From Phormidium tenue FACHB-886 (GTDB lineage: Bacteria; Cyanobacteriota; Cyanobacteriia; Elainellales; Elainellaceae): 64,000 nt of DNA. The number at the start of each line of letters is the position of its first letter. Positions within the stretch are counted from its first letter, which is position 1. Under the pieces are notes generated by a model. The model had not been told where the DNA came from, did not search any database, and was given only the letters and a program-made list of their open reading frames with translations. Positions 1 to 64,000 of the stretch are shown here, in pieces. The DNA is taken from contig NZ_JACXWX010000001.1 in NCBI RefSeq assembly GCF_014764505.1, forward strand, positions 744,001 to 808,000, given 5' to 3'. A program made the translations under genes and the position numbers.

Positions 1-359
1 TCTTTACGCCTGCTTCAACTTCTCTTGATAGACACTCCGACTTAGCCTGAACTAGATGTCATAAAATATGGGTATTGTGTAAGGTCAAGCTACAAACTGA
101 GCAAACAGCTTCACTAACATGAAGCACTGGATTGAAGCGATGGATGATTTACTACCAATTGCTCTAGTCAATTGTCCCAGTAGTAGCTTTACTGACTTTA
201 ATTAGGTGATTTGATCTGTTCACCTAAGGCTTGTGTTGATGCACGGAGATCACCTGTCCCCCCCGATAGTGTTTGACCTGTAGTTTCTGGAGAGCGAACG
301 CTTTCCAAGCAAGCAGTACACCAATGCTATCTGCCCGATTGCCCCCGGAGTAGGTTGAG
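1..359. other. Intergenic region, no gene seen
   Basis: I see no open reading frame with coding character and no RNA gene in this stretch. Its right end holds the leader of the next gene, with a GGAG about 10 bases before the ATG. A run of eight C is present near 257-265. Confidence 0.5.
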
Positions 360-974
360 ATGGATAGCCAAAATCACCAGACTAACCAGATCACGCTGCC
401 GCTGCTGCCGGTTGAGGCTGTCTTGTCTTCTAATACCCACGAAAATTCTAGCTCTCAAAGAACGCAGCCAGGTTTTGTGCCTGCCTGCACTGAACCGATC
501 GTCTCTCCTGCGGTACTAGAAAGTGCACCTGCTGAAGAAATTTTGCAGTATCTCCAGAGCGGGCGGCTGTGGATGGTCAACAGCCGACGTCGCAATGGAC
601 TGATTTTGTGTAAGTCTTACTACGCTGAGTTTGCTGGACCCGGTGCTGCCGTCGGAGGGCTCTTCGATTTAGACTGCCAGCGGGTGATTCCGGTTGGCGA
701 TCTCTCTCTCCTGCAGCCAGACTCTCACGAAGAGCGGCAAAAAGCATTCTTAATTCGTCGTCAATGGATTCGCTTAACGCAGCAATTCACCGACAAATCT
801 GTGCCTTTGCAGCGTGCTCAGATGATTCTCAATCAGTTTGAGAATTATTTTGATCAAGAGACAATTGCTCGCATTCCTGATGAAGCCTTTGCTTTGCTTG
901 TAGGAGTTCTGCCTTACTCTGTGCGAATGGCGCGCCGTAAACCGGGCAAGCTCAATGTGAAAGTAAAAGCATGA
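360..974 (+). CDS. Conserved hypothetical protein, 204 aa
   Basis: I do not recognise a named domain. Residues 1-60 are polar and likely disordered. From about residue 60 the protein becomes compact, with a segment rich in aromatic and basic residues (QSGRLWMVNSRRRNGLI) followed by an alpha-helical basic C-terminus (SVRMARRKPGKLNVKVKA). There is no signal peptide or membrane segment. The ATG is preceded by GGAG. The gene is followed after 34 bases by the convergent xseB. The globular second half and codon use suggest a real gene, probably a cyanobacterial family of unknown role. Confidence 0.7.
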   Translation: MDSQNHQTNQITLPLLPVEAVLSSNTHENSSSQRTQPGFVPACTEPIVSPAVLESAPAEEILQYLQSGRLWMVNSRRRNGLILCKSYYAEFAGPGAAVGGLFDLDCQRVIPVGDLSLLQPDSHEERQKAFLIRRQWIRLTQQFTDKSVPLQRAQMILNQFENYFDQETIARIPDEAFALLVGVLPYSVRMARRKPGKLNVKVKA

Positions 975-1008
975 AAATAAAAACTAGAAAAGCAGGCTTC
1001 AGAAACGA

Positions 1009-1302
1009 TTAGAAGGCTTCGGGATCGTCCAAGAGCGTTTCGATGAGCAAATCAACCTGATGCTGCTGCCGGGATAGAAACGCTTCGCAGCGGCGCAGCT
1101 GCTCAACTGCATTGGAAAACTGATTAAAGACCTCTGCTAGCTCTAACTCTCCCATCTCGATACGGTTGATGATTGTTTCGATCTCAGCAACTGTTGCCTC
1201 ATAGTCCCAGTCAGTGGGTAAGACGGAGCTAGAAATAGGCAACTTGGAATTCTCAAGCGAGGCGATCGGTGGCAGTTCGGGTAGATCCGGTGAATCACTC
1301 AT
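1009..1302 (-). CDS. xseB: Exodeoxyribonuclease VII small subunit
   Basis: Small subunit of exonuclease VII, which together with XseA degrades single-stranded DNA in both directions to oligonucleotides. The 97 aa protein has the family core at about residues 33-95: the [18 protein letters not shown] start, the [26 protein letters not shown] helix pair and an acidic end. Residues 1-30 are a proline/serine-rich extension not needed for the fold. It lies 129 bases downstream of xseA on the same strand, the usual pairing, and is probably co-transcribed. Confidence 0.93.
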
Positions 1303-1431
1303 AGCAGTTTGATCTTAGAGGTTGAAAATCGATTTGGTGAATTAAAGCTAGCTATTAAAATGCAGCTTAAATCAGTTAAAAGCTAAACACCGCTGTTTTA
1401 TATTTGTTTTGTATCAATTCTTGTATATCTT

Positions 1432-2673
1432 TTACTCCTCTTTAGCTGAAATTTCGGTTACCTGAACTTTGGCTGACCCTTCGGCAAGTTGGAGAGTCAG
1501 CTCTTGACCCGGCTGCAGATCGCCAGCCGATCGCGCCACTGCACCGTTGCTTTGCCGCACCACAGCATAGCCTCGCCGCAGCACTGCTTCTGGATCTAGA
1601 GTTATTAGCTTTTGCCGCAGCAGCTCACAGTGTTGGGTTGCCGTTTGCAAGCGCTGATTGGTGCTTTGAGTGAGGCGCTGCCGCAGCCAAGTGATTGTTT
1701 GTGCCTCCTGCCGAATTTGGCGATCGAGGTGCAGCCGCTGCAGCCGCCCCCGCAGCCGATTGAGCTGTTCTGAAGCGCTGCCGAGCTGGGTGGCAACTGT
1801 CCGACTCAATGCCACAACTCGCTCTCGGTGCTCAGCGTAAATATCTTCTAGCAGCGGCACAGCTTGGGCAGCGGCAGCGGTCGGCGTGTGGGCATAGACA
1901 TCGGCAACCAAGTCTGCCAGGGTTTCATCACGCTGGTGCCCGATCCCCGCTACCACCGGAATAGGACAGGTGGCGATCGCACGCACCACTCGCTCATCGT
2001 TAAAGCAAACCATGTCCTCAGTTGCGCCGCCTCCACGCGACAGAATCAGCACCTCAGCACGACCGTCCTTCTCAACGCGTTTAATCGCTTGGACGATTGA
2101 AGCTGGAGCCTGTTCGCCCTGCACCAATGCTGGAGAAAACAAAACGTGTAGGCCAGGCTGGCGGCGCTTTAAGGTGCGTTGGATATCTCCCCATGCAGCA
2201 GCTTGCGGTGATGTGACGACGGCGATCGTTTGAGGATAAAGCGGCAAACTGCGCTTTCGCTCTAAATCAAACAGCCCTTCTGCTTCGAGCCGCTTTCGCA
2301 GTTGGCGATAGCGCAATGCTCGCAGTCCTTCTCCGGCAGGTAGCGCTTGCCAAATGATCAGCTGATAAGTGCCGCGCTGCGGATGAATGTGAATGCGTCC
2401 CAGCAGAATGAGTTGCTCTCCTTGTACGGGCAGAGTTGCTAACCGATTGAGCTGATTGTTCCAGACCACGCAGCTAATGCTGGCTTGGGCATCAGGGTCT
2501 TGCAGCGTAAAAAAAAGTCCACTGCGATAGCGGCTAGCGCTCGATACTTCGCCCGTGATCCAGACCTGCCGCAATTGGTTATCCTGTTCTAAAAGCGCCT
2601 GGATGTAGGCAGTCAACCCTGCCACTGAGAGGGCAGTATCTGGCACAAGTAGGCTAGGAAGGTTAGTAGTCAT
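1432..2673 (-). CDS. xseA: Exodeoxyribonuclease VII large subunit
   Basis: Catalytic subunit of exonuclease VII, cytosolic, acting in mismatch repair and clean-up of single-stranded DNA. At 413 aa it is of usual length. The N-terminal OB-fold (about 15-110) contains VWITGEVSSASRYRSGLFFTLQD; the catalytic region (about 125-330) contains the conserved IAVVTSPQAAAWGDI, LILSRGGGATEDMVCFNDE and VAGIGHQRDETLADLVAD blocks; the C-terminal helices (about 265-370) would bind XseB. The ATG at 2673 precedes the OB-fold by about 15 residues. Three 16-base tandem repeats lie 68-115 bases upstream of the start. Confidence 0.96.
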   Translation of the reverse strand: MTTNLPSLLVPDTALSVAGLTAYIQALLEQDNQLRQVWITGEVSSASRYRSGLFFTLQDPDAQASISCVVWNNQLNRLATLPVQGEQLILLGRIHIHPQRGTYQLIIWQALPAGEGLRALRYRQLRKRLEAEGLFDLERKRSLPLYPQTIAVVTSPQAAAWGDIQRTLKRRQPGLHVLFSPALVQGEQAPASIVQAIKRVEKDGRAEVLILSRGGGATEDMVCFNDERVVRAIATCPIPVVAGIGHQRDETLADLVADVYAHTPTAAAAQAVPLLEDIYAEHRERVVALSRTVATQLGSASEQLNRLRGRLQRLHLDRQIRQEAQTITWLRQRLTQSTNQRLQTATQHCELLRQKLITLDPEAVLRRGYAVVRQSNGAVARSAGDLQPGQELTLQLAEGSAKVQVTEISAKEE

Positions 2674-2740
2674 AGGCGCACAATGGGGACTTGAAAACTC
2701 GAACTTTAATCCTGGAAATCCTTAAATCGGTTTTAACTTA

Positions 2741-2788
2741 CTTGAATTTGTACGGTCTTGAATTTGTACGGTTTTGGATCTGTACAGT
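2741..2788. repeat. Three tandem 16-bp repeats containing GTAC
   Basis: Two perfect units CTTGAATTTGTACGGT (2741-2756 and 2757-2772) are followed by a diverged third, TTTGGATCTGTACAGT (2773-2788). The period is exactly 16 and each unit has a central GTAC. The array lies 68 bases upstream of the xseA start, so an operator or curvature role is possible. The regulator is unknown. Confidence 0.75.
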
Positions 2789-2862
2789 TGGAGGAATACG
2801 CTCCTTCAGGGTGTGCCCTTAAAGAAGCGGATATGGGGATTGCTATAAATCTAATTTAATTT

Positions 2863-2876
2863 AGTACATGTGTATG
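2863..2876 (+). promoter_or_regulatory. LexA-box-like sequence upstream of recA
   Basis: AGTACATGTGTATG differs at one position from the cyanobacterial LexA consensus RGTACNNNDGTWCB as I recall it from Anabaena. It lies about 360 bases upstream of recA, far for an operator unless transcription starts near 2890-2910. This is a weak call based on motif similarity only. Confidence 0.3.
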
Positions 2877-3236
2877 GTTGAATGAAAAAAACGCTACTAT
2901 AGAAGAGTAGACAAAGCAATTTGGCGATCGGGGTTCATTAGGAAAGACCAGTGCAATTTTTTAATTTGGCTACTACTTGTGCTTGTCCTATTACTGTGAT
3001 TGTCTAAATTATTTCTGCAATTGCTTACAGGGTAGCTAGAACAGACCCCAACTGATCGTAAGCTGGACTGCATTTTGCCAAGTTGGGTCGCAGTTTTGTC
3101 CGTGTAAGGTCTGGCAGCATGCTGGTACACAGCTATCGAACCCTCCGCAGGCTAAATTGCCGGCTTCCTTATTTCTCCAAGTTCAACAAAATTCAATTTC
3201 TCAGTCAATTTCTCAAACGCTTCTATTGAGGTGCGA

Positions 3237-4316
3237 ATGGCTAAAGCTAGCAACGAATCTTCTGAACGCGAAAAAGCCCTAAATCTAGTGCTAACCCAGA
3301 TTGATCGCACCTTTGGCAAAGGAACGATCATGCGGTTGGGCGACGCGACTCGGATGAAGGTAGAAACCATCCCCAGCGGTGCGCTAACCCTGGATTTGGC
3401 ATTGGGTGGCGGGCTTCCCAAAGGGCGAGTGATCGAGATTTACGGTCCGGAAAGCTCTGGTAAAACCACCTTGGCACTTCATGCCGTGGCTGAGGTGCAA
3501 AAGTCAGGCGGCGTTGCGGCTTATGTAGACGCAGAACATGCCCTCGACCCAACTTATTCTGCTGCTCTGGGCGTGGATATTGCAAACCTGCTGATCACGC
3601 AGCCCGACACCGGAGAACAGGCGCTGGAGATCGTCGACCAACTAGTGCGATCGACTGCGGTAGACATCGTTGTCGTGGACTCAGTTGCTGCTTTGGTTCC
3701 CAGAGCAGAAATTGAAGGCGAAATGGGAGATGCCCATGTGGGTTTGCAGGCGCGTTTGATGAGCCAAGCCCTCCGCAAAATTACCGGAAACATTGGCAAG
3801 ACGGGCTGTAGCGTTATCTTCATCAACCAACTGCGTCAGAAGATCGGCGTTTCTTACGGCAACCCCGAAACCACCACGGGTGGCAACGCGCTCAAGTTCT
3901 ATGCATCTGTTCGAATGGATATCCGTCGTATCCAAACGCTGAAGAAGGGCACCGAGGAATTTGGAACTCGTGCCAAGGTCAAAGTCGCTAAGAACAAAGT
4001 GGCTCCTCCCTTCCGGATCGCTGAGTTCGACATCATCTTTGGCAAAGGCATTTCCACCTTAGGTTGTCTCATTGACCTTGCCGAAGAAACCGGAGTCGTA
4101 TCTCGTCGGGGCGCGTGGTACAGCTACAATGGCGAAAACATCAGCCAGGGGCGAGACAACGCGATCAAGTACATGGAAGAAAAACCGGAGTTTGCGAAAG
4201 AGGTCGAAAAACTGGTGCGTGAAAAGCTAGAAATGGGCGCAGTGGTCTCTGCAAACTCGGTCGCACCGGTGGACGAAGATGAGGATGAAGATGAAGAGTT
4301 TGTTGAGGAAGAATAG
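3237..4316 (+). CDS. recA: Recombinase RecA
   Basis: DNA-dependent ATPase that coats single-stranded DNA, drives strand exchange and promotes LexA self-cleavage. The 359 aa protein has the Walker A motif GPESSGKTT, Walker B around [10 protein letters not shown], the L2 region with [20 protein letters not shown], and an acidic tail ([14 protein letters not shown]) typical of RecA. I chose the ATG at 3237 with GAGG four to eight bases upstream; an in-frame GTG at 3231 overlaps that ribosome-binding site. A strong hairpin follows the stop. Confidence 0.98.
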
Positions 4317-4351
4317 ATTCAGATTTTTCAACTGTTTCTTCAACCGTTAAA

Positions 4352-4397
4352 AAACAGCAACAAAAAAGGGGCTTTAGCCCCTTTTTTGTTGCTGTTT
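4352..4397. terminator. Bidirectional terminator between recA and aar
   Basis: A perfect 21-bp stem with a TTTA loop, whose GGGGC/GCCCC core is flanked by A6/T6 runs. It sits between the convergent recA and aar stops and can end transcription from both sides. Confidence 0.9.
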
Positions 4398-4414
4398 CAA
4401 TTCTGCGGTTCTGC

Positions 4415-5443
4415 TTAGCTACTTACAGTTAGCAGCGGACGAAAACCATGCTTCAACGAAACCTGCCCAATTAAATCCATCTTGTCTAGCGTGATCTGAT
4501 TGCGTCCCCAGGAAAAGTTGGTGTATAGCTTCTCAAACTCCAGCAGCATAGATTCGGCAAAGCAAGCAAATAGCTGCCGTGCTGGCACATCCATATTGAC
4601 GATTCGCATGATTTTCCAGTCAATGTCTAGCGAATGCTCTACAATGCCGCCGTTGAGAACGTGGACGCCCGGATATTTGACTAGCGTTGCCAGGTTTTTA
4701 GGATAGCCACCGTCAATCATTAGGCAAGGCTGCTTCAAAGTTGAAAAATCAATTTCGACACCTTTTGGCATGCTAGCAACCCACACCACAATATCTGCTT
4801 GAGGCAGGGCTTCCTCCATCGACAGCACTTTACCACGCCCTAGCTCTTCCTGGAGTGCCTGCAGGCGCTCTTGGTTGCGGGCAATCAGCAGCAGTTCTGC
4901 GGCATCAGTGCGGGCATTAAGCCAGCGGCAAACAGCGCTGCCGATGTCTCCTGTAGCACCGCAGATGGCAACCGTGGCTTTAGATAGCTCAATGCCCAAC
5001 TGCTTGGAGGCTTGTTCCACCTGCCGGCAGATAATGTAAGCTGTGTGGGTGTTGCCCGTCGTGAAGCGATCGAACTCCAGCTTGATATTGCGAATCTGCT
5101 GGATCTGCTGTAGGTTAAAGTTTTCAAAAATAATCGAGGAGAATCCACCCAGCGCTGTGATATTAATGCCGTGCTTTTGGGCATGCGCCATCGCGTTAAC
5201 AATTTTGCGAGTAGCGGCTTTGATCCGGCGGGTTGCTAGCATTTCGGGCAGAAAGCAAGACTCAACGTATCGCCCTTCGATCTGCTGTCCAGTCGCGCTT
5301 GTTACTTTGATTGTGTCAACAATTTGCGGTGGGGCACTACACCAAAAGTCGAGTCCTTGATCGGCATATTCGGGATAGCCTAAGTCTTTAGCAACCGATT
5401 GGGCGTGTTCTAAACTTGTGAGATGACCAATTAATCCAAACAT
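4415..5443 (-). CDS. aar: Long-chain acyl-ACP reductase
   Basis: Reduces fatty acyl-ACP (or acyl-CoA) to fatty aldehyde with NADPH, the first step of cyanobacterial alkane synthesis. The 342 aa length matches the family. Visible marks are the N-terminal [15 protein letters not shown] block, the Rossmann motif [14 protein letters not shown] (about 164-177) and [13 protein letters not shown] with the Cys expected to carry the acyl group. Unusually, the partner gene for aldehyde deformylating oxygenase is not next to it: upstream is a 370-base gap and an ABC transporter gene, downstream is recA. accA, another common neighbour, is also absent. Confidence 0.95.
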
Positions 5444-5816
5444 GGACAGCGTATTAGCCTGCTAAATCGAGGGAATAGAAGAGCGAAGATTAGATCAAGC
5501 GCTCTTAAGAATAGTACACAAAATTAGGCTCAAAAAGCTGCTAAGTTTTGAGCCGCACTTTTGTGTTACCAAGTTGTTAAAGAAGGCAGCTTTGCTGCCC
5601 TCTCATAAGAGGATCTCTGAAAAGACTATTTTCAATTGACAAGTTGCTCAATCCTTCTAAATCCCCTTGCAAAGGAGGACTTTGAACGGTGATTTGCGAA
5701 CCCTTGCAGGGCGGTGAAGCCAAGACCTAAGCCACACAAATTTCGCAACTTCAAGTGTAAAAAAACAGCCTTGTAGACCTCTTCTAACAAATCGGCGCTT
5801 ATGCTAAGTGACGAAT
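5444..5816. other. Intergenic region with repeat remnants
   Basis: This gap separates the ABC ATPase gene from aar, both on the minus strand. It has a short hairpin GGCAGCTTTGCTGCC at 5585-5599 and a longer interrupted inverted repeat (GGCTCAAAA/TTTTGAGCC, about 5527-5555), which may end ABC gene transcription. The 5650-5720 part resembles the dispersed intergenic repeats with AATCCCC and GGGGATTT blocks common in cyanobacteria. No gene for aldehyde deformylating oxygenase is present. Confidence 0.5.
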
Positions 5817-7565
5817 TTAAGCCATTGCTTGGTCCAGCGACTCCCCAACCGAGGTTTTGGAGGACTGGGACAGGCGAGAGAGGAGCGGGGCGGCTCCTAG
5901 TAACGTCTGAGTGTAGGGGTGCTGAGGATTGCTGAAGATCGCTTCTGTATTTCCCAACTCCACAATTTTGCCTGCGTTCATTACAGCAATCCGATCGCAC
6001 AGAAACCGCGCCACCCATAAATCATGAGTGATAAACAGATACGTTAACTCGAACTCCTGCTTCAGTTCTAGCATGAGATCGAGTACCTGTGCTTGAACGC
6101 TAGCATCCAGCATACTGACTGGCTCATCACAAATCAGCAGCTTGGGGCGGGTGATTAGGGCGCGGGCGATTGCCACTCGCTGCTGCTGCCCACCCGAAAG
6201 CTCTTTGGGATAGCGGTGATAAAAATCGGCGGCGGGTGTTAATCCCACTCGTTCTAACATCTGCTTTGCCTGCTCACGGGCAGCTTCGGCATTAGCGAGC
6301 CGATGGATCAGCAGGGGATCGGCAATGCTATCGCCAACAGTCATTAATGGGTTGAGGCAGGCAAGCGGGTCCTGAAATACCATCTGCATCTGTCGTCGCT
6401 GCTGCCGGAGTGCCTGTGGAGAAAGGCGCGTTAGCTCTTGTCCTAAGAACTCCACCCGCCCTGCTGTCGGGCGAATCAGCTGTAACAGCGTCCGCGACAG
6501 GGTGCTTTTGCCACAGCCCGACTCCCCTACCAATCCCAAAATTTCGCCAGGATAGAGATCTAACGTGATGCCGTCTACCGCTTTGATCGTGCGATCGTTC
6601 TGTTGAGACAGCAGCCGCGCTATAAAATTTTGCTCGAGGATGTAATGCTGCTGCAGGTCTTGCAGCCTCAGCAGGGGTGTAGGCTGGGACTTTTGCAGGG
6701 TGGGATCAGCTGGTTTGCCGCCTGCCTGCAAATGCAACGCTGACTGCAGGAGAGACTTTGTGTATTCGTGCTGCGGTTGAGCAAAGACCGATCGCGTAGG
6801 TCCTGCTTCTACCACCTTGCCGTGATGCATTACCGCAATTTGACCACAATACTCACCCACCATTGCCAAATCATGTGAAATCAGCAGCAGCGCCATCTGC
6901 CGTTCCTGACACAGCCGCGTTAGCTCCTGCAAGATCTGGGCTGAAACGGTGACATCCAGGCTCGTCGTTGGTTCATCTGCCACAATCAGCTTGGGATCAA
7001 GCAGCAGCGCTAGAGCGATCGCTACCCGTTGCCGCATGCCGCCGCTAAACTCGTGGGGATACTGTGACCAGCGACTTGCCGGAATTTTGACCGCTTCGAG
7101 TGTGGCGAGCGCCCGGTCTTTGGCTGCCTGCCGAGATAAATTTGGCTGGTGGGCGCGTAAGGTCTCAATACAGTGATCGCCGATCGTCATCAGCGGGTCG
7201 AGCCGTGTCATTGGGTCTTGGAAGATCAGCGCAACTGCCTCTCCCCGGAACTGGCGCAGCTCCTCTGGTGAAAACTCAAACACCGACTTGCCCGCAAACA
7301 GCACTTTCCCTTCAATTTTCGTTGAGGCAGACAGCAAGCGCATTGCCGCTCGTCCCAAGGTTGACTTGCCGCAACCTGACTCACCCACCAAGCCCAAGCG
7401 CTCACCAGGAGCCAGCGTTAGCGATACATCATCCACTGCCCAGCGAATTGCTGAACGATCCAGAGAGGCTGTCCTGTCTTGGGATGCCAAAGGATCGGCG
7501 TTGCCCATCCGCTGCTGGGGATAAGCAACCCGGAGATTTTCGATCGAAAACAGTGGCTCTGCCAT
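5817..7565 (-). CDS. Fused dipeptide/oligopeptide-type ABC transporter ATPase
   Basis: A 582 aa protein with two complete nucleotide-binding domains, corresponding to a DppD-DppF fusion (as in GsiA/YejF). Domain 1 (about 1-285) has GESGCGKST, LSGG-like FSGGMRQRV and Walker B LIVADEPTTSLD; domain 2 (about 300-570) has GESGCGKST, LSGGQQQRV and LLICDEPVSMLD. Each ends in the peptide-importer C-terminal region. It should power uptake of peptides, nickel or another small solute across the inner membrane. No permease or binding protein gene is adjacent, so the substrate cannot be inferred. A small hypothetical gene lies upstream on the same strand. Confidence 0.93.
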   Translation of the reverse strand: MAEPLFSIENLRVAYPQQRMGNADPLASQDRTASLDRSAIRWAVDDVSLTLAPGERLGLVGESGCGKSTLGRAAMRLLSASTKIEGKVLFAGKSVFEFSPEELRQFRGEAVALIFQDPMTRLDPLMTIGDHCIETLRAHQPNLSRQAAKDRALATLEAVKIPASRWSQYPHEFSGGMRQRVAIALALLLDPKLIVADEPTTSLDVTVSAQILQELTRLCQERQMALLLISHDLAMVGEYCGQIAVMHHGKVVEAGPTRSVFAQPQHEYTKSLLQSALHLQAGGKPADPTLQKSQPTPLLRLQDLQQHYILEQNFIARLLSQQNDRTIKAVDGITLDLYPGEILGLVGESGCGKSTLSRTLLQLIRPTAGRVEFLGQELTRLSPQALRQQRRQMQMVFQDPLACLNPLMTVGDSIADPLLIHRLANAEAAREQAKQMLERVGLTPAADFYHRYPKELSGGQQQRVAIARALITRPKLLICDEPVSMLDASVQAQVLDLMLELKQEFELTYLFITHDLWVARFLCDRIAVMNAGKIVELGNTEAIFSNPQHPYTQTLLGAAPLLSRLSQSSKTSVGESLDQAMA

Positions 7566-7593
7566 AGTTCTGCCTTAAGTGCTGTACCACGTT

Positions 7594-7986
7594 CTATGCC
7601 TTAAACGGAATGCCTAGCCACTCCTGAACATGCGATCGTACGGCTTCTGCAAACGCCGATCGCTGCTCAAAGCGCTCAGTCCGGACTGGCTTACGCTCCT
7701 GATCTAATATCCAGCCATAGTCGCTGCTAAGCCGCAATTTGTCCTGCCAGTCGGAAACAGAAAGAATCAACTGGGGAGCAGGGCTACACTCGTAGTCTTG
7801 GACGCGAAAGACATAATTAAAAGTGTTTTGTTTGCCCGGAGCAATCGTGGAAGGCTGACCCAATTTTTCCTGCAGCCGCAGTCGTGTCCGTTCGACCAAC
7901 GCTGCGTCGCTCACCTCATCTAACGTTTTCACCGCCAGCGTCAGTGCAAAATAAAACTCTTCCACCGGAACAAACTCTAGCCGCAT
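7594..7986 (-). CDS. Conserved hypothetical protein, 130 aa
   Basis: I do not recognise a domain. The protein starts MRLEFVPVEEFYFALTLAV and contains a beta-rich middle (NTFNYVFRVQDYEC, LILSVSDWQDKLRL) and a helical C-terminus with VRSHVQEWLGIPFK. There is no signal peptide. I use the ATG at 7986; a TTG at 8007 would add seven residues. The gene lies 28 bases upstream of the ABC ATPase gene, on the same strand, and may be its operon partner. Confidence 0.7.
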   Translation of the reverse strand: MRLEFVPVEEFYFALTLAVKTLDEVSDAALVERTRLRLQEKLGQPSTIAPGKQNTFNYVFRVQDYECSPAPQLILSVSDWQDKLRLSSDYGWILDQERKPVRTERFEQRSAFAEAVRSHVQEWLGIPFKA

Positions 7987-8043
7987 AGTCCCCACGCTCG
8001 TTCTCAAATCAGCAATGTCAGAAAGAGTCTATCACTGTGCAGA

Positions 8044-8055
8044 CAGGACTTACGC
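8044..8055. repeat. CAGGACTTACGC end-like motif
   Basis: This 12-mer is the exact reverse complement of one at 12470-12481. Sequences of this kind recur at the ends of small cyanobacterial transposable elements as far as I recall. The neighbouring 8118-8150 part (GTAGGGGCA, GCCCCAC) is also repeat-like. No transposase is present. Confidence 0.4.
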
Positions 8056-8244
8056 GAATCGATTATGCCTTCGATCTTACTTATAGATACTGTCATCACG
8101 CTGAGGAGATCTTTGTAGGGGCATCGAGTACAGCCCCACGAAATTTCCCTGTCCTCGCTGCTGTGAGGGCTGCTATAGCACCCTTCTTGAATTTGGGATT
8201 ACTAGACGCTAGTGCTGCAATCCACCCTTCCTGCCTGTGCTGCT

Positions 8245-8976
8245 ATGACCTACAACCTGAGAATTGCCGATATCCCTTCTACAGAGCGACCGCGCGAGCG
8301 ACTGCTCACCCATGGGGTAAAAACTTTAGCAACTGCAGAGCTAATTGCCATTTTGCTAGGAACAGGGCAGGGCGCTGGCAAACTCTCGGCGATCGGCTTA
8401 GGACAGCATATCCTGCAGGTTTTAGGAGAAAGCCAGCGCGATCCGTTGGCAGTGCTGCGCGATATCAGCCCCCGTCAGCTCACCGAGATTCATGGCATTG
8501 GTGATGCAAAAGCCGCAACCATTTTAGCGGCAATTGAGCTGGGCAAGCGTGTCCTGCAGTCTCGTCCTGCCGATCGCACGATTGTTGACGATCCTGCTGT
8601 GGCGGCGGCAGCGCTGAGCCACGACCTGATGTGGCAGGCTCAAGAGCGATTTGCGGTGCTGCTGCTCGACATCAAACATCGCATGCTGGGAACCCAACTG
8701 ATTAGCGTAGGCACGGCGACTGAGACGATCGCCCATCCACGCGACATCTTCAGGGCTGCGATCCGGCATGGAGCCGTGCGCGTCATCGTGGCACACAACC
8801 ATCCATCTGGTAGTCTAGAACCAAGCCAAGAAGATATTTCCCTGACGCAACAGCTTCTAAGCGGCGGACGATGTTTGGGCATCCCCATCCTTGACCATCT
8901 AATTTTGGGTAATGGCAATTTTGTGAGTTTGCGCCAAACAACAACTCTTTGGCAGGAGTGCCCCCAAGGGGATTAA
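8245..8976 (+). CDS. radC: RadC family JAB1/MPN domain protein
   Basis: A 243 aa RadC protein. The N-terminal part (about 10-90) holds helix-hairpin-helix segments ([20 protein letters not shown]-like), and the C-terminal JAB/MPN metalloprotease-like fold holds the JAMM signature AHNHPSG followed by S and D (EPSQED). RadC function is unsettled despite the historical DNA-repair name. I chose the ATG at 8245 because the conserved [16 protein letters not shown] block follows at once; a GTG at 8212 would add 11 residues. The upstream 258-base gap carries transposon-like remnants. Confidence 0.9.
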
Positions 8977-9101
8977 GCTTGTATTCAGTCAGGCAATGCC
9001 TCAAAAACAACCCTTCAGCAGAGCTGGTGAAGGGAGATAAACGAGCTGTGGGTTTCTGCTTTCTGAAGGGAAAGACAGCTAAAAAACACAACTTTTTTAT
9101 G

Positions 9102-9130
9102 TTGCACAGACCTGCATCCTGACCTATACT
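9102..9130 (+). promoter_or_regulatory. Sigma-70-type promoter of the STAS gene
   Basis: TTGCAC (9102-9107) and TATACT (9125-9130) are separated by exactly 17 bases, a near-consensus group 1 sigma promoter. Transcription would begin near 9137, leaving a leader of about 45 bases before the STAS coding region. Confidence 0.65.
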
Positions 9131-9149
9131 TGAACCTCGGATAAATACT

Positions 9150-9191
9150 ATGCGGCTACGACACATCCAGCCAGGAGGGGATTATTCCTGA
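9150..9191 (+). other. 13-codon upstream frame overlapping the STAS start
   Basis: An ATG at 9150, just after the predicted transcription start, opens a short frame that ends at TGA (9189-9191) inside the STAS 5' end. The AGGAGG lies 10 bases before that TGA, and the stop is followed by C. A +1 shift at UCC-UGA-C would join this frame to the STAS frame, in the manner of the RF2 gene. Whether it is translated is unknown. Confidence 0.35.
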
Positions 9192-9549
9192 CCCACTTAA
9201 CCTAACCGTCAGTTTAAGAGGCACACGCGAAGTTAGAGACAACTGCCAACTCTTTCGCCTTGCGGGTCTGCTTGATGCTTTTTCTGAGCCAACCTTTCGT
9301 AAGGTGCTAGAGGGATACGTTGATGAAAGCCCCAGAAACTTCATCCTTGATCTGTCTCAAATTGATTTCGTAGATAGCTCCGGGCTAGGTGCTTTGGTGC
9401 AACTGGCTAAAAAAGTACAAAATGCAGGTGGTTCACTACAAATTGTGACCAATCCGAGAGTCACTCAGACAGTAAAACTAGTGCGGCTAGAAAAGTTTTT
9501 GTCGCTTCAGGATTCTGTTGATGTGGCTTTAGAAAATCTGAAGAAGTAG
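9184..9549 (+). CDS. STAS-domain anti-sigma factor antagonist, probable ATT start
   Basis: A 121 aa SpoIIAA-type STAS protein. The fold begins with LTVSLRGTREVRDNCQLFRLAGLLDAFSEPTF and has the phospho-acceptor region DFVDSSGLGALV, whose Ser is the usual target of an anti-sigma kinase and of PP2C phosphatases. It should act by partner switching in cytosolic signalling. No ATG, GTG or TTG lies in frame between the stop at 9142 and the conserved N-terminus. A consensus AGGAGG (9173-9178) sits five bases before ATT at 9184, which I take as the start. A GTG at 9304 would delete the first third of the domain. The gene is 26 bases upstream of mini-RNase III. Confidence 0.85.
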   Translation: MPDPLNLTVSLRGTREVRDNCQLFRLAGLLDAFSEPTFRKVLEGYVDESPRNFILDLSQIDFVDSSGLGALVQLAKKVQNAGGSLQIVTNPRVTQTVKLVRLEKFLSLQDSVDVALENLKK

Positions 9550-9575
9550 AAGCATTACTATAGAGGAGCTTTCAA

Positions 9576-10031
9576 GTGACTTCTGGGCAGGAAACAAGTT
9601 TAGACCTCCCGGAAGTCTTAGGCTTTCTCTGGCTGCAGGCTGGCCTAAATGCCCCGTCTTCTGCAGAGCTTGTCGCTCAGTTTCGCCAGCTTTCTCCGGC
9701 TGCGCTCGCCTATTTAGGCGATGCCGTCTATGAGCTATATGTCCGATCGCGCTACCTGTTACCTCCCAAGCGAATTCAGCTTTATCACAACCAGGTAGTG
9801 GCTCAGGTAAGAGCCGAAGCACAGGCCCAACACTTGCAAAAGCTGCAGCCCCACCTAACCCCTGAAGAACAAGCTATCCTAAAACAAGGGCGCAACGCAG
9901 CCAAACGAACCAAGCGCGTTGATCCAGAACTCTATCAGCAAGCGACTAGTCTAGAAACGTTGCTGGGTTATCTGTATATCACCGATCCCCAACGCCTTGC
10001 TGACTTGCTGAGCCAGCTGCCGTTAGAGTGA
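9576..10031 (+). CDS. mrnC: Mini-ribonuclease III
   Basis: A 151 aa RNase III catalytic domain without the double-stranded-RNA-binding domain. In Bacillus, Mini-III matures 23S rRNA ends; in chloroplasts and cyanobacteria related enzymes act on rRNA and introns. The signature LAYLGDAVYELYVRSRY (about 42-58) carries the catalytic Asp and Glu-side residues, and KRTKRVDPELYQQATSLETLLGYLY matches the second conserved block. The GTG start at 9576 is preceded by GAGGAG. The gene follows the STAS gene by 26 bases and is probably co-transcribed. Confidence 0.93.
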   Translation: MTSGQETSLDLPEVLGFLWLQAGLNAPSSAELVAQFRQLSPAALAYLGDAVYELYVRSRYLLPPKRIQLYHNQVVAQVRAEAQAQHLQKLQPHLTPEEQAILKQGRNAAKRTKRVDPELYQQATSLETLLGYLYITDPQRLADLLSQLPLE

Positions 10032-10445
10032 GCATAGTCTTTGGTTAAGCAACGTGCTTTTAGCAATACTTGCTGAAGCAATGTCAATTGCAATAAAACC
10101 CAATTGACCTATTCTCTTACCCTGCTTTTTAATCAACAAGATACGATTCTGTTTATAAGTGAGTTCAAGAGTTTCCCTACGTCTATCTGCCGCCGCTGAT
10201 CTCAGGATTTCAGCCGGCTTTCATTAAATCTAGTTTTATAGTGAGTCTAAAAATTTAAAACCTTAACGTGGCTTTGTGCGTTTCTGCAGCGCTTCTCGAA
10301 GCCACCGCTAAAAATCGCCAGTGTCTTCCTAAGGGCGATTTCTCGATGCGTTGTTAGATGTGCTCGCCTGCTGAGCCTGTTTGGGGCTAGTTGATTGGCG
10401 CTGCTAAACATACAGAACTTTTGCAATATCCTCGGAGATTCAACC
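10032..10445. other. Intergenic region upstream of rlmB
   Basis: A 414-base stretch with AT-rich blocks (10110-10260) and no frame I believe. The leader of rlmB is at the right end, with CGGAG 10-14 bases before the ATG. I see no RNA gene or clear terminator. Confidence 0.4.
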
Positions 10446-11687
10446 ATGGCACCTAAACCCCCCCGTAACTCAAATTCCTCCCGCGATCGTCAATTTTCTG
10501 CTAAACCTACTGGCAAGAAACCCGTCCGCTTTAAGAAAGGTAAGCCAGCTGAAAGCTCGGATTCCTTTGGAAAACCTAAGCTGGCAGGGGTAGGGCGCGG
10601 TAAAAGTGGTGACAGTAGAGGTGACAAGTTCTCTAAAGATAAGTTCTCTAAAGATAAGTCGGAGCGATCGCCTGAGGAAAAATTTGAAAAAGCCAAATTT
10701 TCTAAAGGTAAATTTGCGAAGCCTGCGGGTCGTTCTCCAGTGCTGCGGCGACGAAATCAAGCGGATGCTGACGCTAATATGTCATCAAAGTTTGATACAG
10801 CCCCAGAAAATTTTCGTTCAAATGGAGCGGCAAATTCTGCTGCTCAACGTGTGATCCCGCGATCGTCTACTCGCCACGAGGTCCCACGCGCTCAGCAAGC
10901 TGATGCAGAGGAAGCGGATACCGAAGCGCTTGATCTAATTTACGGTCGTCACAGTGTCCTAGCAGCTCTGGAGGGGCAGCGCAACCTGAATCGCATATGG
11001 GTCACGCCAAGGTTGCGGTATGATGCTCGGTTTCACTCTCTGCTAACTCAAGCAAAAGCTAGTGGGGCAGTGATTGACGAAGTTGATCATCGCCGCTTAG
11101 ATCAGCTTACGCATGGTGCAAACCATCAAGGCATTGCTGCCCAGGCTGCGCCTTACGAGTATCTTGATCTGAGCGATATGATCGAGCGTGCTAAGGCGGC
11201 AAGCGATCGCCCAATTGTAATCGTGGCAGAAGGGATTACTGATCCCCACAATTTGGGAGCGATTATTCGCACTGCTGAAGCTTTGGGAGCGCAAGGCTTG
11301 GTAATTCCACAGCGAAGAGCATCGGGGATCACCTCGGTGGTGGCAAAGGTGGCAGCAGGTGCACTAGAAACCTTCTCAGTTGCAAGAGTTGTAAACTTAA
11401 GCCGCGCTCTAGAAGATCTAAAAAGTAGTGGATTCTGGATTTACGGAACGGCTGCAACAGCCAGCCAGCCTGTAGACAGCGTCCAATTTGATGGGGCGAT
11501 CGTTTTAGTGATTGGTGCTGAAGGAGAAGGTCTGAGCCTGCTAACGCAGCGTAGTTGTGATGCTCTGGTATCGATCCCGCTTCAAGGTAGTACGTCCAGT
11601 CTTAATGCTTCGGTGGCGGCTGGGATGGTGCTGTATGAGGTATGCCGTCAACGCCGATCCCAAACGCATCGTCTAAAAACCTCTTGA
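10446..11687 (+). CDS. rlmB: 23S rRNA 2'-O-methyltransferase, TrmH/RlmB family
   Basis: A SPOUT methyltransferase of 413 aa, probably methylating G2251-equivalent in 23S rRNA. The core occupies about 175-405: substrate-binding domain starting [14 protein letters not shown], then motif 1 [16 protein letters not shown], motif 2 [10 protein letters not shown] and motif 3 [22 protein letters not shown], which form the knotted AdoMet site. Residues 1-165 are a basic low-complexity extension rich in Lys, Ser and Phe, with repeats of the type [12 protein letters not shown]. Many cyanobacterial homologues have such tails. The ATG at 10446 has CGGAG upstream. Confidence 0.93.
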
Positions 11688-11952
11688 AACGCTTTGCAAA
11701 AGTAGAGACAACGCAGTATAAACAAAATGTAACAGGATCGAGCAGGATATAAACTCCTTCCGGCTATCGTTCGGATTCAGTTCAGCCTATAGTGATTGCA
11801 CAAATTTGGGCACATGGCAAGGTTTGAACACAAGGTTTGAAGGCTGGGCTTGAGCGCAAATTCAAGCTTGGCTTTTGGCTATTGATTTAAGATACGGGCT
11901 TGGGGTTTTAACTTTAGGGCATCGACATCTGTGGCAGGTTGAGAAAGAACTT

Positions 11953-12237
11953 ATGAAAGAATTTTGGATTAACATACTGACGTTGTTTGGGTTGGCTTGG
12001 TGGGTAGAAGTAATTACGGAGTCTCCCAGCTGCGTGTATTACTTTGGTCCGTTTGCCACGCCCAAAGAAGCGGAAGCTGCTAAATCTGGGTACATCGAAG
12101 ATCTGGAAGAAGAAGGCGCTAAAGGAATTAAAACCGCAATTAAGCGCTGTAAACCTGCCAAACTAACCATTTTTGATGAAGCTGCTGAGTCCAGCCCGCA
12201 CCGAAAAATTTTTCCGATCCTAAGTGGTCAACTGTAA
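11953..12237 (+). CDS. DUF1816 domain-containing protein
   Basis: A 94 aa cyanobacterial protein matching DUF1816, whose role is not established; related short proteins occur near phycobilisome and regulatory genes. Recognised marks are WWVEVITESPSCVYYFGPFATPKEAEAAKSGYIEDLEEEGAKGI in pattern and the C-terminal KPAKLTIFDE. I start at the ATG at 11953 (MKEFWINILT). An in-frame start at 11875 would add 26 residues that do not fit the family. Confidence 0.85.
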   Translation: MKEFWINILTLFGLAWWVEVITESPSCVYYFGPFATPKEAEAAKSGYIEDLEEEGAKGIKTAIKRCKPAKLTIFDEAAESSPHRKIFPILSGQL

Positions 12238-12331
12238 AGAGTTGGGGCAGCAAGATCGAGCAAGGCGTCTGGAGCAGCCATAAGTGCAGCCCCAGAGTAA
12301 GTCTTAGTCCCTAACTGCACTACTCTCAACT

Positions 12332-12370
12332 AGTCGATCTAGACGGCGCGCAGCGCCGTCCAGATCGACT
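12332..12370. repeat. Long hairpin with trinucleotide loop
   Basis: Eighteen paired positions with one A.C mismatch, closing on a three-base loop GCA. The apex is GGCGC/GCGCC and four T follow on the plus strand, so it may terminate the DUF1816 transcript. It has the same design as the hairpins at 14273, 42259 and 45286. Confidence 0.75.
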
Positions 12371-12405
12371 TTTCCATGTCTTGTAATAGCGCGAATTTTA
12401 GTGCG

Positions 12406-12452
12406 CCTGCCCTACGCCACAGTTATCGGGCGTAATGGTGGCGTAAGGCAGG
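12406..12452. repeat. Inverted repeat, possible small-element remnant
   Basis: CCTGCCCTACGCCAC (12406-12420) faces GTGGCGTAAGGCAGG (12438-12452), 14 of 15 pairs matching, with a 17-base loop. The GCGTAAGTCCTG motif follows at 12470. Together they look like a non-autonomous mobile element or a fragment of one. Confidence 0.5.
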
Positions 12453-13139
12453 ATGAGTGATTGTATCAAGCGTAAGTCCTGCGCGGTCAACTCATCGCTT
12501 TTTATCGTTCTATGGGCAGATTTTATTCACAGAATTGCCTTTGTATACTGCTCAGGAAAGAGCTGCTTCACCCCCAGGACTATCAGAGCTGAGCGAAGAC
12601 GATGTAAAGATGCGCGATCGCTTGCTCGGAAGTTCTGTCGATAAAGCAGCAGATGAAGCTTCATGCGAAATCGCATCAAGAAATCAAAGTCTTTACATTT
12701 TCATAAGCTGCTCTGCTTGATAATTTTAGTCTTTGAGAATAAGGCTGTTGAGCAGCTGCAATTTCTACTGAGTAAGTAATTGGTCTATGTTCTCTTAGAT
12801 ACAATTTATCGACTCTATTTACTGTGCTTTAGGTAGATTTCTGGAAGTCTTTCCATCAGTGTGAAAATCTAGTAAAGACTGGGTTCCCGGCTATCCGAGC
12901 AAGGGCAGAGTGGATTTATTGTAAAGTGAGCAAACGTAGCCCTTACAGCGCTGTTAGCTCTTTATTTGATGTATTTTTTTGGTGAATTCTCAGTAGAAGT
13001 ACTGGCTTTCTCAAAAAGGAAATGCAACTCTAGGATGCATAGGGGAACTACACAGTTTCCTTGTCAGGGTAGCTGAGGGTTCGATTCGCTGATCTATTTG
13101 GTGAACCTGAAGAGACTTAGTGAGGGAGGAGTACTCTGA

Positions 13140-13949
13140 ATGAGTAACGTCAAATTGTTGAATGCATCTATCGATAACCTTTCAATGCTAGAGCTACTAG
13201 AAAGGCTCAATCAGGGCGTTGTTTATACTCCAAACGTGGATCATCTCGTTAAACTGCAATCCGATCGCGAGTTTTACGAGGCTTACGGCAATGCTGATTT
13301 TAGAACCTGCGATAGCAAAATTTTATTTTACGCCTGTAAGCTGATTGGCAAGCCAATCAAGGAAAAAATCTCTGGCTCCGATCTGTTTCCTGCCTTTTGC
13401 AGATATCACAGAGCAAACGACTCTATCAAAATTTTCCTTCTAGGTGCACGAGAAGGTGTTGCTGCCGAAGCTCGGCGGCGTATTAACGCCACAGCAGGTC
13501 GTGAAATGGTGATTGATGCTCATTCCCCCTCGTTTGGCTTTGAGAAGAACGAGGCAGAGTGCGAACGTATCATTGATTTGATTAACGAGTCTGGAGCTAC
13601 GGTCTTGGCGATCGGTGTTGGTGCACCTAAGCAGGAGAAGTTCATCTACAAATATCGCGATCGCTTCAAGCACGTCAAAATCTTCTTAGCAATAGGGGCA
13701 ACGATTGATTTTGAGGCAGGCAATGTGGCTCGTGCTCCCAAATGGATTAGCGAGATGGGTTTGGAGTGGCTATATCGCTTATTGTCTGAACCGCGTCGCC
13801 TTTGGAAGCGCTATCTGCTGGAGGGACCAACGGTCTTCTGGTTCCTGATGCTACAAATGTTTCACCTGTATAGCGATCCCTTTGCCAACTCAGATGTCCC
13901 TGACGAAGCCACAAACTACAAGGGTATGGCTGAAGCGTTAGATACATGA
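13140..13949 (+). CDS. WecG/TagA/CpsF family glycosyltransferase
   Basis: A 269 aa GT26 enzyme that transfers a sugar (N-acetylmannosamine or its uronic acid in known members) to a lipid-linked intermediate at the inner face of the membrane in polysaccharide or teichoic-acid-like synthesis. Visible motifs are TPNVDHLVKLQ near residue 31, the IGVGAPKQEKF block near 160 and the C-terminal RAPKWISEMGLEWLYRL-EPRRLWKRYL. The last 30 residues contain a hydrophobic stretch (TVFWFLMLQMFHLY) that may anchor it. The gene stands alone, closed by a strong palindrome. Confidence 0.92.
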   Translation: MSNVKLLNASIDNLSMLELLERLNQGVVYTPNVDHLVKLQSDREFYEAYGNADFRTCDSKILFYACKLIGKPIKEKISGSDLFPAFCRYHRANDSIKIFLLGAREGVAAEARRRINATAGREMVIDAHSPSFGFEKNEAECERIIDLINESGATVLAIGVGAPKQEKFIYKYRDRFKHVKIFLAIGATIDFEAGNVARAPKWISEMGLEWLYRLLSEPRRLWKRYLLEGPTVFWFLMLQMFHLYSDPFANSDVPDEATNYKGMAEALDT

Positions 13950-14001
13950 CTAAGTAGGCAAACGAAGCATCTGAGCGCTTTAGAGACAGTAAAAAGAGTC
14001 T

Positions 14002-14037
14002 TAAGAAGGCTGAACTGCTAGCAGTTCAGCCTTCTTA
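14002..14037 (+). terminator. Palindromic terminator after the WecG-like gene
   Basis: A 36-base perfect palindrome (AAGAAGGCTGAACTGC arm, CTAG centre). It lies 53 bases after the stop. The T-run is only partial (CTTCTTAG), so termination strength is uncertain. Confidence 0.65.
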
Positions 14038-14116
14038 GTATGGCTGCTCTGCCTGTAAGTGAGCCGAAATGCTATCGTCACTCTACACAAGCAACTTTTT
14101 CAATGTGTTGGCTCAG

Positions 14117-14157
14117 TTTTGCATTTCAATGGCTGGTTTTTGCATTTCAATGGCTGG
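14117..14157. repeat. Tandem 20/21-bp duplication
   Basis: TTTTGCATTTCAATGGCTGG occurs at 14117-14136 and again at 14138-14157, separated by one extra T. It is a local duplication, probably by replication slippage. Confidence 0.8.
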
Positions 14158-14212
14158 TAAACATCACGGTAATTAGCCAGGAATGGGTTTGTGGATGCCC
14201 ATAAACCTGTTC

Positions 14213-14317
14213 TAGGCATAATGGCAACAGCCTATGACGCTTCATACTTAAATGAAGTGCGGTTACTAATGTGGTTATTAATTGTGTGCCGCTCCAAGCG
14301 GCACACAATTAATAACC
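14213..14317. repeat. Multi-hairpin intergenic element, copy C
   Basis: Begins with ATGGC-AACA-GCCTA (outer stem TAGGC/GCCTA, 14213-14234), then a hairpin around TTCAT/ATGAA (14240-14256), then a perfect 21-bp stem with CCA loop (14273-14293 with 14297-14317). The order matches copies at 42232 and 45190. Confidence 0.6.
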
Positions 14318-14522
14318 GGTACCTCGCGGCATTGGGAATCTCTATAGTTATTCTCAATAAACTTAATGGAGCTACTTTAATACAGTTGGCAATTGCTCTT
14401 GCCCAAGCAAAAAACACGCTGGTCTATCCCAATAAAAATTGCTGTAATTAGAGTGCTCCCATTAAATTTGGCTGCGTTACCCCACTTCAACTGGCGATCG
14501 CTTTCCTCATCGTTACCTGCTC

Positions 14523-15308
14523 ATGTCACTTCAAAAGTTTCCGTTAGCTACAGTTAGTAAAATCAGGCAATACATCCAAAACACACTAGCGTTGACCGAC
14601 ACTGAGCAACAGTTGCAGGTTTGGACAGGCCTAGATGATTTAGAACCGCCGGAGCCAACCTCTTTAGATGATCTGAGCGGGTTGTTTCAGTTTGGTGGAT
14701 TGGATCCTGAGGAAATTACTATCCCGATTGGGCATTGGCAAATTAGCACGGTAAACCCAGCCGATGCGCTCTTGAAGCTGCCAGGGCTATGGCTTAGACC
14801 TGAGTTTCGCTTGGTAAGCTTTCTCTATCGGGATGCTGAGGCAGGTAAGGGTGCAGTGTTTGCGGTTCCGCAAGACTACAGCACCACGGCTTGGCTAGAA
14901 AAAGCAATGTCTAAAAGCCGAGATATTACTCAACCGCCACAGCCAGAGGGCGCGATCGCATCGTTTATGGAGGCGGTTGACGGGGATGGTTCTGCGGCAT
15001 CTTTTTTGCTGGCTTCTTTGCTGAGACGCGAGCTTGAAGAATTTGGTGCGTTGGGGCAGCACCGCGACTGGAGCCATCACCGCATTATTGATGCCATTCC
15101 ACCCCAAGCCAAATGGCGCTGGCAGGGTAACCCGCCCAAAGATCTGGCACCTAAAGCCAGACTTCTTCCCGATGGGCAAGCAGCTACAGAATTTTTTACC
15201 TGCCGGCTGAAAAGCCCGGTTGCAATCTTCCGCCATCTTGATCAGTACCCATTGCGGCAATATAAATCGAGTAATCTAGACAAGCCGATCGCTGCTGCGT
15301 ATCGTTAG
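14523..15308 (+). CDS. Conserved hypothetical protein, 261 aa
   Basis: I do not recognise a catalytic family. The protein is acidic in its first 60 residues and globular afterwards, with an IPIGHWQISTVNPADALLKLPGLWLRPEFRLVSFLYRD segment pattern near 75-115 and a C-terminal WRWQGNPPKDLAPKARLLPDG stretch. There is no signal peptide or membrane helix. It lies 134 bases upstream of hppD on the same strand. The regular codon use and absence of low complexity support a real gene, likely limited to cyanobacteria. Confidence 0.75.
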   Translation: MSLQKFPLATVSKIRQYIQNTLALTDTEQQLQVWTGLDDLEPPEPTSLDDLSGLFQFGGLDPEEITIPIGHWQISTVNPADALLKLPGLWLRPEFRLVSFLYRDAEAGKGAVFAVPQDYSTTAWLEKAMSKSRDITQPPQPEGAIASFMEAVDGDGSAASFLLASLLRRELEEFGALGQHRDWSHHRIIDAIPPQAKWRWQGNPPKDLAPKARLLPDGQAATEFFTCRLKSPVAIFRHLDQYPLRQYKSSNLDKPIAAAYR

Positions 15309-15442
15309 AACAGGATAAAGGTTATAGCCTCTTCAGCTTTGTAGCCGCCAAACAGGGTAGCGCCAAATTTCTACCAAGCGGGTGACTCCAAATTTTTGCG
15401 ATCGCGACAAAATAGAGAATTGGACTGGCTAGATTAGGGATT

Positions 15443-16489
15443 ATGAACGTCGATCATATTCATTTCTATGTTGAAGATGCCTCAACATGGCGCGATTGGT
15501 TTGTTCGTAAGCTAGAGTTCCAGTCAATTGCCAGCTCCATTAGCACCCACACCCACACAGAAATTATTCAAAGTGGCAGCGTTCGCTTTTGGCTATCGTC
15601 TGCTCGAGCTTCAGAGAGTCCTGTCTTTGCTTATCTGCAAAATCACCCGGCAGGTGTAGCAGATGTGGCGTTTCAGGTTGCTGACGTGGAGGCTGCCACC
15701 GCACAGGCAGTCGCTGCAGGGGCAAAGCTGCTGCAATTACCTGAGCTGTCAGAAAGCGGCTGCAAAGCAGCTTTAATCCAGGGGTGGGGAAGTCTACAGC
15801 ATACGTTAATAGAACGCAGCCTGTCAGAGCAGCAGATGAGCCGTACCAATCCTACTCGTTTAGAGGTCGATCATGTGGTGCTGAATGTCGAGCAGGGCAA
15901 TTTGGAGAAGGCGATCGCTTGGTATGAGAAGGCGCTAGGCTTTCAGCGGCAGCAGGCATTCACCATTCAGACGCAGCGCTCCGCCTTATGCAGTCAGGTG
16001 TTACGGCATCCGGCAGGTAACGCTCAGCTGCCGATTAATCAGCCTGCTTCTGATAGTTCGCAAATTCAAGAATTCCTAGATTTCAACCGGGGAGCTGGGG
16101 TTCAGCACATTGCGCTACAAACGCATGGCATTGTGGAAACGATCGATCGGCTGCGTCGTAACGGCATGTCTTTTCTGTCCGTTCCGGCTAGCTACTATGA
16201 GCAACTGCGTCTGCGTCCGGGCTTTCCGCTCTCGCAAGCCGAATGGGAAGCGGTTGCTGCCCAAGAAGTGTTGGTCGATTGGCAACCCGATCAGCCGTTG
16301 GCAGTTTTGCTGCAAACCTTTACTCAACCAATCTTCTCAGAGCCAACTTTCTTTTTTGAGCTAATTGAGCGGCGGTGGTATTGGTGGCAGCAGCGACACC
16401 AGCAGGCGCAAGGATTCGGCGAAGGCAACTTTCAGGCGTTGTTTGAGGCGATCGAGCGAGAGCAAATGAAGCGGGAGAGTTTGCGATAG
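15443..16489 (+). CDS. hppD: 4-hydroxyphenylpyruvate dioxygenase
   Basis: Converts 4-hydroxyphenylpyruvate and oxygen to homogentisate and carbon dioxide, the entry to tocopherol synthesis in cyanobacteria. The 348 aa protein has two VOC-type halves. The expected Fe(II) ligands are visible: His144 in EVDHVVLNV, His222 in GVQHIALQ and Glu306 in TFFFELIERR. The N-terminal half is a degenerate VOC unit, as usual. The start MNVDHIHFYVED aligns with the family. The gene is convergent with ilvC. Confidence 0.95.
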   Translation: MNVDHIHFYVEDASTWRDWFVRKLEFQSIASSISTHTHTEIIQSGSVRFWLSSARASESPVFAYLQNHPAGVADVAFQVADVEAATAQAVAAGAKLLQLPELSESGCKAALIQGWGSLQHTLIERSLSEQQMSRTNPTRLEVDHVVLNVEQGNLEKAIAWYEKALGFQRQQAFTIQTQRSALCSQVLRHPAGNAQLPINQPASDSSQIQEFLDFNRGAGVQHIALQTHGIVETIDRLRRNGMSFLSVPASYYEQLRLRPGFPLSQAEWEAVAAQEVLVDWQPDQPLAVLLQTFTQPIFSEPTFFFELIERRWYWWQQRHQQAQGFGEGNFQALFEAIEREQMKRESLR

Positions 16490-16505
16490 CGATAGATGCA
16501 AAAAT

Positions 16506-16530
16506 CGGCACAGCCCGAACAGCTGTGCCG
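16506..16530 (-). terminator. Terminator between hppD and ilvC
   Basis: CGGCACAGC (16506-16514) pairs with GCTGTGCCG (16522-16530), with seven loop bases. On the minus strand the stem is followed by ATTTTTG, so it serves ilvC; A-runs on the other side also make it usable for hppD. Confidence 0.8.
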
Positions 16531-16537
16531 AAAAAAC

Positions 16538-16569
16538 AATGCAGAATTTAGCCAATGCAGAATTTAGCC
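16538..16569. repeat. Perfect 16-bp tandem duplication
   Basis: AATGCAGAATTTAGCC occurs twice without a gap (16538-16553, 16554-16569), directly before the ilvC stop. It looks like a recent slippage event in the 3' untranslated region. Confidence 0.85.
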
Positions 16570-16574
16570 TACGC

Positions 16575-17570
16575 CTAAACTTTCTTCAGCCAGCTAAACA
16601 TGGCTCTCAAGTCTTTCCCAACGTTTTCGATCGGGTGTTCTGCCTCTTGACGGCGCATGGCAGTAAAGCCCGGTTTGCCAGCCTGGTTCTCCAGCACAAA
16701 CTCCCGCGCAAACTGACCTGACTGAATCTCGCTGAGGATTTTCTTCATCTCAGTGCGGGTGGCATCTGTGACAATGCGAGGACCCCGAGTTAGATCGCCA
16801 TACTCTGCTGTGTTGGAAATGCTGTCGCGCATTTTGGCGAGTCCGCCTTCTACGATCAGATCTACGATGAGCTTAACTTCGTGCAAGCATTCAAAGTAAG
16901 CCAGCTCTGGCTGATAGCCTGCATCTACTAACGTTTCAAAGCCTGCCTTAATCAGCGCTGACAAGCCTCCGCATAGCACCACCTGTTCGCCAAACAAGTC
17001 TGTCTCGGTTTCTTCGCGGAAGGTGGTTTCCAGAACGCCGGCGCGAGAACCGCCAATGCCTTTGGCGTAGGCCATTGCTCGATCGCGTGCCTGTCCCGTT
17101 GCATCTTGATAAACCGCAAACAGGCAGGGAACGCCCTCGCCCTGCGTGTAGGTGCGGCGTACCAAATGCCCAGGTCCTTTGGGCGCGATCATAACTACAT
17201 CCACATCCGGCGGCGGCACAATTTGAGCAAAGTGGATATTAAAGCCGTGGGCGAACGCCAGCACTTTCCCTTCTTTCAGGTTGGCGGCGATCTCATTTTG
17301 GTAGACCGTCTTCATCGCTTCATCGGGCAGCAGAATCATAATGAAATCTGCAGCGGCGGCGGCATCTGCCACCGATTTGACGGTCAATCCTTCTGCTTCT
17401 GCCTTGGCTACCGACTTGCTGCCCGGATACAGCCCTACAATGACATTGATACCGCTGTCTTTCAGGTTAAGGGCATGGGCGTGACCTTGAGAGCCATAGC
17501 CAATGATGGCGATCGTTTTGCCCACCAGCAGGTCTAAATTTGCATCCGAGTCATAGTACATGCGAGCCAT
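16575..17570 (-). CDS. ilvC: Ketol-acid reductoisomerase
   Basis: Performs the Mg- and NADPH-dependent isomeroreduction of acetolactate and acetohydroxybutyrate in valine, leucine and isoleucine synthesis. At 331 aa it is the short class I form. The N-terminal Rossmann domain has [19 protein letters not shown], the middle has [11 protein letters not shown] and the C-terminal knotted domain has [30 protein letters not shown] and SNTAEYGDL with the metal-binding Asp/Glu residues. The gene stands alone. Confidence 0.97.
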
Positions 17571-17757
17571 AGGGGTTTACTCCGTCCAGCGATCGTAGAA
17601 TTTACTGCCAAGCATTTGATCATATCAAAAGGTCGTATGCCTAATGCAGAAGTGTCTTGAAGAATTTCGGTTTGGGCATTTCAGCAATAGCGGGACAGAC
17701 GGGATGCTAGAAAAATGACCTGGATCGTCTAAAGATCGTCATTTCACTGTCACTTCA

Positions 17758-18450
17758 ATGTTGCGAAAACTGATACATTTTTGGCTCCACAAAATATATC
17801 CCAGTTTGACAGCGCTCATTGCCGCGATCGGCGTGGTTGGCTTAGGGAGCTGCTTGCTCATCCTCTGGATTTTGACGCACCTTTTTGAAGAAGTTTGGGA
17901 GCGAGAATCATTCACGTTTGACCGCTCAGTGTTGCTCTGGATCCATCAGTCTGCCAATCCGACGCTTGATGCTGTGATGCTAGCTGTTACTCGTTTGGGA
18001 AATCCTGGGGTGGTTGTGCCAGCCACCTGCATTGTTCTGCTGCTGCTGTGGTGGCGACGGTACCGGCAGGAAGCTAAGCTGTTTGCGATCGCCTGTATTG
18101 GCGGTGCAGTTCTCAACAGAGGACTGAAGCTGCTGTTCACTAAACCCCGCCCTGAACTATGGAAGCGGTTGATTGATGAAACCTCATTTAGCTTCCCGAG
18201 CGGTCATGCGCTGGGTTCAGTGGTGCTATATGGCATGATCGCCTATCTGCTGGCAACGCACTATCCCAAATGGGCAGCGCTAATCTATGGGTTAGCAGTC
18301 AGCTTGATTCTGGTTATCAGCTTTAGCCGCCTTTATTTGGGCGTTCATTGGCCTACTGATATCATCGCAGGCTGGGGCATTGGCTTTTTGTGGGTGACTA
18401 TTTGCACCACCATGCTAAAACCGCAAAAGCTACAGCAGCGATCGGTATAG
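17758..18450 (+). CDS. PAP2-family membrane phosphatase
   Basis: A 230 aa integral membrane phosphatase of the PgpB/undecaprenyl-diphosphatase type, which removes phosphate from lipid (pyro)phosphates at the outer face of the membrane. The three conserved motifs are complete: KLLFTKPRPELW, SFPSGHALGS and SRLYLGVHWPTDIIAGW, including both catalytic His. Five to six hydrophobic helices are visible, the first at about 17-42. It is 210 bases upstream of a DedA-family gene on the same strand; both types are linked to lipid-carrier recycling. Confidence 0.92.
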   Translation: MLRKLIHFWLHKIYPSLTALIAAIGVVGLGSCLLILWILTHLFEEVWERESFTFDRSVLLWIHQSANPTLDAVMLAVTRLGNPGVVVPATCIVLLLLWWRRYRQEAKLFAIACIGGAVLNRGLKLLFTKPRPELWKRLIDETSFSFPSGHALGSVVLYGMIAYLLATHYPKWAALIYGLAVSLILVISFSRLYLGVHWPTDIIAGWGIGFLWVTICTTMLKPQKLQQRSV

Positions 18451-18660
18451 ATCGACGGTCTCCATTGCTGTTATATGAAGTTGTAGCGGGTTTAGGATGG
18501 GCTCACAGGAGTCAAAGCCTAAACCAAAATTTATTAAAAGGTTTACTGCTAGATTAAGTTAACCTTTATCAAGTAACTTCGTCCTGTTCAGCAGATCTTG
18601 CGCCTGAAAGCTCAAGGTAAAGAGCCAACGGCTGTTGTATCGTCAAAGGAAATTAGGCTG

Positions 18661-19272
18661 ATGGTTGAGTGGATCACGAATCTGATGCAATCTCTAGGCT
18701 ACGCTGGCATTGCCCTGCTGATGTTTCTGGAGAACCTGTTTCCACCCATTCCATCAGAGCTAATCATGCCGCTGGCAGGCTTTACGGTGGCAAAAGGTGA
18801 GCTGGCGTTGGTTCCGGCGATCGCTGCTGGCGTGATTGGGACGATGCTGGGCGCGCTCCCCTGGTATTACATTGGCAAAATTGCAGGCGAAACGCGAATT
18901 CGCAATTGGCTCGATCGCTACGGCAAGTGGCTCGGCATCTCATCCGAGGAAATTGATAAATCCAAAACCTGGTTCTATCGACATGGCACAAAAGCCGTTT
19001 TCTTTGGGCGGCTGATTCCGGGCGTCCGCACGTTGATCTCCCTGCCTGCAGGCTTTAGCGGCATGGCGATGCCACAATTTTTGATTTACTCAACGCTGGG
19101 CACAACGGCTTGGGTAGGGCTGCTCACCTTTGCGGGCTATCTACTCGGCGACAACTATGAGCTAATCGATGAATATTTAGGACCTGTTTCTAAAATAGTG
19201 CTGCTGTTGCTACTGGTTAGCTTTGGGGTCTGGCTGTTCCTAAAGCGAAAGAACAGCAATCGCAGCACCTGA
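18661..19272 (+). CDS. DedA family membrane protein
   Basis: A 203 aa VTT/DedA protein; members have been implicated in undecaprenyl-phosphate flipping and proton-dependent membrane homeostasis. It has the family marks FLENLFPPIPSELIMPLAGF (about 21-40), FFGRLIPGVRTLISLPAGFSGM (about 118-139) and four to five hydrophobic helices, ending in a basic tail. I start at ATG 18661; a TTG at 18598 would add 21 polar residues not typical of the family. The PAP2 neighbour upstream suggests a shared role in lipid-carrier handling. Confidence 0.92.
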   Translation: MVEWITNLMQSLGYAGIALLMFLENLFPPIPSELIMPLAGFTVAKGELALVPAIAAGVIGTMLGALPWYYIGKIAGETRIRNWLDRYGKWLGISSEEIDKSKTWFYRHGTKAVFFGRLIPGVRTLISLPAGFSGMAMPQFLIYSTLGTTAWVGLLTFAGYLLGDNYELIDEYLGPVSKIVLLLLLVSFGVWLFLKRKNSNRST

Positions 19273-19317
19273 CCTATCTTTGTCTAGTCTTCTAATCTGG
19301 TTCGGGTTTTATTTTGT

Positions 19318-19812
19318 CTAGCCTTTCTCTAGCTGCAGTTGGGCAACCACGTGATCGAGCAACCCTTCGCAGGCATCTAGCAGTAGATCGATCACGTAGT
19401 TGAACCCTGACTCACCGCCGTAATAAGGATCGGGGACTTCCCGATCGCTATGGACTCGACAAAATTCACAGATTAGCCGTACCTTGTCGCGGTAGTGTCC
19501 GGCGCGGTCAAGCCGCAAAATGTCTTCGTAGTTTGTCTTATCCATCGCCAAGATCAAATTGAATTCATCAAAGTCCATTGGCTCAAACTGCCGCGCTCGT
19601 CCCGCTAGCCTAATACCACACTGGGCAGCTGCAGCCGTCATGCGGCGATCGGGCGGGCTGCCAATGTGGTAGCTGGAGGTTCCGGCTGAGTCGCAGATGA
19701 TGTGGTTCTGCAGATGTCGCTGGTTGATCAGATGATTCATGATGTTCTCGGCAGAGGGCGATCGGCAGATGTTGCCAAGGCAGACGAACAGGAGTTTGTA
19801 GGGCTGGGTCAT
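19318..19812 (-). CDS. Low-molecular-weight protein-tyrosine phosphatase
   Basis: A 164 aa cytosolic phosphatase. The P-loop C-X5-R-S is visible as VCLGNICRSPSAE at about residues 10-22 and the general-acid Asp lies in VPDPYYGG. Bacterial homologues often act on tyrosine kinases of exopolysaccharide export, though some cyanobacterial ones affect photosynthetic proteins. It is 97 bases downstream of lnt on the same strand. Confidence 0.93.
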   Translation of the reverse strand: MTQPYKLLFVCLGNICRSPSAENIMNHLINQRHLQNHIICDSAGTSSYHIGSPPDRRMTAAAAQCGIRLAGRARQFEPMDFDEFNLILAMDKTNYEDILRLDRAGHYRDKVRLICEFCRVHSDREVPDPYYGGESGFNYVIDLLLDACEGLLDHVVAQLQLEKG

Positions 19813-19909
19813 GAGGCAGGTTACCGTATTGTGTGATTGATTTTATCCAAACAGTTTTGATCGCGCAGAACGCGAAATTCAACTTCGCTGAAACTCTAGG
19901 GTTCTAGGG

Positions 19910-21514
19910 TTAAACCCTCAGGCGTAACCCAACCCAGCCCACAATCGCCCCGATTAGCAGCAGTGGCGTTAACCAGTTGCCCCAGCGTACGTATAGCGTT
20001 TGTGTCTGCCGTCGGTGGATGGTGTGGATATGAGTTTCGTAGGTGCGGAAGCCAGAGAGCCATTCGGTGTTGCCATGGGGGGTAACAATTCCCGAAAAGC
20101 CTGTGTTGGTAGCGCGGACTGCCCAGCGATCGGTTTCGATCGATCGCATCACATCTTGAGCATGGTGCTGCGCCATCATTGTGGCATCGTAGGGGTCGTT
20201 ATTGGAGGCAGTTAAGATAAATTGTCCGCCGTTGCGCGCCTGATGGCGGAAGATCTGCGGGAAGGCAGATTCATAGCAGATGCCAGCGATCGCCCGTCCG
20301 AATGATGTTTCAAACACCTGATCCGGACGTCCGGGCAGCATGGAAGCTTCAGTTGGCGACAGGCGGTTGATCAACCCCCCCAACACCGACTCAAACGGTA
20401 TATATTCACCTAGTGGCACCAGCTTTACCTTGTCATAGCGACCGGTAATTTCGCCGCTGCCTGCAATCGAGAACAGCGTTTGGCTGATCCGGTTGCCCCT
20501 TGTCCCAAACGTGCCAACCCAGGCAGGAACACCCCGTGCCAGAATTGCTTCATATAGCGGGTTTTTGGCTTGCGACGAGCGCCCCACCCAGAGCCAGGGA
20601 AACGAGCCTTCTGGGGTTAGCACTGCTTCGGCTCCCTCGTTGACTAGCTTGTCATAGCCCAGCGTGTAGTGCTCTAGCGCTAGTCGCTCGCCTTGCTCAA
20701 ATAGCTTAATGCGAGTGGGGACATTGCCCTGAATAATGCCAACTCTAAGTGCTGTGTTGGGCTGCTCAACGATCGGCTGACTATACAACGCAAACCCAAC
20801 CCCATGCAGCAATAAACAATAGACAAGCGGCAGCAGATAAGGGGCAAAGCGATACGGGTTTGGCTGGCTCCTTCTTCGCAGCCAAACCTCTGCAAGACTA
20901 CCGTTAACTGAGACGAGTGCTGCCGTCACCGCCTCGGCGCCAGAAAGCTGCCCCAGATGCAGAATCGCCAAATTATGCGGGCTTTGGGTAAAAGAAATCG
21001 CAGTCCAGTACAGAATACTTTGACTCCACAGCGACTCAATGCCACACCAAAGCGCAGTGCCAATTAAAATCCGTAAAAATGTCAGCAGGAAACGCGGTTC
21101 TGTGGTTCTGGCTTTGCGGAAAAGGGCAGCCATCACTCCTGCCCAAAGCGCTGCGATCGCCGCTCCCCAAAGTGTGATGAATATCCAGCAAAACAGCGTG
21201 ATCGCAACGCTAGCTAACCAGGGAACTCCCATCCAAGTCAGGGGATGCAGCTCCCTCACCCAAGACAATGCCAAGCCATGGTAGCCAATGCCCCAGGCTA
21301 ACCCATAGCCGATCGCTTGCCGCCGTGAACGCGCCCGGTCTATCACCAAAACCCACAGCGGCACAATGGCTATCCACGCCAAAAACCAGAGGTTAGCAGG
21401 CGCAGGCGCCAAACCCATGCCAATACCGCTGAGCCAGGCAATCCACATGCCGCGATCAGTGGAGAGGGAGCGGAGCCAGCTTATGAGGCGATCGACTAGC
21501 GTAGGCGGAGACAT
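19910..21514 (-). CDS. lnt: Apolipoprotein N-acyltransferase
   Basis: Adds the third acyl chain to the N-terminal Cys of lipoproteins at the inner membrane. The protein of about 534 aa has six or more membrane helices in the first half and a nitrilase-like periplasmic domain. The catalytic triad is present: Glu in LTPEGSFPWLW, Lys in DKVKLVPLGEYIPFE and Cys in AGICYESAFP. I start at ATG 21514 (MSPPTLVDRL); the frame is open to 21685 with other starts at 21532 and 21538, so the true start is not certain. It is divergent from a predicted lipoprotein gene. Confidence 0.92.
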   Translation of the reverse strand: MSPPTLVDRLISWLRSLSTDRGMWIAWLSGIGMGLAPAPANLWFLAWIAIVPLWVLVIDRARSRRQAIGYGLAWGIGYHGLALSWVRELHPLTWMGVPWLASVAITLFCWIFITLWGAAIAALWAGVMAALFRKARTTEPRFLLTFLRILIGTALWCGIESLWSQSILYWTAISFTQSPHNLAILHLGQLSGAEAVTAALVSVNGSLAEVWLRRRSQPNPYRFAPYLLPLVYCLLLHGVGFALYSQPIVEQPNTALRVGIIQGNVPTRIKLFEQGERLALEHYTLGYDKLVNEGAEAVLTPEGSFPWLWVGRSSQAKNPLYEAILARGVPAWVGTFGTRGNRISQTLFSIAGSGEITGRYDKVKLVPLGEYIPFESVLGGLINRLSPTEASMLPGRPDQVFETSFGRAIAGICYESAFPQIFRHQARNGGQFILTASNNDPYDATMMAQHHAQDVMRSIETDRWAVRATNTGFSGIVTPHGNTEWLSGFRTYETHIHTIHRRQTQTLYVRWGNWLTPLLLIGAIVGWVGLRLRV

Positions 21515-21641
21515 TGAGCCTTGGGGCAGCATGGGCATCAGCAGGCGTGCAACAGGTCGATCTCTAGTATGGGCTAAAAGTTTGTACAGGCAAAAAGCCA
21601 GCGTTAAGCTGGAGCTAAAGCACAAGAAGCCGACCCATCTC

Positions 21642-22865
21642 ATGAATTTTGTCTGTTTGCCTGTCTGGATCAAGCAAGGCACCAAGCAGTTGGCGGCAAT
21701 CCTCCTGCTGAGTCTTTTGGTGGGCTGTCGTCCAGATGCCGTTGATGAAGCAGCAGAAACGCCATTTTCCCGTCCGCAGGCTTGGTCTTCTGCTCAGACT
21801 CAGGGCAGGCTGCAGCCGTTCCCGCCTCGGCTGTCGATCCGGTTACAGCGTCTGCTGAACCGCAGCGTGGGAGAAGATAAGCTGCCAGGGGCAGTGCTTT
21901 ATATTGCGACTTCAGATGGCGTTTGGATGGGAGCCGCCGGACAGGCAGATTTAAAAAAGCGTACGCTGCTGAAGCCAACCGATCGCTTCCGCATTGCCAA
22001 CCTGACGGAGCTGTTTACGGCAGTGCTTTGCTTGCAGCTTGCGCAAGAAGGCAAGCTGGAACTGGATGAGCCGATCGCCCGATATTTGCCCAAAGAGGTC
22101 AGCACTAAGCTCGGTAATACTCAAGCCATTACGGTGCGGCATTTGCTCAACCACACTAGCGGGCTAGCAGATTTGGAGCCAGAAGCGCTGAAGCAGGCGG
22201 TGACCACCACACCCAACCGCAAGTGGACAGTCAAAACCCTGCTAGATTTTTTGCCTACTCGCCCTACCCAGCGACGAGTAGGCTGGTATAACCATACGGC
22301 AACAAACTATTTGCTGCTGCAGCTAATCTTGGAACAAGTGACGGGTCAGCCACTAGTGCGGGTGCTGCACAATCGGATCACAACGCCGCTCAAGCTCAAC
22401 AACACATTTTTAGAGCAGCAAGAGCCGATCCCTAATGGCTTTGTGCAGGGCTACCAGGACTGGAACAGCGATGGCAGCCGAGACAGCGTTACGCAGCCCT
22501 TGATCAATACCGGGTTGGGCATGGGCAACAATGGCATCGTCTCGACTGCGCCTGATGTAGTTCGGTTCTTCCAAACCCTGTTTACAGGCGACAAACTGCT
22601 CTACCCCAACTCGCTCGATCAAATGATGACATTAGCGCAGGGCAGCACCGACAGCTACGGGCTGGGAATTGTGCATACCCAAACCCGCTGGGGAGAAGCT
22701 TGGGGGCAGGCAGGCGCCGTCACGGGCTTTTCATCGGTGCTGCTCTATCTGCCGCTCCATGACCTGACGCTGGTGGTCTGGACCAACGATGGCGATCGTG
22801 GCTTAGATAACCCCTATGAGCTTGCTGAAAAAAGCCTGGAAATCATTTTGGGCGATTCGCACTAG
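21642..22865 (+). CDS. Lipoprotein with inactive beta-lactamase/PBP4* fold
   Basis: A 407 aa predicted lipoprotein: a hydrophobic signal ends in LLVGC with Cys29. Residues about 65-400 fit the beta-lactamase class C / PBP4*/AmpH family (LPGAVLYIAT, TVRHLLNHTSGLADLEP, LLLQLILEQVTGQPL, GLGMGNNGIVST). The three catalytic motifs are altered: SxxK is N120-L-T-E123, YxN is Y216-N-H with two extra residues after it, and HTG is Q356-A-G. It should therefore not hydrolyse or transfer peptides by the usual route. The ATG at 21642 gives the clean signal peptide. It is divergent from lnt, whose product would process it. Confidence 0.85.
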   Translation: MNFVCLPVWIKQGTKQLAAILLLSLLVGCRPDAVDEAAETPFSRPQAWSSAQTQGRLQPFPPRLSIRLQRLLNRSVGEDKLPGAVLYIATSDGVWMGAAGQADLKKRTLLKPTDRFRIANLTELFTAVLCLQLAQEGKLELDEPIARYLPKEVSTKLGNTQAITVRHLLNHTSGLADLEPEALKQAVTTTPNRKWTVKTLLDFLPTRPTQRRVGWYNHTATNYLLLQLILEQVTGQPLVRVLHNRITTPLKLNNTFLEQQEPIPNGFVQGYQDWNSDGSRDSVTQPLINTGLGMGNNGIVSTAPDVVRFFQTLFTGDKLLYPNSLDQMMTLAQGSTDSYGLGIVHTQTRWGEAWGQAGAVTGFSSVLLYLPLHDLTLVVWTNDGDRGLDNPYELAEKSLEIILGDSH

Positions 22866-22869
22866 CGCT

Positions 22870-23349
22870 CTAGCCAAATAAGCCAGTGCCAAGCAAGCCT
22901 GAGGAGCCACGGCGGACCTGCAGCGTATAATCAACCGATCGCCTTGAGCCAGTCAATGAAATCTTAAGGTAATAGGTGCCTTCGTCTAGCCTGTTGCTGG
23001 TAAATTGCTCGGTTTTGTCAGGGCTCACCTTGTCAAAGGTTTGCAGGCTGCGTCCCCGATCGTTTAACACAGCAGCAACGACGTTGGGCTGCTTAAACAA
23101 GTCAGTAAACGGGTTGAAATTCCGCTGATTCTCGAGCGATAGCCGAATTTTGCTGCGTTTTTCAAGGTTGAATTTATAGTAGACAGGCTCATCTCTGGCT
23201 GCCGTGTCAGAATCAATTTTCCGGCTGGATTTGAGCGTCCCAAAATCTCTCTTGATGTCAAACAAATCTGAGCTAGCGCGACGAGAAAGAGGCGGTAAAA
23301 TAGAGCCTGCGCTCGATCGGGCTGCAGAAATGGGAATAGAAGTGGTCAT
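22870..23349 (-). CDS. PPC-like beta-sandwich protein
   Basis: A 159 aa protein. Residues about 45-150 resemble a bacterial pre-peptidase C-terminal (PPC) domain: YYKFNLEKRSKIRLSLENQ, VVAAVLNDRGRSLQTF and LDEGTYYLKISLTGSRRSVDYTLQV are the alternating strands of that fold. No protease is attached and no typical signal peptide is seen. The same domain type opens the lysozyme at 49371. Cyanobacteria have many such stand-alone proteins of unknown role. ATG 23349 is chosen; an in-frame start at 23373 adds eight residues. The stop lies four bases from that of the convergent lipoprotein gene. Confidence 0.75.
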   Translation of the reverse strand: MTTSIPISAARSSAGSILPPLSRRASSDLFDIKRDFGTLKSSRKIDSDTAARDEPVYYKFNLEKRSKIRLSLENQRNFNPFTDLFKQPNVVAAVLNDRGRSLQTFDKVSPDKTEQFTSNRLDEGTYYLKISLTGSRRSVDYTLQVRRGSSGLLGTGLFG

Positions 23350-23495
23350 AGGTGATAGAACTCTTGTAGCCACAGCCTATAATAAACCGATTCAGCTCAG
23401 CGGCTCCCCATTCCAGTTCACTTGTGTTGACAATTTAAAGACAGCGTTAAAATAGCGGTGTCCAACTCGATCGCCCTTTCTTACCTACAAAATTT

Positions 23496-26228
23496 GTGAG
23501 TGCTGCTTCCCAGACCGGACTTGAGCTGAGTAGACTATTTCCATTTGAGCTAGACGACTTCCAGCAACAGGCAATCGCTGCCCTGGATGCAGATCAGTCC
23601 GTAGTCGTGTGTGCGCCCACAGGCTCAGGCAAAACCCTGGTGGGTGAGTATGCCATTCATCGTGCCTTGACGCGAGGCTATCGAGTTTTCTATACAACAC
23701 CGTTAAAAGCCCTTTCCAACCAGAAATTACGCGACTTCCGCGATCGCTTTGGGGCTGATCAAGTTGGCTTGCTCACAGGCGATATTTCAATTAATCGGGA
23801 TGCACCGATCTTGGTGATGACCACCGAGATCTTCCGAAACATGCTGTATGGTACCCCAATTGGGCAAGTAGGGACATCCTTGGTAGGTGTGGAAGCCGTC
23901 GTGCTAGACGAATGCCACTACATGAACGATCGTCAGCGCGGCACGGTGTGGGAGGAGTCGATCATCTATGCACCGCCAAATGTGCAGCTAGTGGCGCTGT
24001 CTGCCACGATTGACAACAGCGATCAGCTCACCGACTGGATTAACCAAGTCCACGGCTCAACAAAGTTAATCTATTCTGATTTTCGTCCCGTTCCCCTAGA
24101 GTTTCACTTCTGCAACCCTAAAGGGCTGTTTCCGCTGCTCAACCCCAACGGCAAGGGGATTAATCCTCGTCTCAAGCCCAAAGGTGGGCGGCAGCGAGGA
24201 CGACAGGATGCCCCAAGCTTGGGATATGTTGTTAGTCAGCTGCAGCAGCGCGATATGCTGCCTGCAATCTACTTCATCTTCAGTCGGCGCGGCTGCGATA
24301 AAGCCGTAGCCGAAATGGGCAACTTCTCATTGGTCAATGATGCTGAAGTGGCTGCTCTGAAGCAGCAGATCGATGCTTTTCTGGCGCGTAACCCAGAAGC
24401 CGGGCGTGCCGAGCATATCGAGCCGCTGTATCGAGGAGTAGCAGCTCATCATGCAGGAGTGCTGCCTGCCTGGAAAGGCTTGATCGAGGAACTATTTCAG
24501 CAGGGCTTGATTAAAGTGGTCTTTGCCACCGAGACGCTGGCAGCCGGAATCAACATGCCCGCCCGCACGACGGTCATTTCTAGCCTCTCAAAGCGCACCG
24601 ATCGTGGACATCGGATGCTGACGGCTTCTGAATTCCTGCAAATGGCGGGCCGGGCCGGACGGCGTGGCATGGACAAGATCGGCTATGTAGTGACAGTGCA
24701 GACGCCCTACGAAAACGCCCAAGATGCTGCTCATCTGGCAGTTGCCAAAGCCGATCCGCTGGTGAGCCAGTTTGCGCCGAGCTATGGCATGGTGCTGAAC
24801 CTTCTGCAAACCCATACCGTGGAAGAAGCCAAAGACTTAGTGGAGCGCAGCTTTGGGCAATACCTCTCAACGCTATACCTGCGACCCCAAATTCAAGCAA
24901 TCGCTGAACGCCAGCAAGATCTGCAGCAGCAGGAGGCGCAGATCAACTCGATCGACCCTGCCCTATTGGCAAACTACGAAAAGCTGCACGAACGTCTGCG
25001 TGAAGAACGCCGGCTGCTGAAGACCTTACAGCAGCAAGCGCAGCAGATGAATTCAGAGAATCTGGCGATCGCGCTCTCCTATGCGGTGGCTGGTTCAGTG
25101 CTGAGCTTGAAGGGCAAACATGTGCCAGTTTCAGTGCCGCTGTCTGCCACTCTGGTGATGAAAGTGCAGGGAGCGGGGCAGTTTCCTTACTTGGTTTGCA
25201 TTGGACGAGACAATCGCTGGTATGTGGTTACGGTAGCAGATGTGGTGGGGCTCCACCCTGAGTTTCCGCGATTGGCGCAGGTCGATACGCTAGTGCCGCC
25301 TGCAGAGCTAGCGCCCAAGGCTGGATCGGTGCGCAAAGGGAACGAAGTGACAGCGGCAATCGTCGCTCAAATTCCGCAGCTTTCTCCCGAAGCTGACATT
25401 CCACCAGAAGTGCGAACCCAGCAGAGCCGTGTCACTGCCGTTGAGGCTCAGCTCAAATCGCATCCTTTGCGGGAATTTGGCGATCCAGGCTATTTGCTGA
25501 AACGCCACAACCGCATCACTCAGCTCAAAGAAGATATTCGATCGCGTGAAGACAAGCTAAGCCAATATTCACGGCGCTATTGGCAAGAATTTGTTAATTT
25601 GATGGAAATTTTGCAGTATTTCGGCTGTCTCAAGTCAGTTACAGAAGATACAGCGATTAGCTCTGATGGAGTACCAAACGAGGCGCAAGCTCGTTCAGAA
25701 AACGATCGCCCGGAGCAGTGGAAGCCAACGCCGCTTGGAGAAGTTGCTGCTGCTATTCGGGGCGATAATGAACTGTGGCTGGGGTTGGCAGTTGCCTCCG
25801 GCGAGCTAGACAACCTGGAGCCACAGCACCTCGCTGCTGCCTGCGCTGCACTGGTAACGGAAGTGTCTCGCCCAGATACTTGGACGCGCTACGAACTTTC
25901 TGATGAGGTAGAAAGTGCGCTCAATGAGCTGCGCGGAACTCGGCGGGAGTTGTTTAAGCTGCAACGGCGCTATCAGGTAGCGCTGCCCGTGTGGCTAGAG
26001 ACCGATCTAGTGGGGCTTGTGGAGCAGTGGGCAATGGGCGAAGACTGGAAGGAACTGTGCAAGGGAACTAGTCTGGATGAGGGTGATATCGTGCGAGTGC
26101 TGCGCCGCACGGTCGATTTTCTGTCGCAAATTCCTTATACACCCTATCTGCCGCGCAGCTTGAAGGATACTGCACAGCTAGCAGTGCGTGCGATCGATCG
26201 TTTTCCAGTCAACGAAGGTAAAGACTAA
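23496..26228 (+). CDS. Ski2/Mtr4-type DExH RNA helicase with DSHCT domain
   Basis: A 910 aa helicase related to Mtr4/Ski2 and to plant plastid ISE2. The motor core shows motif Q FQQQAIAALD, Walker A CAPTGSGKT (about 40-48), DExH as LDECHYMND, LSATI, FIFSRRGCDKAV, and motif VI QMAGRAGRRGMD (about 383-394). A coiled-coil-rich insert follows (about 465-520) and residues about 740-905 match the DSHCT domain. It probably remodels structured RNA with exonucleases. The GTG start at 23496 leads directly into LELSRLFPFELDDFQQQ. The upstream gap is divergent from the PPC-like gene. Confidence 0.95.
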   Translation: MSAASQTGLELSRLFPFELDDFQQQAIAALDADQSVVVCAPTGSGKTLVGEYAIHRALTRGYRVFYTTPLKALSNQKLRDFRDRFGADQVGLLTGDISINRDAPILVMTTEIFRNMLYGTPIGQVGTSLVGVEAVVLDECHYMNDRQRGTVWEESIIYAPPNVQLVALSATIDNSDQLTDWINQVHGSTKLIYSDFRPVPLEFHFCNPKGLFPLLNPNGKGINPRLKPKGGRQRGRQDAPSLGYVVSQLQQRDMLPAIYFIFSRRGCDKAVAEMGNFSLVNDAEVAALKQQIDAFLARNPEAGRAEHIEPLYRGVAAHHAGVLPAWKGLIEELFQQGLIKVVFATETLAAGINMPARTTVISSLSKRTDRGHRMLTASEFLQMAGRAGRRGMDKIGYVVTVQTPYENAQDAAHLAVAKADPLVSQFAPSYGMVLNLLQTHTVEEAKDLVERSFGQYLSTLYLRPQIQAIAERQQDLQQQEAQINSIDPALLANYEKLHERLREERRLLKTLQQQAQQMNSENLAIALSYAVAGSVLSLKGKHVPVSVPLSATLVMKVQGAGQFPYLVCIGRDNRWYVVTVADVVGLHPEFPRLAQVDTLVPPAELAPKAGSVRKGNEVTAAIVAQIPQLSPEADIPPEVRTQQSRVTAVEAQLKSHPLREFGDPGYLLKRHNRITQLKEDIRSREDKLSQYSRRYWQEFVNLMEILQYFGCLKSVTEDTAISSDGVPNEAQARSENDRPEQWKPTPLGEVAAAIRGDNELWLGLAVASGELDNLEPQHLAAACAALVTEVSRPDTWTRYELSDEVESALNELRGTRRELFKLQRRYQVALPVWLETDLVGLVEQWAMGEDWKELCKGTSLDEGDIVRVLRRTVDFLSQIPYTPYLPRSLKDTAQLAVRAIDRFPVNEGKD

Positions 26229-26229
26229 A

Positions 26230-26263
26230 CTATTGCAAACCGCACGTCCCCGGCTTGCAATAG
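26230..26263 (+). terminator. Hairpin after the helicase gene
   Basis: CTATTGCAA (26230-26238) pairs with TTGCAATAG (26255-26263). There is no T-run after it, so its role as a terminator is uncertain. Confidence 0.45.
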
Positions 26264-26321
26264 CATCTGTATTCTGTTCAAGTGAAAACGGCTGTAATTC
26301 AGTCTGTTTAAGCAAAGCTAA

Positions 26322-27089
26322 CTAAACAGACGCTTTAGCTTTCGACCAGACGCCGTGCTCGTCTTCATCAAACTGCTGATAAATTGCTCCCCATGCGGCC
26401 TGTTCCGCTTTACCATCATCATCTGTGGCTTTCAGCGCTGCGTTATAGCGCTCCAGGAAGAGATTTTGGGCATCGGGTGAGAGATGGGCGCGAACCTCTG
26501 GAGCCAAGTCTTCAACGCTGCCGCATTCACCTTGGCAAGCCCGGGGCAAGATAGCATCGTTGACATGTATCTCCTCACCGCCGCCAGCTTCTATTTCAGA
26601 TTGCACGGCTGCGGTTTTTTCGGCGGGCACTTCTGCCATCACCAAAAACTGCCCTGCTTGAACACGGGTTTCGTAGATCGCCGCTTTGTCTTCTGGCATT
26701 CCTAGAGTTGCTAGCACCGAAGCCAGCCCAGCCCCTGCACTACCTGCTAATGCTCCGCTAGCAGCCCCCAGCAGCGCTGCACCAATCGGTCCGGCTGCCA
26801 CCACAGACCCTACAAACGGAATAAACAGCACTCCTACGCCAGTCAACAAGCCCAACAATGAGCCAAACAGAGACCCAAAAACTGCTCCTGTCCTGAGCCC
26901 ACCCAAAATGACATCTTTTTTCGAGATAAAACCAGAAATTCGGGTTTCAGACTTGAAATCTTTGCCTATTACAGAAATGTGATCTCTTGAGATTCCCTGG
27001 TCTAACAGCTTTTGCACAACAGTCTTAATTTGATCTTCTGTCTGAAAAACTGCAGAAACGGTTTGCTCTGGCTTGAAGGTATCTACCAT
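26322..27089 (-). CDS. YflT-like stress domain fused to ChaB domain
   Basis: A 255 aa protein. Residues 1-75 resemble the heat-induced stress/YflT (general stress 17M) fold ([24 protein letters not shown]). A glycine/alanine-rich double hydrophobic segment (about 75-135) follows, then [34 protein letters not shown]. Residues about 190-250 match ChaB ([46 protein letters not shown]). It is likely a membrane-associated stress protein; no biochemical role can be stated. It stands alone. Confidence 0.85.
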
Positions 27090-27534
27090 TTGTTAAAGAC
27101 TCCTTTGTGCTACTTTTTGGCTTACAGCGTTTGCGCTTGATTAGGTGTGAGCGTTTGTTAAAAGCTCCACTCCACGAATCTTTCAAAAATCAAGAGTCTA
27201 CTGAATGGGAAGCTGTAGATCTGTTACTGCCTTTAGTTGAGCAGATGTTGTAGATAGGAATCATCGCATTTAGGAGAGAAAATTTTTAGTCTCTAATCTC
27301 TAGCGAAATGGGGAAGAACAATTGCACAACTTGTTTTCTGAGGCATCAAAGTTGCTAAATCTGCCGCGCCTAGAGTATTTTTCTGGGTACTCCAGATGTC
27401 TTCGATGAATTCAGCCCTTGTCCTATCTTCCGAAAGGGATAACCTTAAGCTTTGATGCAGATTCCTTCCTTCTTGTATGAAATTAAACTCGTTAGGATTA
27501 TAGAAAGGTAGCTGCTGAGGCATAGAGATTAGGT
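27090..27534. other. Intergenic region, divergent promoters
   Basis: This 445-base gap lies between the ChaB-fusion gene and a divergent hypothetical gene. A minus-strand frame of about 76 codons (27293-27523) has no ribosome-binding site and no recognisable family; I do not call it. No repeats stand out. Confidence 0.4.
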
Positions 27535-27945
27535 ATGGCATCCACAGATCAACTCAAACAATATCTTGCCTATTGGTTTCAGCTAGGGAAGCCAGTTGTG
27601 ACTAGCAACGGCACAAAAGTGTTGCCGCAGCCGGTCCTGCAAGGCGATCGCTACAGCTTTGCATTTGAGCAGTGCTGGCAGCAGCTTTTGAATTCTAATC
27701 TCAACCAGGCTCATCTAGAAGGAACTGAACAAAGCCTTGGCGAACTGCTTACTCCAACTTGGGAGCTGTCCCCTTGCGCTCGTTGCAGCATGCCTGTGCC
27801 GATTCAGTCAGCGGGTGTGCCGTCGTTGAGTTGCCCCTGTGCCGATCTGCCCTTGTGGCCCAACACCGAATTGCCACAGCCTCGATCGCCCGTTGATAGC
27901 CACGCTCGGCTGGACCAAATTCGCAAGCGTCTACAGAGTCACTAA
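27535..27945 (+). CDS. Hypothetical protein with Cys-rich putative metal site
   Basis: A 136 aa cytosolic protein. Residues 1-75 are globular (LKQYLAYWFQLGKPVV, QGDRYSFAFEQCWQQLL). Residues 80-105 hold CARC and CPC motifs about 20 residues apart, suggesting a zinc-knuckle-like site. I know of no assigned function; similar small proteins occur in cyanobacteria. It starts with ATG and stands alone upstream of the convergent ftsE gene. Confidence 0.7.
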   Translation: MASTDQLKQYLAYWFQLGKPVVTSNGTKVLPQPVLQGDRYSFAFEQCWQQLLNSNLNQAHLEGTEQSLGELLTPTWELSPCARCSMPVPIQSAGVPSLSCPCADLPLWPNTELPQPRSPVDSHARLDQIRKRLQSH

Positions 27946-28052
27946 GGCAATTTCTGGAAAAATAACTCCTAGAAATTCTTGATTTATCACAGGAGCAAGC
28001 CGTCATTCACTCTAAACTTAAGTACTTGAGTGAGCTTAAGCACCAAGGAACG

Positions 28053-28817
28053 TTAGGAGACAGGACACAACCGTCCATTTCGCACCTGCACAACCGAATG
28101 ATTGGATAGCCGGACTAGCTGTTCATCATGTGTTGTGACAATGACGGTAATGCCGAGCGAATTCAGCTTTCTAAGGATTTTTATGACCTGCCAGGAGTTG
28201 TCGGGGTCAAGGTTGCCGGTTGGCTCATCTGCTAGCAGAATTGGCGGCGTATTGACGACGGCACGGGCAATGCTGACGCGCTGCTGCTCGCCGCCCGAAA
28301 GCTCATCTGGAAAACAGTTGGCTTTGTGCTGCAGCCCAACCATTTTCAGGGCAGGCATTAGGCGACGGTGAATCTCTTTCCGGGTAAAGCCTTGTGCCCA
28401 CAGGACAAAAGCCACATTTTCGGAAACCGTACGGCGGGGAATTAGCTTATAGTCCTGAAAAACAATCCCAATTTGGCGGCGCAGTTTCGCTAGCTGGCTG
28501 CCCCGTAGCTGCGACACGTTGACTCCGTTGACAATAATTTCGCCGCGCGTGGCAACCTCTTCGCCATATAGCAGCTTCAAAAGCGTTGACTTGCCAGAGC
28601 CAGACGGGCCTGTGATGAATAAAAAATCACCCTGCCTGATCTTCAGATTGACCTCTGACAGTGCGCAGCAGCCATTGTCATAGAGTTTTGTAACCTGCTT
28701 CAGCTGGATGATGGCATTGGTTTGTTGTGCTGGAACAGCTTGGGGTGGAGCTGTCTGTGAAGCAGCAAACGGCTGACGCTGAGGCGTATCGTGAGGCTCG
28801 ACAATGCGATGAGACAT
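28053..28817 (-). CDS. ftsE: FtsE-type ABC transporter ATPase
   Basis: A 254 aa ATPase of the FtsE/LolD group. FtsE with FtsX regulates cell-wall hydrolases at the division site. The motifs are complete: Walker [11 protein letters not shown]-loop in [12 protein letters not shown], signature LSGGEQQRV and Walker [13 protein letters not shown]. The sequence [19 protein letters not shown] is typical of FtsE. An N-terminal tail of about 35 residues is Gln/Pro-rich. No ftsX gene is next to it, as in several cyanobacteria. I start at ATG 28817; an in-frame start at 28859 adds 14 residues. Confidence 0.88.
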
Positions 28818-28969
28818 AGAGACGGCGGGACAGGCAGATCTGCCTCCCGATAATAGCAATGGTTTGGCGATCGAGTCGAAGATTTCAAGTTTCTTCGTTT
28901 AAGCAATAGTTTGCCGCGGGCTCGGCGGATGTTCAGGTATTTTCGCAATCTTAATTTTCTGGTTTTCAG

Positions 28970-30163
28970 TCAGGATCGCCGCACCTGCTCATAAATCTTC
29001 AGCATGCTCTGTGCGATCGCCTCCCAGCTGTAATGGGCGTTAGCATAAACTTTGGCATTTGCGCCCCGTCGCAGCCGTTCTGCCCGATTTTGTAGCGCTA
29101 GCCGCAGCTGTAGAACAAGGCTCTCAACAGAGCAGGACGTTACCCAACCCGATTGGGAATCAGCGATCGCATCACAGATTTGCACGCGATCGGAAATTAC
29201 CACCGGAACGCCCATGCTCATGGCTTCTGCCACGGCAATCCCAAAATTTTCATAGTAAGACGGCAGCACAAACAGATCGGCAGCCTGCAGCAGCGCTACT
29301 TTCTCTTGCCCCTGCACAAATCCAATGCATGCTGTCTGTCGAGCGATCGGTGAAGCTTGAATCTGCTGACGGATCTGCTCTTCATAGGCAGGATCTTGAG
29401 GATTTGCACCAGCTAACACAAAGCGGAATGCTACGCCTTCAGCTTGTAGCATTTCGAGTGCGGGCAGCAGCAGATCAAGTCCTTTTTTGGGATCAATCCG
29501 CGATAGGAACAGCAGTAAAGGGCAACTGTCGTCAGCTTGCCATTGAGTTTGCCATTGCATATCTGCTGTCTCTGGATCTACGGTTGGCAAGTCTACGCCC
29601 AAAGGCAATACCACATCCCGCGTGACAACGCCAAACCGTTCTGAGAGTTTAGCTTCTTGATCGCTAGTAAAGTGAACCGCTGCGGCTCCTGCCAAGTTTG
29701 TCCGCTCCAAAAGCGCAGCATAAAGGCGCTTGAACTGCCGCTTCTTTTGAAGATCCGCCGGATCGAGTGTGCCCAATGGACGCAGTAGATAAGGAAGCCG
29801 TTGGTAACGGGCGATCGCTGCTGCCACTGAGCTAACCGGAGAGAACAGCGCGTGAATGTGTGCCACATCATAGTCAGCAGCGGCTTGAGCTAGCCAGCGC
29901 AATAGCCCTGCTGAAAATTTGTAGCGGCGAAACGGTGAACAGTAGAAATAGCGAATCTGGTAGCCGTCTTGGTAGACGGGAGTAGCGATCGGCACGCCTA
30001 AAGGCGTCTGCCCTGTGTCACCGTTTGCATCGGTTGTCAAAATTGTGACTTCTGCCCCTTGCGCTGCCAACCCCTTGGACAGACCCAGCACCATTTGACT
30101 CGGTCCTCCATAAATCAGCGAGATAGATGGGACAATCTGTAGAATTCGCAGCGATCGAGTCAT
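28970..30163 (-). CDS. GT4 family glycosyltransferase
   Basis: A 397 aa GT-B retaining glycosyltransferase. The N-terminal domain begins LRILQIVPSISLIYGGPSQMVLGLSKGLAAQG and contains HIHALFSPVSS. The C-terminal nucleotide-sugar domain has FLSRIDPKKGLDLLLPAL and the E-X7-E type motif in ENFGIAVAEAMSMGVPVV. It should add a hexose to a lipid-linked exopolysaccharide unit on the cytosolic face of the membrane. It belongs to the minus-strand polysaccharide cluster extending to 34895, interrupted by one plus-strand gene. Confidence 0.93.
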   Translation of the reverse strand: MTRSLRILQIVPSISLIYGGPSQMVLGLSKGLAAQGAEVTILTTDANGDTGQTPLGVPIATPVYQDGYQIRYFYCSPFRRYKFSAGLLRWLAQAAADYDVAHIHALFSPVSSVAAAIARYQRLPYLLRPLGTLDPADLQKKRQFKRLYAALLERTNLAGAAAVHFTSDQEAKLSERFGVVTRDVVLPLGVDLPTVDPETADMQWQTQWQADDSCPLLLFLSRIDPKKGLDLLLPALEMLQAEGVAFRFVLAGANPQDPAYEEQIRQQIQASPIARQTACIGFVQGQEKVALLQAADLFVLPSYYENFGIAVAEAMSMGVPVVISDRVQICDAIADSQSGWVTSCSVESLVLQLRLALQNRAERLRRGANAKVYANAHYSWEAIAQSMLKIYEQVRRS

Positions 30164-30336
30164 GGCAAGTGAAGAAAGAGTTGAGGGGAGTGATAGAACT
30201 GGTTCTAAAGAGGTAACTCATTAGAGATAAATATACGGAAGCACCTGCAGCAATTTGGTTCTAAAGGGCGATAAGGTTCTTGTTAATGGAATGTAAAGTG
30301 TTCCTAATTACAATGCCCTGAACTAAGAGACGTCTT

Positions 30337-30696
30337 ATGCTTCTTAAGCGAATGAACGAATTTGACCCAAACTATCAAGCAGAGCTTGAACAATATGATG
30401 CTTACGGCTTTGTTGTACTCTCAGACTTAATTTCAGGGGTTATGTCAGAGGCAGCTGAAGAAAGAATCGGAATGGTTCGTGATGTATTAGTGAATGAAAA
30501 AGGACAGCTTCAGTATTTGGTAGTTGATTTAGGTTTACCTACGGTTTGTAGACAAGTTTTGCTCTCTGGCGATCGTATCCGGATAGACAAAGATAAAAAT
30601 AGAGTCTATGCAGTAGGAATTTCCAGGAAGCAAGCAGAAGATTTGCCAGAGTACAGCGCAGAAGCAATGCGGAATCAAGCCCGAGCACGATATTAA
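30337..30696 (+). CDS. PRC-barrel domain protein
   Basis: A 119 aa protein. Residues about 24-95 fit a PRC barrel (LSDLISGVMSEAAEERIGMVRDVLVNEKGQLQYLVVDLG), a fold found in photosynthetic reaction-centre H subunits and RimM, and in stress-related proteins of cyanobacteria. No partner is evident. It is inserted on the plus strand between two minus-strand glycosyltransferase genes. The start may be ATG 30337 or ATG 30352 (MNEFDPNYQAEL). Confidence 0.82.
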   Translation: MLLKRMNEFDPNYQAELEQYDAYGFVVLSDLISGVMSEAAEERIGMVRDVLVNEKGQLQYLVVDLGLPTVCRQVLLSGDRIRIDKDKNRVYAVGISRKQAEDLPEYSAEAMRNQARARY

Positions 30697-30723
30697 GAAG
30701 AACATTGACAACGCTTCTTGCGC

Positions 30724-31965
30724 TCAAGCCTGTGGCGATCTAGCTAAAATCTGCTTGTAGAACTTAAGCTGCTGCTGAGCAAGGGCATGGTTGGTATACT
30801 GCGACATAGCGCGGCTGTAGCCCTGCTTGGATCGATCGATTGCCGTTTGAGGCTGCATTAGCTCCTGCAAACAGCTTTGCAGTGCCTCAACGTTGCCTTC
30901 CGGAAACACCAGTCCGGCATCTCCAACCACATAGGGAATTTCACCCGAATCAGAACCAATCACGGGAACCTGACATGCCATTGCCTCGATCAAGACATGC
31001 CCAAACTGCTCCTTCCAGCCTCTAGAGGTGAGGGTGCTGAAATTCAGGCTAGTTTCAGACGGCAACACCAGCGTACTCATCAGGTTGATATAGCGCGGTA
31101 CATCTGCATGCGCAACGCTTTCTACCCAGACCAGACGATCGGCTATTCCAGCCGTTGCCGCTTTTTCCATCAGCGTTTGTTTCAGCTCACCGCGTCCTAG
31201 CAGCAGCCATTTCCAAGAGCGATGTGTCTCTAGCTTTGTCAGAGCATCACACAGCGTTAGCAGCCCTTTTTCGGGAACAAACCGCCCCACGAAGCCAACC
31301 ACAAAATCTTCAGGCTGGATGCCCAATTGCGCTGCTAGCTCTGGCTGTGGCTGTGGACGAAACAGCACCTCATCAACCCCCAACTGCGGCATCACCTGTA
31401 TGGCATTGTGGTAGCCCCGCTGCTGCAAAACAGCCGCTCCATCCTGATTGCCTACAATTGCCCCATGCGTGTGGCGTAGATTGTATGCTTCTAGCATGGA
31501 GATGGGGAATTTCAGCTCATAGGGCAGGTTCCACCAGGTAAAGAATATATTTTTTGCATTCAACCCCAGTAGTCGATTCAGGGTAATTAGTTCTGCATAA
31601 GCGATCGACTTCGAGCCCTGCTCTACCTGAATGATGTGCGGACGAAACTCGCGCAGAAGCTGAATAATATCTGCACCAAAGCAGAGTAAGCCTTGGTTGT
31701 TTTGGCTGAAATTAGACACAGGCACGACGCGAAACGAGCCATCCTGCCAAAAGCGGGTTTCTACCCTGCAGCTCTGCACACCGCCCGGATACCACCGCTT
31801 CGGAACCACAACTGTTACTTCAATGTTTGGTTCTAGCGCTGCGAGTGCCCGTAGCTTCTCGCAATTCAAATCCACGATGTAGGTATGGCTTACCACCAAA
31901 ATCCTGAGTGGCTCTGCTTGCGCTGATAGTTCAGCCGATGTATCAACAGCATAAGTCATAAGCAA
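30724..31965 (-). CDS. GT4 family glycosyltransferase
   Basis: A 413 aa GT-B glycosyltransferase. The N-terminal half has LRILVVSHTYIVDLNCEKLRAL and HIIQVEQGSKSIAYAE. The C-terminal half has VGFVGRFVPEKGLLTLCDAL, WLLLGRGELK and FGHVLIEAMACQVPVIGSDSGEIPYVVGDAGLV with the conserved Glu residues. It resembles enzymes of exopolysaccharide assembly. It is the second gene, after the GT2 gene at 32034-33008, in the minus-strand run of sugar-transfer genes. Confidence 0.93.
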   Translation of the reverse strand: MLMTYAVDTSAELSAQAEPLRILVVSHTYIVDLNCEKLRALAALEPNIEVTVVVPKRWYPGGVQSCRVETRFWQDGSFRVVPVSNFSQNNQGLLCFGADIIQLLREFRPHIIQVEQGSKSIAYAELITLNRLLGLNAKNIFFTWWNLPYELKFPISMLEAYNLRHTHGAIVGNQDGAAVLQQRGYHNAIQVMPQLGVDEVLFRPQPQPELAAQLGIQPEDFVVGFVGRFVPEKGLLTLCDALTKLETHRSWKWLLLGRGELKQTLMEKAATAGIADRLVWVESVAHADVPRYINLMSTLVLPSETSLNFSTLTSRGWKEQFGHVLIEAMACQVPVIGSDSGEIPYVVGDAGLVFPEGNVEALQSCLQELMQPQTAIDRSKQGYSRAMSQYTNHALAQQQLKFYKQILARSPQA

Positions 31966-32033
31966 AGAATAAAAATTAAATCAACCTGTGTAAAGCGCAA
32001 ATACAAACCTGAAACTCAGAAAACATTCAAGAT

Positions 32034-33008
32034 TTAGCACTTAATGTCACAATCACTCTCACTGTAGATCTGCCCATTGCTCCAAGTTGATTGAACTAAT
32101 GTCGCGATCGCGCTGAACAGTCCTGCAAAATAAAACACGCCTCGACTGATAATCTTGATCGGCGAACCGCTCTTATAGCAAGGCGGATGTCCCAATACGT
32201 GACAATCAAATAGCTTTAGTGCTAGCCGGAAGATTTGAATCGGGGTGAGGTTTTTCAGCGCCATCCAGAAGTGATTGTGGTAGAAGGTGATCTGGTACTG
32301 GAGCGATCGCGTACTAATATCATGACAGCCGCCCGTTTCTTCACCCAAATGAACTAAATGAGCGTTAGGGTCGTACCAAATCTTTAGTCCAGTTGAACGA
32401 ATTCGCAAACAAAAATCAGATTCTTCCCGGACTGCACTACCTCGAAACCGTTCATCAAACCAGATTCCGTAAGTTTGAAATAGCGATCGTCTAAACGACA
32501 TATTGCAGCCTCGGGCTGTGATTACCTGCTGCGGTTGAGTTGTATGTACTAAATCAATGTGATACCAGGCAATTCCCGGATTCATCGCTGCGGGCGGTAG
32601 GTATTCAATTTGTCGTTCTGGTGTATCGGCTAGCTTCATACGATCAAATACCCGACCTGCCACTGCGCCCACTTCTGGGCGGCTCAGATAATTCTGTCCA
32701 TGTGCTGCCAAAAAACCCTCTGGTAGCTGCACATCATCATCTAAAAACAGCACAACTTCTCCTTTAGAACGTCGCACTCCATAGTTTCGCGCTGCTGGCA
32801 AATTCGCCCACTTCACGCGAAACCACCGAATTTTCTGCTGCGCTGCCAATGCCTCTAAATAAGTTTCGATCTGCGGTGTATGCTGGGGTGTTTGATCGAT
32901 TACCAGCACTTCATAATCACAATACTCTTGCTGTAATACGCTAATGATCGTCTCGCGCAGCACATCTTCACGACCGAAAGTAGGAATGATGATAGAGATT
33001 AGTGGCAT
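32034..33008 (-). CDS. GT2 family glycosyltransferase
   Basis: A 324 aa GT-A inverting glycosyltransferase. It opens with PLISIIIPTFGREDVLRETI and has NYGVRRSKGEVVLFLDDDVQLPEG with the DXD-type metal site, and a later GCNMSFRRSLFQTYGIWFDERFRG-EESDFCLR block with acceptor-site acids. The C-terminal 70 residues contain a weak hydrophobic stretch near 295-310. It lies 111 bases downstream of the polymerase-like gene and is likely in the same operon. Confidence 0.92.
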   Translation of the reverse strand: MPLISIIIPTFGREDVLRETIISVLQQEYCDYEVLVIDQTPQHTPQIETYLEALAAQQKIRWFRVKWANLPAARNYGVRRSKGEVVLFLDDDVQLPEGFLAAHGQNYLSRPEVGAVAGRVFDRMKLADTPERQIEYLPPAAMNPGIAWYHIDLVHTTQPQQVITARGCNMSFRRSLFQTYGIWFDERFRGSAVREESDFCLRIRSTGLKIWYDPNAHLVHLGEETGGCHDISTRSLQYQITFYHNHFWMALKNLTPIQIFRLALKLFDCHVLGHPPCYKSGSPIKIISRGVFYFAGLFSAIATLVQSTWSNGQIYSESDCDIKC

Positions 33009-33119
33009 GGGAAAATGGGGGATGTAGAATAGCTTGTTTCTAAGAGACAGTGGGGTGCAGTGGGGTGAAGAGGCAGGGGTTGCTTAGCTTTTAACCACGG
33101 GCTTACTATTTATCCTTCC

Positions 33120-34895
33120 CTAGCCAAACCCCGGTTGTTTTATTCGATCGCGTCTTCCTCGCTTTTTTGTCTGAGGTTGTTCCTCTTCCATGCCTTCTGC
33201 CTGTGCTGCCTCTAGCTGTGCCAGTCGATCGATTTCTGGCAGCTTTAGCACTACACCCGCAAAGAACCAGAAATAGACGGCAACTGGGTCTACGTCCAGT
33301 GGGTAGTAGTAGGTGTTGTAGCTCATGAAACAGAGGAACCAGGCAAATGTTGAGGCATAGCTGCGGAGGCTGCGATCGCGCATTCCACGTCGGGCGCGAA
33401 AGCTGACTATTGTTAGCGTTGTAACGAGGGCAAGAAAGCCGAGCGTCCCGAAGATGCCGATCTCGTACAGCATTTTGGGATAGTAGGTTTCTACAAGCTG
33501 AGTTTCGCCCAAGGCGCGAGCTGAGTTGGTGGCGCGCCCTAAGCCATGCCCCAACAGCACATTATCTTTTAGCGCCCACTGAAACTGCCCCAAAATAAAA
33601 GCGTAGGGGGGGGCAGCGTTCCAACGGCTAATGAAGCTATCAAGGCGTTCTTGGAGGGTGGCAGGGTTTTGTACAGCTACACTACCCAGAACAACGCCGA
33701 GGGCAATCGCGATCGGCAAAAATCGCTTTAGATTGGCGATCTGTCCGGTGAGGATGAGCAATAGGGCAATCACGGTGGGCACTAACGCCAGTGCAATTCG
33801 CTGCCCTGAAACGACTGCTAAAACGAATATACAACCCAACGCGATTAAGCCAAGGATGCGCCAGAGTGGTTTCGGTTCGTTGAACGCCGAAGGAAACGCT
33901 AGAAAACTGCTAGAGATCAAAAACCAACCCCATTGCCATGGTGCAACGAATGTACCAGGCAGTCGAATTACGCCCTCCTGGGGGCTGTAAAGCAGTGCCC
34001 CACCCACAAAGCAGCGGGCTTCCAGCGAAGCTTTGAATAGATCGCTGCCTGACTCAAACCGGGTTCCGGTACATTTGCCCGTCAGCAGCAGCAAATACTG
34101 CACCATTGCCAAGCTGCAGCAGACGATGATCAACACAGTCGTTAACCGCATCAGAAAATAGAAATCTTTTTTGTTTTGGAGCAGATAGTAGGCACAGGGG
34201 ATTAGTGGCAGGTAGCCGAGCGTTACCTTTAAGCCCAGAATTCCCATGAGGATCGGCTTTTCGCCCGCTTCGCCAAACAATTGCTGAGAGCCGTTGACGA
34301 ATAAAATCGTCATGGCGCAGAAAAACAGCAGAATATAGAGCGGTGCTGCAATTTGTTTGGGAATCAGGAAGGGCTGCTTTTTTCGTTTGCAGTACTGAAA
34401 CACTCCCCATAACGCAGGCAGGTACAGTCCGTCTTTGGCTAACTGCAGCAGAGGGCTGTTGCCAATCGCGTAGGTAATCGTGCCGCCAAACGGAACATAG
34501 ATAAAAAAGCCCCACAGGGCGAAGCGCGGATATTTGCAGGCTAGCGCTAGCCCTAAAGTCGCTACTACACCGCCGATCGCTGCCTTAATACCGCCGACGA
34601 TCGCCAACAACATGCCAACAAAAATCCCAACCCCAAGCGCCGCGCTCGCAAAGCTAAATAGCTCCTTGCGGCTGCGGTTGCGCTTCCGCTTTTCTGCCTT
34701 TTGCTCTTTCAGGCTCAAGATTGGCTGATTGTCTTGAAGCTTAGCTTTGGGCTTGCGCTTGCCTTGAGTTGGCTTGCGTTTCGCTTTAGTTAACTTAGCT
34801 TTGTTCGATTTAACTTTGTTTGATTTTCTCTGGAGTGGCGGATCTTGTGTTGTTTGCGTTGGGTGACTCGGTTGTTGGCTCGTTTTCAGCACCAT
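33120..34895 (-). CDS. O-antigen ligase/polymerase-like membrane protein
   Basis: A 591 aa protein with about ten hydrophobic helices and a Wzy_C/O-antigen-ligase type loop (WALKDNVLLGHGLGRATNSAR, about 445-465), the region with the conserved catalytic-loop residues. It probably joins or polymerises lipid-linked glycan repeats at the periplasmic face of the membrane. The first 75 residues are strikingly basic (KSNKVKSNKAKLTKAKRK) and precede the first helix, and the last 35 residues are also charged. It heads the minus-strand set of glycosyltransferases. Confidence 0.85.
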   Translation of the reverse strand: MVLKTSQQPSHPTQTTQDPPLQRKSNKVKSNKAKLTKAKRKPTQGKRKPKAKLQDNQPILSLKEQKAEKRKRNRSRKELFSFASAALGVGIFVGMLLAIVGGIKAAIGGVVATLGLALACKYPRFALWGFFIYVPFGGTITYAIGNSPLLQLAKDGLYLPALWGVFQYCKRKKQPFLIPKQIAAPLYILLFFCAMTILFVNGSQQLFGEAGEKPILMGILGLKVTLGYLPLIPCAYYLLQNKKDFYFLMRLTTVLIIVCCSLAMVQYLLLLTGKCTGTRFESGSDLFKASLEARCFVGGALLYSPQEGVIRLPGTFVAPWQWGWFLISSSFLAFPSAFNEPKPLWRILGLIALGCIFVLAVVSGQRIALALVPTVIALLLILTGQIANLKRFLPIAIALGVVLGSVAVQNPATLQERLDSFISRWNAAPPYAFILGQFQWALKDNVLLGHGLGRATNSARALGETQLVETYYPKMLYEIGIFGTLGFLALVTTLTIVSFRARRGMRDRSLRSYASTFAWFLCFMSYNTYYYPLDVDPVAVYFWFFAGVVLKLPEIDRLAQLEAAQAEGMEEEQPQTKKRGRRDRIKQPGFG

Positions 34896-35047
34896 CTGCT
34901 TGAGTCTTTGCCGCGATTTTACGTCTTAAGTAATTCCCTGGTTTGGAAGTTGGCTAACGTAAGGAGAATTAGGCGAAACTCGCCCAACAGGTGCGTGAGT
35001 TTTGAATATCTGAAACGCTTGAATTGAAAACTGCTGACGAGAGCAAG

Positions 35048-35824
35048 ATGGAACTTGAAGTAATTGGACTGCTTCCGGCAGGCGGACAAGCCACACGGCT
35101 GGCTCCTTTGCCCCTAAGTAAAGAACTTTTTCCGATCGGCTTCCAGCGGATTGCCGCTGCTAACCTTGATGCCAGTCTGCGCCCCAAGGTAGTGAGCCAT
35201 TATCTGCTGGAGAAGATGCGATCGGCGGGGGCAAAGAAGGCTTTCTTTGTCCTGCGTCCGGGCAAGTGGGACATTCCTGAATATTATGGCGACGGGGCAA
35301 TGCTGGAAATGCACTTGGCTTATATAACGGTGCATGTAGCGCATGGGGTGCCCTACACGCTCGATCAAGCCTACCCGTTTGTGAATCAAGCGATCGTGGC
35401 GCTGGGCTTTCCAGACATTTTGTTTCAGCCAGAAGATGCATTTCAGTCCTTGCTAGCGCGGCTGGTTCGTACCCAAGCCGACGTTGTGCTGGGCTTATTT
35501 CCGGCTGAGAACTATCGCAAAGTCGGCGTTGTAGATTTTGATGCAGCCGGACGAGTTTCCCAAATTATTGAAAAGCCTCAGGAAACGCATTTGCGCTATA
35601 TGTGGGCGATCGCCGTCTGGATGCCAAGCTTTACAGAGTTTCTGCATCGCTATCTAAAAACCTTTGTGCCCGATCGAGAATTGCCGATCGGCGATGTGAT
35701 TCAGGCGGCAATTCATGCGGGTTTGCATGTCCAGGCTGAAGCTTTTCCGACTGGCAGCTACCTGGATATTGGGACACCCGAAGATTTGGTCAAAGCTGTA
35801 AAAGCCGGTGTAGAGCATTTTTAG
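35048..35824 (+). CDS. Sugar-phosphate nucleotidyltransferase
   Basis: A 258 aa protein of the NTP_transferase family, which makes NDP-sugars from sugar 1-phosphate and NTP. The phosphate-binding loop is LPAGGQATRLAPLPLSKEL, where the usual GxGTR is GQATR. Later blocks are LGLFPAENYRKVGVVDFD and IIEKPQETHLRYMWAIAVW, with YLDIGTPEDLVKAV at the end. The sugar cannot be told; it may supply a precursor to the adjacent glycosyltransferases. I start at ATG 35048. Its stop is two bases from the convergent phzF-like stop. Confidence 0.88.
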   Translation: MELEVIGLLPAGGQATRLAPLPLSKELFPIGFQRIAAANLDASLRPKVVSHYLLEKMRSAGAKKAFFVLRPGKWDIPEYYGDGAMLEMHLAYITVHVAHGVPYTLDQAYPFVNQAIVALGFPDILFQPEDAFQSLLARLVRTQADVVLGLFPAENYRKVGVVDFDAAGRVSQIIEKPQETHLRYMWAIAVWMPSFTEFLHRYLKTFVPDRELPIGDVIQAAIHAGLHVQAEAFPTGSYLDIGTPEDLVKAVKAGVEHF

Positions 35825-35826
35825 GT

Positions 35827-36630
35827 TCAGCCTTGTGTCAAGGGAACGGTGATCTGTCCTTCCAGGTAGGTTACTGCTGCACCGGAGATAAAAACTCGAT
35901 CGCCTCGATCTTGACAAATCAGCTTGCCAACTCTAGGTGACAGCTGCAAGGCAACCAGTGCTGTCTTACCCAGCTTTTTGCTCCAGTAGGGAATCAGGGA
36001 AGTATGGGCTGAACCCGTTACAGGGTCTTCAAAGATGCTTGCCTGCGGCGTGAAGAATCGGGAAACGAAGTCTACAGTTTTGCCTGGGGCAGTCACGATG
36101 ATGCCACCCGGATCAAGGTTAATCTGGTCGAGCAAGGCGCGGTTGGGCTGCATCTGCTGAATCATGTCCTCATCCTTAAAGACAAGGACATAATCTCTGG
36201 CTTTTAAAACTTCGATCGGCTTTGTACCAATCCCATCCAGAATGATTTGGGGGGCTTCGGTTGGCTGGGGCAGACGCGATGGGAAGTCCAGCGTCAGTAA
36301 GCCTGCTTCGATTGTTACTCTCAGTTCGCCGCTGTTGGATTGAAATCGGAGCGGCAAGGTGGAGTGCTGCAAGTGGTGAATCAGCACATGTGCAGCGGCA
36401 AGCGTGGCATGACCACAGAGATCCATTTCAATTTCTGGGGTAAACCAGCGGATCCCAAAGCTTTCGCCCTGCTGTATAAAGAATGCCGTTTCAGGGACGG
36501 CGTTTTCCAGAGCGATTTGCTGCATCACCTGGGTCGGTAGCCATTCCTTTAACGGACAAACTGCCGCCGGATTGCCGCTAAATAGGCGGGCGTTGAAGGC
36601 ATTTACTTGAAAGATAGGAAGTTGAATCAT
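35827..36630 (-). CDS. PhzF family isomerase-like protein
   Basis: A 267 aa protein of the PhzF/YddE family (diaminopimelate epimerase-like fold in two halves). The N-terminal half has FQVNAFNARLFSGNPAAVCPL and the catalytic Glu in NAVPETAFF; DLCGHATLAAAHVL supplies the conserved His. FEDPVTGSAHTSLIPYW in the second half carries the Asp. The substrates of most members outside phenazine synthesis are unknown. ATG 36630 fits the family; the upstream TTG at 36645 adds five residues. Confidence 0.92.
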   Translation of the reverse strand: MIQLPIFQVNAFNARLFSGNPAAVCPLKEWLPTQVMQQIALENAVPETAFFIQQGESFGIRWFTPEIEMDLCGHATLAAAHVLIHHLQHSTLPLRFQSNSGELRVTIEAGLLTLDFPSRLPQPTEAPQIILDGIGTKPIEVLKARDYVLVFKDEDMIQQMQPNRALLDQINLDPGGIIVTAPGKTVDFVSRFFTPQASIFEDPVTGSAHTSLIPYWSKKLGKTALVALQLSPRVGKLICQDRGDRVFISGAAVTYLEGQITVPLTQG

Positions 36631-37020
36631 GGCAGCTAAAGTCAAAGAGTCTGTTTATTTGGATCCGGCTCGAACGTAAGCATTACCAGCAGCACTCGTC
36701 TACCCAGGGTGGCTGAAGCGTATACGTAGAGCGAATCTAGGTCGACCAAGTCTAGCGCTGCACTCAAAAGCCAGCCAAAAATGAGCGATACCGTCAAAGT
36801 TGTTAAGCAGGCTTCAAAAAGCTTTTTAATATCAATTTAAGATTTCTGTCATCTCCTCCATCTCGCACAATTCGCCTCTTACTTTAGAAGATGGCAGCGC
36901 TTGATTCTGCCGCCTAACTCAACTGGATTTCTCCAGTTTTGCAATTTGGCTTTGCGGGTAATGAGTAAAGTCTGGCTCCTGCAAAGCTGAACTATTCAAC
37001 TCAGCTGGAGTAAAGGTCTC
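36631..37020. other. Intergenic region, nothing recognised
   Basis: A 390-base gap between divergent genes. I see no frame, RNA gene or repeat with support. Promoters for both neighbours are expected here. Confidence 0.4.
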
Positions 37021-37314
37021 ATGAGTAATCTAATTCACCTCCTGCGCTCTCTTCTGATTACCAGCATCTTCAGTTTTCTTGCTCCCATCCTGCTAATTAG
37101 CAGTTTGTCGCTTGGTCTGGTTATTCTCAAACACATCCCCCCCATGGAAGCGATCAGCCAGGTCGGTTCTGATCAGCTCTGCAATTTCTTGCTAATCTTT
37201 GGCTCCGGTAGCTCTTTGCGTGGGCTGATCACCCTGAGTCTAGTCAGCAGCTTGGTCAGCGTTTTGTTTGACGCTTATACGTTCTACCGCTACCAGATGC
37301 TGCGAGACAGCTAG
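37021..37314 (+). CDS. Small hydrophobic protein, 97 aa
   Basis: The protein has two likely membrane helices (about 10-38 and 68-90) and a short loop with one Cys. I do not recognise a family. The ATG follows GGAGTAAAGGTCTC, with GGAG 11 bases before the start. Its length, hydrophobic pattern and separate location support a small membrane protein, but this is less secure than the neighbouring genes. Confidence 0.55.
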   Translation: MSNLIHLLRSLLITSIFSFLAPILLISSLSLGLVILKHIPPMEAISQVGSDQLCNFLLIFGSGSSLRGLITLSLVSSLVSVLFDAYTFYRYQMLRDS

Positions 37315-37411
37315 CTGAGCAAAGGCAGAGGTAGGGCAACTATTTCCCGTAAAGCTTCATCCATGCGTGCTCCACATCCACTTTAAGCAGGCAGCGTGAT
37401 TAGACTTCAAA

Positions 37412-38017
37412 TTAAGGCTGTGTAATCTTCTTGTAGTTTGGCTGCGCTGCCACTCGATCGCACCATGCCTGAATACCAGGGTAATTCTCCAAGCTAAAGC
37501 CGCCTTCATCTGCCACATGCGTATAGGCATAAAGGGCAATGTCGGCTATGGTATAGCGATCGCCTACCAGAAATGAGTAGTCTTTAAGGCGCTGCTCCAT
37601 CACTCCCAGCGCTGCATAGCCCAACTCTCGCTTTTTCTCTAGAACGTCTTGATAGTCGTCCAGGTTTTTCATGTAGGAAATAATGAAGCGGGATGTGGCA
37701 ATGTTCGGTTCGTGGCTATATTGCTCGAAGAAGAGCCATTGCATTACGTAGGCGCGATCGAGCTTATCGGCAGGCCAAAACGGAGTGCCTTCACTGAGGT
37801 AAATCAAAATTGCATTAGATTCTGCTAGATAAACATCAGTTGCTAGCTCTAACACGGGAATGCGTCCATTTGGATTCATTGCCAGAAATTCTGGTGTCCG
37901 TGTCTCTCGGTTGAGAATGTTCTTCTCTATGTACTCGTAAGGAATGCCTAGCTGCGTTAGCAGAAGCCGCACTTTGTAGCCATTGCCAGAAGGTTTGTAG
38001 TCGTAGAGTTTGTACAT
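37412..38017 (-). CDS. Glutathione S-transferase family protein
   Basis: A 201 aa GST. The thioredoxin-like N-terminal domain has KLYDYKPSGNGYKVRLLLTQLGIPYE and the glutathione-site blocks NPNGRIPVLEL and ESNAILIYL; the C-terminal helical domain ends YPGIQAWCDRVAAQPNYK. It is similar to the plant phi/beta-like forms in cyanobacteria that conjugate or reduce electrophiles. ATG 38017 (MYKLYDY) is chosen over an in-frame start four codons upstream. Confidence 0.93.
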   Translation of the reverse strand: MYKLYDYKPSGNGYKVRLLLTQLGIPYEYIEKNILNRETRTPEFLAMNPNGRIPVLELATDVYLAESNAILIYLSEGTPFWPADKLDRAYVMQWLFFEQYSHEPNIATSRFIISYMKNLDDYQDVLEKKRELGYAALGVMEQRLKDYSFLVGDRYTIADIALYAYTHVADEGGFSLENYPGIQAWCDRVAAQPNYKKITQP

Positions 38018-38598
38018 CGATCCTGCCAAATAGAATCTGTGATGAGATACTCAAAACTAGAGAAAGCTCCGGTTTGACTCAACACGGTAAGGGAGATCAA
38101 AACAAAAAAATAGAGATAGCTACAGGAACTTTTGGTGGGCACAGTTTGGTAACAATGTATCTCTGTCTTCCCAAACTTGAGCAACTGATCCCTCCAAGCC
38201 TCATGTGATAGCACTGCTTGAAAGCAGGGCATTCTAGAGCAGAATCTCCAAGAATTTTCCAAAACTTCCTAAGAATTCTGCCCTTCTAAGTTCTAAGTAG
38301 GACAACTCAAATCTTGCACCTCTGGATTTTGAGAACGGCTCAAAATCTGAGGCAGCTTAATCCAAGTAGAACTCAAAGGAAGTATTGTCGCTGCCCTCTC
38401 AGTGATAGTACTTCCTCTTCCTTTTAGAACACTTCACACTCAGATGAAGAGTAGTTTTTTGTTGTGTATCGCGTCCTGCGTAGCACACAACAAAAAGCCG
38501 AAACTTTCCGCGACTGGGAATCTCTATATCCACTTGATCTGCTCGGATTGATCGATTCGGAACCTTGTCTTTAGAGTCTAAAAGCCTGCCACCTAACC
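38018..38598. other. Intergenic region with an imperfect hairpin
   Basis: A 581-base gap. TTTTTGTTGTGT (38456-38467) pairs with ACACAACAAAAA (38485-38496); the apex GCG/CGC adds an inner stem. No convincing gene is present on either strand. Confidence 0.45.
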
Positions 38599-39165
38599 AT
38601 GATGAACCGTTTAAAAGTTGCGCTGTTACTCCCAACGTTACTTCTGCCATTTGTTAGCTCTGCGCCTGCCTCACCACAGGAGCGTCAAGGCTGCTTTATG
38701 GTTACCGCAAGCGGTAGATTAGTCGATTTGCCTGAAATTTGCCCTACGCCAATGCAAGTTGAAGCAGGACTTGGCACAGGAGATATTCAGGTCACGCTAC
38801 GCTGGGCAAGCACTGATGACTTAGATTTAGCTGTCACCGATCCAAGCGGGGATGCGGTTTCTTTTTTCAATCCTAGAATTCCTTCAGATGGGCAGCTTGA
38901 TGTAGATGCCAATGCCGGATGCGACAACTTGACCTCCGCCCCAATTGAAAACGTCTTTTGGCCGCCTTCAGAAGCTCCCCAAGGAGAGTATTCGATCGCC
39001 ATTAATCTGTACACGCGCTGTCAAGGATCGGCTCCCGTCCCGTTTACGCTAACGCTGCTGGTGCAGGGCACAACGAAGACCTTAACTGGAACAGTGGATG
39101 AGCAAAACCCAGTGGCAACCTTTCCATTCTCGCTGCCGCTTCAGGCTAATTCGCAATCTCAGTAA
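38599..39165 (+). CDS. Secreted YfaP/DUF2135-like protein
   Basis: A 188 aa exported protein. Residues 1-25 form a signal peptide (LKVALLLPTLLLPFVSSAPAS). Residues about 58-170 form a beta-sandwich like YfaP/DUF2135 (VTLRWASTDDLDLAVTDPSGDAVSFF, ENVFWPPSEAPQGEYSIAINLYTRC). Four Cys may form two disulphides. Its role is unknown. ATG 38599 or the next Met gives nearly the same protein. Confidence 0.78.
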   Translation: MMNRLKVALLLPTLLLPFVSSAPASPQERQGCFMVTASGRLVDLPEICPTPMQVEAGLGTGDIQVTLRWASTDDLDLAVTDPSGDAVSFFNPRIPSDGQLDVDANAGCDNLTSAPIENVFWPPSEAPQGEYSIAINLYTRCQGSAPVPFTLTLLVQGTTKTLTGTVDEQNPVATFPFSLPLQANSQSQ

Positions 39166-39491
39166 ATTCCTCAAGCAAATCTCTCAAACACATCTTTAGA
39201 ATGATGAGAATGTACTTTGAACCTTAGAAAGTTGAGTTTACATAAGCTATCTTCCAAAGGCAAAACAAGAGATACTTCTCAATTGACAGTTGGTAGAATG
39301 ATAAAGATGTGCAAGTAAGGCTACATTTAAACTATTAAAGAAATGGACTAATTAAAGAAATAGAGTGAAGGATGAGGAGTGAAGGAGAAAAGCTGCTGAA
39401 AGGGGTGGTTGAGAAGCAAGATTCCTACGGGTGCAGGTTGCGGTCTCAATTCTGTGTTGATTGTGTAGAAACTTACTTGGGGGAAAGGGGT
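39166..39491. other. Intergenic region, nothing recognised
   Basis: An AT-rich gap. An open frame begins at 39372 and runs into the next gene, but its first 40 codons do not look like protein with a signal. No hairpin with support was found. Confidence 0.35.
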
Positions 39492-40364
39492 ATGCACCAA
39501 AGTCCATGCCAAAATCTGCGTCGAAGCTGGCAGTCAAGCGGGTGGCTGTCCTCACCTGGCTTGTTCTCAGTAACAGTGGTCGTAACGGCAGTGCTGGCAC
39601 TTTCGCTTGGCGGCTGTGACTCAGGCGGAGAAAGTACGACAGCTCAGTCTCCCACTACTCCTGCACCAGAGGCTGTGCCCACACCTGGAACTTCTCCAGC
39701 AGCACAACCAGATGGGCAAGGGTTTCCTCAGCCCACTGTCAGCCCTCAAGCCAATCTTCCTAGAGGCGTTCTACCGCCCGACCTCATCAGCTCTACAGAT
39801 CCTAATCAGCGTGTTAGGGTGGTGCAAAGCAATCGTCCTGATCCATTTGCATTAGTGCCTACCACGCCCTCGGTGCAAATTCCACCCCCACCGCCTCAGC
39901 CCGTTACGCCTGCTCCCGCTCCCGCTCCACGACAGGCTGCTGAGCAAAACCGCACCACCGCCACTCGTTCTACGGGACAGACTGGTTCTACAGGGCAGAC
40001 TGGCGCGAACCAAGGTAGATCAGCTCCCAATGCTAATCGAACTCCCGCGCCTATTGCTGTGTTGCCGCCTCAGCCCACTTTGGCTAGAGCGGTACGGGTG
40101 ACAGGGGTTGTGCAGGTTGGTGACACGCTATATGCGATCGTCAATGCTCCTAACGAACCCAGCAGTCGCTATGTCCAAGCTGGACAGAGCCTTTCAAACG
40201 GGCAGATACGAGTGCGCCGTATTGATGCAACAGGAGCAGAGCCAAAAGTTGTGCTCGAGCAGTTTGGGGTTGAGGTCGTGACGGCAGTGGGCGAGGGAGG
40301 TGTTCCGGCGACACCCAGTATATCTCCGGCGGCAGCAGTTCCTACAGCCGCTTCACAGGGCTAG
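39492..40364 (+). CDS. Proline-rich lipoprotein with PilP-like C-terminal domain
   Basis: A 290 aa protein. A basic N-terminus and hydrophobic segment (about 22-43) end in LSLGGC, a lipobox. Residues about 45-200 are rich in Pro, Thr, Gln and Ala, with a GSTGQTGSTGQTG-type run. Residues about 202-275 form a compact beta domain (VRVTGVVQVGDTLYAIVN, YVQAGQSLSNGQIRVRRID) like those of PilP/GspC linkers. This suggests an envelope-anchored protein linked to pili or secretion, an inference from fold only. ATG 39492 is chosen for the lipobox; the frame is open upstream to 39372. Confidence 0.7.
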   Translation: MHQSPCQNLRRSWQSSGWLSSPGLFSVTVVVTAVLALSLGGCDSGGESTTAQSPTTPAPEAVPTPGTSPAAQPDGQGFPQPTVSPQANLPRGVLPPDLISSTDPNQRVRVVQSNRPDPFALVPTTPSVQIPPPPPQPVTPAPAPAPRQAAEQNRTTATRSTGQTGSTGQTGANQGRSAPNANRTPAPIAVLPPQPTLARAVRVTGVVQVGDTLYAIVNAPNEPSSRYVQAGQSLSNGQIRVRRIDATGAEPKVVLEQFGVEVVTAVGEGGVPATPSISPAAAVPTAASQG

Positions 40365-40390
40365 ATCAGCCTTCTAAACGCTTGAAATGC

Positions 40391-40448
40391 AAGAATCTTA
40401 AAAAAGCTGCACTAACCTTAAAAAGGGTGCAGCTTTTTTAAGATTCTT
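40391..40448 (+). terminator. Strong terminator after the lipoprotein gene
   Basis: A perfect 22-bp stem (40391-40412 with 40427-40448) with a 14-base loop. The stem includes A6/T6 blocks after a GCTGCAC core. Confidence 0.9.
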
Positions 40449-40667
40449 GGTGCTTCTGTACGTTTAGCAATAAAACTTAAAGCGTTGAGCCGATCGATCG
40501 TCCTGACAGAGTAGTACGCTGAGAACGATCACAGTTTTATACATCCTTGTCAGGCGGTTAATTTAGAGGCTGACGGTTGGGTCAAACGCTCTACTGCTGG
40601 CGTCTAAGGCTGTTTGTCTTGGCAGGATTGGATTTATAAGATCAATAATTCCTGAAGGAAAACACCC

Positions 40668-41051
40668 ATGGTTTCACGCGGTTCTAAAGTCCGAATCCTC
40701 CGGAAAGAATCCTACTGGTTCCAAGACGTAGGAACAGTAGCGACGGTCGACCAAAGCGGCATCAAATATCCCGTGATTGTTCGTTTCGAGAAAGTGAACT
40801 ACGCAGGCGTTAACGCTAACAACTTTGCCCTGAATGAAGTGGTTGAAGTTGCTCCCCCCACGAAGAAGTCTGCCGCCTCTACGGCAGCCTCTGGCGGGAA
40901 GCAAACTACTATCCAGGAAAGCACTCGGAAGACGAATCAAGGAGTTCCCCAACCCACGCCTAATCCGGCTGTGCAGCAGCAAAATCCTGACGCGCCAGGC
41001 GGTAGCTCTTCGATCGAGGGCGATCCTAACCAAGGCACCGAATCTCGTTAG
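40668..41051 (+). CDS. psaE: Photosystem I subunit IV with C-terminal extension
   Basis: PsaE is a stromal-side subunit of photosystem I that helps dock ferredoxin and supports cyclic electron flow. Residues 1-61 are the SH3-like core ([48 protein letters not shown]). The usual protein ends there at about 65-75 aa. This one continues to 127 aa with a disordered tail rich in Pro, Gln, Ser and Thr, starting [15 protein letters not shown] lies upstream of the ATG, and a hairpin follows the stop. Confidence 0.96.
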
Positions 41052-41111
41052 AGTTGCTTTTGCTTGAGCGGGCTTGCCTCGAGTAGTGGCTCAGAGTTTA
41101 TTAGAATTTAG

Positions 41112-41138
41112 ATGTGCGTACCCATTGGGTACGCACAT
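41112..41138 (+). terminator. Terminator after psaE
   Basis: ATGTGCGTACCC (41112-41123) pairs with GGGTACGCACAT (41127-41138), with an ATT loop. TTAGTTTT follows. Confidence 0.8.
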
Positions 41139-41257
41139 TTAGTTTTAATCCTATTGTGGCTGTTGCCTTGCGGAAACTCATCTGGGTGCAGTTTTCAGAG
41201 GAAATAGAGGAAATAGAAGAGGGAAAATTGGATTTAGTGTAAGGATGATTCGAGCCT

Positions 41258-42103
41258 GTGCCAGAGTTACCGGAAGTTGAGACTGTCCGTCGAGGATTGA
41301 ATCAAGTGAGTCTAGGTCAAGCCATTGGCGGTGGACAAGTGCTGCTTGAGCGTACGATCGCCTACCCTACTGCAGCGGAATTTTTGGCGGGCTTGCAGGA
41401 GAGAGCCATTCTTCAGTGGCATCGACGGGGCAAGTATTTGCTAGCAGAGCTGAACGGGAAGGCAGGGGAGCAGAGCTGGTTGGCAGTTCACCTGCGGATG
41501 ACAGGACAGCTCCTGTGGATGGAGCCATCCGAACCCGTGCAGAAGCACTGTCGGGTGCGGCTGCAGTTTGCACAGCGGGAGCTGCGGTTTGTCGATCAAC
41601 GCACATTTGGGCAAATGTGGCTGGTGCCGCCCGGTAAGCCGCCAGAGCAGATCGTTTCAGGGTTGGCGCAGCTAGGACCAGAACCATTTTCAGAGGCTTT
41701 TTCGGTAGCTTATCTGCAAGGCTGGCTGCGCGATCGCCAACGCCCTATTAAAAATGCCTTGCTAGATCAAACGCTAGTAGCAGGTATTGGCAACATCTAT
41801 GCAGACGAGGCGCTTTTTCTTAGCCACATCCAGCCTCAAACGCTGTGTGCCAGGCTGTCTTCAGACCAAGTTACTCGGCTCCATGCTGCCATCTTGCAGG
41901 TGCTGCAGGCTGCGATCGAGGCGAGAGGCACTACCTTTAGCGACTTCCGCGACGTAGCAGGTATTAACGGCAACTATGGCGGCATTGCCTGGGTTTATGA
42001 CCGCAAGGGGCAAGCCTGTCGCGTCTGCGCTACACCTATTGAGCGGATCAAAATGGCAGGGCGATCGGCGCATTTTTGCCCGGTTTGTCAGAACGGACTC
42101 TAG
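41258..42103 (+). CDS. mutM: Formamidopyrimidine-DNA glycosylase
   Basis: Removes 8-oxoguanine and other oxidised purines from DNA and cuts the strand by beta/delta elimination. The 281 aa protein begins PELPEVETVRRGL, with Pro as the catalytic N-terminus after Met removal and Glu next to it. The helix-two-turn-helix region has GIGNIYADEALF, and the C-terminal zinc finger is CRVCATPIERIKMAGRSAHFCPVCQ in pattern, with four Cys. The GTG start is fixed by the need for Pro at position 2. Confidence 0.97.
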   Translation: MPELPEVETVRRGLNQVSLGQAIGGGQVLLERTIAYPTAAEFLAGLQERAILQWHRRGKYLLAELNGKAGEQSWLAVHLRMTGQLLWMEPSEPVQKHCRVRLQFAQRELRFVDQRTFGQMWLVPPGKPPEQIVSGLAQLGPEPFSEAFSVAYLQGWLRDRQRPIKNALLDQTLVAGIGNIYADEALFLSHIQPQTLCARLSSDQVTRLHAAILQVLQAAIEARGTTFSDFRDVAGINGNYGGIAWVYDRKGQACRVCATPIERIKMAGRSAHFCPVCQNGL

Positions 42104-42448
42104 CTGCAGAACTAGCCGCAACGACTAGAAAATATTGCCACCACTTCTTAGGCAGCATTGATAGATAGCATTGATAGCTACAGAGGGATTGGCGATCGCG
42201 GCGTTAGAATTTTCCAGGTTCAGAATTGATGTATGGCACTACGTGCCTAAATCAAAATTGTTTTTATGTAAAAGTCCCGCGAAGCGGGACTTTTACATAA
42301 AAACAGTGTCTTAACATAAGCGCGTAGCGCTATATTTTGCGGATTGGGTGGCTTCCCTTGATTGGACAGTTCTGCTGAAGTACTCTTCTCCAATAAGGCT
42401 TACGCAAACCTTCTGTGTGTAGTGTGGTCAAGTTTAAGGAGTACTGAG
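42104..42448. other. Intergenic region with multi-hairpin element
   Basis: This gap of 345 bases is mostly the repeat element at 42232-42331. The last 100 bases form the leader of the small AtzG-like gene, with AAGGAG before its ATG. Confidence 0.6.
42232..42331. repeat. Multi-hairpin intergenic element, copy A
   Basis: Three hairpins with three-base loops in a row: GGCAC-TAC-GTGCC (42235-42247), a perfect 22-bp stem with GAA loop (42259-42280 with 42284-42305) and AGCGC-GTA-GCGCT (42319-42331). The first part, TATGGC...GCCTAAAT, matches copy B at 45190 with compensating stem changes. Confidence 0.8.
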
Positions 42449-42637
42449 ATGACCGATCCATCAATCGATGCTGCAACCTTAGTAGATTTAATGGCGCAAT
42501 TGCTTGATCTTGAGCTTGACTCAGCCCATCGTCCTGGTGTGATTACCAACCTCGAGCGGACTGCAGCAATTGCCAAGCTAGTAATGGAGTTTCCCCTGCC
42601 TGACGAAATTGAAGTTGCTCCTGTCTTCCAGCCCTAG
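42449..42637 (+). CDS. AtzG-like small subunit (DUF4089)
   Basis: A 62 aa helical protein of the DUF4089/AtzG group. AtzG pairs with the amidase AtzE in a GatC-GatA-like complex and stabilises it. The pattern ATLVDLMAQLLDLELDSAHRPGVITNLERTAAIAKLVMEFPLPDEIEVAPVF is typical, including the C-terminal belt that wraps the amidase. AAGGAG lies before the ATG at 42449. It is 123 bases upstream of the amidase gene. Confidence 0.88.
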   Translation: MTDPSIDAATLVDLMAQLLDLELDSAHRPGVITNLERTAAIAKLVMEFPLPDEIEVAPVFQP

Positions 42638-42760
42638 TCGCTGACGTAGGTGTGCTCTAGAAGTAAGAGGAGTGCCCCGCTCGATCCAGAATTGCTAAAA
42701 GCCAGCAGGTTGGCACCTAGATTCACTGCAAGTTAATCAACGATACAAGGAACCCCCATC

Positions 42761-44170
42761 ATGCCGATCGATGAAACCGCTGATGCGATCGCCATCGCTA
42801 CTGCAGTTCGTTCAAAAGAAGTCAGCGCCGAAGCAGTAACGCAAGCTGCATTAGCCCGAATTGCGGCGCTAGACACAGCTTTAAACAGCTTCACAGCGGT
42901 GTTGGCAGACCAGGCAATTGCAGATGCCAAGCGAATCGATGCAGCGGTTGCAGCGGGAGATGATCTAGGTGTGCTAGCAGGTGTGCCGTTTGCGGTGAAG
43001 AATTTGTTTGATGTGCAAGGGTTGCCTACTCTGGCAGGTTCCAAAATCAACGCAGATAAGCTACCTGCGATCGAAGATGCAGCTGCCGTAGCAGCGCTCA
43101 AACGAGCTGGAGCGGTGCTGGTAGGAACGCTGAATATGGATGAGTATGCTTATGGCTTTGTTACAGAGAATAGCCATTATGGGGCAACTCGTAATCCTCA
43201 TGATTTAAGCCGTGTTGCAGGCGGGTCCTCGGGTGGGTCGGCGGCGGCTGTGGCGGCGGGGTTAGTGCCCTTAACGTTGGGGTCAGACACGAATGGCTCG
43301 ATTCGAGTGCCAGCGTCATTTTGTGGAATTTTTGGGCTTAAACCAACCTATGGACGACTGTCGCGATCGGGTGTTTTCTTGTTTTGCAGCAGCCTTGACC
43401 ACATTGGACCTTTTGCCCGCTCGGTGCGCGATTTGGCAATGAGCTTTGATTTGCTGCAGGGCGAAGACCTGCGTGACCCAGTTTGCACCTCACTGCCACC
43501 AGAGCTTTGTTTGCCGCAGCTCAATTCAGGAATTGCGGGACTGCGGATCGCAGTTGCCGATGAATATTTCGCTAGAAGCGCTGAGCCAGAAGTGCTAGCG
43601 GCAGTGGAACGGGTTGCACAAGCCTTAGAGACGGCTGGGCAATCTCTCGGACGCGTCACGATTCCAGAAGCACACCGCGCCAGAGCTGCTGCCTATATCA
43701 TTACCGCTAGCGAAGGCAGCAATCTTCATCTTGATCGTCTCAAAACGCGCCCTCAAGACTTTGATCCGGCAACCCGCGATCGATTTCTGGCAGGTACGAT
43801 GATTCCCAATACCTGGTATTTACAAGCGCAGCGGTTCCGTCGTTGGTATCGCGATCGTGTCCGAGAACTGTTTCAGCAAGTCGATCTAATTGTGGCTCCG
43901 ACGGCACCCTGTCCGGCTCCACTGATTGGTCAACAAATGATGACGTTAGACGGACAAGAAATGCTGGTGCGTCCCAATTTAGGATTGTTTACGCAGCCTT
44001 TGTCATTTATTGGCTTGCCGATTTTGTCTGTGCCAGTTCAGCGCTCTGACGCGCTGCCGCTTGGGGTACAGCTCATTGCTGCGCCTTACAACGAAGCCCT
44101 GCTTCTGCGGACTGCTGCTGTTCTGGAAGCGCAGGGTGTGGTGTCTGCCCCCACAATCGCTTTGCGCTAA
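42761..44170 (+). CDS. AtzE family amidohydrolase
   Basis: A 469 aa amidase-signature enzyme, related to AtzE (1-carboxybiuret hydrolase) and to HpxY-linked purine-catabolic amidases. The Ser-cisSer-Lys triad is visible: Lys80 in [10 protein letters not shown], Ser156 in GGSSGGSAA and Ser180 in [12 protein letters not shown], with GatA-like spacing. TNGSIRVPA is the AtzE form, distinct from GatA. The natural substrate is unknown; it should be a small carboxylated urea or amide. It is paired with the AtzG-like gene. GGAA lies before the ATG at 42761. Confidence 0.9.
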
Positions 44171-44328
44171 TTTTCCTTATAGTGATTAAGACTTCCAAAC
44201 AGTTGAATCCATCCAAGTGTATCAATGGAATACAAAGTTTACGTTAAGAAGGGTCGCATCTGCGCATGGCAGTAGGAATGCAACTGGAATTTCGGAAGTC
44301 TGCCTACTAGTCAAGAAAAGGATATCAG

Positions 44329-44580
44329 ATGAGTGTTCTAGCCTGGGTTTTGTTGGGATTGATTGCAGCTGCTTTAGCCAGAGTGCTGAATGCAGGCGGT
44401 AATGTGTTTACCACAAACGTGTTGGGTATTTTGGGGGCGATCGCCGGCGGCTATTTTGGGAAACTGCTGCTGGGCGTCAGTACCTCTGCCAGCGTCTTAA
44501 CGATGAACGTCATTACTTCTGGAATGATTGGGGCGATGATTGCGCTGGTGATTTGGGGCTGGTATACCAAAAGAGCTTAG
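44329..44580 (+). CDS. GlsB/YeaQ/YmgE family membrane protein
   Basis: An 83 aa protein with three hydrophobic segments (about 3-20, 27-48, 58-78), typical of the transglycosylase-associated/YeaQ family of small stress-related membrane proteins. It has the glycine-rich pattern VLGILGAIAGGYFGKLLLG. No biochemical activity is established for the family. ATG 44329 has AAAGGA upstream. Confidence 0.88.
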   Translation: MSVLAWVLLGLIAAALARVLNAGGNVFTTNVLGILGAIAGGYFGKLLLGVSTSASVLTMNVITSGMIGAMIALVIWGWYTKRA

Positions 44581-44607
44581 GCTTTTGCAATCTGTTTGGG
44601 AGTCCTG

Positions 44608-44644
44608 CTATTTTTGCGGTGGATAAAACCTACCGCAAAAATAG
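44608..44644 (+). terminator. Hairpin between YeaQ-like gene and deaminase gene
   Basis: CTATTTTTGCGGT (44608-44620) pairs with ACCGCAAAAATAG (44632-44644), with an 11-base loop. It may terminate the first gene or shape the leader of the deaminase gene, whose ATG is nine bases on. Confidence 0.65.
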
Positions 44645-44652
44645 TAGCTTCT

Positions 44653-45162
44653 ATGACTCAGCCCAGCGATCGCCCTACGCCTTCCGGCATTGACCCAACC
44701 CCCGCCCAAATGATTGGGCATCTGCGCCATGCCAATCAGGTTGCGGCGCGTGCTCGTGTTGCCGGGCACCATCCGTTTGGGGCAATTTTGGTGGCGCCGG
44801 ATCAGGAGACGGTGCTGCTGGAGCAAGGCAATATTGACACTGTAAATCACGCAGAGGCGGTTCTAATTCGGGCGGCTCATGCTCAATTTTCACCCGAATA
44901 TCTGTGGGGCTGTACGCTGTATTCTACCGGCGAACCTTGTGTCATGTGTGCTGGAACGCTCTATTGGGCAAATATTGGTCGCTTGGTGTACGGCTATTCT
45001 GAAGAGCGTTTGCTAGAATTCACCGGCAATAGCGAGCTGAACCCTACGCTCAACGTTCCCTGTCGATATGTGTTTAAGCATAGCCAGAAGGCGATTAAAG
45101 TCTGGGGAGCTTTCCCGGAGCTAGAAGCAGAATTAGTGGAAGTGCATCGTGGATTTTGGTGA
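44653..45162 (+). CDS. Nucleoside/guanine deaminase
   Basis: A 169 aa zinc deaminase of the CDA fold. Zinc and catalytic residues are visible as HAEA in VNHAEAVLIRAA and PCVMC in GEPCVMCAGTLYW. The C-terminal half (GNSELNPTLNVPCRYVFKHSQKAIKVWGAFPELEAELVEVHRGFW in pattern) resembles guanine deaminases more than tRNA adenosine deaminases, which is an inference. ATG 44653 is chosen; the frame is open to 44596 through a hairpin. It lies 0.5 kb after the AtzE gene, which may point to purine nitrogen use. Confidence 0.85.
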   Translation: MTQPSDRPTPSGIDPTPAQMIGHLRHANQVAARARVAGHHPFGAILVAPDQETVLLEQGNIDTVNHAEAVLIRAAHAQFSPEYLWGCTLYSTGEPCVMCAGTLYWANIGRLVYGYSEERLLEFTGNSELNPTLNVPCRYVFKHSQKAIKVWGAFPELEAELVEVHRGFW

Positions 45163-45189
45163 GGGCGATCGACTTTAAAGCACTCTAGC

Positions 45190-45258
45190 TATGGCGTTAG
45201 ACGCCTAAATTAACATTCTCCTTATGTGGAAACTTTGCTTGCAGGGTTTCCACATAAG
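45190..45258. repeat. Multi-hairpin intergenic element, copy B
   Basis: GGCGT-TAG-ACGCC (45193-45205) is followed by CCTAAAT and by CTTATGTGGAAAC (45221-45233) paired with GTTTCCACATAAG (45246-45258). It aligns in order and partly in sequence with copy A at 42232, with paired changes in the first stem. Confidence 0.78.
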
Positions 45259-45285
45259 CGTTTATTTATAGCAACTGCTACAGTG

Positions 45286-45340
45286 CTTAATCAGTCCATT
45301 TTGTGAGCGCGGAGCGCGCTCACAAAATGGACTGATTAAG
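45286..45340. repeat. Perfect 26-bp hairpin with three-base loop
   Basis: The arms are 45286-45311 and 45315-45340, with a GAG loop and a GAGCGCG/CGCGCTC apex. It is the longest perfect stem in the window. It lies after copy B of the multi-hairpin element. Confidence 0.85.
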
Positions 45341-45534
45341 GGACGTCACTATTACATCTGAGCGTAGTGAGGAAACCTAAAACTTTCTAAAAATTAAGGT
45401 GAATCGCTCAGACCAAAGGAAATGCCAAACAGCTTTACCTTTGAGTCTCAACGATTCACCTTAGCGCGAGAAATCCGCGAATCACGCAAACAATCGAGCA
45501 ACCTATAAGCTAGGCGATCGATCGGGCGGTTAGC

Positions 45535-45657
45535 TTAGGGATGAAACAGTAAATCGGGGAAAAATCGATTGAATTCAATGATAATTCCAGCTTGAATCGT
45601 CAGCCAAACGGCCGCCAGCACAGGCGCAGTCGAGAGGTACTTGAGGAAATATTGCAT
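45535..45657 (-). CDS. psaJ: Photosystem I subunit IX
   Basis: A 40 aa single-helix photosystem I protein that sits next to PsaF and stabilises it. The translation starts [16 protein letters not shown] and ends [12 protein letters not shown], both typical of PsaJ, with one membrane helix at about 10-30 and the conserved IEFNRFFPD after it. It begins 31 bases after the psaF stop, the usual order. It is too short for common gene-length cut-offs. Confidence 0.96.
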
Positions 45658-45688
45658 AGCGATGCTCCGTAAAGACTTTAGAACAGAA

Positions 45689-46174
45689 TTAACGGGGAGA
45701 AACTGGGACTTCGTTGTCTTTAGCAGTCAACTCACCCGTCGTAAATTCCTTCAAGGCTGCTAGGGGCCAAGCAAACCCGGTGAGCATGTATCGAAGCGCC
45801 ACAGGCACATTGATGACGACTTCATGCATTTCAGGACTGTCGGTACCGCGAGCATAGCGGATATAGGAACGACCCGCCCAGCCAATCCAGCCAGCAATGT
45901 ACAGGAACAGAATGCTGGGGATGAGGAATTCGCCGAGGTGATCGGGGCGGCTATCTACAAGCAAGTGAGGCAGACCATCTGTCCCACAGAGAACGTTAGA
46001 CTTGGCGTAGAGTTCAAAGCGCTGTTTGGCTTGGGGAGTGCGAGCATTGGCGGCACGCTGCAGGAAAGTCTTCGATTGGTCGCAGGGGGTTAAACCTGAA
46101 ACATCGGCTTTAGCAGGGGCAGCGAAGCCAAGACACAAGAACAGAACCAGAACTAGAGCAAACAATCTTCGCAT
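45689..46174 (-). CDS. psaF: Photosystem I subunit III
   Basis: A 161 aa photosystem I subunit with a lumenal domain, which in some algae docks plastocyanin or cytochrome c6. A signal peptide ([22 protein letters not shown]) is cleaved near residue 23. The mature protein starts [21 protein letters not shown]; two Cys ([13 protein letters not shown]) form the lumenal disulphide. Membrane segments lie about 82-100 and 125-145. It forms an operon with psaJ. Two TTTGTACAA motifs lie 36-66 bases upstream of the start. Confidence 0.97.
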
Positions 46175-46571
46175 GGAGTTGTTTCCCTTAATTTGTAAAT
46201 TGCAAAGAATTTGTACAAAACGTTAAGTTATTTGTACAACACATTTTGGGCTGTCAGAGCAATCATACTCCTCAAGGGAAACAGCGTAAATAGGAATGAT
46301 GAGGGATGTAATTTGCTTTTGCAAAACAGCGGGATGAGCGGCGAGATAAGCGTTCGCATTGGAATACACAATAGTCAATTGAGGGCAATCGCCTTACTTC
46401 AAATCAATACAAACCTATCTAGTTTATCTATTGAAAAATAACAATAAAAACCTTAATCCTGCTAATCAATCGCTGAATGAACTAAGCTAATTTTTGTTAC
46501 TTTCTCTTGATTCTTCATTTCACTTCACTTCTATTTCTTGTCCCTATCTCTTCATTTTCCTCTTTCCAGCC
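46175..46571. other. Divergent psaF/tsaD intergenic region
   Basis: A 397-base region with the psaF promoter at its left end. An open plus-strand frame at 46211-46441 has no protein character. A T/C-rich stretch precedes tsaD. Confidence 0.45.
46210..46240 (-). promoter_or_regulatory. Paired TTTGTACAA palindromes upstream of psaF
   Basis: TTTGTACAAA (46210-46219) and TTTGTACAAC (46231-46240) lie exactly 21 bases apart, two helical turns, so a dimeric regulator could bind both on one face. The nearer site is 36 bases from the psaF ATG. The high-light element HLR1 is not clearly matched. The regulator is unknown. Confidence 0.4.
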
Positions 46572-47639
46572 ATGCCTCTTCTTCTTGCAATCGAAACTAG
46601 CTGTGATGAAACCTCCGTGGCGCTGGTGCGCGATTCCCTTTCCGGGACAGTACGGGAACGGCAGGTGTTGAGCAATATTGTCTCTTCGCAAATTGCTCTG
46701 CACCAGCAGTATGGGGGAGTTGTGCCGGAGATGGCATCGCGGCAACATGTGGAAATGGTGAACTGGGCGATCGCGCAGGCACAAGCAGAGGCAGGCGTGA
46801 CTTGGGCACAGATCGATGGGATTGCCGCAACCTGTGCGCCGGGGCTAGTGGGTGCGCTGCTGGTAGGGTTAACGGCAGGAAAGACGCTAGCAATGCTCCA
46901 TCAGAAGCCGTTCTTGGGAATTCATCACCTAGAGGGGCACATCTACGCTTCCTACCTGAGTGAACCCAATTTGCAGCCGCCGTTTTTGTGCTTACTGGTG
47001 TCGGGTGGGCATACCAGTTTAATTTATGTAAAAGACTGCGGACGCTATGAGGTTTTGGGTCAGACGCGGGATGATGCGGCAGGCGAAGCGTTTGATAAAG
47101 TAGCGCGGCTAATGCAGTTAGGCTATCCAGGTGGACCAGTCATCGATCGCCTTGCCCAAGTAGGTAATCCGCGTGCGTTTGCTCTGCCGGAGGGGCAGGT
47201 TTCTCTGCCAACTGGAGGCTATCACCGCTATGACTCCAGCTTCAGCGGCTTAAAGACAGCCATGCTGCGGCTAACTCAGAAACTGCAGCCGGAAGGCGAA
47301 CTGCCAATTGCTGACCTTGCAGCTAGCTTTCAAGATGCCGTTGCTAAGGCACTGACCAAGCGGACAATTGCCTGTGCGCTTGACTATGGGCTAACGACGA
47401 TCGCAGTTGGCGGTGGTGTTGCAGCTAACAGCGGTTTGCGTCGTCACCTGCAGGCGGCAGCAGCTCAACATCAGCTGCGGGTTCTCTTTCCACCGCTAAA
47501 ATTTTGTACCGATAATGCTGCCATGATCGCCTGTGCCGCAGCAGATCATTTCCGCCACGGACATACTTCCCCGCTGACGATCGGCGCGCAGTCGCGCATG
47601 GCACTTTCAGACGTCATGTCGCTCTATGAGGGTGCTTAG
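46572..47639 (+). CDS. tsaD: tRNA N6-adenosine threonylcarbamoyltransferase
   Basis: Makes the t6A base at position 37 of ANN-decoding tRNAs with TsaB, TsaE and TsaC. The 355 aa protein has the ASKHA ATP-binding fold with [16 protein letters not shown] at the start, the metal-binding HLEGH in [19 protein letters not shown], and [12 protein letters not shown] near residue 275. ATG 46572 is the family start; the frame is open to 46494. It overlaps the convergent hydrolase gene by four bases (TTAG). Confidence 0.97.
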
Positions 47640-48613
47640 GTGTGCTTTGCCAGCACTGCTTCAATCTCATTCACCACGGCTTCCGGCTGCTCCACCATGG
47701 ATAAGTGTCCGCAATTTGGAATTTCGCTGACATTGTTGCCGCAAGACTCAAACGAGGAATGAAAACTTGCTAAATGGTGAACATATTGCGGTTCCATGAT
47801 GGTGTCGTTTGCGCCAGCGATGAAGTGAACGGGCTGACGCAGGCGGGAAATCACTTGAGGCAGTAGATGCACTTCTGCCTCAGTAGTGGACTCTAGCAGC
47901 GTCCCCAAAGCGGCTTCTGGCTCAGCACGAAGCAGATCCAGCAGTCGCTGCCTACCCCACCGACGGGCGATTGGCTGGGCAACGCTGAAACGAGTCAGCA
48001 TCAGATCTAAAAACGGCACATAGCTGAACCAGCGGGGGCGAAAGGTGACAAGCTGCTTTCCGACGGACCGGAAGCGATCAAACTCTTCTTTAAGGTAAAT
48101 GCCGCCGCCTGAATTGACACAAATTACTCCAGCGATCGTCTCTGGAGCTTGGTCAGCTGCCCACAGCGCGATACTGCCGCCTAAAGAATGCCCCACCAAC
48201 CAAACATTGGAAAGTTTGAGCTGCTGCAACAGCAGTACGAGGTCTTGAGCATAGGCAGCAGGAGTGTAGCGCGATGCAGTGGCGATAGACAGCGAGAGTC
48301 CGGAAATGCCATAACCAGGAGAGACTACTCCTTCTCTAGCGCTAATGCCGGCTGGTTCTAGAGCAGCACCGACGGAAACAGCGGCAGGGGCGATCGTCCG
48401 GGCTGAAGCCGGAGCCATAGAGCAAGAATCGCCAAATCCCCGCATGTCGTAGGAAAGACATTGGTAGCTGGCTGAAAGCCTTTGCACAAGCGGCTGCCAG
48501 TATGCCTTACTCAAGAGCCAGCCGTGCACAAAGACCAGAACAGTGGAGGAATTAGTTGGGGGTGTTAGCTCGTAAGTATGGGGAAAGCCCAAAACGTTAA
48601 GGGTATTGACCAT
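47636..48613 (-). CDS. Alpha/beta hydrolase
   Basis: A 325 aa alpha/beta hydrolase. The oxyanion region is [13 protein letters not shown], the nucleophile elbow GHSLGGS, and the acid/His pair GANDTIMEP and [12 protein letters not shown]. An Ala/Ser-rich insert of about 45 residues follows MRGFGDS, before the [12 protein letters not shown] helix, which is unusual. The substrate is unknown. The start is ATG 48613; a GTG at 48655 is possible. Its stop overlaps tsaD. Confidence 0.88.
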
Positions 48614-49370
48614 AGAGGGAGGGAGTTCTCCAGCACTCAAGGCGGCAAAAACCACGCCGTCGCAATCAGCAGGGGGAGCTGAATATTGATTCAGCTATAC
48701 CTCTATCATAAGGTCGAGATTGCCTTGTTTCCAGCAATGCAGTTTACACCAGCCGCTTCCAGCGAAATCGCTGCAGTCCCTCTTAAGGTTTAGACGAAGA
48801 AAGCTAAACGGTGGAAACCCGATAACACAAGGTTTTTACCAGAAGTACCGAGGATAGACAGGCGGGTCTGAACTGATCTCTGTCCCTCGTTTCCTCAAAA
48901 CTAAAATCTCGCACCTGCTGGAGTCTCAATCGGTTCAAATCCTCTTCTGCTTGTCTTGTGTTTGTCTTGTGACAGCCCACTTTCTGGCACTAAAAAACTT
49001 GAATCCGCTGGGCACATTCTCTCAAGTGCTGCGTCTAGTCACTCAGCACAGAACTAGTAGGGCGCATTCTAGGTTTGCACTTGATTGCACTGCAGTTTGT
49101 GCGTCTCGCTTTGAGCTGCAATACAACCTGGTTTCTAGAAATTTCGCTCTGCGAAACTCTCTAAGAAGCATGGACTTCGCTATAGCGCAAAGCACCAAGA
49201 CAAATTTTGACTGTCTCACACCAGGTTGGAATAAATAACCCATTGGGTTCTAAGCGGTGTCCTGAACTGACTCAAGATTCACATTGTCAGCCTTGAGCCA
49301 TCAGCCAGTGCAGCCCAAAATTGTGTTGACCGCGCAACATTATTTGGTATCAGAAGTTACGGGAATAGCT
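48614..49370. other. Long intergenic region, nothing recognised
   Basis: A 757-base gap between divergent genes. A plus-strand frame near 48951-49238 is not protein-like. There are short repeats (TTGTCTTGTG twice near 48950) and small hairpins, for example TTTCGCTCTGCGAAA at 49142-49156. A tRNA-like T-loop at 48934 lacks the paired stem. No RNA gene can be supported. Confidence 0.4.
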
Positions 49371-51089
49371 ATGTCAAGAACTGCTGAAGATAGCCTAAAG
49401 CAAGCTAAGGCGATCGCGCTAAATAGCTCAGGTAAAGGCTGGAAAACGGAATCAGGCTTCAACTCGAATCAGCTTTACAGCGTTCGATTGAAACAACGCA
49501 GTAGCTTCAACCTACAGCTGAATGGAACACGATCGACTGCAGAATTGATTCAAGACCGCAACCGTAATGCCCAGATTGATCCCGGTGAAACGATCGCCCG
49601 ATCGCGGCTCAAGCGTGGGGTCAATACGCTGAAAGCAAACGACCTGAAACAGGGTACATACTTTGTCCAGGTCGGCGAAGCGGGGGCATACCAGCTTGCT
49701 GTATCAACGGAAGCCAAAGGACTGGATCAATCAAGCTATGGCAGTTGGTCTGCTGCGGGTGATTCGGCTGGAACAGAGCGCTCGGAAGGCTACCAGTATC
49801 TCAGCCTTGGCGATGTTCTTGATGGGATCTTTAACGGCAAAGGCAAGCGAACCTCCACTAGCCGCTGGAACGGCAGCTTTATTAACCGCACGTCTAGCGA
49901 TGTCACAGATTACAGAAACTACGACTTTAGCCGTCCAGCTTTGTCTAAAGATTTGGGTGGACGTGGCAAGCGTGGCAAAGTGTTGGCACAGCTCAAGACA
50001 GACTTTGGTACCCGCAGCCCCGGCTCCAATGTGCAGAGTGATAACTATGCCATGCAGGCCTGGACCAGGGTGAGCCTCAAAGAAGGCAAAACCTACCAGA
50101 TCAGCAGCAATTCAAACGATGGTACAAGATTCTTCTTCCGCGATTCCAAATCTGGCAAGGTCGTTAGCTCATTTGAGGGTGACTGGCGCGACAATGGCGG
50201 CGAATGGAAGCAATCATTTAGTGTGGGCGACAATGCAGGCGGCTCCTACGACTTCTATGTGCAGCACTACGACAAATCAGGAACTTCATCGGTCAACGTC
50301 CGCCTAGAAGAAGCCCAGCTGATGGGCACCGTCACCACCTCTTCACTTAATCTCCGCTCCAAGCCTTCAACCCTCAACAATACCCCAATCACAGCGCTCG
50401 ACTACGGCACAAACTTAACGATCGTTCGTAAAGTTGAATCTTCTAACGATTCGGCTGTACCGGAATGGTATGAAGTGGTGGCTCCAAACGGCAGACGTGG
50501 CTATGTAGCAGCGCAGTCGGATCTGGTGAAGTTGAACGGTGGCAATGTCGCTACGTTTGGCAACGGCAGCATTCAGGGTGACGGCGGCACCAGACCCGAC
50601 ACTAATCCGCGTCCCACCCCAGGTGGTGGCGGTAGCTCCAACGGCAAGACAAACCAATCAGGTGTCGATCTGATTAAATCCTTTGAAGGATTGAGGCTGA
50701 CTGCCTATCGCGATCCTGTCGGCGTTTTGACAATTGGCTACGGCACAACCACCGGGGTTTTTGAAGGGCAGCGGATCTCTGAGTCCCAAGCCGAAGCTTT
50801 CCTAAAGAAAGATTTGGAACGGTTTGAGCGAGCCGTCAACAATAGCGTCAAGGTTTCCCTCAACAGCAATCAGTTCGCGGCGCTTGTGTCCTTTACCTAC
50901 AATGTGGGCGAGGGAGCGCTGGCCAGCTCGACCCTGCTTCAGTATTTGAATCAGGGTAATTATCAGGGAGCTGCCGATCAGCTCTTGCGCTGGAATAAAG
51001 GAGACGGTGTGGAACTTGCAGGTCTGACTCGGCGTCGAAAAGCCGAGCGAGCCATGTTCTTAGGACAGGATTACACCGCGTTTCTCTAA
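49371..51089 (+). CDS. Modular GH24 lysozyme with PPC and SH3 domains
   Basis: A 572 aa protein. Domains in order: PPC-like beta domain (about 28-115), a PA14-like or second beta-sandwich region (about 165-315, with WTRVSLKEGKTYQISSNSNDGTRFFF), bacterial SH3 (about 318-385, with SLNLRSKPS), a Gly/Pro linker (about 390-427) and a GH24 lysozyme (about 430-570). The T4-lysozyme triad is at Glu439, Asp448 and Thr454, with correct spacing, so it should cut peptidoglycan. There is no classical signal peptide or holin gene nearby. ATG 49371 is chosen; a TTG at 49284 would add 29 residues. Confidence 0.9.
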   Translation: MSRTAEDSLKQAKAIALNSSGKGWKTESGFNSNQLYSVRLKQRSSFNLQLNGTRSTAELIQDRNRNAQIDPGETIARSRLKRGVNTLKANDLKQGTYFVQVGEAGAYQLAVSTEAKGLDQSSYGSWSAAGDSAGTERSEGYQYLSLGDVLDGIFNGKGKRTSTSRWNGSFINRTSSDVTDYRNYDFSRPALSKDLGGRGKRGKVLAQLKTDFGTRSPGSNVQSDNYAMQAWTRVSLKEGKTYQISSNSNDGTRFFFRDSKSGKVVSSFEGDWRDNGGEWKQSFSVGDNAGGSYDFYVQHYDKSGTSSVNVRLEEAQLMGTVTTSSLNLRSKPSTLNNTPITALDYGTNLTIVRKVESSNDSAVPEWYEVVAPNGRRGYVAAQSDLVKLNGGNVATFGNGSIQGDGGTRPDTNPRPTPGGGGSSNGKTNQSGVDLIKSFEGLRLTAYRDPVGVLTIGYGTTTGVFEGQRISESQAEAFLKKDLERFERAVNNSVKVSLNSNQFAALVSFTYNVGEGALASSTLLQYLNQGNYQGAADQLLRWNKGDGVELAGLTRRRKAERAMFLGQDYTAFL

Positions 51090-51127
51090 AAGTTTCTCTT
51101 CTTGCAACTAGCTCCTTGTTGGGTCTG

Positions 51128-51166
51128 CCCGATCGCCTTGGCTCTGCCAATCGATCGGGTTTTTTC
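51128..51166 (+). terminator. Terminator after the lysozyme gene
   Basis: CCCGATCG (51128-51135) pairs with CGATCGGG (51152-51159), followed by seven T. The stem is classical for intrinsic termination. Confidence 0.85.
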
Positions 51167-51295
51167 TAGGTTCTCGTCCAATAAGATTTGTCTGTGGGCG
51201 CGTGTGTACCGGACGGAGCGTAACATTCAAACTCGCGAAAATGAGTGCTACCCCCTATGATCAAACCTATCTGAAAATTGTGATAGGCAAAAGCA

Positions 51296-52405
51296 GTGGC
51301 AAGGGTTTTTCTAGAGGGTATCACTCGGCAATTTGGCAACACAACCGCGATCGACGACATCACCTTTGAGATTCCAGACGGTGAGTTTTGGGTGCTGGTA
51401 GGTCCATCTGGCTGCGGCAAATCCACGATCCTGCGGACGATCGCTGGCTTAGAAGCGGCAACGTCGGGCAATTTATACATTGGCGATCGGTTGGTTAATC
51501 AGGTGCCAGCCCGTGAACGGGATGTAGCAATGGTGTTTCAAAACTATGCGCTATATCCACATATGACGGTGGCAGAAAATTTGGCGTTTGGCTTAAAGAT
51601 GCGAAAAGCCGATCCTAAAACGATCAGCGCTCGAGTTGAGACGGTAGCACAAGCCCTCAACATTGCCCATTTGCTCGACCGCAAGCCGCGTCAGCTTTCG
51701 GGTGGGCAGCAGCAGCGTGTCTCGCTAGGACGAGCAATCGCCCGTCAGCCGCAGGTATTCCTGCTAGATGAACCGCTCTCTAACCTGGATGCTCAGCTCC
51801 GGGATGACACCAGAGCCGAACTGAAGCAGCTCCATCAGCGGTTAGGGGTTACTACGGTTTATGTGACGCACGACCAAGTAGAAGCCATGACACTGGCAGA
51901 CCAGATCGTCGTGCTGAACCAAGGCAAGATCCAGCAGATCGCCAGTCCCCAAACCATGTACGCTCGGCCTGCAAACCAAATGGTGGCCACATTTCTAGGC
52001 AATCCATCGATGAATATTCTGCCTGCGCTCTACAATGGCAGCGGCTTACAAGTAGGCAAACAAATTTTGCCCTGTGACGATCGCCTCCAAGTCGCGCTAG
52101 CTTCAGGAAGCCATCGTGTCTTGAAGGTGGGAATTCGTCCGGAGCACATTCAAGTTGTGTCGGACTCAGAGGCTGCTCATCTAAGCGTTAAAGTCACAGT
52201 CGTTGAGCCACTGGGACGTGAAACGCTGGTGCGGGCGATTCCAATTGATTGGGATGCTCCATCAGAAGCTCACAATCCCGTGCCCGTCATTCAGTTCCAA
52301 GTTCCACCCGGAATGCAGGCTCAAATGGGCGATCGTTTGTCGCTGCAATTTGATCTCGCTCATCTCACAGCCTTTAACCCCGCTAGCGGAGAACGCCTGA
52401 ACTGA
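51296..52405 (+). CDS. UgpC/MalK-type sugar ABC transporter ATPase
   Basis: A 369 aa ATPase of the carbohydrate-importer group. It has Walker A GPSGCGKST, signature LSGGQQQRV, Walker B VFLLDEPLSNLD and the H-loop VYVTHDQVEAMTLAD. Residues about 240-365 form the TOBE regulatory region (VGIRPEHIQV, VTVVEPLGRETLV). Such ATPases often serve several sugar or glycerol-phosphate permeases; none is adjacent here. The GTG start at 51296 fits MARVFLEGITRQFG. The gene ends 29 bases before a convergent response-regulator gene. Confidence 0.94.
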   Translation: MARVFLEGITRQFGNTTAIDDITFEIPDGEFWVLVGPSGCGKSTILRTIAGLEAATSGNLYIGDRLVNQVPARERDVAMVFQNYALYPHMTVAENLAFGLKMRKADPKTISARVETVAQALNIAHLLDRKPRQLSGGQQQRVSLGRAIARQPQVFLLDEPLSNLDAQLRDDTRAELKQLHQRLGVTTVYVTHDQVEAMTLADQIVVLNQGKIQQIASPQTMYARPANQMVATFLGNPSMNILPALYNGSGLQVGKQILPCDDRLQVALASGSHRVLKVGIRPEHIQVVSDSEAAHLSVKVTVVEPLGRETLVRAIPIDWDAPSEAHNPVPVIQFQVPPGMQAQMGDRLSLQFDLAHLTAFNPASGERLN

Positions 52406-52434
52406 GGCAGCGTGAAAGACCGCCCGTAGCACCG

Positions 52435-53208
52435 CTAGCTTTCTGCTACCCTAGATAGCGATCGCAATGGTGGCTTCCGGGGTAGCTTCTGGCTGGCATA
52501 GTCTGGTGTGGGCGGCTTGGCGTTAACAACGTCTGTATTAAAGCGATAGCCCACGTTTCGTACTGTTTGGATTAAGCTAGGCTGACGTGGATCTAGTTCA
52601 ATCTTTTTGCGGAGCGACAGGACATGGGTGTCTACAGTGCGGTGGTTGTCGATCGCGTCGGGCCAGGCTTTTCGCAGTAGCTCCATCCTGCTTAACGGGT
52701 TGCCGCCTGCCTGTGCCAGCACATAGAGCAAGCTAAACTCTTGCGGTGTCAGGTCGATGAATTCATTTTTAACGCGCACCCGTCGCTGCACCAGATCAAT
52801 CTTGAGATCGCCATAATCCAGCGAGGCAGGCGCTGCCATCGTGCGGTTGCGGCGGGTCAGCGCTTCTACCCGAGCCAGAAACTCCTGCATCCCGAAGGGT
52901 TTACTCACATAGTCATCTGCGCCTGCCCGTAAGCCTGCTACAACATCTGCCTCTGCTGTCCGCGACGACAGCATTAAAATCATGGCGCTACGGTGCTGCT
53001 GCAGCCAGCGGCAAAAATCTAGACTACTGCCATCGGGTAGCTCAGACTCTAGAATGACCAGAGCAGGATGGCGCTCGAGAAAAACCTCCCGCGCCTGCTG
53101 CAGATCAGCTGCTTGATGAACCCAATATCCCACCTGCTGCAAATGCCAGCTGAGCAGCGATCGCAAATGGGGGTTTCCCTCAACAATTTGGATGCAAACA
53201 GATCCCAC
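52435..53208 (-). CDS. OmpR-family response regulator with atypical receiver
   Basis: A 257 aa protein: receiver (about 5-115) and winged-helix DNA-binding domain (about 130-230, with LTPEFSLLYVLAQ-like helix, DNHRTVDTHVLSLRKKIE and RNVGYRFN). The usual acidic pair is E10-G11 and the phospho-acceptor Asp is Glu54 in VILESELPDG. Ser81 and Lys103 of the switch are kept. Phosphorylation at the normal site is therefore not expected, and Glu may mimic an active state. No histidine kinase gene is adjacent. Target genes are unknown. Confidence 0.92.
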   Translation of the reverse strand: MGSVCIQIVEGNPHLRSLLSWHLQQVGYWVHQAADLQQAREVFLERHPALVILESELPDGSSLDFCRWLQQHRSAMILMLSSRTAEADVVAGLRAGADDYVSKPFGMQEFLARVEALTRRNRTMAAPASLDYGDLKIDLVQRRVRVKNEFIDLTPQEFSLLYVLAQAGGNPLSRMELLRKAWPDAIDNHRTVDTHVLSLRKKIELDPRQPSLIQTVRNVGYRFNTDVVNAKPPTPDYASQKLPRKPPLRSLSRVAES

Positions 53209-53650
53209 AGCGCCAAAGTTTTTGTTGATTTTTTAATTTAGCAATCCTGCTTTCGAGCGCATTCCAGATAAAAATTCTAGACGCACATGAAAGCTAAAAC
53301 CCGCTGCTGATGAGGCTCTGAGGTTCAAATTAAGATTGCTATACTTACCCTAACAAAGCATTTGTCAAGGATTTGTAACTCCTGCTACTTGAACAGTAAG
53401 TAATGCCAGGATACCGTTTACCGCCCAGCCAAAATGTAACTTCTGAATGAGCTAGATTGCCTATACTTTGAAGTTATAATAAGCCATGCCTACAGTAACA
53501 CTCTCATTTCTTTCCTTCCCACTTTCCTTAAAGTTGCATTGGTGAGATGTAGCTACTGCAGTCTGTTAGCTCAGTTAATCTGTTAGCTTAGTTAGCTCAG
53601 TTCGCCGTTTCGTTAATTCTTCAAAGAGTTGCGTTCTTAGAACATCACCT
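53209..53650. other. Intergenic region upstream of the DUF6761-like gene
   Basis: A 442-base region between divergent genes. TATAAT at 53475-53480 could be a -10 box for the plus-strand gene. A near-repeat of TCTGTTAGCTCAGTTAA occurs at 53562-53598 in its leader. No gene is seen. Confidence 0.4.
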
Positions 53651-53899
53651 ATGCTTCAAGATGCCCTCACTATCCGTTACTACCAGAGGTTATCTGACTC
53701 TCTGGTTGAGCAGTGGAATCGCGGGTATCGCTACGATGACCTCCGGCAGTATATCGAGGGCTATATCGCAGCGTTGCGCCATGCTGATGCGATCGAACCC
53801 TATTTGATTCACCGCCTTGAGGAAGAGATCACCCGCTATCTATACGACCCGTCCAACTTTGAAACGCCTCAGCCCCAATCTGAGCGGGATTACCGTTGA
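53651..53899 (+). CDS. Short cyanobacterial protein, DUF6761-like
   Basis: An 82 aa acidic helical protein with LQDALTIRYYQRLSDSLVEQWNRGYRYDDLRQYIEGYIAALRHAD in pattern. I associate this with a small family seen in cyanobacteria (DUF6761), whose role is unknown. There is no signal peptide or metal motif. The gene stands alone with a clear terminator. Confidence 0.75.
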   Translation: MLQDALTIRYYQRLSDSLVEQWNRGYRYDDLRQYIEGYIAALRHADAIEPYLIHRLEEEITRYLYDPSNFETPQPQSERDYR

Positions 53900-53911
53900 C
53901 TTCTACCAAAA

Positions 53912-53950
53912 TTCCCCTCCGGCTGTAGCGAACCGGAGGGGAACAATTTT
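53912..53950 (+). terminator. Terminator after the DUF6761-like gene
   Basis: TTCCCCTCCGG (53912-53922) pairs with CCGGAGGGGAA (53933-53943), with a 10-base loop, followed by CAATTTTTT. Confidence 0.88.
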
Positions 53951-54067
53951 TTGGCGATATTGAACGATCGCCTGCCTCATTGAGCTAAAAAGCTCATTTG
54001 GCTTGAAACGTTTGTCTAGGCTTTGACAAAGTTTAGCTTAGCGTTTGTCTTTGCATTCAGGCTAGGC

Positions 54068-54391
54068 TTAGGAAGCAAGCGCGACCTCTACCATCTCTTG
54101 GAGTTCGCCCTTCTGGTAAAGCTCGATCAAAATATCGGAGCCACCTAGAAACTCGCCGTTGACATAGACCTGAGGAATGGTAGGCCAATTAGAGTATTCT
54201 TTGATGCCCTGGCGAATTTCATAGTCAGACAGCACATCAAAAGTTTCAAAGGGTACACCCAATACATTGAGAATTTGTACTACATTGTTTGAAAAGCCAC
54301 ACTGTGGCATCAGCTTTGTGCCCTTCATGAATACCATAATCTTGCTATTCTGGACTAGCTGATCGATTCGCTGCTGCACTTCTGGAGTCAT
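54068..54391 (-). CDS. grxD: Monothiol glutaredoxin, Grx4/GrxD type
   Basis: A 107 aa CGFS glutaredoxin that binds a [2Fe-2S] cluster with glutathione and transfers it in iron-sulphur assembly. The motif is QCGFSN at Cys31. [19 protein letters not shown] gives the glutathione-site blocks. It follows bolA on the same strand with a 142-base gap. BolA-Grx heterodimers are known, so the pair probably works together in iron sensing or cluster transfer. Confidence 0.96.
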
Positions 54392-54533
54392 GTCTATCCT
54401 CTTAATTCTCTTAGTGGGTATTAACTGGGTTTGAAAGTTCTACTAAGTTCCAGCTCTACATCAATTCTAGAGTTTTGTTGCATAGACGCGCAGATGAACA
54501 CTGGTTTGAGCGAACACTAATAACCAAACTTCC

Positions 54534-54794
54534 TCAAGCCGTCTGCCCTAAAGCCGCCCAATCTTCTGGCGTGTAGGTTTCCATCGTTAAAGCATGAATC
54601 TGGTCGGATACCATGGCCTGCTGCAATGCGCCATACACTAGTTGATGGCGCTGCACCAGCCGTTTTCCCTGAAACTGAGACGAAACCACGACAACTTTGT
54701 AGTGATCCATGCTGCCCGTCAGGTCTTGCACCTGTACTTGGGCATCTGGTAAACCCGTTTTGATCATTTCGGCTACCTGCTCTGGGTTAACCAT
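54534..54794 (-). CDS. bolA: BolA family protein
   Basis: An 86 aa BolA-fold protein, partner of monothiol glutaredoxins in iron-sulphur handling. MDHYKVVVVSSQFQGKRLVQRHQLVYGALQQAM contains the conserved RHQLVY with the His that can bind a shared cluster. The gene precedes grxD on the minus strand. ATG 54794 has GGAGG upstream. Confidence 0.95.
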   Translation of the reverse strand: MVNPEQVAEMIKTGLPDAQVQVQDLTGSMDHYKVVVVSSQFQGKRLVQRHQLVYGALQQAMVSDQIHALTMETYTPEDWAALGQTA

Positions 54795-54899
54795 TTACCC
54801 TCCTTGCTATAGGTCTGGACATGATTCGTCCAACTTCTAAGTTTAGCAGGTGTCTATTAAGCCGTTGAAGCTGTTAGAGCAATCAAACCCGTCGAACCC

Positions 54900-55526
54900 C
54901 TAGCGAGGAGCCGCAGACGTAGAACCGTCTTGAGCGCGAGGGAAGGGTGAATCAACAAAGCCCAACTCATAAAGCTGCTGATAAGCTTTTTGCCCAAGTT
55001 CACGAGTGGGGTTTTGGCTACGGATAATTTGAACTAGAAGTGGCACAGATAGCTCTGGTTTGTTCTGAGCACGGTGAACCAGAGCGAGTTGGTAGGTTGC
55101 TTCGTCGCGCATCTGGGCTGAAGAAATTGCCTGCTGTCGTTGGCTGTCGGCGATACGGGTATCGATTCCGGCAAAGCTGGCAGCCAGCTCCTGATAGAAA
55201 TTAGAAAGCTGGTTAAACACTTGACGGGCTTCTTGCAGTTTTTGCACCGCTACTTCATAGTTTTGAGAAGAAACAGCGCTGCCCGCCTCCTGCATCAAAC
55301 GCTGTCCGCCCTCCAGGCTAAGGAGGCTGCCATCGCTCAAGGGACGTAGATCGCCGTTGTCGCCGGGTGCGGCTGGGGTAGCTGTGTCTGGCTGAATTGC
55401 TGGCTGGGCATCTGGCTGAGCCGCCTGCGCCAGGACAGCCGGAGCGCGAAACACCGTGAAAGCAACGGCTGACAAAGAGACTAAACCGACAAAAGACAAA
55501 GATCGTTGAATGCTGTGCAATAGCAT
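54900..55526 (-). CDS. Exported helical protein, 208 aa
   Basis: An exported or membrane-anchored protein. A signal segment (LSFVGLVSLSAVAFTVFRAPAVLAQA) is followed by a Pro/Ala-rich stretch. Residues about 75-200 are helical, with TPR-like YEVAVQKLQEARQVF and ATYQLALVHRAQNKPELSVPLLVQIIRSQ. I do not know a function. ATG 55526 gives a normal signal peptide; in-frame starts at 55586 and 55598 are less likely. Confidence 0.72.
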   Translation of the reverse strand: MLLHSIQRSLSFVGLVSLSAVAFTVFRAPAVLAQAAQPDAQPAIQPDTATPAAPGDNGDLRPLSDGSLLSLEGGQRLMQEAGSAVSSQNYEVAVQKLQEARQVFNQLSNFYQELAASFAGIDTRIADSQRQQAISSAQMRDEATYQLALVHRAQNKPELSVPLLVQIIRSQNPTRELGQKAYQQLYELGFVDSPFPRAQDGSTSAAPR

Positions 55527-55813
55527 GAAAGACTTCTGCAAAGTTGTGTGACGGCGAACGTTTTTAACCTTGGGGTATATTACCATTGCAATCCTCATTA
55601 AGTTTAAATTTCTATAAAGTTGATTCTTTGGCGATGGATGAAATACACCCGTTAATTATTAGCACGAACAGAGCAAGAGCCTTCTAAGACTGAAACTGTA
55701 GTGGATAAGTTCCGGTTGATTCAATCAGGCGTTTCGAGCCTTGTAAGCAGCGTGAAAAAAACAGTTTATAGCGCTTTGCGCTTGCCCAAACCCAAATCGC
55801 TAGATCGGACATT

Positions 55814-57556
55814 GTGCAATTTTCTGTGCGATTTGAAGATATCTTCTGCGTCACCAAGATGAAAAACCCTATTGAGCAGGAGGGGCTGATCCTACAGCGC
55901 AGCAGTCAATTCTCACCGCTCTCCAAGCTAAACGATCGCTTCACTATTCGTTTGCTCCATCCTGCTTCTGTTGCTCCACAGGCTGCTTCACTGGCGCAGC
56001 GGATTAATGCCCGCTTCCTGGGTTGGATTGAGTCGGCGCAGCTAGCTGTGATGCAGGTTGCCCCTGCTCAGCTAGAGCAAACCATGCAAGCCCTGAGAGC
56101 CGATGCCACCATTGCCTTTGTTAGCCACGTTTATGCACTGGCAAATGATCCGGCTTCTTTGTTCTACCTGACCGATCAGCTAACGCTGCAGTTTGCTCCT
56201 GGTACTGATGCCAGCCGTATGCAGGCGATCGCTGTCGAGTCGGGGCTGCAGATCCTGAAGCTTGTTTCCGGTGTTGCAAAAGCTTTTGTCTTTCAGGTTA
56301 CGCCTCAGGCAAACGCAAATCCGCTAAAGCTAGCAAATCGTCTGCTGCGCTATCCAGAAGTTTGGCTAGCAGAGCCAAATATCGTTGTCCCCCTGGGGGT
56401 AGCTGATTCAGTTCAGCTGCCAGTTCGCCGCAGACCTCCACCCGATCCTACGACCCTTGCTGCTTGGCAAACTACACGAGGCGATCGCGCCATTGTGATT
56501 GCTGTCGTCAGCTCGTGTCTCGATCTAGCTCATCCAGAGTTTTCGGGAAATGGCAAAATTGTTGCGCCATACTCTGCCAATCAGTCGCAATCCGTTATGC
56601 CACCTCTGCCAACCCAAACGGCTCCCAATTGTGCCCTCATGCCGATCTGCACCGATTCCTGCTTGGATGACCAAGCGATCGAGCAAATCTGTGAGTGGAT
56701 TATCGATCAAGGTGCAGATGTGGTGTACTGGGACGCGCATCCCTTGGGTAATCTTTCGCTCTCGCTACGGCAGCGGATGGCGATTGCCAGAGCCGCTACC
56801 CAGGGACGGCAAGGGAAAGGCTGTGTGTTTGTTGCAGCTACGAACCAGCCTGAAAGCATTACGATGATTCATCCTGACATTATCTGGGTTGCCCCTACTA
56901 CGGCAGGCGATCGGGCTAGTGGTATCTTGCTGTCGGCATCTGAGCCAGGAACAGGAGCAACCGTTGCAGGTATCACAGCGCTGGTATTAGCGGTCAACTC
57001 TCGTCTAACGGCAATTGAGGTCAGGCAGCTCTTGCAGGCAACTGCTGATAAAGTGCAGCCAGAGGGCGATACAGAAGGATATGACGCAACTGGCTATTCG
57101 CCGACTTTTGGCTATGGCAAAGTGAACCCAAAGAGAGCCGTTGAGGCTGCAGAACAACAGTTTGCGCAGTTGCCACTGGTGGCGGAGTGGCTAGAGTTTC
57201 ACAATTCTGCTGCTGTGGAAATTCCAGACGGTGGACTGGGAGGCGTAGCTAGTTTAATTCACGTCGAGGACGATCGACTGGTGGTTGACCTGGAAGTAAA
57301 AATTAGCGTGGAGCATGCCTTTGTTGGGGACTTAGAGATCTGGCTGCGATCGCCCAATGGTGAGGCAGTTTTGCTACAAAGTCGGGAGCTAGGACGGCTA
57401 GAGAGCTTGAGCAAAACCTATTCTCTTGAGACCGTCCCTTGGCTAAAACGGGCAACTGGTTTATCTGGAGCGGGAACATGGCAGCTCTGCCTGATTGATA
57501 GCGTCCCTGCCCACGTGGGACGCCTGCAGCATTGGACGTTGCGACTTGGCGTTTGA
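55814..57556 (+). CDS. Inactive subtilisin-like protein with P domain (PrcA-like)
   Basis: A 580 aa protein with the layout of the Anabaena calcium-dependent protease PrcA: an N-terminal I9-like region (about 25-200), an S8 fold (about 215-435) and a proprotein-convertase P domain (about 455-580, GGLGGVASLIHVEDDRLVVDLEV). The catalytic residues are lost. Asp is Ser233 in IAVVSSCLDLAHPEF; no HGT motif is present; Ser is Gly381 in EPGTGATVAG. The oxyanion Asn is kept in AATN. It should be a non-catalytic binding or inhibitor-like protein. The start may be GTG 55814 or ATG 55859. Confidence 0.85.
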   Translation: MQFSVRFEDIFCVTKMKNPIEQEGLILQRSSQFSPLSKLNDRFTIRLLHPASVAPQAASLAQRINARFLGWIESAQLAVMQVAPAQLEQTMQALRADATIAFVSHVYALANDPASLFYLTDQLTLQFAPGTDASRMQAIAVESGLQILKLVSGVAKAFVFQVTPQANANPLKLANRLLRYPEVWLAEPNIVVPLGVADSVQLPVRRRPPPDPTTLAAWQTTRGDRAIVIAVVSSCLDLAHPEFSGNGKIVAPYSANQSQSVMPPLPTQTAPNCALMPICTDSCLDDQAIEQICEWIIDQGADVVYWDAHPLGNLSLSLRQRMAIARAATQGRQGKGCVFVAATNQPESITMIHPDIIWVAPTTAGDRASGILLSASEPGTGATVAGITALVLAVNSRLTAIEVRQLLQATADKVQPEGDTEGYDATGYSPTFGYGKVNPKRAVEAAEQQFAQLPLVAEWLEFHNSAAVEIPDGGLGGVASLIHVEDDRLVVDLEVKISVEHAFVGDLEIWLRSPNGEAVLLQSRELGRLESLSKTYSLETVPWLKRATGLSGAGTWQLCLIDSVPAHVGRLQHWTLRLGV

Positions 57557-57572
57557 GGGGTGCAGCGAAACT

Positions 57573-58202
57573 CTAAAGAGAGCTTCTGCCTTCTTGCCCA
57601 TAGGCTTGCCATGCTAAATCCACTAGCCCATTAACGATCGCCGCTGCCACTACAGCGCTGCCTTTTCGTCCTTCAATACGGATGTGAGGGATCAGCGAGT
57701 CTTTGAGACGATCGACTGCAACATCAACACCGATGAATCCGGCAGGCGTGCCAATTACCAGCGCAGGTCTAATTTCTTCGGCTTCGATCAGTTCTACCAG
57801 TGCCGTTAGGGCAGTTTGCGCTTGCCCTACCACAAAAATTCCTTCAGGATAGCGACGCGCTAGAGTTTCAATCCCCCAAGCGGTGCGAGTTTTTTCGCGC
57901 TGAGGGCGAGTAAGCGCTTCCATGCTGCAATAGACCGGATTGGCGAACGTGCTTTGTAGCGTTGGGACAATGCCAACCTGCAGCATTGGCACATCAACTA
58001 CGATCGTACTGCGGGCTGCCAGCGCCGCTGCACCTGCCTGCAAAGCCTGATCCGAGAAGCGAATCAGCGATTTGTACTCAAAATCTGCCGTTGCATAAAT
58101 TACTCGCCGCACAATCTCGTATTCCGAAGGGGAAAACGTATGATTGCCAATTTCGCTGTCAATAATTCGCAAGCTTTGTGCGTCGGTTACATGCCACTCC
58201 AT
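57573..58202 (-). CDS. cbiC: Precorrin-8X methylmutase homologue (CbiC/CobH)
   Basis: A 209 aa protein of the CobH/CbiC family, which moves a methyl group to form hydrogenobyrinate or cobyrinate in cobalamin synthesis. The conserved frame is clear: TADFEYKSLI, AALAARSTIVVDVPMLQVGI, NPVYCSMEALTR and VIGTPAGFIGVD. At the position of the catalytic His of CobH (H43 in the known structure) there is Tyr36 in RVIYATADF. I recall the same Tyr in other cyanobacterial homologues but cannot check it here. ATG 58202 is preferred to TTG 58217. Confidence 0.9.
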   Translation of the reverse strand: MEWHVTDAQSLRIIDSEIGNHTFSPSEYEIVRRVIYATADFEYKSLIRFSDQALQAGAAALAARSTIVVDVPMLQVGIVPTLQSTFANPVYCSMEALTRPQREKTRTAWGIETLARRYPEGIFVVGQAQTALTALVELIEAEEIRPALVIGTPAGFIGVDVAVDRLKDSLIPHIRIEGRKGSAVVAAAIVNGLVDLAWQAYGQEGRSSL

Positions 58203-58336
58203 CGCTGCTCCAATCAATGACCCTAACCCTATGACCGAATACTGTGACCAAATACGGTATTGATACCAAGTTTATTACATCCTACTTGGGCACAATTGGA
58301 TACGGCATTCAACGGTAGTTCCATCATTCTGCATCG

Positions 58337-58389
58337 TTTTAGCCCTACTTTTTAGCCCTACTTTGCAGGGTCAGCTTGTAGGGCTAAAA
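58337..58389 (-). terminator. Inverted repeat after psb32
   Basis: TTTTAGCCCTAC (58337-58348) and GTAGGGCTAAAA (58378-58389) are complementary; a second direct copy of TTTAGCCCTAC lies at 58350-58361. It may end the psb32 transcript. No long T-run follows. Confidence 0.5.
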
Positions 58390-58440
58390 TAATGCACCTG
58401 CATTTACCTCAATGCGATCGGCAGCAAATCCAACGGTGCG

Positions 58441-59238
58441 TTATGTTTCGGAAGTTGAAGAAGCATTGAGCATTGGCGATAGGTAGGCAACTAATGCCCC
58501 CAGCGCAAATCCAGCCACATTTCGCGCCAATGGCAGCCAGTCTGCAGTCCGAGTGACCACTGGACCAATTCCAAACGCGATGAACAAAATGCCCCAAAGC
58601 GGCGAGAAGATGAGCGCCCACTGCCAAGAAAACACTTTGCCCTCACGGGGTTGCGCGGCAAAGCCAAACACCAAACCGCCAATCACGGAGGTAATCAAGG
58701 TTAAAATCCACTGCTCTCTGGGCAACCCAGGCACAACTTGGCATCCCCCTTGCCTCAGACAAGATTTTAGCGAGTCTAGCGCATCCAAAATCGAAGCATC
58801 TTCGCCGTTTTCCCGCACATAAAACTGGTTGCCATAGCGTGTCTGCAGCTCGATCCAAAAGGTGCGGGGCAGCAGCTCATAGAGGGCATCACCAACGCTA
58901 AAGTTTAGCAAGTTGCCGCCTCTGGGATCAGCTACCAGCAGAACGCTGCGATCGTCCAGTCCCCAAAACTCTTTGACGGCGCGACCGGGTGTGCGATCGA
59001 ACTGTGTCAGCACTCGCAGCTTCCAGCCTGTTTCTGCCTCAAACTCGTCCAGGTCTCGATCTAGCCTTTCTTTCTCCAGGGAAGTTAAAGAATCTGCCAG
59101 ATCGATAATATTGGTGCGAACTTCTGGCAACAGATCGGGGTTGTCATAGGCTTGAGCGGTAGGTGCGATCGCCCAAGTCGTCAAAATTATCGCAAACGCA
59201 ATCACACAGCTCAACAGTTTTTTAAGCAAGTTTGACAT
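58441..59238 (-). CDS. psb32: TPM-domain protein, Psb32-like
   Basis: A 265 aa protein. A signal peptide (about 1-30, ending AQA) sends it to the lumen or periplasm. The TPM domain (about 35-165) has VRTNIIDLADSLTSLEKERLDRDLDEFEAETGWKLRVLTQFDRTPG in pattern and VLLVADPRGGNLLNFSVG. Two to three C-terminal helices (about 175-250) anchor it. Psb32 protects photosystem II from photodamage and aids its repair in Synechocystis. ATG 59238 gives a proper signal peptide. Confidence 0.9.
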   Translation of the reverse strand: MSNLLKKLLSCVIAFAIILTTWAIAPTAQAYDNPDLLPEVRTNIIDLADSLTSLEKERLDRDLDEFEAETGWKLRVLTQFDRTPGRAVKEFWGLDDRSVLLVADPRGGNLLNFSVGDALYELLPRTFWIELQTRYGNQFYVRENGEDASILDALDSLKSCLRQGGCQVVPGLPREQWILTLITSVIGGLVFGFAAQPREGKVFSWQWALIFSPLWGILFIAFGIGPVVTRTADWLPLARNVAGFALGALVAYLSPMLNASSTSET

Positions 59239-59392
59239 CGACAGCCTTAAAATCGCCTTGGTGAATGGAAGCAAGTGAAGAATTAATGAGTAATTCTTTA
59301 CATTTTTTAACTTTAATCTAATATTAACAATACTACGGAGGGGAGGCGATCTGCGTCAATCGCTTCCTGCTCAGCAAGGCAACTGCAGCAGG

Positions 59393-59980
59393 CTAACGCT
59401 TGGGAGCCGAAGGATTGTCTGAGGTTGGCGTGCGTTCGGGCTGTGGATTAGCGGGGTAAGCCGGATAAGCAGAAGGAGGGGGGCTAGCCGGAAGGGGATT
59501 GGCTTCTGGCAGCCCGATCGACATTTCCTGAGATTCGGCTGCTTCTAGCTGAGGTGGGGCTGCTTCATCTGGGCTAGCAGAAAAAGCAGATGGAGGAGTT
59601 TTGCGGGGCGCTGGTGAGGACTCCTTAAACGATTGCCAAGCGGCTTTAAAGCCTGTCACGAAGCTGCGAGTTGTTGTTTGAGCTTGCTGGGCTTGTTTCT
59701 TGGCGCCGCTGATCCCCTGATCGACCTGCTGTACCACCTGTCCAGCGCTTTGCACACCCTGGCTCACGTCTCCCTTCAGCTCGGTGATCTCCATACTGGT
59801 TAATCGAATCGATTCCAGTGTAGGCGGTAGTTCTCGGTTAAGTGTGTCAAACAGCTTCTCAGCGCTACGGGCAGCTCTGGCCAGCTCTCGGAAAGCAGGC
59901 AAAGCAGCAACTAGCACAGCCGCTAAACTAACCGCGACTAGCAAGATTGACAAGCCTAACCAGAAAAGAGGATCGACCAC
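59393..59980 (-). CDS. DUF948 domain-containing protein
   Basis: A 195 aa protein with an N-terminal membrane helix (about 5-28) and a helical DUF948 region (about 30-115) with long polar coiled coil (SVQSAGQVVQQVDQG-like). The C-terminal 65 residues are Pro/Ala/Ser-rich. DUF948 proteins are thought to resemble methyl-accepting or tethering proteins, without known function. It is the third gene in a minus-strand set with a YtxH gene and a membrane protein gene. The start is GTG 59980. Confidence 0.88.
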   Translation of the reverse strand: MVDPLFWLGLSILLVAVSLAAVLVAALPAFRELARAARSAEKLFDTLNRELPPTLESIRLTSMEITELKGDVSQGVQSAGQVVQQVDQGISGAKKQAQQAQTTTRSFVTGFKAAWQSFKESSPAPRKTPPSAFSASPDEAAPPQLEAAESQEMSIGLPEANPLPASPPPSAYPAYPANPQPERTPTSDNPSAPKR

Positions 59981-60074
59981 TGATGGAAAAGGGATGAGGA
60001 ATGAGGGTGGAAACTAGGGACTGTAGAAAGAAGCTGTGGGGGTAAGACAACTTCCGCGCCAAGCTCAAAGCAGA

Positions 60075-60443
60075 CTACATCAGCGATGCGTCAGATAAAG
60101 ACGTTCGCGTTTCTGTAACTGTGCGGGGATTGGGCTGTTCGATCGCCTGCCGCTCTCGCTGGCTTGCCTCCATTCCTGCTGCAATTGCTTCACGGAGGCG
60201 GGTAAGTGTTCCATCCCAGTTGCGTAATGCCGTTTCGGAAAGGCGATCGGCTTGAAGCTGGACACTGCTGGAGAGGTCTTCTGCCAATTCGGGCAGGGCA
60301 TCCGCTGATTTTTTCAGGAGTTGCCGCGTTTCGCGTCCTGTCTTGGGAGTCAGCAACAAGCTAGTAATGGCACCGATTGCCGTACCAACCAATATGCCGC
60401 CTATGAATGCTCCTGCTGCTGATCCAGATTGGTTCTCTGCCAT
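60075..60443 (-). CDS. YtxH domain-containing protein
   Basis: A 122 aa membrane-associated stress protein. The glycine-rich helix AAGAFIGGILVGTAIGAITSLLLTPKTGRETRQLLKKSADALPEL in pattern defines YtxH. The rest is amphipathic helix. ATG 60443 has GGAG about 10 and 20 bases upstream. In-frame start codons further up, to 60653, run through the neighbouring gene and are rejected. Confidence 0.9.
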   Translation of the reverse strand: MAENQSGSAAGAFIGGILVGTAIGAITSLLLTPKTGRETRQLLKKSADALPELAEDLSSSVQLQADRLSETALRNWDGTLTRLREAIAAGMEASQRERQAIEQPNPRTVTETRTSLSDASLM

Positions 60444-60549
60444 ACTCCTATCTCTCCTGCAGTTTGATGTTGGGGTTGTTGAATTTAAGTGCGGTTGCAA
60501 ACCTGTTGCTGTACATCCATGCTGTACATCTATATTTAGCGTACTTGGC

Positions 60550-60900
60550 TTAGCGCCTGTTGCGCCTTGCCGGTCTTGCTTTTGGGCGAGTGCGGCTGAG
60601 GCTCCGACGGGTATACCATTGCCAAACAAAGCGGCTAAGTCCCGTAAGGGCAAGAATTTTTTGAGCTTTGAGCAACTGTAGCTCTAAGCGGCGGTATTGC
60701 TGCCGTAGATTGTTTGTACCCGCTTGCCCGCTAGCGATCGCGGCAGGTGCGCCAGCCAGAACCGCATAGGTACTGCGCTCCGCCACCGTTAGCGCATCGG
60801 CTGCTCTTGCCAAAATCTTTTGCAGCTTCCAAACTTGCCAAGCAGCATAGAGGCAGAAAACCGCAATCAGTAAATTAATTCCAATAACGACTGTCACCAT
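60550..60900 (-). CDS. Small membrane protein, conserved cyanobacterial type
   Basis: A 116 aa protein with one N-terminal membrane helix (about 3-22), an Ala-rich linker and a basic helical C-terminus (TRRSLSRTRPKARPARRNRR). It is first in the set with YtxH and DUF948 genes on the same strand. I do not know a function. The basic tail suggests binding to nucleic acid or acidic lipid heads. Confidence 0.75.
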   Translation of the reverse strand: MVTVVIGINLLIAVFCLYAAWQVWKLQKILARAADALTVAERSTYAVLAGAPAAIASGQAGTNNLRQQYRRLELQLLKAQKILALTGLSRFVWQWYTRRSLSRTRPKARPARRNRR

Positions 60901-61122
60901 GCTTGTTATGAGTCTGATATTGGGCTAATTCCAATCTTTTGTAAAGCTTTACAGATTTATAGGACACATTCCAAGGAGCATGTCCTGTAAATTTGTGTGA
61001 CTTTTAGCTAAAAAGGAAACTAGGAATAGATTGGGTAAACGTATACGAGTTAGAGATAAAGCCTCAGCCTATTGGCTTTCAGCAGAGTCATCTCGACTTG
61101 ATTATTCAAGCTTAGATAAAAC

Positions 61123-64000
61123 TCATAGCTGAATATTATAGAGAGTTCGTAGAATTCCAGGCTCTTCCAAATTGCCAATTATCAGTGATTGCAGACGTTC
61201 AAATTGCCAATCATAAAGCAGTCGATCGCTAGAAACTGCTACGGCTCTAAGCTGGCTAATTTGGGCGAGCGCCGATGCTGCAGTGCTGCTGTGGTGCAGA
61301 AACCACGGGGCAATGGGGTGCTGCCATTGTTCTAGAAAAGTGGTGATTAGCTGGCGATCGAGTTCGCTCACTTGATCGGTGGTCATGGGGCAATAGCAAT
61401 GGGGTTCTGGCACAAGGCTTTGGCTCTCCAAAACGGTTGCTTCTAGCCAGTGCCATTCTGCTGCCAGCAGCGGCGGCAGCATCTCCAAGCTGTATTTTTT
61501 GCGGGCTTTGAGGGCAATGCCGCCGATTGCTGTTTTGCTATGGCTTTGCAAGAACTGATGAATTTGCTTAAAGAAGAGCTGGACGATCTCGCGTTCAGGC
61601 ACCATGCCCAGCCGTGAACCTGCTTCGGAGTAGTCTACGACTGAAGCGGTGAATGCGTCTGCTTGGATGGTAAATAAAGTTTTGTAGGCGGCAGTCAGGT
61701 CTCGCTGGCTCGACTGGCTAAGGGCATTCCAGATCGCTTCGCCCAGTTCGGCTTTAAGATAGCGCCGGACTTCTTCAGGTTTAGTAGGCGGCTTGGCAGC
61801 CAGCTCTGTGGCGGCAAGCGCAGCGATCTGGGTTTCGTAGGTGGCGATCGCACCTTCTTTTTCCAAAAGATCCCTCTGCAGGTTCGACAGAGTAGGTGAC
61901 TGTAAAGCGATGTCTTGCTGGCTCAGCTGCTCCTGTAGGAGGGCGATCTGCTGCGTCAGCAAAGCAATGTGCTGGTCTTTTTCTAGCAGCAGTTGCGCTT
62001 GGGTTTGTAGGCGCTGCGCTTTCTCCGCCAAATGAAGGGCACAGAGCGCTGCTCGCACTAAATTGAAGTAACGCGGCTGGGATAGGTCTACGGCTTGTGC
62101 GGTTGCTCTTTGCTTGCCCAGATATCCTTGCTGCTGCTGGGGTTGAATAGACAACACCTGCCCTTCTAAATTGCGAATGCGAAGTTCTCGGGTGGATTCG
62201 AGTTTGTGGATACTGCAAATGTATTTACGCTTGCTGTGGAAAAATTCCACTTTAGCGATCGCAGGTGCTGCCTCTAATTCAGCATCCAGCGAGAAGCGGT
62301 CGTCGGGTAAAGCTTCGTCGGGGGGAGCTAGGTCTATTGAAAGAGCCGCAACGGATGACGTAACCTCTGTCCGGGTGTTAGTTGGGGCAGATTCAATCTC
62401 CTCCAGTTTGGGCGGCATCGGAGCAGGCTCAGTAGGTTTTTCTGGGGCTGAGACAAAGCTCTTCTGCGGCGGAGATTCTGCCGTTTGATTGGGCAGGGTT
62501 GGGCTTACGCTTGTGCTGAAGGGGGGTGGCGCAGGTAGGGCAGTAGCGCTACGAGAGCCATTAAGCGCTGGAATACGGTCAGGAAACTGAGCTTGCGCCT
62601 GAGCAGGGCGAACACCCACCAGCTCTAGTTCCACCGACTGCACGCCATTCCACTCATTTAGTCGCAGCCGATAGGCGATGTCGATCGCCCTTGGCAGCGG
62701 ATAATATTCGCCCCAGCGCCAAGCCAGCGCTTTAAAGGAAGTGACTAACCCTTGAGTATCCTGTTCAACGGTCAGCTTCAAATGCGCCTGATTGCGTCCG
62801 ATCGGCTGCTGCTCTCGAACCTGCACGTTGGGTGTCCAAAAGACAGGATCGGCATTTTCGATGCCGCAGGGATGGAGCTTGTCGATTTGGCGAAACAGAT
62901 CAAACGTCAAGTCGGTCAGCTCGGCTTGGGCATCGATCGTCACTAGTGGCTTGAGGCAGTCGGGCGAGAGGGTTTGGTGGGCGTAGGTGCGGAGGCGCAA
63001 TCGAAAAGCTTCTAGATGCTCGGCTGCTAGCGTGAAGCCGCCCGCTGCTTTGTGCCCGCCAAATTTCTTTAGCAGATCGCCTGCAAACTGCAGCGCTTCA
63101 AACACGTTAAATTCGGGAATGCCACGCGCTGAGCCGCGGATCAGGGCTTTTGCCGCGCCTGATTCGGTTTCATCTGCTTCGTACGTGCCGATAAATACGG
63201 GAACGCCATAGCGCTCGACCAACCGTGATGCCACAATGCCAATCACGCCATGATGCCACTCTGGTTGCACAATCACCAGCACGCGCTCTTGCTGGCTGTC
63301 AAACTGGCTTTCAGTACAGTAGGCGATCGCTTCCTGCTCAATCAGCTCGCACATCCGCTGCCGACACTGATTCACCTGCTCGCATTTCATTGCCAGCTCT
63401 AGCGCCTGTCCATCATCATCCGTGGTTAGCAGCTCAATCACAATCTGTGGGTCAGAGATCCGCCCGATCGCATTAATCCGGGGTCCCAGCCGAAAGCCAA
63501 TCGCCTCTGGCTTCAAAGCTCTTTCGTTGCTGAGCCCAGCGACTTGGATCAACGCCTGAATGCCTGCCAGCCGGGATTTGGGCAACAGCCCCAAGCCCCG
63601 CCGCACCCAGCGCCGATTAACCCCCGTTAAGGGAGCCAGGTCAGCGATCGTTCCGAGTGTAAACAGCTCAATCAGCGGCGTGGTTAGATCCTGAGTTTTG
63701 CCAAGGCACTGCGCTAGGCACACTGCCAAAATGTACGCTACGCCAACGCCTGCTACGCCGCAATAGGGTGAGTCTTCTCGAATCAGTTTGGGGTTGAGGA
63801 TGGCATTAGCAGGCGGCAGCACGGGCGGAATATCGTGGTGATCGGTAACAATCACCGTTAGCCCTAGCTCTCTGGCTCTAGCGATTGGCTCTACTGCCGT
63901 AATGCCGTTGTCCACCGTCAGGATGAGCTGTACGCCTTCCTCGTAAAACTCTTCGACGATCCGCTGGTTGATGCCATAGCCCTCCTGCATCCGGCTGGGA
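61123..64000 (-). CDS. recJ: Single-stranded-DNA exonuclease RecJ, 5' end cut by window
   Basis: Part of RecJ, a 5'-3' single-strand exonuclease. The DHH motif is VTDHHDIPP, after the Asp site LTVDNGITAVE. DHHA1 follows (about 290-345, FGGHKAAGGFTL) and then an OB-like domain (about 370-480). A disordered Pro/Thr linker (about 490-580) leads into an unusual C-terminal extension of about 370 residues, with a coiled coil (EKDQHIALLTQQIALLQEQL) and a globular helical end. The frame continues beyond position 64000 (codons for PSR before MQEGYG), so roughly the first 100 residues are missing. Confidence 0.95.
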   Translation of the reverse strand, partial: PSRMQEGYGINQRIVEEFYEEGVQLILTVDNGITAVEPIARARELGLTVIVTDHHDIPPVLPPANAILNPKLIREDSPYCGVAGVGVAYILAVCLAQCLGKTQDLTTPLIELFTLGTIADLAPLTGVNRRWVRRGLGLLPKSRLAGIQALIQVAGLSNERALKPEAIGFRLGPRINAIGRISDPQIVIELLTTDDDGQALELAMKCEQVNQCRQRMCELIEQEAIAYCTESQFDSQQERVLVIVQPEWHHGVIGIVASRLVERYGVPVFIGTYEADETESGAAKALIRGSARGIPEFNVFEALQFAGDLLKKFGGHKAAGGFTLAAEHLEAFRLRLRTYAHQTLSPDCLKPLVTIDAQAELTDLTFDLFRQIDKLHPCGIENADPVFWTPNVQVREQQPIGRNQAHLKLTVEQDTQGLVTSFKALAWRWGEYYPLPRAIDIAYRLRLNEWNGVQSVELELVGVRPAQAQAQFPDRIPALNGSRSATALPAPPPFSTSVSPTLPNQTAESPPQKSFVSAPEKPTEPAPMPPKLEEIESAPTNTRTEVTSSVAALSIDLAPPDEALPDDRFSLDAELEAAPAIAKVEFFHSKRKYICSIHKLESTRELRIRNLEGQVLSIQPQQQQGYLGKQRATAQAVDLSQPRYFNLVRAALCALHLAEKAQRLQTQAQLLLEKDQHIALLTQQIALLQEQLSQQDIALQSPTLSNLQRDLLEKEGAIATYETQIAALAATELAAKPPTKPEEVRRYLKAELGEAIWNALSQSSQRDLTAAYKTLFTIQADAFTASVVDYSEAGSRLGMVPEREIVQLFFKQIHQFLQSHSKTAIGGIALKARKKYSLEMLPPLLAAEWHWLEATVLESQSLVPEPHCYCPMTTDQVSELDRQLITTFLEQWQHPIAPWFLHHSSTAASALAQISQLRAVAVSSDRLLYDWQFERLQSLIIGNLEEPGILRTLYNIQL

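Follow-up and report, generated by a model that had tools for sequence, protein, structure and literature searches.

Several bacterial genes start at AUU, AUC or AUA (together AUH), outside the three canonical codons ATG, GTG and TTG. In Escherichia coli, infC, which encodes initiation factor IF3, reportedly begins with AUU and is subject to feedback by IF3, a finding attributed to Sacerdot et al. (1996), and the AUU start of pcnB is said to limit translation of that gene, as Binns and Masters are credited with describing in 2002. IF3 discriminates against AUU, AUC and AUA, whereas AUG, GUG and UUG pass, as stated in the part of PMC4611024 available to us. In Staphylococcus aureus, conserved AUA and AUU starts give about a tenth (~10%) of the reporter expression obtained with AUG, and expression of one such gene, ccpN, rises in rich medium (PMC13009471, available portion). 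A proteogenomic study of Nostoc 7120 lists, in the portion available, eight revised genes with ATA or ATT starts (PMC8557916).

The protein most relevant to this work is Ssr1600 of Synechocystis sp. PCC 6803, an antagonist of the anti-sigma factor Slr1861, which controls SigC (PMC12329169). According to the accessible part of this 2025 paper, Ssr1600 binds Slr1861 and is phosphorylated by it, the switch is described as depending critically on the antagonist:anti-sigma factor ratio, cells overexpressing Ssr1600 grew more slowly in high CO2, and the omega-less strain was rescued when most of the antagonist was lost. The same part gives TTG as the initiation codon of ssr1600, and in the overexpression strain this native codon was replaced by ATG.

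The window analysed here is the whole stretch of 64,000 nucleotides from Phormidium tenue FACHB-886 (GCF_014764505.1, NZ_JACXWX010000001.1, positions 744,001 to 808,000, forward strand). It carries on the forward strand, at 9184-9549, a gene of 121 codons (stop codon at 9547-9549) for a STAS-domain anti-sigma-factor antagonist. Upstream lies a RadC-family gene (frame 8212-8976, from the ORF list and Pfam), and downstream on the forward strand an RNase III-domain gene at 9576-10031 (Pfam PF00636), which we take to be Mini-III-like and which served as a start-codon control. The earlier note held that no ATG, GTG or TTG lies in frame before the first conserved strand of the STAS protein, and this was borne out: none occurs among the 13 in-frame codons between the stop codon TAA at 9142-9144 and an ATT at 9184-9186, and the first canonical codon of the frame is a GTG at 9304-9306, codon 41 counted from ATT 9184. 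The Shine-Dalgarno sequence AGGAGG at 9173-9178 indeed ends five bases ahead of this ATT; a second in-frame ATT at 9181 is spaced from it by only two bases. The putative promoter hexamers that the note had named are also in place on the same strand (9102-9130), with TTGCAC at 9102-9107 and TATACT at 9125-9130 separated by 17 bases; a consensus scan chose the same -10 hexamer but paired it with TGCACA at 9103 over a 16-base spacer (1 found versus a mean of 0.3 in shuffles). Elsewhere in the window, the gene at 10395-11687, presumably an RNA methyltransferase, has a repetitive Lys/Ser/Arg-rich N-terminal region (10470-10900).

The deduced protein matches Pfam STAS (PF01740) at 6e-19 and the anti-sigma factor antagonist family TIGR00377 above its cut-off, and the 8 solved sequences that it matched are named anti-sigma antagonist, SPOIIAA or stage II sporulation protein. 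It contains the phosphorylatable motif D64-S65-S66-G67, of which S65 is invariant in 29 aligned rows and S66 is replaced by C in one (L292). Orthology to Ssr1600 was traced via a single locus (L218 in genome G110; no locus was recognised as that of PCC 6803 itself), which matches the window query at 69% and carries the published C-terminal antibody peptide of Ssr1600. The published Ssr1600 residues L24, D25, R33, G43, D58, S59 and S60 all map to the AUU frame of this locus with a constant offset of 6. Judged by these sequence and numbering matches, the STAS protein of the window is the orthologue of Synechocystis Ssr1600. In the genome of the window, HATPase_c_2 matches were found in short frames (151-166 aa, L397-L399), as candidates for the kinase/anti-sigma partner. 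At one orthologous locus (L035), a tandem second STAS gene (~1851-2215) adjoins the first, with an apparent ATG start overlapping the stop codon of the first gene (TAATG) and a DSSG motif that reads DSSS; two genomes (G025 and G026) have a second STAS match too.

Orthologues were collected at several taxonomic depths. All 36 genomes searched from the same order gave a match at E<=0.001 (G006 and G033 with a partial best match), the contig-level search contributed the best 80 of 361 relatives, and a search of the phylum gave a match at E<=1e-20 in 185 of 386 genomes, with one match per listed matching genome. Additional genome sets yielded matches in 35 of 36 genomes, in 52 of 55, and in all 5 of one genus; the three without a match in the set of 55 were G139 and the incomplete G454 and G471. 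G139 was also the only genome of the same class without a match among those listed in the phylum search, a statement that leaves aside 181 further non-matching genomes. At E<=1e-10 it yields no orthologue, and its STAS matches are all distant, one of them containing an internal TGA. Start-region DNA was read at 358 loci; the 320 distinct ones, among which the window's own is counted, span 45 family-level groups of the class (f1-f29 and f43-f58).

Among these 320 distinct orthologues, the first codon is ATT in 239, ATC in 42, ATA in 38 and CTG in 1, so that AUH is kept in 319, and ATG, GTG or TTG stands at this place in none. Exact register with ATT 9184 is seen in 316 (236 ATT, 42 ATC and 38 ATA); three loci that carry a short indel but still have ATT following the Shine-Dalgarno sequence (L146, L204 and L223) were assigned by eye and are counted among the 239. 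A canonical codon is wholly missing in frame from the upstream stop to the first strand in 209 of the 320 (2 rows among the 320 break off without reaching an upstream stop). An in-frame ATG, GTG or TTG occurs upstream in 111, at varying positions: 37 have a canonical codon at -15 (34 TTG and 3 ATG), and in 15 an ATG lies no more than 13 codons from the first strand. A longer form of the protein is possible where such a codon is in frame. The sole non-AUH orthologue (L225 in G185) has its CTG at the aligned position, with an ATG of the same frame at -14, right after a stop codon.

Stop codons confine the start further. TAG overlaps the Shine-Dalgarno sequence in 55 of the 320 (e.g. L008, L011 and L018), and a stop lies two codons ahead of the in-register codon in 12 (L298-L307 among them). 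In a small-genome genus (g51, L298-L308, taken as Prochlorococcus), TAG or TAA directly precedes ATC-ATA in 10 of 11 loci, and therefore only AUC or AUA is available as the start; the two are indistinguishable there, and the in-register AUA was counted. A sequencing error as the cause of the missing canonical start was rejected, since the relatives agree throughout the 320 orthologues. The alignment of leaders in relatives, which the earlier note had proposed as a check, thus strongly supports an AUU start, and we regard the observation made in that note as correct. Within the listings and papers covered, our literature search found no description of an AUH start for this gene, though an earlier notice of it may exist.

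The sequences around the codon point to the same position. AGGAGG is present in 226 of the 320 orthologues and GGAGG in a further 39, with a spacing of exactly 5 in 226 of those 265; weaker motifs are found in the 55 loci without GGAGG, many marine-type loci among them. In the 316 rows in register, variation from -60 to -16 shows no codon phase (1.89/1.90/1.91 bits), whereas downstream of the start the phase is strong (0.80/0.62/1.59 bits), the ATT marking the onset of codon-like variation. The second residue, P, A, S or T in 286 of 320 orthologues, is of the kind expected to follow an initiator Met, and the third is E or D in 319. In a structure model built from 29 orthologues (mean pLDDT 92.3), residues 1-10 are ordered (mean pLDDT 92) and are followed by strands at 11-18 and 21-30 and a helix at 35-43. 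As a control, a canonical in-frame codon was found in 160 of 165 loci for the downstream RNase III-domain gene, for which the stretch searched reaches residue 26 and is longer than for the STAS gene, which favours finding one; all 30 infC loci have a canonical codon no more than 20 codons away. The window holds 5 copies of the motif AGGAGG-N5-ATH, compared with 1.06 expected from shuffles, and the STAS site is the only one of the five without a canonical codon upstream in its own frame. This rarity is weak evidence and was not relied on; the site stands far above chance because AUH is kept in 319 of the 320 orthologues and not because of the motif alone. Taken on the comparative evidence, AUU 9184 is almost certainly the start used in cells, where translation would begin with fMet, guided by AGGAGG five bases upstream.

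A FastTree tree of 319 proteins requires at least 23 changes of the start codon (counting the CTG), none of which leads to ATG. Eleven fourfold-degenerate sites of the same gene change 61-119 times each and have G in 801 of 3491 cells; if the third base of the start were equally free, the chance of finding no G would be 0.77^22, or ~0.003, a rough figure given a crude model and related rows. The tree thus provides a modest argument against chance, and it agrees in direction with the higher rate of switches to AUG than of switches from AUG reported for 36 groups of genomes in the available part of PMC5622118. In addition, ATA is one transition from ATG, yet ATG is found in no row. The near-universal AUH start suggests that a weak start is kept on purpose, and selection for this weakness across the class of photosynthetic cyanobacteria is likely; the joint claim, that the gene is initiated at AUU and that this start is conserved by selection, is in our judgement highly probable. 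Other STAS paralogues of the same genome were also inspected: the scan gave a frame for three of four loci, two of them with a plausible ATG (L003 and L005) and one ambiguous (L002).

We propose that the AUH codon makes initiation less efficient and subject to IF3 proofreading, and that the near-perfect Shine-Dalgarno sequence partly compensates for the weak codon. The weak start would hold the antagonist, a stoichiometric switch protein, low relative to the anti-sigma kinase. A low dose would be useful because the Slr1861:Ssr1600 ratio decides the amount of free SigC, and a weak start combined with a strong Shine-Dalgarno sequence would fit a protein needed in a small, even amount. By analogy with the published switch, we slightly favour dose limitation as the benefit of the weak start. 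The AUH start is a plausible control point, as the earlier note had supposed.

A more far-reaching reading is that the AUH start makes the Ssr1600-type protein a sensor of IF3 or of initiation stringency, tying the SigC switch to the translation machinery. The discrimination of IF3 against AUU, AUC and AUA and the behaviour of the staphylococcal starts, including the rise of ccpN in rich medium, are consistent with it, and the lone exception in our sample, CTG, is also outside the three canonical codons. We offer such sensing tentatively, and a shade more tentatively still the particular version in which IF3 proofreading at AUH would set the antagonist dose, so that the choice between growth and SigC-driven growth restriction would read initiation directly, apart from any infC loop. 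In the infC genes of cyanobacteria a classical IF3 feedback loop is not apparent, since the 30 loci share no AUH start: 11 of them have AUH at the aligned position -6, and 15 have it somewhere within 12 codons. Some lineages may nonetheless start infC at AUH, for example L260-L262, whose nearest canonical codon is a TTG at -13. The N-termini of cyanobacterial infC products are variable, and several genomes carry a second, divergent infC.

It is also conceivable, though rather unlikely, that AUU is the start and that its conservation has no regulatory meaning, a weak start having been inherited early and a strong Shine-Dalgarno sequence having sufficed. The presence of AGGAGG in 226 of the 320 orthologues fits such a good-enough start, as does the plainness of the leader RNA, which in 149 leaders chosen for divergence showed no excess stability over simple base shuffles (mean z +0.39), and for which Rfam gave no match in 8900-9700 at E<=1. 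In the same leaders, the Shine-Dalgarno sequence was predicted to be partly paired (mean unpaired 0.38, against 0.62 for the start; figures without a control). Against a merely inherited start are the excess of switches to AUG over switches from AUG in other genomes, the absence of ATG from all rows despite the single transition that separates it from ATA, and the tandem STAS duplicate of L035, which appears to use ATG.

That a canonical codon is used instead, the AUH being an internal Ile codon or unused, is very improbable. The candidates would be a TTG at residue 7, GTG 9304, or an upstream TTG or ATG. For such a start speak the naming of TTG as the initiation codon of ssr1600 in the available part of PMC12329169 and the in-frame TTG at -15 in 34 of the 320 orthologues. 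By the offset of 6, the published TTG corresponds to residue 7 of the AUU frame, which puts it six codons past the AUU and more than 20 bases from the Shine-Dalgarno sequence. In the five loci of a Synechocystis-like genus, this residue is encoded by TTG in three (L276-L278) and by CTG or CTA in two (L274 and L275), and the window has CTA, whereas the first codon is ATT in all five. Since TTG at residue 7 is not conserved and ATT is, we think that the published Ssr1600 start results from misannotation. A protein begun at GTG 9304 would, according to the structure model, lack the first two long strands and the greater part of the first helix, and upstream canonical candidates are missing in 209 of 320 relatives.

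The earlier note had left a choice between the ATT start and a programmed +1 frameshift like that of the RF2 gene prfB, in which ribosomes initiating at ATG 9150 would move into the STAS frame on arriving at UGA 9189; the ATT part stands on the leaders of the relatives, and the frameshift part was rejected. The frame of 13 codons from ATG 9150 to the TGA at 9189-9191 (9150-9191, forward strand), with C as the next base, is present as described, and UGA occurs at the corresponding place in 231 of the 320 orthologues. In prfB, the codon CUU precedes the frameshift UGA. The frameshift is nevertheless scarcely credible for the STAS gene, because UGA is missing in 89 of the 320, only 66 combine UGA with an upstream frame that is open from some start codon (ATG being the first start in 18), the UGA is a mere overlap of CCU or GCU with GAA or GAC codons (CCU and GAC in the window), the codon before it is mostly UCC, UGC or UUC and not CUU, and the spacing from the Shine-Dalgarno sequence is longer than in prfB.

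With the AUU start preferred, the start of a regulator under current study is probably corrected, the published protein beginning six residues late by its numbering. Binding and kinase assays of the published Ssr1600, which begins at residue 7, showed activity, so the first six residues appear dispensable there. Gene finders limited to ATG, GTG and TTG are expected to misplace the STAS start. The result also raises the question of why a whole bacterial class keeps an inefficient start on a sigma-factor switch.

Compared with the systems described so far, the STAS gene is like prfB in having a Shine-Dalgarno sequence near UGA-C but differs from it in that this geometry is not conserved and no frameshift is predicted. 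It resembles E. coli infC in an AUH start conserved over a wide group; its product, however, is not IF3, so that no direct feedback loop is expected. With E. coli pcnB, a different gene, it would share an AUU that keeps the protein scarce. The S. aureus genes ccpN (AUA) and cvfC1 (AUU), one of which is a regulator, likewise combine a conserved non-canonical start with a strong Shine-Dalgarno sequence, but the conservation of cvfC1 is stated among staphylococci (PMC13009471, available portion), whereas the STAS start extends over 45 family-level cyanobacterial groups. Ssr1600 is the orthologous case, differing in the start codon given for it in the accessible part of PMC12329169, and the STAS gene may be among the eight revised genes of Nostoc 7120. 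With initiation at AUH predicted, the STAS start would be a class-wide addition to the conserved non-canonical starts exemplified by infC, pcnB and ccpN.
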